From Thermococcus sp. M39 (GTDB lineage Archaea > Methanobacteriota_B > Thermococci > Thermococcales > Thermococcaceae), in NCBI RefSeq assembly GCF_012027325.1, contig NZ_SNUG01000011.1, positions 1 through 33,230 on the forward strand: 33,230 bases of DNA, read 5' to 3'. The notes beneath the pieces are model-generated. The model saw only the letters and a list, made by a program, of their open reading frames with translations. It did not search any database and was not told the DNA's origin. Shown here one piece after another: positions 1 to 33,230 of this stretch. A program made the position numbers and the translations under genes. How positions within the stretch are numbered: the first letter of the stretch is position 1; every line of letters starts with the position of its first letter.

Positions 1-90
1 CGTTTCGACCCCGGAAGTTAAGCCCGCCAGCGATCCCGGGTGTACTGCCCTCCGAGAGGGGGCGGGAAACCGGGGACGCCGCCGGCCACT
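1..90 (+). rRNA. rrf: 5S ribosomal RNA, 3' part
   Basis: The first 90 bases match the 3' three quarters of an archaeal 5S rRNA, including the conserved GGAAGTTAAGCCCGCCAGCG stretch and the strong helix CTGCCCTCCGAGAGGGGGCGG. The sequence ends GCCGGCCACT, which should pair with the missing 5' end. The 5' part lies outside the window. tRNA-Asp starts six bases later, the linked 5S-tRNA-Asp arrangement I recall for Thermococcales, so both are probably cut from one transcript. Confidence 0.93.
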
Positions 91-96
91 CAAAGC

Positions 97-174
97 GCCC
101 GGGTGGTGTAGCCCGGCCCATCATGCGGGACTGTCACTCCCGCGACTCGGGTTCAAATCCCGACCCGGGCGCCA
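97..174 (+). tRNA. tRNA-Asp (anticodon GTC)
   Basis: The acceptor stem GCCCGGG (97-103) pairs with CCCGGGC (164-170), followed by discriminator G171 and an encoded CCA. The anticodon stem CGGGA/TCCCG (126-130/138-142) encloses the loop CTGTCAC with anticodon GTC at 133-135. The T arm carries TTCAAAT. It is probably co-transcribed with the 5S rRNA just upstream. Confidence 0.97.
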
Positions 175-273
175 AACAAACTTTTCTACACCAAAGCTTT
201 GAAGAAATGTAAAACTAGGATACTAGCCTACCACCTTTGATAAACTTTTTACTAGAGCTAACCAACAGTAAAG

Positions 274-283
274 CTTATAAAAT
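274..283 (+). promoter_or_regulatory. TATA box for tRNA-Lys
   Basis: CTTATAAAAT lies about 28 bases upstream of the mature tRNA-Lys 5' end, in otherwise A+T-rich spacer. This is normal spacing for an archaeal TBP/TFB promoter. Confidence 0.65.
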
Positions 284-306
284 GACATTAGCTTATCCCT
301 AAGCGA

Positions 307-384
307 GGGCCGGTAGCTCAGCCTGGTCAGAGCACCGGGCTTTTAACCCGGTGGTCGCGGGTTCGAATCCCGCCCGGCCCGCCA
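307..384 (+). tRNA. tRNA-Lys (anticodon TTT)
   Basis: Acceptor GGGCCGG (307-313) pairs with CCGGCCC (374-380), then discriminator G381 and an encoded CCA. The anticodon stem CCGGG/CCCGG (335-339/347-351) encloses CTTTTAA, anticodon TTT at 342-344. D and T arms (GGTTCGAATCC) are canonical. No intron. Confidence 0.97.
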
Positions 385-481
385 TCAGTCCTTGCTTGCG
401 CAAGCGCCGCTTTTACTTTGTTCAAGCGTCCTGTCGAAAACATATAAACTCATTCTTGCCAATCCTAAGAGTCAGAACTTT

Positions 482-541
482 TTGATCAAACTTTTCGCTA
501 GAAGAGTTTGCTTGGTCAAGCTTTGCGCCAGCAAAGGTTGT
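482..541 (+). repeat. Two tandem 30-bp palindromic repeat units
   Basis: Units 482-511 and 512-541 align without gaps with about eight differences. Each folds into a 10-bp hairpin with a four-base loop: CAAACTTTTC-gcta-GAAGAGTTTG at 487-510, and CAAGCTTTGC-gcca-GCAAAGGTTG at 517-540. One difference is compensatory (T495-A502 becomes G525-C532), so the hairpin rather than the primary sequence appears conserved. The repeat sits between tRNA-Lys and the 3' end of the minus-strand gene at 582-839, so it may act as a terminator or RNA stabiliser for that gene, or be a dispersed repeat. Function is inferred only. Confidence 0.6.
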
Positions 542-581
542 TCACTGGCATGAAATTTGCTTTCTTATCCCTTGCAGAGTC

Positions 582-839
582 TCACTTTTTCTCGTTCCAG
601 TCTTCAATAATGTGAGTCTGCCTCATCTTGTCAGCGAAATTCCAGAACTTCGGGACGACCATCAATGCAATGCCTATTGCGAACACTATTACCGCGATAA
701 CCGCGGCCACAATGCCGCCACTGCTGAAGGCCCAGAAAGTCATCACAAAGGGTGCAAGTATGACTCCTAATACAGCGGCGCCAACAATCAGCATCAGGAT
801 CTTGTAGCCATATCTCTCCATAAAGAGGGCGAAGTCCAT
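582..839 (-). CDS. Small two-helix membrane protein, unknown function
   Basis: The 85-residue protein has two hydrophobic segments, roughly residues 13-36 and 41-62, joined by a short FSSGG turn. A charged tail follows (KFWNFADKMRQTHIIEDWNEKK), expected in the cytoplasm. A purine-rich GGGGGTCTC motif precedes the ATG, and a TATA-like AATTTATATTTTT lies about 30-40 bases upstream on the minus strand. It stands alone between tRNA-Lys and tRNA-Gln. I do not recognise the family; it reads as a real, lineage-specific integral membrane protein. Confidence 0.7.
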   Translation of the reverse strand: MDFALFMERYGYKILMLIVGAAVLGVILAPFVMTFWAFSSGGIVAAVIAVIVFAIGIALMVVPKFWNFADKMRQTHIIEDWNEKK

Positions 840-952
840 TGAGACCCCCAGTAGTGATTACACGGGAGAAAAATATAAATTTTTGCTTTTGCATAAATTC
901 AGGGGGCGTATGAAGGGCATGAAAAAACCTAAAGAGGGAAAGGAAGGGGTAA

Positions 953-963
953 AATTTAAAAAC
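953..963 (+). promoter_or_regulatory. TATA box for tRNA-Gln
   Basis: AATTTAAAAAC lies about 30 bases upstream of the mature tRNA-Gln 5' end, consistent with a dedicated archaeal promoter for this single tRNA gene. Confidence 0.55.
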
Positions 964-990
964 CTTCATCGTGTGAATGTTCATGGGTAC

Positions 991-1066
991 AGCCCCGTGG
1001 TGTAGCGGCCAAGCATGCGGGACTCTGGATCCCGCGACCGGGGTTCGAATCCCCGCGGGGCTACCA
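991..1066 (+). tRNA. tRNA-Gln (anticodon CTG)
   Basis: Acceptor AGCCCCG (991-997) pairs with CGGGGCT (1056-1062), then discriminator A1063 and an encoded CCA. The anticodon stem CGGGA/TCCCG (1018-1022/1030-1034) encloses CTCTGGA with CTG at 1025-1027, reading CAG codons. It is a single gene with its own promoter. Confidence 0.96.
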
Positions 1067-1437
1067 TCAACCCGGGCTCCAGATGTTCCTAATCCCATTT
1101 CTTGTTACGTTTAATTGTGGGCATTCGAACCATTGTAATTTTTGTATGTCTATTTGCAATACATGGCTACGTAAGTTGATGACTGAATTTTAGTTTAATA
1201 ATTGCTCATCTAAATTGAATCATTATGCCGATTATGGACAGCATTTATTAAACATTGGAAATTTTTCAAAAAATAAAAAACTTTCTAAAACACTTTGTTT
1301 GGGAAACAAAGGATTATCAACTAATAAAAACACCGTAGACTTTTTTTAGCCAAATTACAGCACAAAATTTCTGATTTTTCGAAAATTAAACTTTTTAGGA
1401 AGGTATTTATAGTATGAGAGAGCAGTAATACTATAAG
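1067..1437. other. A+T-rich gene-free spacer
   Basis: I see no convincing gene in these 370 bases. It contains a perfect 8-bp inverted repeat, CTTTGTTT-ggg-AAACAAAG, at 1293-1311, and at its right end the promoter and operator-like palindrome of the regulator pair that follows. Minus-strand open frames across it lack start signals and run into the regulator gene. Confidence 0.6.
1404..1434 (+). promoter_or_regulatory. TATA box and overlapping inverted repeat before the regulator pair
   Basis: ATTTATAG at 1405-1412 is a TATA-like box about 35-40 bases before the ATG at 1447. A perfect 7-bp inverted repeat, ATAGTAT (1409-1415) and ATACTAT (1428-1434), with arm centres 19 bases apart, begins inside the TATA box and ends near the expected transcription start. 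This fits an operator bound by a winged-helix dimer over about two helical turns; autoregulation by the downstream gene is inferred. Confidence 0.5.
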
Positions 1438-1446
1438 GTGAGTAAT

Positions 1447-1656
1447 ATGAAGCAAAATCTTAGAGAGGATATTATCGGTATTCTGCGTAGGGAAGGTTAT
1501 TCTACTGTTGCTATTCTTACTAGGAAGCTTAATGAGAGGGGGATTGACTGTACGAGACAAAAAGTTGAGAGAGTGCTTAGGGACCTCATCAAAGAAAACG
1601 TGATAGAGGTGTATTATATTAACGCCAATCATCGACGGCATTATCGATTAAGGTGA
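1447..1656 (+). CDS. Small winged-helix DNA-binding protein
   Basis: About 69 residues forming one winged-helix domain: helices in NLREDIIGILRREG and VAILTRKLNERGI, a recognition-type helix TRQKVERVLRDLIKENV, then a short wing with YYINANHRRHYRLR. The ATG at 1447 is preferred over GTG at 1438 because GGTGA (1437-1441) then sits five bases upstream as the ribosome-binding site. It is followed closely by a second regulator and then the surface-protein cluster, so it probably controls that cluster. The exact family is not identified. Confidence 0.7.
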   Translation: MKQNLREDIIGILRREGYSTVAILTRKLNERGIDCTRQKVERVLRDLIKENVIEVYYINANHRRHYRLR

Positions 1657-1661
1657 TGCCA

Positions 1662-2108
1662 ATGACCACCTCTGCCATGATTCTAGGGAATGATAGGAGA
1701 ATGTTAATCATCGAATACCTCCAAAAGTGCAACGGAAAAGCGGAGCTTAGGGAGCTTGTACAATACATTGCAGAAAAAGAAGGGAATACAGACAGAAAGC
1801 ACAGGAAAAGCGTTTATGTAAGCCTAATACAAACCCACATTCCAAAGATGGAGAGAGAGGGGATAATAGAATTTAAGCATGGAACTATTAAGCTCATCCA
1901 GATTCCTGAAAATGTTGATGTCTACATGGAGATTGTAAATAAAAACGACATAAGATGGGCAAGTGTTTACAGTATACTCGCACTTAGCTCAGCAGCTATG
2001 AGCTATTATGTTCAGAGCTGGGAGGGATTTATTATTTCAACAGTATTTTTGGCGTTGTCCCTTATTCAAAGGATGAAGGAGAAAAGGATTGTGAAAAGGG
2101 AAAAGTAA
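1662..2108 (+). CDS. Winged-helix regulator with two C-terminal membrane helices (DUF7344-like)
   Basis: The 148-residue protein has an N-terminal winged-helix domain (GNDRRMLIIEYLQKCNGKAE, then ELVQYIAEKE, HRKSVYVSLIQTHIPKMEREG), like the DUF7344 regulators I recall from archaea. Two C-terminal hydrophobic segments follow (WASVYSILALSSAAMSYYV and GFIISTVFLALSLI) and a basic tail. It is thus a membrane-tethered DNA-binding protein, suited to sensing envelope state. The ATG at 1662 is chosen because GGTG at 1652-1655 is correctly spaced; GTG 1653 and ATG 1656 are alternatives that overlap the upstream stop. It lies directly before the fibre genes. Family name moderately sure; topology clear. 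Confidence 0.7.
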   Translation: MTTSAMILGNDRRMLIIEYLQKCNGKAELRELVQYIAEKEGNTDRKHRKSVYVSLIQTHIPKMEREGIIEFKHGTIKLIQIPENVDVYMEIVNKNDIRWASVYSILALSSAAMSYYVQSWEGFIISTVFLALSLIQRMKEKRIVKREK

Positions 2109-2139
2109 TTACCGATTACCCTTTTGAATATTCTAATTA

Positions 2140-2148
2140 CCTATATAC
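2140..2148 (+). promoter_or_regulatory. TATA box for the surface-protein cluster
   Basis: CCTATATAC lies about 60-65 bases upstream of the ribosome-binding site GGAG (2204-2207). It implies a transcription start near 2170 and a leader of some 45 bases, separate from the regulator pair's promoter. Confidence 0.45.
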
Positions 2149-2216
2149 AACAATTGCAAAGATTCTCTTTGAAGTCCCTATTTAAGGGGGCTCCGAAAAA
2201 CAAGGAGATGAAAAAA

Positions 2217-2810
2217 GTGAAAAAGTTAGCACTTGGAATTTTCGGCCTTTTAGTGGCCTTTGGTCTCGTGCTCGGTGCGGGGGCCAATTTTAGTGATTAC
2301 AATGCAAGCAGAAGCGTCCACTGGCACATTGTCCCGGACGATGACGAGCTAATTGATTTAACACCACTGCAACCTTATGCATACATAGATAACGTAACCG
2401 GCGTTCTAGTAATTGACTTCTCAGTCAATAATCCAAACTATCCAGGATATGGAAACGGAATAAGCCCAGCAAGTGAGTACAACTTTGATGAAGTCTTTGA
2501 AGTAAGCAACGACCTTTGGGAGAACGTGACCATAGTTGTTAGGATAACCTCAAACAGTACCAATGTAGAGTTCTACGGACATGAGGGAGACGTATACGAA
2601 GTCGCAAACGGAACCATAGCCAGCTCATCAGATACAGCAGATGAGGACGTTTGTTTCGTAGTTGCACCAGGAGATGCGGTTAAGATTGGTCTTGACTTAA
2701 GCGCAGATGGCGACAGTCCAGGAGATATATGGAACGTTGCTATGAGTATAAAAGCTTACAGACTTGGCACAGAACCAACCGCTTTGGTTGGCAAGTGCGG
2801 ACAGCCGTGA
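2217..2810 (+). CDS. DUF1102-like secreted protein 1 (TasA-like fibre subunit candidate)
   Basis: The protein (about 197 residues) starts with KK, a hydrophobic segment and GAGANF, a short signal sequence with a processing motif shared with the next gene. The GTG at 2217 is chosen because GGAG is nine bases upstream, which gives an N-terminus matching the paralogue; ATG 2208 abuts the GGAG and is less likely. The mature part is beta-rich, with DDDELIDLTPLQPYA, then NNPNYPGYGNGISP and VSNDLWENV, and has several N-glycosylation sequons (NAS, NVT, NST, NGT) and two cysteines near the C-terminus. I recall archaeal bundling-pilus and TasA-type subunits with this layout and a linked SipW-like peptidase. 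The fibre role is inferred. Confidence 0.75.
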   Translation: MKKLALGIFGLLVAFGLVLGAGANFSDYNASRSVHWHIVPDDDELIDLTPLQPYAYIDNVTGVLVIDFSVNNPNYPGYGNGISPASEYNFDEVFEVSNDLWENVTIVVRITSNSTNVEFYGHEGDVYEVANGTIASSSDTADEDVCFVVAPGDAVKIGLDLSADGDSPGDIWNVAMSIKAYRLGTEPTALVGKCGQP

Positions 2811-2826
2811 TTAGGAGGTATAAAAA

Positions 2827-3363
2827 ATGAATAAACTTATCGGTTTGGCCCTACTTTTAGTGGGGATGATGTTAGCGGTTGGCGCCGGAGCCAACTTTAG
2901 GTATTATGAAGCAGACAGGGACATTATAGTTGCCATCGTTGCAGATGACAATGAACTAATTGACTTAACACCAGTACAGCCCTACGCACGCCTAAGCAAT
3001 GGGAAATTGTACATTGATATCAGCGAATATAATCCAAACAAACCAGAGTGGGGTGGACTTGGACTCAGCCCGAACACAACCTATGTCTTTGAAGAAATGT
3101 TTAATGTTAGCAACGACCTTTGGGAAAACAACCAAACGGATTTCCCAATTTGTGTAACCCTTAGTGTTTCAGGTTCGTATGATGTCAAAATATTTGCAGG
3201 CAACTACACTAGTCCAACTGCAGGTCCAGCTGCTTCAATAACGTTTACGGTATACCACGGAAGCCCAGTCCCAATTGGATTTGTATTCAACAACACAAAC
3301 ATGTCACCAGGAAGCTACCAGACACAACTTCAAATACACGCAATTGCAGGCGCATGTACATGA
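2827..3363 (+). CDS. DUF1102-like secreted protein 2 (tandem paralogue)
   Basis: This 178-residue protein is a clear tandem paralogue of the upstream gene. It shares GAGANF after the signal segment, then DDNELIDLTPVQPYA, YNPNKPEWGGLGLSP and VSNDLWENN. It has sequons NTT, NVS, NQT and NYT, and cysteines in FPICVT and at the C-terminus (AGACT). GGAGGT at 2815-2820 is a strong ribosome-binding site. It is probably secreted, processed by the signal peptidase encoded downstream and assembled with its paralogue. The hairpins after the stop codon suggest it is the last highly expressed gene of the first transcript segment. Confidence 0.75.
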   Translation: MNKLIGLALLLVGMMLAVGAGANFRYYEADRDIIVAIVADDNELIDLTPVQPYARLSNGKLYIDISEYNPNKPEWGGLGLSPNTTYVFEEMFNVSNDLWENNQTDFPICVTLSVSGSYDVKIFAGNYTSPTAGPAASITFTVYHGSPVPIGFVFNNTNMSPGSYQTQLQIHAIAGACT

Positions 3364-3369
3364 TGTGAA

Positions 3370-3420
3370 AAATCTGAAGATTTATTGAGAGCATTTGCTC
3401 TCAAATATTTTAGTTTTTTG
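3370..3420 (+). terminator. Double hairpin plus T-rich tract between fibre genes 2 and 3
   Basis: Seven bases after the stop of gene 2 comes AAATC-tgaa-GATTT (3370-3383). A perfect 8-bp hairpin follows, TTGAGAGC-attt-GCTCTCAA (3385-3404), then the T-rich stretch TATTTTAGTTTTTTG. This looks like a terminator or processing site that would leave genes 1 and 2 at a higher level than the genes after it. No second TATA box is obvious before 3438, so read-through is likely partial. Confidence 0.6.
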
Positions 3421-3437
3421 TTTGTGAGGCGATAAAA

Positions 3438-3935
3438 GTGATCAGTAAGGGAATAATATTATCTGTAGCAGTAATTTTCGTATTGTTCTTCTCAATTAGC
3501 ATTAACAAGCCAATCCCTATTTCCTATGCTCTTGAAAACGATAATGGCACATTTACTATTGAGACGCCACTCCCACCATATGCTTTTCTTTATCATGGGG
3601 GAAATTTGACAATTGATATTAGCGAGGACAATCCATTCTACCCGGGATACGGGGAAGGATTATCGAGAGATGCAATCTACAAGTTTGATGACGTTATGAA
3701 GGTAGAGAACAATGTGACCCAGACAGGAGCATCAGTCATTTGCGTAATTATTACTTCACAAATGGATGGTTTGAAGTTTTACTACTCAAACACAACACCC
3801 GAAGACAGCATTAGCTTTACATTAGGCGAATATGAGTCAGTGAACGTTGGTATCTACATCAACACCACAAATTATGCCCTTGGCGAAGTTTCTGGGAGCT
3901 TTAAGATACAAGCTTATGAAGGTGCATGTGGATGA
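3438..3935 (+). CDS. DUF1102-like protein 3, membrane-anchored variant
   Basis: The 165-residue protein has one N-terminal hydrophobic helix (IILSVAVIFVLFFSISI) and a beta-rich domain similar to the two upstream paralogues (PPYAFL, NLTIDISEDNPFYPGYGEG, YKFDDVMKVEN). It lacks the GAGANF motif; NKPIPISYA follows the helix instead. It ends with YEGACG, like the AGACT end of gene 2. The GTG start at 3438 is preceded by GAGGCGAT. Its stop overlaps the start of the signal peptidase gene (ATGA). It may be an unprocessed, membrane-held base or cap subunit; this is inference. Confidence 0.7.
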   Translation: MISKGIILSVAVIFVLFFSISINKPIPISYALENDNGTFTIETPLPPYAFLYHGGNLTIDISEDNPFYPGYGEGLSRDAIYKFDDVMKVENNVTQTGASVICVIITSQMDGLKFYYSNTTPEDSISFTLGEYESVNVGIYINTTNYALGEVSGSFKIQAYEGACG

Positions 3936-4999
3936 GGCTTCTAGAACTTCTTTTTACCTTTGTTATTGGTTTAGTTCTGATCACATCAATAGCAGGATTT
4001 ATTCTTGATAGACCTATCTTGATATCTTATGTTTATTCCGATAGTATGAGTCCAACATTAGAGAAAGGGGACTTATTCTTCATAAATCCCCTCTCAAAGG
4101 GCGATGTTAATGATATCATTGTTTTTAAAATGAACAATGAGTGGACAGTTCACAGAATCTATGTGAAAGATTTCGATGGATACATAACAAAAGGAGACAA
4201 CAATGTCGCAACTGACCAGCAAGAAGGCAAAAATCCAAAGATAACAAAGGATGCAGTAATAGGCAAAGTTATAACAATTGGAGGAGAACCCCTAAAAATA
4301 CCAAGAGCAGGAGATTACATAAGCAGCCTTTCTAAAAAAGGTTCAAACCTGTATGTTGCAATAGCATTTTTAGTTATAGGGGCAATCCTCTTAACAACCA
4401 GCAGTGAAGAGAGAAAAAGGAAAAAGAAAAGAAGAAAGTACATAAGAGTAAAATTTAAGACACTTTATGCAGTAACTGCTTCTCTAACAGTGGCAGTTTT
4501 GATCCTTTCGATGATGCTCTCATGGGGAACTTTAACTTTCAGCTATTCCTCAACCCTAGCTAGTGGTCAAAGAGAAGGCTGGTATTTGCCAGGCTCTATG
4601 TTTGAAGAAGAGCTGACATTAAAAAATAGGGCAATTTACCCATTCCTGTACTTTATTGAGCCCCAAGGAGATAGGATCGAAATTTTGAGCGAGAAGTCCT
4701 TTAAAATATCTGGAGGCAACGAAAAAAAGATAAAAGTTCAGGTAAGCGTTCCGGAAGATACAAGAGTCTACGGAGAAAAGATTAATGTCTATGCATATTT
4801 GCCAATCTTGCCTGAAAGAATCATAACAGAACTTTACTACAAAAGCCCGTACTTGCCATTCATTGCATACATCGCAGAAGCATCGTTCTTCTTAACACTC
4901 CTTTACTTTGCGGTGGGAGCTGGAAGCGAAGACATAATCAAGTATAGAGTTCACCGCTCAAAGATTTTTGACAAACTTAGGGAGAGTGTTGGATTATGA
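3932..4999 (+). CDS. SipW-type signal peptidase I fused to an extra membrane-flanked domain
   Basis: In this 355-residue protein an N-terminal membrane helix precedes the S26B signature: SDSMSPTLEKGD with catalytic Ser38, then WTVHRIY with His74 replacing the bacterial Lys, and TKGDNN with Asp89. This Ser-His form is the ER/SipW type. Two more membrane helices (about 140-157 and 177-198, with a very basic linker EERKRKKKRRKY between) lead to a beta-rich, probably external domain (about 200-300) and a final helix near 310-325. Ordinary archaeal signal peptidases end near the first 160 residues. ATG 3932 forms an ATGA overlap with the upstream stop. It probably processes the DUF1102-like subunits. 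Confidence 0.88.
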   Translation: MRLLELLFTFVIGLVLITSIAGFILDRPILISYVYSDSMSPTLEKGDLFFINPLSKGDVNDIIVFKMNNEWTVHRIYVKDFDGYITKGDNNVATDQQEGKNPKITKDAVIGKVITIGGEPLKIPRAGDYISSLSKKGSNLYVAIAFLVIGAILLTTSSEERKRKKKRRKYIRVKFKTLYAVTASLTVAVLILSMMLSWGTLTFSYSSTLASGQREGWYLPGSMFEEELTLKNRAIYPFLYFIEPQGDRIEILSEKSFKISGGNEKKIKVQVSVPEDTRVYGEKINVYAYLPILPERIITELYYKSPYLPFIAYIAEASFFLTLLYFAVGAGSEDIIKYRVHRSKIFDKLRESVGL

Positions 5000-5925
5000 A
5001 ATGGACTGCAGTGTTTTTAATATTGCTAGCGAGTTCTATGATACTCATTGGCTCCAGCGGAAATTTCAGAAATTATGAAAGCCAAAGAGGCGTGTGGGTA
5101 AACATTGCCCAAGGAAATGAGTCATACATTGCTTACTTCTGTACTGTAAGTGGATATTCAAATGTCGTGACAGTTGAGCAAGGGGAATCCTTAAGCTTTG
5201 ATGCCTTAACCATAAAAAATCAGCTTGGAGAAACATTGGAAGCATGGATTGAAGGAGATTACTCAGGCCTACCTTCTGGAGTAAACGTTAACCTTGAAAG
5301 TGGGTCGGTTATTCTGTTTGACCTAGAGGAATATTCCTTTGAAGGAAATGTAAGTGCAGCTAGTGATGTACCAGTAGGGAGCTACGAGGTTCCAATTATG
5401 CTTTATGGGGATTGGGATAATGGAGATGCTGAGATAAGCGTCTGCCCATTGAAAATTAATGTGATTGAGCCCCGAGTGGTGCTAACAAAAATTCTCATAA
5501 GTGGGAACACAACTGTGCCAATAAAAACAAACCAAAGCTGGACTATGAGAATAGAAATAACCAACCACGGTCCAGAGGAAGAATTTACAATTAAAGACGT
5601 CATTCCAGCAGAATTTGAAGTTGACTTAAACCAAACTTCAGCAACAGACGGGAACTATACCTTTGTGAAGCAAGGAGGAGGAAATATGGGCTCCATTCAC
5701 ATGACATGGGTAGTAACTGTCGGGCAAGGTGAAAGTGAACACATTGACATAACGATTTATACAAAACTCAATCCTGCAGGACAACAAGAATTCACTGAAC
5801 CAGGTTTCTATAATTTGAATGATGGTGCAGAACTTGTTGGATATGACATAAAGACACCAGCAATTGTTGTGGAGGCAGTTGAAGATGAAGACGACCAGTG
5901 TTGCCATAACTGTAACTGTGGTTAG
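4996..5925 (+). CDS. Large secreted DUF1102-like protein with Ig-like domain and cysteine tail
   Basis: The 309-residue protein starts with a signal segment and GSSGNFRNYESQRGVWV, aligning with GAGANFRYYEADRDIIV of gene 2, so it probably uses the same peptidase. Two beta-sandwich regions follow, one near 55-150 and one near 165-275. The second resembles a DUF11/CARDB-type adhesive repeat (RIEITNHGPEEEFTIKDVIP). The protein ends in an acidic cysteine cluster, EDEDDQCCHNCNCG. It overlaps the signal peptidase gene by ATGA, suggesting translational coupling. It could be a tip adhesin or minor fibre subunit; the tail could bind metal or form disulfides. Confidence 0.72.
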   Translation: MKWTAVFLILLASSMILIGSSGNFRNYESQRGVWVNIAQGNESYIAYFCTVSGYSNVVTVEQGESLSFDALTIKNQLGETLEAWIEGDYSGLPSGVNVNLESGSVILFDLEEYSFEGNVSAASDVPVGSYEVPIMLYGDWDNGDAEISVCPLKINVIEPRVVLTKILISGNTTVPIKTNQSWTMRIEITNHGPEEEFTIKDVIPAEFEVDLNQTSATDGNYTFVKQGGGNMGSIHMTWVVTVGQGESEHIDITIYTKLNPAGQQEFTEPGFYNLNDGAELVGYDIKTPAIVVEAVEDEDDQCCHNCNCG

Positions 5926-5979
5926 TGCCTTCCATTTTTTCATTTTTTTGAACTAATTATTGAAATGGAGGTTTCAAAG

Positions 5980-6996
5980 GTGAAGAAATTTAATTTAGAG
6001 ATAATAGAGAACATCAACTGGAAAAAAGTAAGTTTAGCAATTCTGCTGATAGCATTCCTGTTCTTCTCTGCTTATAGTGTATTGGCATTTCAAAGAGAGC
6101 CCATAACTAGAACCACTAGAACTGTGGGGAGCTACACCCAAAAAGGAGTTTTTCAGCATAAAGCGTTCTTTTCAAATACATCACTTTATGGAAATGTAAA
6201 AAGCATGAAATATTACCCCAAAGACATAACCGAGTCAATATCAGGGGTTTATGTTTATACTTTCACGCCTGGAAAGGACATAACTGGAAAATACAAGCTT
6301 ACTATAGTTACAACGTATTACGTCTCAAAAGGTAAAGAAAAAATCATTCTTTGGGAGGAGACGCTCGTAGAGAGTGAAGGAGAGCTCGAAAACGGAATAA
6401 TGGGAGAAGCAATAAGCTTTAACTTAGCTGATCTGAACAAGAGGACAGAAGAAATCAAGAAGGGTCTTGGCATTAAGAGATTTTCAAAGGACACCAAGAT
6501 CATAGTTCAAGTTTCAGCCAGAGGAAATGTTAATGGAAAGAAAGTTTACGAGAAGTTTGAGCAGACAATTAATATGGTTGTGGATTCAACAAACGGGCTC
6601 ATATATTTCACGAACGAAGAAGCAGAGATAAAGAACAACTTAGTTGAGACAAATGTCAAGACAAACTTCTTGAGTCTTCTCGGGAAGCCAGTGAGCGTCA
6701 GCACAGCGAGAAAAGTATTTCCGCTTTTGGCGTTCCTAAGCACACTCCCAGTCTTCGGAATGATTTACACAGCAAAGGCAAACGCTCCAAAGGATAGACT
6801 CAAAGACTTGAGAAGATACATAATTGAAGGCGTTCCAAGTGATGTGGATAAGAAAATCACGCTCGCTACAGAAGATGATCTAAAGAAGACCTTTGAACTG
6901 ATTGATAAGCCTATACTGCACTACCAAGAAGATGATAGCGAAGTTTATGCAATTGTAGATGATGGAGTCCTCTACGAATACAGAAGGGAGTTTTAG
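5980..6996 (+). CDS. DUF5305-like membrane protein at the end of the fibre cluster
   Basis: The 338-residue protein has an N-terminal membrane helix (about 18-37), a large external beta-rich domain with TVGSYTQKGVFQHKAFF and VYTFTPGKDITGKYKLTIV, a second membrane helix near 245-262 and a cytoplasmic tail of about 75 residues ending YAIVDDGVLYEYRREF. This two-helix, sandwich layout fits the DUF5305 family I recall next to archaeal signal peptidases. GTG 5980 is preferred because GGAGG at 5967-5971 is eight bases upstream; ATG 5965 is the alternative. It may be an assembly factor or anchor for the fibres. A T-rich run at 5936-5949 separates it from the previous gene. Confidence 0.7.
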   Translation: MKKFNLEIIENINWKKVSLAILLIAFLFFSAYSVLAFQREPITRTTRTVGSYTQKGVFQHKAFFSNTSLYGNVKSMKYYPKDITESISGVYVYTFTPGKDITGKYKLTIVTTYYVSKGKEKIILWEETLVESEGELENGIMGEAISFNLADLNKRTEEIKKGLGIKRFSKDTKIIVQVSARGNVNGKKVYEKFEQTINMVVDSTNGLIYFTNEEAEIKNNLVETNVKTNFLSLLGKPVSVSTARKVFPLLAFLSTLPVFGMIYTAKANAPKDRLKDLRRYIIEGVPSDVDKKITLATEDDLKKTFELIDKPILHYQEDDSEVYAIVDDGVLYEYRREF

Positions 6997-7001
6997 GACT
7001 A

Positions 7002-7667
7002 TTAATGACCCAGGTCTTCGTTTAAGATTTCTTCAAACTTTTTTATCTCAATCTTCTCACTTTCTGCAAGTTCTTGGGGTATATCAACAACGTATTTTAC
7101 CTTATCGATTACGGCTAAATCTGAAGTTGCAACGATTTCAAATTTTTTAAGCTCAAAATCTACAGCATTTACAGTTTCTGCTGCTCCAGAAAGACCAACT
7201 CTTTCAATAATTTCATTTGTAAGCTTTGCCACCTCACCGCTTTTGCTGACAGGCTTGTCATAGAGAAAGATAACCCTTTTTGGGTTAAACTTAGATAAGA
7301 ACTTCAAGAGAAAAAATAGTATTTCTCCAGTTTTTTCACTAACTCTATATCCCCTCTGATACTTCAAATCTCTAACAAAGCCATCTTCGCAGAGTATCGC
7401 TTTTCCTTCGAGAACAGATTCTAAAGTTATTAAAACATTGAATCCATCAACAGCCAGGATTTTGCCATTTACGAAGTTGATTGGCTTCCTCTTCTTTTTT
7501 CTATATCCTATTTCTTTTTCACTAAAAACACATCTAGCCAAAAGGTGTCTGTCTTCCTTTTTCAATTTGTAGTGATTAGCTACAAAATTCAGAGCAACAC
7601 TTTTTCTATACCCTCTGTTGAGCAAATACTTCAAATCCAAATATGCCTCAAAAAGGGGAGAGGGCAT
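7002..7667 (-). CDS. DUF434 family protein
   Basis: The 221-residue soluble protein has an N-terminal helical part (YLDLKYLLNRGYRKSVALNFVANHY) and a core with AVDGFNVLITLESVL and LCEDGFVRD, matching my memory of the DUF434 (plus DUF5616) family of archaea. A third part has FLYDKPVSKSGEVAKL and AVDFELKK. The aspartates in VDGFN, EDGF and LYDKP could form an acidic, nuclease- or phosphatase-like site, but this is speculation. Its start overlaps the stop of the HD-domain gene by one base (TAATG), so the two are translated together and may share a substrate. Confidence 0.75.
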   Translation of the reverse strand: MPSPLFEAYLDLKYLLNRGYRKSVALNFVANHYKLKKEDRHLLARCVFSEKEIGYRKKKRKPINFVNGKILAVDGFNVLITLESVLEGKAILCEDGFVRDLKYQRGYRVSEKTGEILFFLLKFLSKFNPKRVIFLYDKPVSKSGEVAKLTNEIIERVGLSGAAETVNAVDFELKKFEIVATSDLAVIDKVKYVVDIPQELAESEKIEIKKFEEILNEDLGH

Positions 7668-8437
7668 TAAACCACCTTCTCCAGCAACTGATTCTCTGCA
7701 TGAATTCTAATCCTAACTTTTCCGCTCAACAGAGAGTTCTTAACTTTTTTAGTCAGAATTTCGTCAACTTGAAAGATCCCAGAGAGGTGCTTCATTTTGA
7801 CGTCTATAATTATTGGTGTCCTACTATCGCCTTCGCGTATTTCAACTTTCTCAATTGCAAGTGCTGAAACTGAGTGGATATCGACCTTATCTTTCTTGTG
7901 AACAAGCCTCGAACGGCCTTGCTCCATATCACAGCCATCAGCAACCGTAACGCAGCTTCCTTCAATTGTTGTGCACTGCGTTGCTTCGTCATGAGTATAG
8001 ATTGCATTTAATGTTAAAGCCTTTAAAAGCAGCCAGTCTGTTTTTTCAAACTCCTTAGCAAGCTCATCTATGATAGGTTCTGCTAAAATCGTGCTGAAAA
8101 GATAGTGGTTTTCACGGTGAATCATGTTTCCGATGTCATGGAACAAAGCACCAAATGCAACTATGAACTTGCTCCACTCAAAGGGCTTGCCGAGTTTTTC
8201 TGCTGTTGTTTGAACACCAAATTTTTTGAGTATTTTTAAGATCTCCAATGCTCTTCTAGCAGTTAAAAGAACATGAATGCTCCCATGGTCATTGAACTGA
8301 TAAACATTAAGAACAATGTAGTTTGTGGTGTTGAAGTAGTATTCATACTTCTCAAACGTTCGTTTAAACATCTCAAACAGCTGATCATTCTCCATAAGGG
8401 ATTTAATCTCACTCAAAAGCTGGCTTTTTTCGTACAT
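7667..8437 (-). CDS. HD-domain phosphohydrolase
   Basis: The 256-residue protein carries the HD-domain metal ligands: His51 in NDHGSIHV, His100-Asp101 in LFHDIGN, further histidines in IHRENHY, His149 in YTHDEA and Asp167 in VADGCDMEQGR. The fold is that of HD-type phosphohydrolases; a nucleotide or cyclic-nucleotide substrate is likely but not shown. ATG 8437 is chosen because GGTGAT lies five bases upstream; TTG 8443 is the alternative. It is the first gene of a coupled pair with the DUF434 gene and faces away from the lipoprotein gene across a 166-base A+T-rich spacer. Confidence 0.85.
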   Translation of the reverse strand: MYEKSQLLSEIKSLMENDQLFEMFKRTFEKYEYYFNTTNYIVLNVYQFNDHGSIHVLLTARRALEILKILKKFGVQTTAEKLGKPFEWSKFIVAFGALFHDIGNMIHRENHYLFSTILAEPIIDELAKEFEKTDWLLLKALTLNAIYTHDEATQCTTIEGSCVTVADGCDMEQGRSRLVHKKDKVDIHSVSALAIEKVEIREGDSRTPIIIDVKMKHLSGIFQVDEILTKKVKNSLLSGKVRIRIHAENQLLEKVV

Positions 8438-8603
8438 TTCCAATCACCTACTATTTTATGTTTTAGCCTTACAAATTTAAACATTTTTAAATCATTTCTA
8501 ACAAACTTGAAGTTTTTTAGAAAAGCATTAATAGTAGAACAACAAAGAATAATACATAAGCTACATGCCCGCTTTTGTTTCTTGTGGGTTTGGAGGGAAA
8601 AAT

Positions 8604-9653
8604 ATGGAAAAATATTCATTATTAGCTTTATTTTTAATAAGTTTAGTTTTTGTTAGTGGATGCATTGGGGGAGTTAAGGAAAAAGTAATAGAAGGAGCCA
8701 AGGAGAAAGTTGAGAGCGTTGCTGAGAGCTATTCTAAGAACCAAACATATACGGAGTCCCCTTCAGAGGATACTTCCACCGCTGAGGAGACAACAGAATA
8801 CGCAACTTGGACAGATCCATGGGATTTAACAAATCCCATAAAGATTGGTGGAGATAGCTACATCATAACTTACATCAAATACAAATTAAAAGTCAGAACA
8901 GAACAAGGCGGCGAAATTTATGAGTATGAAGTCGAAAAAAGGAGAGGAAAAACAAAAATCCACGTGTATGGGATAGAGATTGACTTTCAGACTGGAGAAA
9001 CCAAGAAAGTAGATTTGGGAGAATTTGAAGTCTATGAATACTATGGGAAAGTCGCACCAATCAAAGGAAAAGAGATGGACAAGCCGTTAGAAGTCATTTC
9101 ATGGAGCATAAATAGGAGCGATCTGCACTCCGAGTTTTTCGCTTATCCAGTCGTGATAGGCTTGGGTATAGGTGGGCCAGATATAGTAGGATTAAAGGTA
9201 GCCTATGGAGATAAGATCTACGAAGCCTACAACCCATTTGTCATTGAAAAGATGGACTACAATCCATACACAGAAGGAGACTTGGACTGGTACTGGGACA
9301 TATCAGATGTTGAAGACATGTACATAGCATTCTTTAGCATGGCTGGATTCGGAATTTGGGATGCTTTTACTGAAGAGAACCTCTATGAGAAATCAAGCGG
9401 TTCATGGGGCTACCTAAACTATCAGTACAACTACGAGATTGATCCAGATGGAACTGTGAAAGTTGGAGGAAAGAGCTTCAAAGTTTCAAATGTAAAGTGG
9501 AGTTACACGATTGGGGATACACAAGGACAAGGAAGAGCAGTATTAGCTGCAAACCTTCCAATTCCATTGGAAACAGAGGGTGTCTTTATAAGCCAAGGCA
9601 CGAACATCTATACATATATAAAGGTTGAAGATTTAGGGTTTGAAAAAATTTGA
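8604..9653 (+). CDS. Secreted lipoprotein, unknown function
   Basis: The 349-residue protein has a lipoprotein signal: a hydrophobic stretch followed by the lipobox VSGC. Next comes a Thr/Ser/Glu-rich linker (SPSEDTSTAEETTEYATWTD), common in Thermococcales surface lipoproteins, and a beta-rich region with many tyrosines and tryptophans. ATG 8604 is chosen because GGAGGG (8592-8597) precedes it and the lipobox then falls about 20 residues in; an upstream in-frame ATG at 8565 would put extra residues before the signal. I do not recognise the domain. It stands alone between the HD/DUF434 pair and DUF432. Confidence 0.75.
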   Translation: MEKYSLLALFLISLVFVSGCIGGVKEKVIEGAKEKVESVAESYSKNQTYTESPSEDTSTAEETTEYATWTDPWDLTNPIKIGGDSYIITYIKYKLKVRTEQGGEIYEYEVEKRRGKTKIHVYGIEIDFQTGETKKVDLGEFEVYEYYGKVAPIKGKEMDKPLEVISWSINRSDLHSEFFAYPVVIGLGIGGPDIVGLKVAYGDKIYEAYNPFVIEKMDYNPYTEGDLDWYWDISDVEDMYIAFFSMAGFGIWDAFTEENLYEKSSGSWGYLNYQYNYEIDPDGTVKVGGKSFKVSNVKWSYTIGDTQGQGRAVLAANLPIPLETEGVFISQGTNIYTYIKVEDLGFEKI

Positions 9654-9688
9654 GCAAACTTTAAATCTTTTCCTTCCTATTTTCTTTC

Positions 9689-10327
9689 ATGTTTGGAGAA
9701 TATGAGCTAAGAACAAGATTCATCAAAGTTTTTGACAAAAAGATTCACCTCACTGAAGAAACTGATGAAATTGTTGTTTATCGGAGAGATGAGATTAAAA
9801 GGATAATAAAGAAAGCTGACAGACTCAAAATTCTGCCCTCTCCAGCTATAGGTTATGGAGTCAAACTTCTAATGGTCAAGCTGAATGAACCGATAGCTGT
9901 CCCGCCCAAAGATGCAATTTCTGGATACATAGAGGTGCCGATAGAAGTTGATGTAAAAGTAGGAGATCTCACAATAGATCACTTCATCCTTGGAAAAGAG
10001 AAATATGCCCTTTATGGAACTGTAGATGTTGGTGTTATTACAAGATACCACAAAAGCAAATTTTATGTGAAAGAGCCCGATTCCGTGGGAATAGCCAAGG
10101 TCATTATCAGTAACCCTTCCAAGGAGTGGAAACTGATAGAGAGGATAGTTTTCCCGATAAAGGACAGCGTGATGTTTTATACCAAAGATAAAGCGTATTA
10201 CCCGCTTTTAATAGTTACTCTCAAGACTGCTGTTCCTGAAGTTAACAACACTGGGAAACCTCCGAAAGATGGATTAATCCCAACTAGGGAAGCATTATCA
10301 TTACCCAATTTCTTGATGAGGTGGTGA
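9689..10327 (+). CDS. DUF432 family protein
   Basis: The 212-residue protein is mostly beta-strand with no signal or membrane segment. It starts MFGEYELRTRFIKVFDKKIHL and contains GYGVKLLMVKLNEPIAVPP and HFILGKEKYALYGTVDVG, features I associate with DUF432. It lies immediately upstream of the mechanosensitive channel: its stop at 10325-10327 overlaps the GGTGGTG ribosome-binding site of that gene. This arrangement is recalled from other Thermococcales and suggests a cytoplasmic partner or modulator of the channel; the function is unproven. Confidence 0.72.
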   Translation: MFGEYELRTRFIKVFDKKIHLTEETDEIVVYRRDEIKRIIKKADRLKILPSPAIGYGVKLLMVKLNEPIAVPPKDAISGYIEVPIEVDVKVGDLTIDHFILGKEKYALYGTVDVGVITRYHKSKFYVKEPDSVGIAKVIISNPSKEWKLIERIVFPIKDSVMFYTKDKAYYPLLIVTLKTAVPEVNNTGKPPKDGLIPTREALSLPNFLMRW

Positions 10328-10329
10328 AA

Positions 10330-11397
10330 ATGGAGATTCCTATTAACACAACATCCCTGTTTTCCTCACTTCCTCTAGCCAACATAACTTTAACCTCGAT
10401 TATAAAGGCTGTTCTAATTTTAGCCATCGGCTTAATATTGGCGAACATTTTCAAAAAATGGATTATCAAGCTTTCAAGAGTAACGGAGTATGTATGGCTA
10501 ATCAATGAGGAAACCGCCGACATAGTTAACAAGCTGATCATGATAGTTGCCCTCATCTATGCTTTAGATACCCTTGGGATTCTCTCAATTGAAATAGCTG
10601 GAACAACGCTGAGCAACATAATAGCAGCTTCTCTCGTCTTCTACTTCTTATATTTGATTGCAAAGAAATCAAAGGACTATCTTTTAATGAGCGGGGCAAA
10701 GAAGGGCAATCTGCCAGAGGTTCAGCTTAAAGCTAAGCTCTTCTACTACTCTCTCCTCCTCATTGCACTCCTCATATCACTCAACATAGCTGGCTTCACT
10801 GGAAAGCTCACGACCCTAATGGTTGCTGGAGGAATAACTGGTATAGTCTTGGGTTTTTCTGCTCAAACTGTAATAGCAAACTTCATCTCCGGCATATTTA
10901 TGTACTTTGATAAACCATTGAAGATAGGTGATCCTGTTGAAGTTGCTGGCTATTCTGGAGTTGTCAATGACATAAGGATTCTCTCTACGAGGATAAGGAC
11001 TTGGGACGGAACTTTAGTCAGAATTCCAAATGAGAAAATATTTAACAGTGAGATAAGGAATCTACAGAAATATCCAGCGAGAAGGGTTGACGTGCTCATA
11101 GGAATAGCGTACAAAGAGGATATAAGCAGAGCTATTGAAGTTATAAAGAAAACTCTAGAGGAGATGCCCCTTGTTCTGGCTGAACCAGAGCCAGCAGTGT
11201 ATGTTAATGAGCTAGCAGAAAGCAGCGTTAACATATATGTCAAAGCATGGGCTCCAAGTGAGAAGTGGTTTGACGTGAGAAGTACCGTCTTGCAGAAGAT
11301 TAAGGAAGCTCTAGAAAGAGAGGGTATTGAAATCCCATTCCCACAGCGTGTCAACTGGTTCGCAGAGGAGCTTAGAGTAAAAGTTGAGAAAGAGTAA
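10330..11397 (+). CDS. MscS-family mechanosensitive ion channel
   Basis: The 355-residue protein has four to five membrane helices in its first 170 residues. The pore-lining MscS helix follows, with the Gly/Ala pattern VAGGITGIVLGFSAQTVIANF, then the conserved FDKPLKIGDPVEVAGYSGVV at the start of the beta domain and IRTWDGTLVRIPN. The C-terminal alpha/beta domain ends with PFPQRVNWF, typical of the family. It releases solutes on osmotic down-shock. ATG 10330 is preferred because GGTGGTG is just upstream; GTG 10321 is the alternative. It forms an operon with DUF432. The tRNA-Tyr promoter starts right at its stop codon. Confidence 0.93.
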   Translation: MEIPINTTSLFSSLPLANITLTSIIKAVLILAIGLILANIFKKWIIKLSRVTEYVWLINEETADIVNKLIMIVALIYALDTLGILSIEIAGTTLSNIIAASLVFYFLYLIAKKSKDYLLMSGAKKGNLPEVQLKAKLFYYSLLLIALLISLNIAGFTGKLTTLMVAGGITGIVLGFSAQTVIANFISGIFMYFDKPLKIGDPVEVAGYSGVVNDIRILSTRIRTWDGTLVRIPNEKIFNSEIRNLQKYPARRVDVLIGIAYKEDISRAIEVIKKTLEEMPLVLAEPEPAVYVNELAESSVNIYVKAWAPSEKWFDVRSTVLQKIKEALEREGIEIPFPQRVNWFAEELRVKVEKE

Positions 11398-11398
11398 A

Positions 11399-11409
11399 GT
11401 TTATAAATC
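11399..11409 (+). promoter_or_regulatory. TATA box for tRNA-Tyr
   Basis: GTTTATAAATC starts two bases after the mscS stop codon and lies about 43 bases before the mature tRNA-Tyr 5' end, leaving a 5' leader of perhaps 15-20 bases to be removed. Confidence 0.55.
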
Positions 11410-11446
11410 TAGCACAAACACTATACGATGGGCTGGGCTGTAGGGT

Positions 11447-11524
11447 CCCGCGGTAGCCTAGCCTGGGAGTGGCGGCGGACTGTAGATCCGCAGGTCCCCG
11501 GTTCAAATCCGGGCCGCGGGACCA
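11447..11524 (+). tRNA. tRNA-Tyr (anticodon GTA)
   Basis: Acceptor CCCGCGG (11447-11453) pairs with CCGCGGG (11514-11520), then discriminator A11521 and an encoded CCA. The C1:G72 pair is the identity element expected for archaeal tRNA-Tyr. The anticodon stem GCGGA/TCCGC encloses CTGTAGA, with GTA at 11482-11484. T arm CCCGG-TTCAAAT-CCGGG. No intron is present. Confidence 0.96.
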
Positions 11525-11721
11525 CCAGAACTCTATTAGTATAGTACTCATTTCTTCTCCTAGGAAAGCCATTCTGGGTAAATTTGTTAATGAATTTCGA
11601 CTTATTGAGCGCAAGCTCTCCGTAACTATGGGATAATATCGGGTGTTATGTCCCACTGTTCATTTTCCCTGCACGTAAAATTATGCTAGAATTCAATCCA
11701 AGGTTTTAATAAAGAAAAGCG

Positions 11722-12273
11722 CTACGGCTTTCGTATTTTAAATGTAAATACCCCATTTTTTCTAGCTCCCACTATTGCGTAGTATTTCTTATCGGACTTC
11801 AGTTCATCTGCAAGATCCTCATACCTCTTTGTTACCCTTAAATATAGCTCGTCTATATCCTTAATGTTCCTAATAACAGGTCTCCCTCCTTTAGGCGAGG
11901 TTTTTATCTTGACTATGGTTTTAGAACGCAGAATACCCCTCCTCTTTTCAGCTGCAAGCTTCCCCTGATAGACACGCCCTTCTTTGTCTACCATTATGAA
12001 ACTCACACCTCTTGGAAGTGCTCCATCCTCATAGTACTCCACCGCAGTTTTAACTTTCACCCTCACAGCATGTTTAACGAGAACCTTGGTGTTCCGACGG
12101 TCTTTAGGAGTGATGTTGTAGCCAAAGTCTGAGAAAGGCATTTTGATAAAGTTTACACCTTTTCCAAGCTTGATGTCCCTCTCAAACTCTTTTTGAAACC
12201 ATGTTGAAAACTCCTTCACCGCTACATAGAAAGCTGGTGCTCCAAACAACATTGCAGTAAATGGATCTGGCAT
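11722..12273 (-). CDS. Conserved hypothetical protein
   Basis: The 183-residue soluble, basic protein starts MPDPFTAMLFGAPAFYVAVK and has central beta-rich stretches (NTKVLVKHAVRVKVKTAVEY, GVSFIMVDKEGRVYQGKLA). The start at 12273 is chosen because GGTGGTTGG precedes it closely; an upstream in-frame ATG at 12309 has no such site. It is a single gene with a TATA-like motif upstream on the minus strand. I do not recognise the family. The many basic residues in KDRRNTKV and AAEKRRGILRSK would allow nucleic-acid binding, but there is no specific motif. Confidence 0.6.
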   Translation of the reverse strand: MPDPFTAMLFGAPAFYVAVKEFSTWFQKEFERDIKLGKGVNFIKMPFSDFGYNITPKDRRNTKVLVKHAVRVKVKTAVEYYEDGALPRGVSFIMVDKEGRVYQGKLAAEKRRGILRSKTIVKIKTSPKGGRPVIRNIKDIDELYLRVTKRYEDLADELKSDKKYYAIVGARKNGVFTFKIRKP

Positions 12274-12423
12274 CTGCCAACCACCAGATAGAAAATATTT
12301 CTTAATCAAGTTATAAATCTAACGAACGAAATAAAAAGTAAAATGAAGATGCTCCCAACACTATTTTCATCACTGCCAAAAATTTTTTAATAGCTATTGT
12401 GATGTTAAATTAAGGTGTTTAAA

Positions 12424-12879
12424 ATGAAGAGCTTCCTCACTGAACAACAGATTAGAATATTACAGCTTAGAGCCAAAGGCTTAAAGCAGAGTGAAATAGC
12501 CGAGCTTTTAGGCACAAGTAGAGCTAATGTCAGCATTCTTGAGCACAGAGCCTTGGAAAAGATTGAGAAAGCTAGAAACACCCTTATCATCTGGGAGCAG
12601 ATAAATTCAAAGATTAGCATCGAAGTGAAAAAAGGCGAAGACATCTTCACAATCCCAGATAAGCTGTTCAAGAAAGCTGATGAGCTTAAAATCAAAGTTC
12701 CTTACAGCACAGCTGAAATAATAGCTTTTCTTGTTGAGCATGCTCCCATAGACGACAGAATTGCGAAGAGGGACTTCACACTTTTCTTGGATGCCCAAGA
12801 CAGGCTTAAAATAAGTGAGTGCCTACTTGAGGATATTGATGAGATACGGAAGAACTACAGAAGTGAAAATCCCATTTAA
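12424..12879 (+). CDS. Tfx-family DNA-binding protein
   Basis: The 151-residue protein has an N-terminal sigma-like helix-turn-helix: FLTEQQIRILQLRAKGLKQSEIAELLGTSRANVSILEHRA, then a short linker and an alpha/beta C-terminal domain (SISIEVKKGEDIFTIPDKLF and beyond). This matches the archaeal Tfx family, named for a molybdenum-enzyme activator in a methanogen; the target here is unknown. ATG 12424 is chosen over GTG 12415 because GGTG (12414-12417) then serves as ribosome-binding site. Its last 57 bases overlap the lrgB-like gene tail to tail, so the two transcripts are antisense to each other there. Confidence 0.88.
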   Translation: MKSFLTEQQIRILQLRAKGLKQSEIAELLGTSRANVSILEHRALEKIEKARNTLIIWEQINSKISIEVKKGEDIFTIPDKLFKKADELKIKVPYSTAEIIAFLVEHAPIDDRIAKRDFTLFLDAQDRLKISECLLEDIDEIRKNYRSENPI

Positions 12880-13497
12880 TGCCATCGCCAATCCGCTGAC
12901 TGCTCCAGCAAGCTCATCATCAAGGATTATCCTAGCAGTTCCCAAGCCATGAGAAGTAACCCCCATGGCCAATCCTCTCGCCACCTTATCTTTAACCCTA
13001 GCCAGATTTAACACTTCAACACCAATAGCATTCCCCATTATTCCAGTCAAAATAACGAGAACAGCTGTTAAAGCTGGTATGCCTCCTATTTTCTCACTAA
13101 CTCCAATCGCTATTGCTGTAGTTATGCTCTTAGGAGCAATGCTGAGCAGAACTATTTCTTCTGCTCCCAAAAGCTTTGCAACATAAAATGCGCTCAAAAT
13201 TGCTAGAGTTCCTCCAAAGGCTATCCCAATTCCTATCTCACGAGCATAAGCTTTAATAATGTCTCTCTGCTTGTATAAGGGAATAGCTAAGCTAACAACC
13301 GCTGGGCCAAGAAGAAAACTCAGTATTTGTGCGCTTTCCATGTAAGTCTGATAGCTTATGTTAAAAGTCTTTAAAATTATAGCAATTGAGAGTATCGAGA
13401 GAAGAACGGGATTCAAGTAGAAAGCCCTCTTTTTCTGGTAGAGCTTTGAGAATAAGTAGAATAAGGCTAGAGTTAGAAAGATTCCAAAGCTGTTCAT
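12823..13497 (-). CDS. LrgB/CidB-family membrane protein
   Basis: The 224-residue integral membrane protein has about seven hydrophobic segments and the LrgB-family features SIAPKSITTAIAIGVSEKIGG, ILTGIMGN and VTSHGLGTARI. In bacteria LrgAB/CidAB pairs act in cell-lysis control, and related proteins export pyruvate or glycolate; an export or overflow-metabolism role seems likelier in an archaeon. Its start overlaps the stop of the CidA-like gene by four bases. Its 3' end overlaps the convergent tfx gene by 57 bases. Confidence 0.9.
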   Translation of the reverse strand: MNSFGIFLTLALFYLFSKLYQKKRAFYLNPVLLSILSIAIILKTFNISYQTYMESAQILSFLLGPAVVSLAIPLYKQRDIIKAYAREIGIGIAFGGTLAILSAFYVAKLLGAEEIVLLSIAPKSITTAIAIGVSEKIGGIPALTAVLVILTGIMGNAIGVEVLNLARVKDKVARGLAMGVTSHGLGTARIILDDELAGAVSGLAMALNGIFTSVVLPYLINILK

Positions 13498-13835
13498 TTT
13501 CTTTCCCTCCTTAAGAATTCAACAAGCTTAGCTGTCAGAACCATTGTTACGAAGAAGCTCACTATTAAAGCTACAAAAATTGGCACTGCTTGGCTTTTGA
13601 TTAACCCCCAATATAAAACTATACCGACTCCGGGAGGAATGAACATTATGCTCATGTTCCTCACTAACAGCTCCGCCTCTTTCTCAACATCTTCAAGCCT
13701 AACAACGTTGAAAACCAACGCTAAAGTGAGGAGAATCATCCCTACAACGTTGCCAGGAATCGGGAGACTTAAGATCCTAACCAAGACTTCGCCTAGAAAG
13801 AGAAAGCCAAAAATTATAGCTAATCCCTTATACAT
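13494..13835 (-). CDS. CidA/LrgA-family holin-like membrane protein
   Basis: The 113-residue protein has four hydrophobic segments and the CidA/LrgA signature PIPGNVVGMILL, then LLVRNMSIMFIPPGVGIV. It pairs with LrgB in the membrane. A TATA box TTTTTATATCC at about 13861-13871 on the minus strand lies only about 30 bases before the ATG, giving a very short leader, with GATGAG as a possible weak ribosome-binding site. The promoter sits right after the stop of the isomerase gene, so the pair is probably a separate unit. Confidence 0.9.
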   Translation of the reverse strand: MYKGLAIIFGFLFLGEVLVRILSLPIPGNVVGMILLTLALVFNVVRLEDVEKEAELLVRNMSIMFIPPGVGIVLYWGLIKSQAVPIFVALIVSFFVTMVLTAKLVEFLRRERK

Positions 13836-13872
13836 GGCTCATCAGAATAAATTAAGAAAGGGGATATAAAAA

Positions 13873-15351
13873 TCATACCTTTTCCAAAAGCTCTTTGACA
13901 TCTTTCTCGTCTGCTAAGTTAACAGCTTTGATTCCCCAAAGCTTAGCTATGAATCTAAGCTCGGTAGTGTAGTCTCCCGGAACAGCAGAGAGGTGATTTG
14001 CACCCATAACTGCAATGAATTTCTCCTTGTCAAGAGGGTTTTTCACAGCTGTGTGAGGCCACTGCTTGCCCCATTTAAGCTTTTTCTCAATTTCTTCAGT
14101 TATTTCGATCCCTTCACCTAGGAAGTAAAGCAGGTAATATTCCCCATCAATCCTAACAAGTCTTGCAATCGTAAGAGTTGTCTTCGGAGTTCTGTATGTC
14201 AAAGCACCTCCGCTCTTTCCCTGGCACTGTCCTTGTATTGTCGTTGCATTTAGATTTTCCTCCGGATTTTCGCTCAGCTTTGCATAATAAAGCGAAGAGG
14301 CTCCACAGTTTGCTATCAAAATGAGCTCATCATCCACATACTTTATGTCCCCAAAAAGAGGTGGCTTTCCGCTCAAGTAGAACAGCAGAATTGAGCTTAT
14401 GGTCCCCTTAATGTCCCCTTCACAAGTGGCTGGAATCACTGGCTTCTCCCCTTTTGCATCCAAGCTGAATGGAAACAGTGCTGGAATTAAACAAGCTGTA
14501 ACTCCATAAATCTCACTCAGCTCTGGCTGACATTTAATTGAAACTCCCGCAACCTCATTTTTATATTGCTCCCAAATGTCTTTTGCTGCCAAATAGATAG
14601 CTATCTGCCTCCTCAGAGCTTCTGGAGTCAACATAACGTTGTCAAACTTTACTTTAGCTTTTGAAGTGAGCCAGTCGTAGAACTCCTCTACTTTAACCCT
14701 AAGTTTTTCGTCGCTCAGCATCTCGTCAGCTTTTCTGACAATTAAGTACTGGTCAATCATCAAGAAATCTCCGATGAAGCGCTTTAGTCTTGGCAAATCG
14801 TCCATTAGGTGTTCCATTCCCAATGTATATGGTGCCCCCCAGATGAGGAGAGACTTCTTGGAGAGCTTTGATACTGCCTCAACTGCTCTAACCCATGCCT
14901 TGACTTTCTCAACATCGCCTTTCAGTCTCGTGTGATGAAGAGCATAGTAGTTTACAGCACTTTCCCAGAGTGAGGCTCCAACAGAGGTTATGCAAGTCGT
15001 TCCAGCCCATGCTGGATCATCATCCGCATACAAAAGCAAAGGCTTGTTCGTCTCTTTAGCCAAAAGGGTTATGAGATTACTCTCGGTCCAGTGCCACAAG
15101 CCGAGAATTATTCCGCTCACACCTTTTGAGCTTATAATTCTCGCCGCTTCAAGCACTTCCTCTTTATCATCAATTCCAAAGTTTTCTCCTTTTTCAAGTG
15201 CCTCGTACTTTCTCAGCTCTGCATTGACATCCAATACTTCAAATTCTTTCAAAGCTTCAATCAAAGCTTTGTGCTTTTCCATCAAAGCCTTCTCACGTTC
15301 TTCTGAAAGAGCCGTCGGCCGAGGGTCAGTAAAAGTTGCAATCGCTATCAT
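13873..15351 (-). CDS. L-fucose isomerase-like protein
   Basis: The 492-residue protein belongs to the L-fucose/L-arabinose isomerase superfamily. Candidate metal ligands are Glu311 in PATCEGDIKG, Asp335 in PPLFGDIK and His453 in GANHLSAVPGDY. The 24-residue gap between Glu and Asp equals that recalled for E. coli FucI (E337/D361). The N-terminal half has WHWTESNL and DDDPAWAGTT. Such enzymes interconvert an aldose and a ketose with Mn2+; the substrate here is unknown. ATG 15351 is chosen because GGTGG is just upstream. It is the last gene of the treT-trmB operon, starting 10 bases after trmB, so it is probably under TrmB control. Confidence 0.8.
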   Translation of the reverse strand: MIAIATFTDPRPTALSEEREKALMEKHKALIEALKEFEVLDVNAELRKYEALEKGENFGIDDKEEVLEAARIISSKGVSGIILGLWHWTESNLITLLAKETNKPLLLYADDDPAWAGTTCITSVGASLWESAVNYYALHHTRLKGDVEKVKAWVRAVEAVSKLSKKSLLIWGAPYTLGMEHLMDDLPRLKRFIGDFLMIDQYLIVRKADEMLSDEKLRVKVEEFYDWLTSKAKVKFDNVMLTPEALRRQIAIYLAAKDIWEQYKNEVAGVSIKCQPELSEIYGVTACLIPALFPFSLDAKGEKPVIPATCEGDIKGTISSILLFYLSGKPPLFGDIKYVDDELILIANCGASSLYYAKLSENPEENLNATTIQGQCQGKSGGALTYRTPKTTLTIARLVRIDGEYYLLYFLGEGIEITEEIEKKLKWGKQWPHTAVKNPLDKEKFIAVMGANHLSAVPGDYTTELRFIAKLWGIKAVNLADEKDVKELLEKV

Positions 15352-15361
15352 ATAAACCACC

Positions 15362-16381
15362 TTACGTCAATATAAGCTTAATTCTTGTAGTTTCATAATC
15401 CTCTAAAACTGCAAACATCCCACCAATCTTGAATATTCCCTTATCAGTCTCCAAATCAAAATTATCTATGCCCTCCTCCATTGCCACGGTATAGCCTACT
15501 ACCCTTCCTTTAAGATCCTCAATCTCCCCTGTTGTCAAATTTCTAGCAATAATCTCTGCATAAATGTTGCTATCGCTTAAATGCCGTCTTATCACGTCCA
15601 CAGCATGAAAAGTCGTGAAAAAGCGTAAATCATCCTTGCGGTTTATATCTTCAAGTATCAAGGTGGATTCCTTAAACGCCTCTCTGATAAAACTGTATTG
15701 TGAGAATATGATTTCTGGATAAGTTGCCTTAAAGCTCGGCGGATTTCTGGGCCTAAAGCCTATATTTTGGATATCTATGACCTCTCTACCGTCAAACATT
15801 CCAATAAAGTGATTAAGCTTGTGGAATTTCCTTACAAACAGATTCCCAAGTTTGCTGAAATCGGACAAATCTATCTTTTCCTCAGTGTAGAGAGATACTG
15901 TAACGCCTCTTTTTAGAGCATTTTTAATATTGCCCTCAATCTCTTCTAAGAATTTTTCAGGAGCCACAAGAATTACCTCGTACTCTGAAATGTCCAGCGA
16001 TTCTTTAACCATCTCCACGGCTTCGTCTAAATCCTTAGTCCTCCAGATGCCAGGTCTTTCCTCTTCCTTTACTTTGACTTTTTTTAGTTCCTCTTCGAGC
16101 TGTTTTTTGATGTCATCAACTTCTTTTTTGAACTTAAGAAAGGCTATTGAAGGTGAAAAAGCAACGTAAACTCTTGGAGAGCTCTCTATTTCACTCACAA
16201 ATCCCCTTGCTTTTAATGAGGCTATTGTATCATAAACTCTGTTATATGGAATTCCACTTCTCTCTGAAATTTCCTTTGCAGTACTTGGACCATAGACCAA
16301 TAGTGTCCAGTAAGTTAAAACTTCATATTTTGTGAAGCCAAGCCTTGTGAGCATTGTCAAGACCTTTTCACTTATCTCCAT
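15362..16381 (-). CDS. trmB: TrmB, sugar-sensing transcriptional regulator
   Basis: The 339-residue protein has an N-terminal winged helix (LGFTKYEVLTYWTLLVYGPS, AKEISERSGIPYNRVYDTIASL), a coiled-coil segment (about 80-105) and a C-terminal sugar-binding domain. Residues match TrmB of Thermococcus litoralis and Pyrococcus furiosus, a repressor of the trehalose/maltose transporter released by trehalose or maltose. Its ribosome-binding site overlaps the treT stop codon, six bases before the ATG. The operator palindromes at 17644 and 17844 fit TrmB binding, so it should repress its own operon and the divergent malEFG operon. Confidence 0.92.
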   Translation of the reverse strand: MEISEKVLTMLTRLGFTKYEVLTYWTLLVYGPSTAKEISERSGIPYNRVYDTIASLKARGFVSEIESSPRVYVAFSPSIAFLKFKKEVDDIKKQLEEELKKVKVKEEERPGIWRTKDLDEAVEMVKESLDISEYEVILVAPEKFLEEIEGNIKNALKRGVTVSLYTEEKIDLSDFSKLGNLFVRKFHKLNHFIGMFDGREVIDIQNIGFRPRNPPSFKATYPEIIFSQYSFIREAFKESTLILEDINRKDDLRFFTTFHAVDVIRRHLSDSNIYAEIIARNLTTGEIEDLKGRVVGYTVAMEEGIDNFDLETDKGIFKIGGMFAVLEDYETTRIKLILT

Positions 16382-16387
16382 TTCTCA

Positions 16388-17629
16388 TCACTGTTGAATA
16401 AATGAGCTAAAAAGGTCTAAATACCTTTCTAAATGCTTTGTTATTAGGAAGTTCTCCTTAACCCTTTCCTTAGCTTTCTTACCCATTTTCTCTGCAACTT
16501 CTGGATGTTTAAGCAAATAAAGTGCTTTTTCTGCTGCTTCGTCAACTGTCTTAATTAAAAATCCCGTTTCACCATCAACTACTTGTAGCCTAATTCCACC
16601 TACTGCCCTGCCTATCACTGGCTTCTCTTTCCACATTGCCTCGCTGACTGTTAATCCAAAGCCCTCTCTTGTTGACATCTGAAGAACAACGTCACTTGCT
16701 CTCTGGAAGGCGTTTACTTCCTTAGCATGAACGCCAATGAGATTTGTGAGGATTTTTACATCATAATCCTCTCCAACTTTTCTGAGAACTTTCTCAAAAT
16801 ATATCCATCCTTCTGGATCATCATGTGCCATTGCACTGACAAGTAAAAGTTGAACGTCAGGTATTTTCTCCTTAACTTTTCTGTAAACTTCAATTGCATC
16901 AAATACTCCCTTCCATGGATCAAATCTTGCAACTTGGGTTATCTTGGGTCTGTCTGGGTCTACATCAAACTTTTCCAAGATTTTTAGAATTTCGCTCTCC
17001 TTTAGTTCAATGTTCTTTTCACTAAGAGGGTCTATTGAAGGCGGCATTATAACAACTTTGTTTTTATCGAGGTCGCTCTGTGCATATTCCGGCATATGAA
17101 AGATATAGCGATCGTATTTTTCAACAAACTGTCTTAGGAAGCCCCAGAATTCTATGTTTGGATCGCTTAAATCAATATGACAGCGCCAAATCCAGGGCTT
17201 CTTTTTCTCATAGAACTCTATTAAAGGAGCTGGCTGTGGATCGTGAACAACAACATAGTCAAAAACACTCAAATCAAAATCCTTTGAGTTCTTTTCATTG
17301 ACGCTAAGGTAAAGCTTCTTCATTTCCTCTGTGAGCTTAAGCTCTTTATTTCCCTGCAAAGCATTGTGGAAAGACTTGGTAACTTTGAAAAATTCATCTG
17401 TTCCTTCAATCACAAACCATCTGGCATCAATCCCAAGACTTCTCATCAAAGGTATCAAGTTATGAAGTATCTCAGCAACTCCTCCACCATAAGCTGTTGA
17501 ATTTACATTCGCAATAGATGATCCTTCAAGTTTCTCAGCTTTTCTCTTTATCATTTCTATTACATTTCCTCCAACAATACTAGAGTACTCATCAATTGTT
17601 TTTTCCTTAAGCTCCTTGACTTCGAACAT
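16388..17629 (-). CDS. treT: TreT, trehalose glycosyltransferring synthase
   Basis: The 413-residue GT4-type glycosyltransferase has an N-terminal Rossmann domain with NVNSTAYGGGVAEILHNLIP and VVVHDPQPAPLI, and a C-terminal domain with ITQVARFDPWKGV and the E-X7-E motif EGFGLTVSE. This is the trehalose synthase of Thermococcus/Pyrococcus, which makes or cleaves trehalose using ADP- or UDP-glucose and glucose. It acts in the cytosol on trehalose imported by the neighbouring transporter. GGTGG precedes the ATG. It is first in the operon treT-trmB-isomerase and is transcribed away from malE, unlike the co-directional order I recall from P. furiosus. Confidence 0.95.
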   Translation of the reverse strand: MFEVKELKEKTIDEYSSIVGGNVIEMIKRKAEKLEGSSIANVNSTAYGGGVAEILHNLIPLMRSLGIDARWFVIEGTDEFFKVTKSFHNALQGNKELKLTEEMKKLYLSVNEKNSKDFDLSVFDYVVVHDPQPAPLIEFYEKKKPWIWRCHIDLSDPNIEFWGFLRQFVEKYDRYIFHMPEYAQSDLDKNKVVIMPPSIDPLSEKNIELKESEILKILEKFDVDPDRPKITQVARFDPWKGVFDAIEVYRKVKEKIPDVQLLLVSAMAHDDPEGWIYFEKVLRKVGEDYDVKILTNLIGVHAKEVNAFQRASDVVLQMSTREGFGLTVSEAMWKEKPVIGRAVGGIRLQVVDGETGFLIKTVDEAAEKALYLLKHPEVAEKMGKKAKERVKENFLITKHLERYLDLFSSFIQQ

Positions 17630-17643
17630 AAGCTACCACCTTT

Positions 17644-17654
17644 TACTTTTAGTA
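17644..17654 (-). promoter_or_regulatory. TrmB operator in the treT promoter
   Basis: The palindrome TACTTTTAGTA (plus strand), TACTAAAAGTA on the treT strand, lies 14 bases before the treT ATG. It matches the TACTNNNAGTA recognition sequence recalled for TrmB. TATA-like sequences lie just upstream on the minus strand: TATTATATAC touching the operator, and TTTTTATATAAT near 17681-17692. Either way the operator would block TFB/TBP loading or early elongation. Confidence 0.75.
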
Positions 17655-17831
17655 TATAATATTCCAGACATTTTTGGCACTGATTATATAAAAAGTTTTT
17701 TGCAAAATCTATTTTTATTAAATTGCATACTTGAATTATATACATTCTAGAAAAATTTGACAGCATTTTCTTGATATTTACCAAGAATATTTTTGCTCTT
17801 ATCTTTTATAAATAAGAGAGCATTGCTCCGA

Positions 17832-17854
17832 AAAATATAAATATACTAAGAGTA
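17832..17854 (+). promoter_or_regulatory. malE promoter with TrmB operator
   Basis: The TATA box AAAATATAAATA at 17832-17843 is followed directly by the palindrome TACTAAGAGTA at 17844-17854, placed between TATA box and expected start near 17864. The extended sequence TATACTAARAGTAAA is shared, in the same relative orientation, with the treT operator, one base differing (G/A). This is strong internal evidence for co-regulation. Confidence 0.82.
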
Positions 17855-17892
17855 AACAACACTGATGAACAAACATTAAAGAGGTGCCATAC

Positions 17893-19200
17893 ATGAGACG
17901 TAATGTTAAAAAATTGGCATTGTTGTTGAGTTTGCTTTTGCTTGGTGTAGTCATTGCAGGGTGTATTTCCCAAAAGGAGACAACTTCACCAAGCCCTACA
18001 ACAACAGAAAAACCCACAGAGGTTAAGCCTGTTGAAGTAATAGTCTATGGTCAGTGGGGTGGTAGTGAAGGAGAGGCATTTATGAAAGCTGTTGAAGAGT
18101 TTAACAAAGCTCATAAAGACATACAAATTAAATATGTTCAGCAATCAAAACTTAGAGATGCTGTTTTAAGCGAATTAGCTGCTGGTTCACCTAACTTTGA
18201 TATTGCAATTCTCCCATGGCCCGCCTTGATAAAGGAACTTGGCCAAAAAGGCCAGCTTGAGGATCTAACTCCAATCGTAAACAAGTATTCTGGACAAATT
18301 ATGCAAAACCTCCTTGATCCAGTTAATCTGAATGGCGTTTACTATGGAATCCCAATTAAAGCATGGGCAAAGCCCGGAATTTGGTACAATGTTCATGTCT
18401 TTAAGGACAACAACCTTGAGCCTCCAAAGACTCTAGACGAACTCAAACAAGTATGTGATGTATTGAAGAGCAAAGGAATCCAACCTCTGGCAAGCGGTGC
18501 CGCTGATAAGTGGCCATTGAGTGATGTCTTTGAAGCTGTTCTCCTTAGAGTTGGTGGTCCAGAACTTCACCAAAAGCTCATGAAGCACGAGGTTTCTTGG
18601 ACAGATCCACAGGTTCTCGAGGTATTTAAGATTATAAGCGACCTCCTCAAGCAAGGTTGCTATGGCGACCCCAAAGTTGCAATTGGTGAGAAGTGGGAAG
18701 CTCAAGTGGCAAGATTAGGAAAGGGAGAAGTTGCCATGTACTTCATGGGCAACTGGATCAACTTAATGCTCCAGAGCGAAGGATATAAGCCTGGTGTTGA
18801 TTATGACTTAATACCATTCCCGAAGATTAATGACGTTCCACAAGCAATTGTTGCTGGTGGTGACTGGGTTATAGTTCCAAAGAATGCTCCGCACAAAGAG
18901 GCAGCATTGAAGGTTGCAGAATGGTTTGCAGGACCAGAATACCAAGAGATAATGGTAAGGGGGAAAGGCTACCTTGCTCCAAACTTAGCAGTTCCAAAAG
19001 AGGCATATGATCCAGCAGACTACAGAGTAGTTGAGATTATGAAAGATTCTATAGTGGTTCCTGATCTAGACGACAACGTACCGAGTGGATTCCAGCCGGT
19101 CATTTGGGACGCACTCTTTAGGTTATGGGCAAATCCCGATGACTACCAGAAGATTGCTGAAGAGTTAGAGAAGCAGGCAAAAGATTATTATACGAGCTGA
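17893..19200 (+). CDS. malE: MalE-type trehalose/maltose-binding lipoprotein
   Basis: The 435-residue protein is an extracellular solute-binding protein of family 1. It has a lipoprotein signal with lipobox VIAGC, a Ser/Pro/Thr/Lys-rich linker, then VEVIVYGQWGGSEGEAF and two lobes ending FQPVIWDALFRLWANPDDYQ. It captures sugar at the cell surface and delivers it to MalFG. ATG 17893 is chosen because GAGGTG is seven bases upstream; GTG 17884 is the in-frame alternative. Similarity to the T. litoralis trehalose/maltose-binding protein is inferred from the locus; a related sugar cannot be excluded. Confidence 0.9.
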   Translation: MRRNVKKLALLLSLLLLGVVIAGCISQKETTSPSPTTTEKPTEVKPVEVIVYGQWGGSEGEAFMKAVEEFNKAHKDIQIKYVQQSKLRDAVLSELAAGSPNFDIAILPWPALIKELGQKGQLEDLTPIVNKYSGQIMQNLLDPVNLNGVYYGIPIKAWAKPGIWYNVHVFKDNNLEPPKTLDELKQVCDVLKSKGIQPLASGAADKWPLSDVFEAVLLRVGGPELHQKLMKHEVSWTDPQVLEVFKIISDLLKQGCYGDPKVAIGEKWEAQVARLGKGEVAMYFMGNWINLMLQSEGYKPGVDYDLIPFPKINDVPQAIVAGGDWVIVPKNAPHKEAALKVAEWFAGPEYQEIMVRGKGYLAPNLAVPKEAYDPADYRVVEIMKDSIVVPDLDDNVPSGFQPVIWDALFRLWANPDDYQKIAEELEKQAKDYYTS

Positions 19201-19210
19201 GGTGAAGTAA

Positions 19211-20092
19211 ATGGGCGGACGGAAGGATTATCTAACTAAAGATTTTTTTATCCTGATGACGCCCGCCTTTATACTCCTTTTTATTTTTATCGTGTATCCA
19301 ATATTGAATACATTTTACCTAGGCTTCTTTAAGTGGGATGGATTTACACCTCCTGAGTTTGTTGGCTTACAGAATTATGAAAAGATGCTCGATTATGAGC
19401 TGTTCCGGACTTCAATCAAGAATAATGCTTTCTTATTCATAACTTTCTTACCACTCACAACCCTCTCAGGTTTGGGATTCTCAATACTCCTTCACAATAA
19501 AGAAGTCGTTGGGAGAAATGTTCTGAGAGGTATTGTTATGCTCGGAATGGTCATGCCTTTAACCGTTGTTGGTATAGTTTGGATGCTACTCTTGGATCCA
19601 CGTTCTGGAATTGTTAACAAAGTCCTTGAACTTCTGGGGGGCTCTCCAAGAGCATGGATACAAGACCCCTCAACTGCAATATATTTTGTTCTGTTAGGTT
19701 CTCTCTGGGCTTGGTTAGGTTTTTCAACTACGGTATTTCTTGCTGGACTTGAGGGAATTGACAGAGAAATACTCGAAGCAGCCATAATTGATGGTGCAAA
19801 TCCATGGCAGAAATTCAGATATGTCATTTTACCTCTTTTAAAGCCAGCTCTAATAGTAGTTACCACAATGAGCTCAATATATATCTTAAAGGTCTTCGAT
19901 TTGATATTCGTTCTCTCAGGTGAATCTATACCACTCTATCTATCGGTGTTGGCATATTTAGTATACTACGAAGCATTCTTCAGATATAGATGGGGCTTTG
20001 CAGCCGCTGTAGCGACTTTCCTAACAGTAGCAGTCTTCGTATTTTCAATTGGAATGCTTAAGAGAATGATACAAGAGAGGAGGGAAGTTTAA
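19211..20092 (+). CDS. malF: MalF-type sugar ABC transporter permease
   Basis: The 293-residue protein has six membrane helices and the permease EAA loop EAAIIDGANPWQKFRYVILP, which docks with the ATPase. The start FFILMTPAFILLFIFIVYPIL and YLGFFKWDGF are typical of MalF/UgpA proteins. It forms a heterodimeric pore with MalG. GAGGTG precedes the ATG, 10 bases after malE. Its stop overlaps the malG start by one base (TAATG). Confidence 0.92.
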   Translation: MGGRKDYLTKDFFILMTPAFILLFIFIVYPILNTFYLGFFKWDGFTPPEFVGLQNYEKMLDYELFRTSIKNNAFLFITFLPLTTLSGLGFSILLHNKEVVGRNVLRGIVMLGMVMPLTVVGIVWMLLLDPRSGIVNKVLELLGGSPRAWIQDPSTAIYFVLLGSLWAWLGFSTTVFLAGLEGIDREILEAAIIDGANPWQKFRYVILPLLKPALIVVTTMSSIYILKVFDLIFVLSGESIPLYLSVLAYLVYYEAFFRYRWGFAAAVATFLTVAVFVFSIGMLKRMIQERREV

Positions 20093-20916
20093 TGACTAAA
20101 GTCAGCAGAAAGTATAAGATAACGATAAACATGATTGCATGGACAATTGGCATATTGCTTTTGATTCCTCTTTTTGGTCTGATCATGGCATCGATTAGGC
20201 CTTTCAGCGAAGTTGTCACCGGATGGTGGATTCTAAAGAATGCCCACTTCACGATAGAAAACTATGTAGATGTGCTGACTAAAGGCTTCTCACGAAACAT
20301 CCTAAACTCCATAATAATAGCAACTTTTGCCACTGTTCTGCCACTACTGATAGCAGGCATGGCAGCTTACGGCTTTACCTCCTTCAGCTTTCCGATTAAA
20401 ACGATGCTCTTTCTAACTTTAGTTGCAATCCAAGTTGTTCCTCAGCAGGCAGTCATAATTCCCCTCCTAAAGCTCTTCAGAGATTTAGGACTTTACAACC
20501 ACTTCTACGGGATAATCTTAGTACACTCTGCCTTTGCCCTTCCATGGACAATATTCTTCCTGAGAAACTTTTTCATGTCCGTACCTAAGGATTATGAAGA
20601 GGCAGCAAAGATTGATGGCTTAAGCAACGTTGGAATTTACTTTAAGATAATCCTTCCAATAGCCCTACCAGCTATCATAAGCGTTGCAGTTGTTCAGTTT
20701 ATCTTCGTATGGCAAGACTTGTTCTTTGCGATTACACTGCTGAGACCAGAGAACTGGCCAGCCTCTGCTGGAATAACAAGGTTCGTGAGCAGATACAATC
20801 CAAACTGGGGAGAGCTAACAGCAGCAGGCGTTTTGACAATATTGGTACCAATAATTGTTTACGTTGCACTTCAGAAGTATTACATGAAAGGTGTTTCAGG
20901 AGGAATAAAGGGCTGA
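20092..20916 (+). CDS. malG: MalG-type sugar ABC transporter permease
   Basis: The 274-residue protein has six membrane helices and the EAA loop EEAAKIDGLSNVGIYFKIIL. NSIIIATFATVLPLLIAGMA and QVVPQQAVIIPL are typical of MalG. It is coupled to malF by the TAATG overlap. No ATP-binding subunit follows: the next gene is a glycosidase, so the required MalK-type ATPase must be encoded outside this window. Confidence 0.92.
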   Translation: MTKVSRKYKITINMIAWTIGILLLIPLFGLIMASIRPFSEVVTGWWILKNAHFTIENYVDVLTKGFSRNILNSIIIATFATVLPLLIAGMAAYGFTSFSFPIKTMLFLTLVAIQVVPQQAVIIPLLKLFRDLGLYNHFYGIILVHSAFALPWTIFFLRNFFMSVPKDYEEAAKIDGLSNVGIYFKIILPIALPAIISVAVVQFIFVWQDLFFAITLLRPENWPASAGITRFVSRYNPNWGELTAAGVLTILVPIIVYVALQKYYMKGVSGGIKG

Positions 20917-20948
20917 TTTCTTCTTAAACTTTATTTGGAGGGATAAAA

Positions 20949-22133
20949 ATGGACTTTATTTTAGGAGTCAACTACTGGCCCAGAAAGAAGGCTATGTTCT
21001 GGTGGAAAGAGTTTGACGAAAAAGAAGTAAGAGAAGAGTTTTCAGTTATTAAAGAACTCAACCTCGACGTTGTGAGAATTTTTCTACTCTGGGAAGATTT
21101 TCAACCAAAAATTGACAAAATTGACAAAAAAAGCCTAAAAAATCTTGGAAAAGTTCTTGATATCGCCAACGAACTAGATCTCAAACTAATTCCAACTTTC
21201 TTCATAGGACACATGAGCGGCATAAATTGGCTTCCGGAATGGTTGCTGGATGACAAGCCCCACGAGAGATTCCTTACATATTCAAATGGCAAAGTTGTTG
21301 ATAGAAGAGCAAGGGATATTTATGAAGACAAAGAAATTCTGAAAGCTGAGGAATTGTTATTGAACACAGTCACATCAGAATTCAGTGATTCCTCTCAAAT
21401 ATATGCTTGGGACATCTCAAATGAAATAGATAACGTTAGAATACCAAGAACACCGGAAGTTGCAAAAAGATGGCTGAAATTTGTTTACGAAACAATAAAA
21501 TCTAATGATAGTAGACCAGTGACTTTTGGCATTCATCAGGAGGATATAGATAGGAATAAAAACTTTAGAGTTCAAGATGTTGCTCTTTACAACGATTTCC
21601 TCTGTATGCATGCTTATTCTGTTTATACAGATTTTACAGATCCCCTTGATCCATATTTTGTACCATTTGCTTGTATTTTAACAAAAGCTCTTGGCAAAAA
21701 AAATATTTTAATGGAAGAGTTTGGAATGCCAACTACTCAAGGAGAAACTAGAAAGATAAAATCTGCTACTGGAAAAGATATCCTAGAACACTATCTCATA
21801 AATGAAGAAGAGGCAGCAAAATGGCTCGAAAAGACATTAAAGCACCTTTATGAATTTGGAACAATTGGTGCTTTATACTGGAACTTCTCAGATTATCACG
21901 AGAGTCTCTGGGACAAGCCTCCATTTGATAAGGCAATACATGAAAGATTCTTTGGACTTCTAAGAAGTGACGGAAGTCTAAAGCCAACGGCATTTGTTCT
22001 CAAGGACTTTAAAAACAAAATAAAAGGGTTAAAAAGAAGAGAAATTTACATTAATGTTCCTCCAGACTATTACGAAAAACCTAAAGAGAACTTAGTCAAA
22101 TTATATAGTGAATTCCTCAAGAAAATCGGGTGA
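20949..22133 (+). CDS. Clan GH-A glycoside hydrolase, cytoplasmic (GH5-like)
   Basis: The 394-residue protein has the TIM-barrel pattern of clan GH-A: NYWPRKKAMFWW, then DVVRIFLLWEDFQP, the acid/base motif WDISNEID with Asn158-Glu159, HAYS near 221, the nucleophile motif ILMEEFGMP (Glu257) and YWNFSDYHESLWD near the end. No signal peptide is visible, so it acts on sugars already imported. It follows malG by 32 bases, with GGAGG before its ATG, and overlaps the kinase gene region. Clan GH-A enzymes cleave beta-linked (mannosidic, glucosidic) bonds, odd in a trehalose/maltose locus. Exact family and substrate are uncertain. Confidence 0.82.
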   Translation: MDFILGVNYWPRKKAMFWWKEFDEKEVREEFSVIKELNLDVVRIFLLWEDFQPKIDKIDKKSLKNLGKVLDIANELDLKLIPTFFIGHMSGINWLPEWLLDDKPHERFLTYSNGKVVDRRARDIYEDKEILKAEELLLNTVTSEFSDSSQIYAWDISNEIDNVRIPRTPEVAKRWLKFVYETIKSNDSRPVTFGIHQEDIDRNKNFRVQDVALYNDFLCMHAYSVYTDFTDPLDPYFVPFACILTKALGKKNILMEEFGMPTTQGETRKIKSATGKDILEHYLINEEEAAKWLEKTLKHLYEFGTIGALYWNFSDYHESLWDKPPFDKAIHERFFGLLRSDGSLKPTAFVLKDFKNKIKGLKRREIYINVPPDYYEKPKENLVKLYSEFLKKIG

Positions 22134-22138
22134 TTATT

Positions 22139-23098
22139 ATGATCTTTGCAATAGGTGAAGTATTAATTGACTTCATAGCAAAAGAAGAATGGCCGTTAAA
22201 GGACGTTAAGACTTTTGAAAAACATGCTGGGGGAGCTCCAGCCAATGTAACTGTTGGGTTGGCAAGATTGGGAACACCTTCAGCACTAATAAGTAAAGTT
22301 GGAGCAGATCCTTTTGGAGAATTCCTAGTTGAAAAGCTCAAGGAAGAGGGAGTAAACACAGACTACATAAAACTTGACAGAGAAAAGCATACTGGTGTCG
22401 TTTTTGTCCAGCTGATTGGAGCTAAGCCAGAATTCATCCTCTATGATGGAGTTGCCTATTTCAATCTGAAGATTGAGGACATAGATTTCTCTTTTCTCGA
22501 GAAAGCTTCTCTGCTTCACTTCGGAAGTGTTCTCTTTGCAAGAGAGCCGAGCAGAAGCACAGTTTTTGAAGTCCTCAAAAAAGCGAAAGGAAGAATTCCA
22601 ATAAGCTATGATGTGAACATAAGGCTTGACTTGTGGAAGGGAAGAGAGGATAAGATGCTTAGGGATATACAAAAGGGACTGGAATTTGCTGACATAATAA
22701 AAATTGGTGATGGAGAGCTTGAATTTTTAAGGAAACATGGAGTAGAGGTGGAAAATTTTGACTTCAAGCTTTTGGCTGTAACCAAGGGAGAGAGGGGGAG
22801 TGAAATAATTCACAGTGGCTTAAGAGTTCAAATTCCGGCTCACAAAGTTAAGCCCGTGGATACAACGGGGGCTGGAGACGCTTTTATGGCAGCCCTTCTC
22901 ACATCGTTCTGGTACATGGACAAGCTTAACAGCCTAGAATTCACCAAAGAAGAGCTCTTAAAAATTGGCAGGTTTGCCAACCTCGTTGCTGCTCTTTCAA
23001 CGCTTAAAAGAGGAGCATGGAGCATTCCAAGGATTGAAGAATTAAAGGAGTATGAAGAAGCGAAAGAAATATTCACTGCGATAAAATTTCTCCCATGA
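22139..23098 (+). CDS. PfkB-family sugar kinase (fructokinase-like)
   Basis: The 319-residue ribokinase-type kinase has the N-terminal sugar-binding motif GGAPANVTVGLARLG and the C-terminal PfkB signature DTTGAGDAF (catalytic Asp247). Layout and length fit fructokinases; the substrate could also be another ketose. ATG 22139 is chosen because GGTGAT, which includes the glycosidase stop, lies five bases upstream. It ends the malE operon and overlaps the convergent DUF3213-like gene by 26 bases. With the isomerase it could feed a sugar into glycolysis. Confidence 0.88.
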   Translation: MIFAIGEVLIDFIAKEEWPLKDVKTFEKHAGGAPANVTVGLARLGTPSALISKVGADPFGEFLVEKLKEEGVNTDYIKLDREKHTGVVFVQLIGAKPEFILYDGVAYFNLKIEDIDFSFLEKASLLHFGSVLFAREPSRSTVFEVLKKAKGRIPISYDVNIRLDLWKGREDKMLRDIQKGLEFADIIKIGDGELEFLRKHGVEVENFDFKLLAVTKGERGSEIIHSGLRVQIPAHKVKPVDTTGAGDAFMAALLTSFWYMDKLNSLEFTKEELLKIGRFANLVAALSTLKRGAWSIPRIEELKEYEEAKEIFTAIKFLP

Positions 23099-23369
23099 CA
23101 TTCCTCCAGCTCATGCTTGAGTTTACAAGCTCTTCCAGTGTTATTTCTCTTTCTTCTGCAATCTCTGGCTCATAATCACTTAGCGTCTTTAGAATTTCCT
23201 CTTTTGAAAGCTTCCCCTCATCAAACACTATCACTCCCGTTTTTGAATATCCATTAATGAAAACCCTATAAGTTGCTGGATTAATGCTCAGCTTGTACTG
23301 TAAATCCATCGCTTCATGAGGGGCAATTTTGCCAAATTTAAGTTTAATAAACTTAAGCTTTCTCTTCAT
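23073..23369 (-). CDS. DUF3213-like small protein
   Basis: The 98-residue protein, MKRKLKFIKLKFGKIAPHEA onward, has a small alpha/beta pattern with YRVFINGYSKTGVIVFDEG and ends EITLEELVNSSMSWRNVMGE. I recall this as the Thermococcales DUF3213 family, ferredoxin-like in fold. ATG 23369 is chosen because GAGGTG is six bases upstream. It follows the tetraether synthase gene by ten bases on the same strand, so it is co-transcribed and may assist it or simply share its promoter. Its 3' end overlaps the convergent kinase gene by 26 bases. Confidence 0.7.
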   Translation of the reverse strand: MKRKLKFIKLKFGKIAPHEAMDLQYKLSINPATYRVFINGYSKTGVIVFDEGKLSKEEILKTLSDYEPEIAEEREITLEELVNSSMSWRNVMGEILSQ

Positions 23370-23379
23370 TGGCATCACC

Positions 23380-25134
23380 TCACTCGAAGTAGTTCTTTAT
23401 GTCAATGTATGTCTTCCTGTAAAGCTCGCTCTTCTTCATCTTTTCAACAAACTCTTTAGTTCTGATGTACTTGTCTTTCTTGTACTCCCAATCTGGGTGG
23501 AGTTTCTTCCACTCCTCCCAGCTGTAGCTGAACTGTGCCTGCACCTTATCTCTATAAAGTTCTGGGAGCACGTTGAAGGTACAGAAGGGCACTATTCTTC
23601 CGTCTGGTAGGGCATAGTGGATTACACATCTCTCGACTCTCTCAACATCATAGTTGTACTCATCCATGAAGTGCATCATTCCAAGGAATAAAGTTTTGTA
23701 GTGGAACTCTCCGAGAGCATCGTATGTTCCACGGGCAAAGGCATTCTTTATTACGTCAAGGACATCAAAGCTCTTTGGAGCGTATTTTTCATCGTAGAAG
23801 CTCTTGAACTTGAGGAATATCTCAGCACCAACTTTAAGCTTCTCAAGCCTGCCGAGCTTCTTCCATTTTTCAAGCTCTTCTGCTTTTTCTTCAAGGAACT
23901 CCACGAAGCCCTCAACATCGAGGAACCTTGATATCGGAATTACTCTGTCCTCATCAAGGAAGACGTAAGTTGCAGCACCGCAGCCAAAGTGAGAGGTCAT
24001 GTAGTATCTGTGTCCCGTGAATGCTTCAAAGAATCTTGCTATATGCCCAGCTATTGGAATGGGATACCAGTCTTCTCTTGCTATTGCACCGTTTGTCTGC
24101 TCTTCAATCTTCTTTATTGCCCCAGGAATTGTGATCCTAAACCTCTGCCTCTCCTTCTTTGGAACCCTACCAACGAGGGAAATCGGCTGGAAGTTTACTC
24201 CTCTAACAATGTCAAGATGGTTAAGACCAAAGTTAATTATAGCTCCAAGCTCGTGGTCGTTCACATTCCTTATTGTTGTTGGGACTAAGACGATTCCAGG
24301 CCCACCTGCTTTTCTGACGTTCTCAAAGATGAGCGGAATCTCCCAGTGGTTCTTCCAGTTTGTCTGTGGGGTCATGCCATCATAGCTTAGATAGAGAGTA
24401 TTAACTCCAGCCTCCCTAATCTTCTTAACCAGCTCTGGCTCAAAAGCTAATCTGATTCCATCGGTGTTGAGCTGAATATGATCATAGCCCTCTTCCTTTG
24501 CGATCTTGATTATCTCAATTAGGTCTTCTCTAAGTGTTGGCTCTCCACCGGTGAACTGAACAGCTGTTGCTCCAATGGGGATCTCTTTTTTAGCGTTGCG
24601 GAGCATCAGTCTAATCTGTTCAAGCGTAGGCTCGTAAATTGGCTGTCCTTCTTTAGCATAGAAGAAACAGTACCAACAGCTCAAATTACAGCGGTTAGTC
24701 AGGACTATATTGAGCAGATTAGTGTGTGAGCGGTGCCTCGGACAGAGACCACAGTCAAAAGGACAATTAACACCACTGTTTTCTACATTAAAGCTCGCTA
24801 ATTTCTTTTCCTCGAATCTCCACTCCTTAAAGCGATAATACATCTCAACATCTTCATAATAAACTTCAGTGATTAAACCTTCAGGACATTTCTTTGTTAT
24901 CCAAACTTTTCCGTCTTTTTCCCAGACAACTGCTGGAACAACTTTCCTGGTTTCTGGACAGAGGGAGTAAGTTCTGTGAGGTAAAGGACCACCGTACCCT
25001 CTACTTGCCTTTTTAAGCAGATCTTGGAATTCCTCCTCACTTAATTCAGGATATTCAATGAGATCGCGAACTTTCCTAGTTAGCTCGCTAAACTCCTTCT
25101 CACCGCTTGGAATTTCACCTATGACTTCAGCCAT
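23380..25134 (-). CDS. tes: Tetraether lipid synthase (Tes), radical SAM
   Basis: The 584-residue protein has the radical SAM motif CNLSCWYC (Cys149, 153, 156), then FTGGEPTLREDLIEI. A further cysteine set precedes it (CPFDCGLC: Cys124, 128, 131) and single cysteines lie at 59 and 83 in the N-terminal region, as expected for the multi-cluster enzyme Tes, the homologue of MJ0619. Tes joins the phytanyl chain ends of two archaeols by C-C bonds to make GDGT tetraethers at the membrane. The plus-strand sequence GGTATAAAAACTTT near 25167-25180 gives a minus-strand TATA box for it. The substrate assignment is from family knowledge. Confidence 0.9.
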   Translation of the reverse strand: MAEVIGEIPSGEKEFSELTRKVRDLIEYPELSEEEFQDLLKKASRGYGGPLPHRTYSLCPETRKVVPAVVWEKDGKVWITKKCPEGLITEVYYEDVEMYYRFKEWRFEEKKLASFNVENSGVNCPFDCGLCPRHRSHTNLLNIVLTNRCNLSCWYCFFYAKEGQPIYEPTLEQIRLMLRNAKKEIPIGATAVQFTGGEPTLREDLIEIIKIAKEEGYDHIQLNTDGIRLAFEPELVKKIREAGVNTLYLSYDGMTPQTNWKNHWEIPLIFENVRKAGGPGIVLVPTTIRNVNDHELGAIINFGLNHLDIVRGVNFQPISLVGRVPKKERQRFRITIPGAIKKIEEQTNGAIAREDWYPIPIAGHIARFFEAFTGHRYYMTSHFGCGAATYVFLDEDRVIPISRFLDVEGFVEFLEEKAEELEKWKKLGRLEKLKVGAEIFLKFKSFYDEKYAPKSFDVLDVIKNAFARGTYDALGEFHYKTLFLGMMHFMDEYNYDVERVERCVIHYALPDGRIVPFCTFNVLPELYRDKVQAQFSYSWEEWKKLHPDWEYKKDKYIRTKEFVEKMKKSELYRKTYIDIKNYFE

Positions 25135-25264
25135 TTTATCACCCCTGGTATTGGATTACCCGAAATGGTATAAAAACTTTTGCGTAAATATGCAGATTTA
25201 CTTGCATAGGTATGGCAGGCTAAGAGTTAAATACACTCAGAGGCAGTTAAAGTTGGTGAGCGAA

Positions 25265-25651
25265 ATGCCAGCCAGAGAGATGAGAATGGAAATGTTCCTA
25301 AGGGCCCTGATGCGGAGGGACTTCAATAAAGCAAAGTCACATCTCGAAAAGCTCAAAAAGATGGTAGGCGACGATGAGTGGGGAAGGGGGTACTCAAAAG
25401 CAATAAACGGCTTCATATCTGCCCTAAAGGACAACGATTCCGATGCACTAATAGTTCAGCTCGTAAAAGAGGTTGATCACGAGAAAGCTGAGCAGCTCTT
25501 AGAGCATTTTGAAGGAATCCTAAAGCATGAGTTTAGGGATGAATATGAAAAAGGCTATTATACAGCATGGGTTGAGCTCTTAAAGGCTTATCTCTCACAA
25601 AAGACTCTAGGTGTTAAACGTGGCAAAAGAGGAGCTGATGAAAAAGCTTGA
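25265..25651 (+). CDS. Small helical protein upstream of UDG
   Basis: The 128-residue, mostly helical, charged protein has repeats of helical hairpins (MEMFLRALMRRDFNKAKSHL, KAINGFISALKDNDSDALIV, HEKAEQLLEHFEGI, YTAWVELLKAYL). ATG 25265 is chosen because GGTGAG lies just upstream; the frame stays open further 5' but would then overlap the tes start and promoter. It overlaps the uracil-DNA glycosylase gene by 32 bases, which suggests coupled translation. I do not recognise the family; a helical scaffold or partner is possible. Confidence 0.65.
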   Translation: MPAREMRMEMFLRALMRRDFNKAKSHLEKLKKMVGDDEWGRGYSKAINGFISALKDNDSDALIVQLVKEVDHEKAEQLLEHFEGILKHEFRDEYEKGYYTAWVELLKAYLSQKTLGVKRGKRGADEKA

Positions 25652-26204
25652 GGAGAAGATAAAGAATTGCACAAAATGCCCATTAGGTATGCTGAGAACA
25701 AACGCTGTCCCCGGTAGCGGGAGTTATGATGCAAAAATAATGTTTGTTGGCGAAGCTCCCGGGTATTGGGAAGATCAAAAAGGACTGCCGTTTGTAGGAA
25801 GAGCAGGAAAAGTCTTAGATGAACTTTTAGCTGAAATTGGTCTAAAAAGGGAGGATGTATACATAACGAATATAGTAAAATGCCGTCCCCCCAACAACAG
25901 GGACCCAACTGAGGATGAGATAAAAGCCTGCTGCCCATATCTAGACAGACAGATTGACATAATTAGACCTAAGGTTATTGTCCCATTAGGGAGACACTCT
26001 ATGAGCTACATTCTCAAAAAATTTGGCTTTGAAGTGGAACCAATAAGCAAAATCCACGGAAAAACATTTGAAGCAAGAACGCTCTTCGGAAAGATTATCA
26101 TAATGCCAATGTACCACCCAGCAGTTGCTTTGTATAAGCCCCAGCTCAAAGAAGAGCTTAGGAAGGACTTCAAAAAGCTGAAGGAAATTCTGGATAACGT
26201 TTAG
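25620..26204 (+). CDS. udg: Family 4 uracil-DNA glycosylase (Fe-S)
   Basis: The 194-residue protein has the family-4 motifs GEAPGYWEDQKGLPFVGRAG and MYHPA (motif B), and the four cysteines of the [4Fe-4S] cluster: CTKC near residue 17, and C in VKCRPP and ACCPYL. It removes uracil from DNA, a frequent lesion at high temperature. GTG 25620 is preferred because VAKEELM aligns with the N-terminus of the T. maritima enzyme and GGTG is upstream; GTG 25611 and ATG 25638 are alternatives. It overlaps the small helical gene by 32 bases. Confidence 0.9.
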   Translation: MAKEELMKKLEEKIKNCTKCPLGMLRTNAVPGSGSYDAKIMFVGEAPGYWEDQKGLPFVGRAGKVLDELLAEIGLKREDVYITNIVKCRPPNNRDPTEDEIKACCPYLDRQIDIIRPKVIVPLGRHSMSYILKKFGFEVEPISKIHGKTFEARTLFGKIIIMPMYHPAVALYKPQLKEELRKDFKKLKEILDNV

Positions 26205-26521
26205 GGTTTGCTTTTGTCAAATCTTCCCGAATAATTTTCTTCGTTAAACACTTGCTTTAAACTTTTTTCGTTATTTGTCTAATTGGATATAGACTTTTAG
26301 AGAAAGATTTTTATAAAAGGAGACCGTTAACGTTACCGATACTACATCATACTACATAGACATTCATAAACGTCCAAGAAAGTTCACCATAGAACATTCG
26401 AAATCTTAAATAATTTTCGATAAAATTTCGGCAATAATCAGAACGACAAAAATATTTCCAAAAACTTTATAAGCATGCCAAATAACGAATGTCTACAAAT
26501 TTAGGTAGGAGGTGTTAGTTG
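26205..26521 (+). promoter_or_regulatory. Promoter region of the antiporter gene with two TATA boxes
   Basis: No gene is visible in these 317 bases. TTTTATAAAA at 26309-26318 is a perfect palindromic TATA box. It is followed by the palindrome CGTTAACG (26325-26332) and two copies of ATACTACAT at 26339-26347 and 26349-26357, spaced exactly one helical turn apart. A second TATA box, CTTTATAAGC at 26465-26474, lies about 50 bases before the ATG and fits the antiporter gene. The first may give a longer or separate transcript. Confidence 0.5.
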
Positions 26522-28114
26522 ATGGCAGACTTTGGAGTTTTGTCCCTGCTACCACCACTTGTGGCTATCATATTGGCTATTTGGACAAAAAGAGTATTGT
26601 TAGCTCTATTTGCAGGTGTCTGGATTGGTGGAGTGATGGTTTCGGGATGGAATCCAATAACGGGAACCACTCAAACTTTGGACTGGATAGTCGGAAACGC
26701 CATTGACGACTGGAACGCAAAAATCCTACTGTTCGACTTTTTAATTGGTGCAGGTGTGGGATTAATTTACAAATCTGGTGGCGCCATGGCAATTGCAAAA
26801 GCTCTAACTAAAACAGTAAGAACAAGCAGGGCTGCATCACTTATGGGCTGGCTTTTAGGTATTCTAGTGTTCTTCGATGATTATACAAACACAATTATCG
26901 TTGGTAACACTATGAGACCAATAACTGATAAAACAAGGGTTTCAAGAGAAATGTTAGCTTATATCGATGATTCTACTGCTGCTCCAGTAGCAGGTTTAGC
27001 GCTTGTTTCAACATGGATTGGTTATGAAGTTGGTCTAATCGGGGATTCATTCAAAGACCTCGGGATAACTTTAGGACCTTATGCCGCTTGGCTTTCAAGT
27101 GTTCCATACAGATTCTACTCAATATTTGCAATAATCTTAGTGTTCCTCGTTGCCTACACTCAAAGGCACTATGGAGCAATGCTCCACGCCGAATACAGAG
27201 CAAGAACAACTGGAAAAGTTCTCCGCGATGGTGCAAAACCATTGATGACTACTGAAATTGACTTAGGAGCGCCAAAAGAAGGTGGAAATGTTCACACATT
27301 CATATGGCCAATACTAACACTCGTCTTTGTCACACTCTACGGGATGTGGGTTACTGGCGGAGGTAGTGAGACTTTTGCTTCAGATGGACTAATGGGTGTA
27401 CTTTCAAACTCTGACCCAGCTTTAGCCTTGCTTTGGGGTTCATTTGCAATGGTCGTTGTAGCGTTCTTCCTCGTCGTTGGAATGAAAATAATGACAGTAG
27501 AAGAAGCAGAAACAGCAATAGTTCAAGGTATGAAGCAGATGATTATTGCAAACACCATATTGCTCTTAGCCTGGAGCATTAAGAGCGCAACTGATGCAGT
27601 AGGAACAGCAAATTACGTAGTTGGAATTGCCTCTGGAGTGCTCTCACCAGGAATAGTGCCGCTAGTTATATTCCTAATTGCAATGTTCATCTCATTCACA
27701 ACTGGAACATCATGGGGAACCTTCTCAATTATGATGCCAATAGCTATTCCACTAGCTTACCACATAAGTGGGGAAGCAGGACCAGTACTTTGGGCTTCAA
27801 TTGGTGCAGTCTTCGCTGGAGGTATCTTCGGTGATCACTGTTCACCAATCAGCGATACGACAATCATGAGTTCAATGTTCTCCGGAAGCGACCACATTGA
27901 CCACGTTACAACCCAAATCCCATATGCAGCAACAGCAGCAAGCGTTGGAATTATACTGTACATTCTCTTCGCTATAGGAATTAGGACTTGGATAGTCCTC
28001 CTTCCAATAGGTCTTGTACTGCTAGTAGCAGCACACTGGTTCCTCAGCGAATGGTATGGAAAGAAGTACGGTATTCCACATGGAAAAGTGCCAGTATATG
28101 TAGTTGAGGAGTGA
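26522..28114 (+). CDS. NhaC-family Na+/H+ antiporter
   Basis: The 530-residue integral membrane protein has about 12 hydrophobic segments. Family features are DFLIGAGVGLIYKSGGAMAI, VFFDDYTNTIIVGNTMRPI and STAAPVAGLALVSTW, then TGTSWGTFSIMMPIAIPLA and FGDHCSPISDTTIMSS, conserved in NhaC-type transporters. It exchanges sodium for protons or, like some relatives, for amino acids. GGAGGTG precedes the ATG by seven bases. It stands alone with a long upstream control region, which points to regulation by ions or nutrients. Confidence 0.9.
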   Translation: MADFGVLSLLPPLVAIILAIWTKRVLLALFAGVWIGGVMVSGWNPITGTTQTLDWIVGNAIDDWNAKILLFDFLIGAGVGLIYKSGGAMAIAKALTKTVRTSRAASLMGWLLGILVFFDDYTNTIIVGNTMRPITDKTRVSREMLAYIDDSTAAPVAGLALVSTWIGYEVGLIGDSFKDLGITLGPYAAWLSSVPYRFYSIFAIILVFLVAYTQRHYGAMLHAEYRARTTGKVLRDGAKPLMTTEIDLGAPKEGGNVHTFIWPILTLVFVTLYGMWVTGGGSETFASDGLMGVLSNSDPALALLWGSFAMVVVAFFLVVGMKIMTVEEAETAIVQGMKQMIIANTILLLAWSIKSATDAVGTANYVVGIASGVLSPGIVPLVIFLIAMFISFTTGTSWGTFSIMMPIAIPLAYHISGEAGPVLWASIGAVFAGGIFGDHCSPISDTTIMSSMFSGSDHIDHVTTQIPYAATAASVGIILYILFAIGIRTWIVLLPIGLVLLVAAHWFLSEWYGKKYGIPHGKVPVYVVEE

Positions 28115-28185
28115 TCTTCTCTTTTCTTTTTGTCTTTCCATCAAGTTTTAAAGGGAGTTCTTTAATTCTTTTTGGAGGTGAAGTA

Positions 28186-29091
28186 ATGCTAATTAGAGCT
28201 TTCATTCCAGCACATATAACAGCGTTCTTTGTGCCTAAGTTCAATGAAGATCCCCTTCTAGCCGGCTCTCTTGGAGCAGGGATTAACTTGACAAAAGGCA
28301 CCAATGTTTTTGTGAGCATCGAAAGCGGATTAGAGAGGCATATTCACATTGCATTCAATGGGGAACCAATAAAGAGAGAGGAAGCAGTCATCAGCTATTC
28401 TGTTGCTGAAGAGATAATCCCCCAAGAATTCAAGGGAGAGGTGGAAATCTGGCAGTACTTTGACTTCCCAAATGGATATGGCTTCGGCAATAGTGCCGGT
28501 GGAGCTTTGGGAACAGCTTTAGCTTTAGGATACTATTTTAAGAATAAAACATTCCTTCAAGCAGCGCAAATAGCTCACAAGCACGAAGTCCTTAACAAAG
28601 GTGGCTTAGGGGATGTAATTGCTCAAGTACACGGAGGAATTGAGATTAGGATAAAAGCTGGAGCTCCTGGAATTGGTGTTGTCGATAATATATTTTCCGA
28701 GGAATACAAAGTTCTTGCAATACCTCTAGGAAGATTATCCACAAAGGAAGTCCTTGACAGCGACGTTATAAAAGCAATAGAAAGGGAAGGGCAAAAAGCC
28801 TTAGAAAAGCTCCTTAAAAATCCAACTCCCGAAAACCTCATGCATCTCGCAAGAGATTTTGCCGAGAACACAGAGCTTTTGAACGGGGAACTGTTAGAGA
28901 TTGCAAGAGAAATTGACAAATTAATAAAACTTCCCTCCTCTATGGTTATGCTTGGAAGAAGTCTTTTTGCCCTTTTAAGGGAAGAAGAACTGCCTAAAGT
29001 TCAAGAAAGACTTAGAGATTTAGGCATAGATAGCTATCATATCTGCGGAATTTACGATGAAAAGCCAAAGGTTGGGAGATGGATAGGCTGA
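28186..29091 (+). CDS. Pantoate kinase (PoK), GHMP family
   Basis: The 301-residue GHMP-type kinase has the phosphate-binding motif PNGYGFGNSAGGALGTALAL and HKHEVLNKGGLGDV. It matches the Thermococcus pantoate kinase, which makes 4-phosphopantoate for archaeal coenzyme A synthesis. The start MLIRAFIPAHITAFFVP and the neighbouring DNA ligase agree with the recalled T. kodakarensis order TK2141-TK2140. ATG 28186 has GGAGGTG upstream. Its stop codon TGA is immediately followed by the G+C-rich element at 29092. Confidence 0.88.
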   Translation: MLIRAFIPAHITAFFVPKFNEDPLLAGSLGAGINLTKGTNVFVSIESGLERHIHIAFNGEPIKREEAVISYSVAEEIIPQEFKGEVEIWQYFDFPNGYGFGNSAGGALGTALALGYYFKNKTFLQAAQIAHKHEVLNKGGLGDVIAQVHGGIEIRIKAGAPGIGVVDNIFSEEYKVLAIPLGRLSTKEVLDSDVIKAIEREGQKALEKLLKNPTPENLMHLARDFAENTELLNGELLEIAREIDKLIKLPSSMVMLGRSLFALLREEELPKVQERLRDLGIDSYHICGIYDEKPKVGRWIG

Positions 29092-29505
29092 CCTCCTCCT
29101 TGCCCTGAAGGGAGGGGGTTCCTCTTGGGCGTCATAACCTCCTCCCTTAAGGCGTTTCATCGGTTCGGGGGCTCATCCCCTACTTCCCCGTTGCCGGGTT
29201 TTCGGTTCAACCCGAGGGCCCGGTCTTGAGCCCGTTACCCTACCAGCCCAAGCTGGCTCGGGGTTATCGTCCCAAAGCCCCCCTCAAGGGTTTCCAACCA
29301 TCCAACCGGGCATCAATTGAAAGCTCCCTTCGGGGCCATCCCTCAACGGGACACGAGCAAGCGAAAGCCTTTCCAAGGACAACCCGTTCGGAAACCCCTT
29401 CAAGGTTCAATTACTACGGCAAGGCTTATAAGGCTTTCGATGCTCCAAAAGCCAATCCTGAATTACTGCATCCCTGCCTTAAAGGGCGAGACTTCCAGAA
29501 GAAAA
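29092..29505 (-). mobile_element. Solo transposon end / omega-RNA-like structured segment (TnpB type)
   Basis: This segment is strikingly G+C-rich for its surroundings and has no believable protein. Read on the minus strand it ends in an imperfect hairpin (29095-29118, CCC-TGAA-GGG core with flanking pairs) and a GGAGGAGGTCAG end, like the right end of archaeal IS200/IS605/IS607 elements. A similar end, GCCCTTTAAGGCAGGGATGCAG, lies at about 29467-29487 and is preceded by a short frame LLEVSPFKAGMQ-stop that resembles TnpB C-termini. Internal hairpins include CGGGTT/AACCCG (29195-29214), CCAGC/GCTGG (29243-29256) and GGGG/CCCC (29167-29180). It probably derives from a tnpB 3' end and its omega-RNA; no tnpB remains. 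Confidence 0.5.
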
Positions 29506-29552
29506 AGGTAAGCTTTTATCCATTAACTCCCTATTTTTTATGGTGGTGAGTT

Positions 29553-31238
29553 ATGCTGTACAAAGAGTTAGCCGAGTTATATAGAAGACTGGAAAAAACA
29601 ACACTCAAGACTTTAAAAACAAGGTTTGTCGCTGATTTTCTCAAGAAAGTTGAGGATGAGGAGCTTTTGGAAATTGTACCCTATCTCATTCTGGGAAAGG
29701 TCTTCCCAGATTGGGATGAAAGAGAATTGGGCGTTGGTGAAAAGCTCCTTATTAAAGCAGTTGCAATGGCAACCGGTATTAATGCAGAGTGGATAGAGAA
29801 TTCGGTAAAAGACACTGGTGATTTGGGTGAGAGTGTCGCATTAGCTCTTCAAAAAAGAAGACAGAAGAGCTTTTTTGGGCAGCCTTTGACAATAAAGAGA
29901 GTTTACAAAACTCTTGTAAAAGTTGCAGAAACTACAGGGGAAGGAAGCCAAGATAGGAAGCTTAAATATCTTGCAAACCTCTTCATGGATGCTGAACCAA
30001 TTGAAGGGAAGTATTTGGCAAGAACAATCCTCGGAACAATGAGAACAGGAGTTGCAGAGGGACTTTTGAGAGATGCAATAGCTGAGGCATTTAGAGTAAA
30101 GCCAGAGCTTGTTGAGAGAGCTTACATGCTAACAAGTGATTTTGGGTTTGTTACAAAAATAGCCAAGCTTGAGGGAAATGAAGGATTATCCAAGGTCACA
30201 ATCCAGATTGGAAAGCCAATAAAGCCGATGCTTGCCCAAATGGCTGCTAGTGTTAGAGAAGCCTTAGTCGAAATGGGCGGCGAAGCAGAGTTTGAAATTA
30301 AATATGACGGCGCAAGAGTTCAAGTTCACAAAGATGGAGATAAAGTGATTATCTATTCCAGAAGACTGGAGAACGTTACAAAGTCCATTCCAGAGGTCGT
30401 TGAGAGGATAAGGAAGAGCATAAAACCAGAAAAAGCTATAGTTGAAGGAGAACTTGTAGCAGTTGGAGAAGGAGGAAGGCCGAGACCATTCCAATATGTC
30501 TTGAGGAGATTTAGGAGAAAATACAACATCCAAGAGATGATTGAGAAAATACCTTTGGAGCTTAATTTATTTGATGTCCTCTACGTTGATGGAGAAAACT
30601 TAATTGATACTCCTTTTATCGAGCGCCGCAAGAAATTAGAGAGCATAGTTGAAGCTAATCAGTGGATTAAAGTTGCAGAGAACTTGATAACCAAAAGCCC
30701 AGAGGAAGCTGAGAAATTTTATCATAAAGCCCTCGACATGGGACATGAAGGCTTGATGGCTAAGCGTTTAGATGCTGTTTACGAGCCAGGTAACAGAGGT
30801 AAAAAGTGGCTCAAGATCAAGCCAACAATGGAGAACCTTGATTTAGTAATCATTGGAGCAGAATGGGGAGAAGGAAGGAGAGCGCATGTCTTAAGCTCTT
30901 TCCTACTTGGTGCTTACGACCCTGGCACTGGGACTTTCGTCCCAGTTGGAAAAGTGGGCAGCGGATTTACAGATGAAGACTTAATTGAGTTCACAAAAAT
31001 GCTTAAGCCTCTCATAAAGAAAGAGAAAGGAAAATTCGTAGAAATAGAGCCCAAGGTAGTAATTGAAGTTACATATCAAGAGATTCAAAAGAGTCCAAAG
31101 TACGAGAGCGGCTTTGCACTGAGATTCCCAAGATATGTGACTTTAAGAGATGATAAAAGTCCAGAAGATGCTGACACCGTAGAGAGGATTGCACAGCTGT
31201 ATGAGTTGCAAGAGAGAATGAAAGCTGGAAAGCGTTAG
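29553..31238 (+). CDS. lig: ATP-dependent DNA ligase
   Basis: The 561-residue protein has the DNA-binding domain, then the nucleotidyl-transfer domain with [10 protein letters not shown] (catalytic Lys250), [26 protein letters not shown] and KWLKIKP, and a C-terminal OB-fold. It seals nicks in replication and repair. Length and motifs match the Thermococcus ligase. GGTGGTG precedes the ATG; a TATA-like AGCTTTTATCC at 29510-29520 is immediately downstream of the transposon-like segment. Confidence 0.96.
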
Positions 31239-31305
31239 GTTTTTAAACGCTTTTTTGTGTACTTCTTTTCAAAAGTTTTTTCAATTTGACATCTTGGTGA
31301 TAAAA

Positions 31306-31854
31306 ATGAAGGATGAGCTAATCAACATGATATTTGAAGAGGGATGCATAAAGTTTGGGCATTTCATTTTGACCTCTGGAAAAGAGAGTAGCTATTACAT
31401 TGATATTAAAAAGCTCATAACCAACCCCAAAGCCCTAAAGCTAATTGCAGAGCTTATGAAAAGCGAAGCTGAAAAGAAGAAGATTGAATTTGACAAAGTT
31501 GCTGGCCCTGAACTTGGCGCAGTCCCAATTGCAACAGCTTTAGCTTTAGAAACAGAAAAGCCTCTCTTGATAGTAAGAAAGAAAAAGAAAGAACACGGGA
31601 CTGGAAAGCAAATTGAGGGGGAAGTGAAAGCTGGAGATAAAGTACTTCTAGTTGAGGATGTAACGACAACAGGTGGGAGCGTTTTAAGAGCAGCGAAGAT
31701 TCTTGAAAAAGAGGGGGCAAAGATTGTAGGAATTATAGTTGTAGTTGACAGGGAAGAGGGAGCCAAAGAAAACATTGAAAAAGAAGGCTACACACTGATT
31801 CCGCTTGTGAGAGTCAGCGAGCTGTTTGAGTACAAAGAAAAATCTAAAACCTAA
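31306..31854 (+). CDS. pyrE: Orotate phosphoribosyltransferase
   Basis: The 182-residue protein has the PRPP-binding motif [18 protein letters not shown] and [18 protein letters not shown], typical of OPRTase, plus [17 protein letters not shown] at the N-terminus. It joins orotate and PRPP to give OMP in pyrimidine synthesis. ATG 31306 is chosen because TTGGTGAT lies just upstream. The 3' end overlaps the convergent ParA/MinD-like gene by four bases. Confidence 0.94.
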
Positions 31855-32648
31855 AAGTTCAACAGTCTCTCAGTTATTATCTCATCAACAATTTTCTCCA
31901 CTTTTGCTTTACCAAACATCCACTCCTCCAGAATTTCCCCACATTCCTTTAATCGCTTTGATACAGAAGCTCTTGGTTTGTATTTCAGTATCGGCACGCC
32001 TATATTCACTGAGTGAGGAACACGATTATCAAATGGTATTACTCCTATAACTGGCACACCCATATCACCTTCAAGGAATTCAATTATTCCACTAATATCC
32101 CTCGAAGATTCCCTTACCTTATTCAGCACGACAGCAACGTTTAATCCAAATAAATCACCCAATGTTTTAAGCTTGATAACCTCATTCTTCACCATAGTCT
32201 CAAAAGAGTAAATCGGGGAACGCTCTACCTCAATCACAATAATTTGATAATCAGCAAGCTCGAAGATATGGAGCGTGTCAAAGGGTATTCCAGTTGGAGA
32301 ATCTACAATGGTAACACTAAACTCATTCATAACATCCCCTATAACTCTCCTCAAACGAGATGCTGGGACGTTTATGATATCCTGAAGCTTTGTGCTACCC
32401 GGAATTAAATGAACACCGGTTTTATGTCTGTAGATAGCATTTTCAACTTTAAGTGCAGGGTCTCTAAGAAGACTATGAATGTTATACCTAGGGAAATCAA
32501 TCCCAAAATGAAGACCTAGCTTTGGAAGGTACAAGTCCCCATCGACAGCTAAAGTTCTGTACTTATTTTTGGCAAAATAAACACTGAGATTTGAGGTCAA
32601 AGTCGTTTTTCCTGCCCCTCCTCTTCCAGTAACAACAATCACAACCAT
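31851..32648 (-). CDS. ParA/MinD-like P-loop ATPase
   Basis: The 265-residue protein has the ParA/MinD fold: [20 protein letters not shown] (P-loop), [29 protein letters not shown] and [12 protein letters not shown]. The deviant Walker lysine of ParA/MinD (KGGxGK) is an arginine here (RGGAGK). A Met at 32648 is preferred since the P-loop must lie at the N-terminus; the frame stays open further upstream but has no signal there. No ParB-like gene is adjacent; a small winged-helix gene lies upstream on the same strand. Role in positioning or segregation is inferred. Confidence 0.85.
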
Positions 32649-32781
32649 TTTAATTTTCACTTCCACACAACAACTTACTTGTTTTAATATTACCACGTCG
32701 TCATTATATATAAAAGTGCTGTTTGTTGAAAGAATGAACACAAATCCAAAAATAATTTTAAAAAGCAGAAATGAGACCAGA

Positions 32782-32997
32782 TTAAGTTTCAATGTAATCA
32801 TCAAGGGTTTTAGCTCTAACCATGATTGTAGCTTTTTCTTGACCATAGAAAACCTCAACCAAGCCATCAGATTCTAAACTTTTAAGAGTCTGAAGAAGTT
32901 TGGGCATGGGTGTTTCCAGCTCTTCACTCAATTTCTGCAAAGTTACGGCTTTTTTCTTTACAACTAAAAGCTTGTATATATAATCCCTCCTACGCAT
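32782..32997 (-). CDS. Small winged-helix protein upstream of the ParA/MinD-like gene
   Basis: The 71-residue protein has a winged-helix pattern: RRDYIYKLLVVKKKAVTLQK, LSEELETPMPKLLQTLKSLESDG, then the wing VEVFYGQEKATIMVRA. GGTG lies seven bases before the ATG. It is on the same strand as the ParA/MinD-like gene, with 133 bases between them that include a TATA-like TTTTATATATAATG. It may regulate that gene or act with it on DNA; both are inferences. Confidence 0.7.
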   Translation of the reverse strand: MRRRDYIYKLLVVKKKAVTLQKLSEELETPMPKLLQTLKSLESDGLVEVFYGQEKATIMVRAKTLDDYIET

Positions 32998-33119
32998 ACA
33001 GAAACACCATTATTGTTTTCTGCACACCATTCTAATAAAGATTACTGGACAAAATTTGCCTTCTGAACTGTTCTTTTTGAGCGGAATGTTTAAAAGTTTT
33101 TGTGATTAAATGTGAGTGT

Positions 33120-33230
33120 ATGGTAGTGAAGGAAAAGCTTTACACGGTCAAACAGGCGAGTGAGATACTCGGAGTTCATCCAAAAACAATCCAGAAATGG
33201 GATAGGGAAGGGAAAATCAAAACAGTCAGA
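33120..33230 (+). CDS. tnpA: IS607-type TnpA recombinase, N-terminal part cut by the window edge
   Basis: The first 37 codons read MVVKEKLYTVKQASEILGVH, then PKTIQKWDREGKIKTVR. This is the MerR-like helix-turn-helix that starts IS607-family serine recombinases; the catalytic resolvase domain would follow outside the window. GTGAGTGT precedes the ATG without a clear ribosome-binding site, and a run of A+T-rich sequence (32998-33119) would hold the element's left end. A cargo tnpB gene is expected further right. The family call rests on the HTH pattern alone. Confidence 0.72.
   Translation, partial: MVVKEKLYTVKQASEILGVHPKTIQKWDREGKIKTVR

Follow-up and report, generated by a model that had tools for sequence, protein, structure and literature searches.

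The locus studied here raises the question of what an archaeal cell might make from eight same-direction genes, three of which encode DUF1102 proteins and one a signal peptidase, and how their expression might be controlled. The genes lie on the plus strand between positions 1438 and 6996 of the window, by which we mean the whole stretch of 33,230 nucleotides that was analysed, from a Thermococcus genome of 2.28 Mb and Thermococcales type (Table 1). An earlier note on this DNA had described a TasA-like fibre cluster; its positions for all eight genes were borne out, and Pfam confirmed its family calls, namely three DUF1102-like proteins, which score 181.1, 181.5 and 119.8 bits and pass the gathering cut-off of 22.2, and one DUF5305-like protein (E 7e-11). 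From sequence comparison and structural models, the best explanation of the whole is probably that the locus makes, processes and regulates an extracellular donor-strand fibre.

Table 1. Features of the cluster, in positions of the window
Feature	Position	Strand	Remarks
Small winged-helix (wHTH) protein	1438..1656	+	72 aa, GTG start; weak wHTH matches
DUF7344 winged-helix protein, candidate pilin-promoter regulator	1653..2108	+	PF24035, E 5e-19; two C-terminal hydrophobic segments
Palindromic candidate operator AGTAATTACCGATTACC	2104..2120	.	consensus GGTAAY-N5-RTTACC
TATA box ctatatac of the pilin promoter	2141..2148	+	conserved with operator spacing
DUF1102a, proposed fibre subunit	2217..2810	+	PF06510, E 1.6e-53; signal segment ends GAGA, then NFSDYNASR
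DUF1102b, proposed fibre subunit	2827..3363	+	PF06510, E 1.2e-53; predicted mature N-terminus NFRYYEADR, from base 2893
Stem-loop TTGAGAGC-ATTT-GCTCTCAA	3385..3404	+	3' of the second pilin gene
DUF1102c, proposed end subunit (cap, tip or anchor)	3438..3935	+	PF06510, E 1.3e-34; without the N-terminal motif
SipW/SEC11-type Ser-His signal peptidase	3926..4999	+	four TM segments; extra ectodomain at about residues 200-310; ATG 3932 is an alternative start
Two-domain DUF11-like protein (DUF11p)	4996..5925	+	DUF1102-like N-terminal domain with GSSGNFRNYESQR; DUF11-like second domain; Cys-rich tail
DUF5305 membrane protein, final cluster gene	5965..6996	+	PF17231, 42.3 bits against a cut-off of 29; two TM segments flank a 200-residue ectodomain

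The genes lie head to tail, and the ATGA overlaps that had been described for them occur at only about three junctions, between the small wHTH and DUF7344 genes (-4), DUF1102c and the peptidase, and the peptidase and DUF11p (-4). Elsewhere there are gaps of 108, 16, 74 and 39 bp, of which the first contains the TATA box and the third the stem-loop. For DUF1102a, comparison with a related locus (L034) makes GTG 2217 the most likely start, rather than that of the longer open reading frame. Neither Pfam nor NCBIfam recognised a type IV pilin-type subunit or assembly ATPase among the eight cluster proteins. Further downstream, at 10321-11397, the window carries a gene for an MscS-type mechanosensitive channel, which the MscS models of NCBIfam match with E values down to 6e-37 but short of the cut-offs.

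DUF1102 is present in 87 of 94 Thermococcales genomes, covering all six genera, and the cluster-type peptidase in 85 of the 94, nearly always as a single copy. That breadth, together with the repetition of the gene order in 20 other Thermococcales regions and in the Archaeoglobus and Geoglobus loci examined, excludes a chance arrangement. DUF1102c and the small wHTH are optional members, the latter missing from L048, L049, L063 and the Archaeoglobi. The large DUF11-like protein is shortened or unmatched in the same three regions, with DUF1102a and DUF1102b kept, and in L063 (G008) it was not recognised. In one genome (G029), none of DUF7344, the pilins, the peptidase, DUF11p and DUF5305 is whole any more, the genes having decayed through stops or being cut down to fragments. 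Two further genomes that are nearly complete (G026 and G041) have lost DUF1102, the peptidase and DUF5305 together. Such joint loss and decay is as expected of one functional unit and, with synteny, gives good support to the claim that the cluster has its own regulators and signal peptidase. The genes that flank the decayed cluster (L107, G029:C1:1034000-1048000) look intact. In another genome (G081; L106, G081:C1:971000-986000), all three DUF1102 genes are deleted between DUF7344 and the peptidase, leaving the peptidase, DUF11p and DUF5305 intact; these three may therefore serve another client.

Trees of the peptidase and of DUF1102b conflict with each other, in that L038 joins the window by its peptidase but L044, L059 and L061 by its pilin, and the Archaeoglobus genes fall among Thermococcales sequences. 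An exchange of pilin genes between lineages is therefore probable. In G074, the peptidase gene is split over two frames (L109:4272-5338), the pilins resemble the other lineage's type and the signal segment of DUF1102a is chimeric.

Two elements in the gaps between genes point to how the cluster might be controlled. The first is the palindrome GGTAAY-N5-RTTACC upstream of DUF1102a, found about 37-38 bp from the TATA box in about 45 distinct loci. Its exact core pattern has 0-7 matches per genome (16 genomes, both strands), and in three genomes it occurs only at the cluster. At least 10 of 12 positions are kept in nearly all loci with DUF7344, including those that have no small wHTH, and the score is at background in five loci without DUF7344, which form one clade and so count as one event. 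Because the site is conserved with DUF7344 and at background without it, DUF7344 is the likely binder, and the position of the operator upstream of the TATA box suggests activation. The small wHTH was ruled out as the partner, since clusters that lack it keep the operator. A further palindrome, TATAGTAT...ATACTATA (1408-1435), upstream of the small wHTH gene, was dropped, being only loosely conserved within the genus, and no clear link was found for a second operator-like palindrome, GTAATGACAGATTACC (L111:4019-4034; G000:C3:274018), which recurs within the genus near a biotin-ligase-like gene. In L036, about 5 kb of sequence (3098-8369) separate the pair of regulators from the pilin genes, and the operator has stayed with the latter. 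The pilin leader of the window (2149-2216, about 60 nt), like that of several relatives, contains a small hairpin of the GTCCC...GGGAC type before the ribosome site. As for the membrane tether that had been ascribed to one regulator, it is plausible for the DUF7344 proteins of Thermococcales. In the protein of the window it is weak, with a best 19-residue hydropathy of 1.54, and from the Geoglobus versions (105-108 aa) it is absent.

The second element, almost confined to this locus, is a stem of 5-8 bp with an NTTT loop, immediately 3' of the second pilin gene. It is found in 37 of 48 distinct Thermococcales loci against 2.6% of shuffles, a comparison for which the loop was picked after inspection of the sequences and to which covariation and genome-wide pattern counts are preferable as evidence; a test of the stem that ignores the loop is weak (at least 6 pairs in 11 of 48). 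Over 27 distinct versions, 135 of 135 base pairs are kept, with 16 double changes relative to the commonest pair. Intercistronic hairpins of a similar kind are known from pilus operons. By ending or protecting the pilin message, the hairpin would favour subunits over the peptidase and minor parts, and the two elements together suggest dedicated regulation with a pilin-rich expression ratio. A more ordinary interpretation, which would be compatible with a fibre, is that the stem-loop is a general terminator hairpin and the operator a generic activator site; intergenic hairpins are common, and some genomes have a relaxed form of the operator pattern at a few further sites as well. We consider this rather unlikely, given that, of 8 Thermococcus genomes, 7 have GGGGCMTTTGCCCC at the cluster site, with a single occurrence elsewhere, that the double changes in the stem leave no broken pair, and that the operator fades to background where DUF7344 is lacking.

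The peptidase has a Pfam peptidase S24/S26 domain, passes the NCBIfam model sigpep_I_arch (TIGR02228; 58.8 against a cut-off of 51.85) and matches the SipW model below its cut-off (E 1.2e-6). SipW of Bacillus is a Ser-His signal peptidase of the ER type. The cluster enzyme belongs to the same type, since S40, H76 and D91 are invariant and the closest solved relatives of its profile are human SEC11A and SEC11C (2e-13), which bears out the SipW-type assignment made in the earlier note. Between TM3 and TM4 lies an ectodomain of about 110 residues that is conserved as far as the haloarchaea, and for which searches returned no known domain and no PDB sequence relative.

The motif F-x2-[YFV]-x3-R stands behind a hydrophobic signal segment in every DUF1102a (31 of 31) and DUF1102b (31 of 31) and in all but one of 28 large proteins (27 of 28); in the lone exception the start is misplaced. 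It occurs in 0 of 19 orthologues of the subunit whose gene immediately precedes that of the peptidase, of which the profiles label 13 as c and 6 as b. The signal segment ending GAGANF/GSSGNF, which had been attributed to the subunits at large, is shared by DUF1102a, DUF1102b and the large protein; the third DUF1102 lacks it. In a donor-strand fibre such as that of TasA, the donor strand is the stretch that cleavage by the signal peptidase sets free (PMC10151520, PMC9674648). If the freed N-terminus is likewise a donor strand here, a third subunit without the motif would be acceptor-only, which suggests that DUF1102c is an end piece, whether cap, tip or anchor. It cannot be essential everywhere, because many clusters are without it.

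An AlphaFold model of mature DUF1102b, built with 34 aligned sequences, is a beta-sandwich (mean pLDDT 84.7, pTM 0.80) in which residues 1-7 are the sole segment with pLDDT below 50, as would be expected of an unpaired donor strand. When the model was compared with PDB chains by Foldseek, four matches had E<=1e-3, three of them FimA entries (wild type and variants), with 2M5G at the top (E 1.3e-4), and the other, at rank 2, the archaeal bundling pilin AbpA (7UEG; E 2.3e-4, probability 1.00, TM 0.43-0.48). The PDB matches are modest (TM-scores 0.41-0.48, rmsd 6-10 A), and beta-sandwich proteins often look alike; with TM-scores below 0.5, they count as support rather than proof. Because the only matches at that level are FimA and AbpA, donor-strand assembly is the best reading. 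No TasA entry is among the 50 listed fold matches, neither Pfam nor NCBIfam gave a match to a TasA or camelysin sequence model at E<=1, and phmmer and profile searches found no PDB sequence relative of DUF1102, AbpA included, beyond chance. The structural comparison that the earlier note had proposed thus spoke for its interpretation, with AbpA as second-best PDB match; the fold supports a cluster that works like TasA or AbpA, whereas the claim that it is a TasA is unsupported by any sequence model. It is improbable that the DUF1102 proteins instead make up a coat of the cell surface, or a glycoprotein layer associated with the S-layer, with no filament and a peptidase that merely matures them: every subunit has 5-6 sequons, and surface layers often contain general beta-sandwich folds, but the subunits are small (about 150 residues) and bear a conserved free N-terminal motif, donor-strand pilins are their only strong fold matches, and their relatives are named fimbrial by NCBI.

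The large protein, which had been called related to the subunits, is indeed so, as profile-profile comparison links its N-terminal part to DUF1102 (probability 97%, E 1.4e-10); its model consists of a DUF1102-like domain and a second, Ig-like domain. It has no PDB sequence relative, and its Foldseek list is generic Ig-like (integrins, antigen I/II), for which reason the matches were dropped as a guide to function beyond two Ig-like domains. A Cys/His-rich tail (CCHNCNCG, window 5899-5922), also present in close relatives, might bind metal or form cross-links. Elsewhere, DUF1102 is fused to a VWA/integrin-beta-like and a NEW3 domain (L076:7695-9260) and, in haloarchaea, to a beta-helix (L083:10932-12539) or to PGF-pre-PGF and CARDB (L083:13187-14692); the fusions with VWA/integrin-like, beta-helix or CARDB domains suggest adhesive subunits. 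That the cluster encodes monomeric adhesion or substrate-binding proteins, secreted or membrane-bound, with the DUF11-like protein as effector and DUF1102 as accessory, is very improbable, for while the large protein matches a two-domain adhesin and an Ig-like stalk and is retained in G081 without any DUF1102, no other part of the cluster is repeated as often or conserved as well as the DUF1102 copies, and DUF1102a and DUF1102b outlast an intact large protein in L048, L049 and L063.

In the donor-strand fibre that we propose, DUF1102a and DUF1102b would be the main subunits, exported by Sec and cut after GAGA by the dedicated peptidase, and the freed N-terminus (NF-x2-Y-x3-R...) would be a beta-strand donated to the groove of the subunit that follows. 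DUF1102c, a DUF1102 domain with no donor segment, would cap or anchor one end, and the two-domain DUF11-like protein, which combines the motif with an extra Ig-like domain, may be a minor subunit with a probable role in adhesion. Assembly or anchoring could fall to two membrane-held factors, DUF5305 and the peptidase ectodomain. Binding of DUF7344 to its site upstream of the TATA box would control the pilin promoter, and the hairpin would ensure that subunits outnumber the peptidase and minor parts. If this model holds, the Thermococcales, for which genetic tools exist, have a near-universal, undescribed surface fibre, and testable roles can be assigned to the peptidase ectodomain and to DUF1102, DUF7344 and DUF5305, all families of "unknown function". 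The nearly single-target candidate operator and the RNA hairpin are both open to simple experiments. A literature search returned nothing relevant on DUF1102, Taf or Thermococcales with TasA, so that the system is poorly described, as had been stated, for Thermococcales in the literature searched, but NCBI already names related haloarchaeal proteins fimbrial (TafA, TafC, TafE and TafF).

Among known systems, the type 1 pilin FimA of the chaperone-usher pathway is the best fold match of DUF1102b, but no PapD-like chaperone or usher is recognised in the cluster, which belongs to a single-membrane cell. For the thread of Sulfolobus acidocaldarius (Saci_0406), we know of no dedicated SipW cluster. 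It is a donor-strand fibre of exported, glycosylated subunits (PMC9715654), as is proposed for the subunits of our cluster; it is absent from the 50 fold matches listed for DUF1102b. The AbpA bundling pili of Pyrobaculum calidifontis also consist of a small exported subunit from a hyperthermophilic archaeon and share the beta-sandwich predicted here, but DUF1102 has no detectable sequence similarity to AbpA. TasA fibres of Bacillus are donor-strand-exchanged (PMC9674648, PMC10151520), and the tapA-sipW-tasA operon resembles the cluster in combining a dedicated ER-type peptidase with subunits cut by it, a cut that is predicted in our case. It differs in its regulators and in the size of its peptidase, the cluster enzyme having 357 aa against the 189 positions of the SipW model, more TM segments and the additional ectodomain, and the cluster contains no recognised TapA homologue or match to the TasA/camelysin models.

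The haloarchaeal Taf loci (TafA NF052520, TafC NF052521, TafE NF052522, TafF NF052523) share DUF7344, several DUF1102-like (TafA/E-like) subunits with the motif AF(T/S)SVxAxR, a TafF-like subunit without it, a long SipW-type peptidase (380-440 residues) and, in part of the loci, a syntenic DUF5305; they differ in that their subunits often have large extra domains and their genes lie on both strands. Haloarchaeal subunits match the Taf models, named fimbrial by NCBIfam, strongly in some loci (TafA 225 bits, TafF 594 bits), whereas the window proteins reach E 0.0018-0.0026 against TafA/E, far below the cut-offs of 190/155 bits (18 bits against 190), and 16 of 34 relatives match TafA weakly, at best with 1.5e-6. 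The cluster is a divergent relative of haloarchaeal Taf and, by sequence, a member of neither TasA nor AbpA, and one gene layout would, if our model is right, link archaeal bundling pili, Taf and Bacillus TasA. The new content is the regulatory elements, operator and stem-loop, and the donor-less subunit. We tentatively suggest, as a possibility that falls somewhat short of an even chance, a donor-strand fibre class of Thermococcales, Archaeoglobi and haloarchaea that would be distinguished by DUF7344 and its conserved operator, a locus-specific, ratio-setting stem-loop, a donor-less end subunit, a peptidase with a built-in domain for assembly outside the cell, and major subunits that have moved from lineage to lineage.
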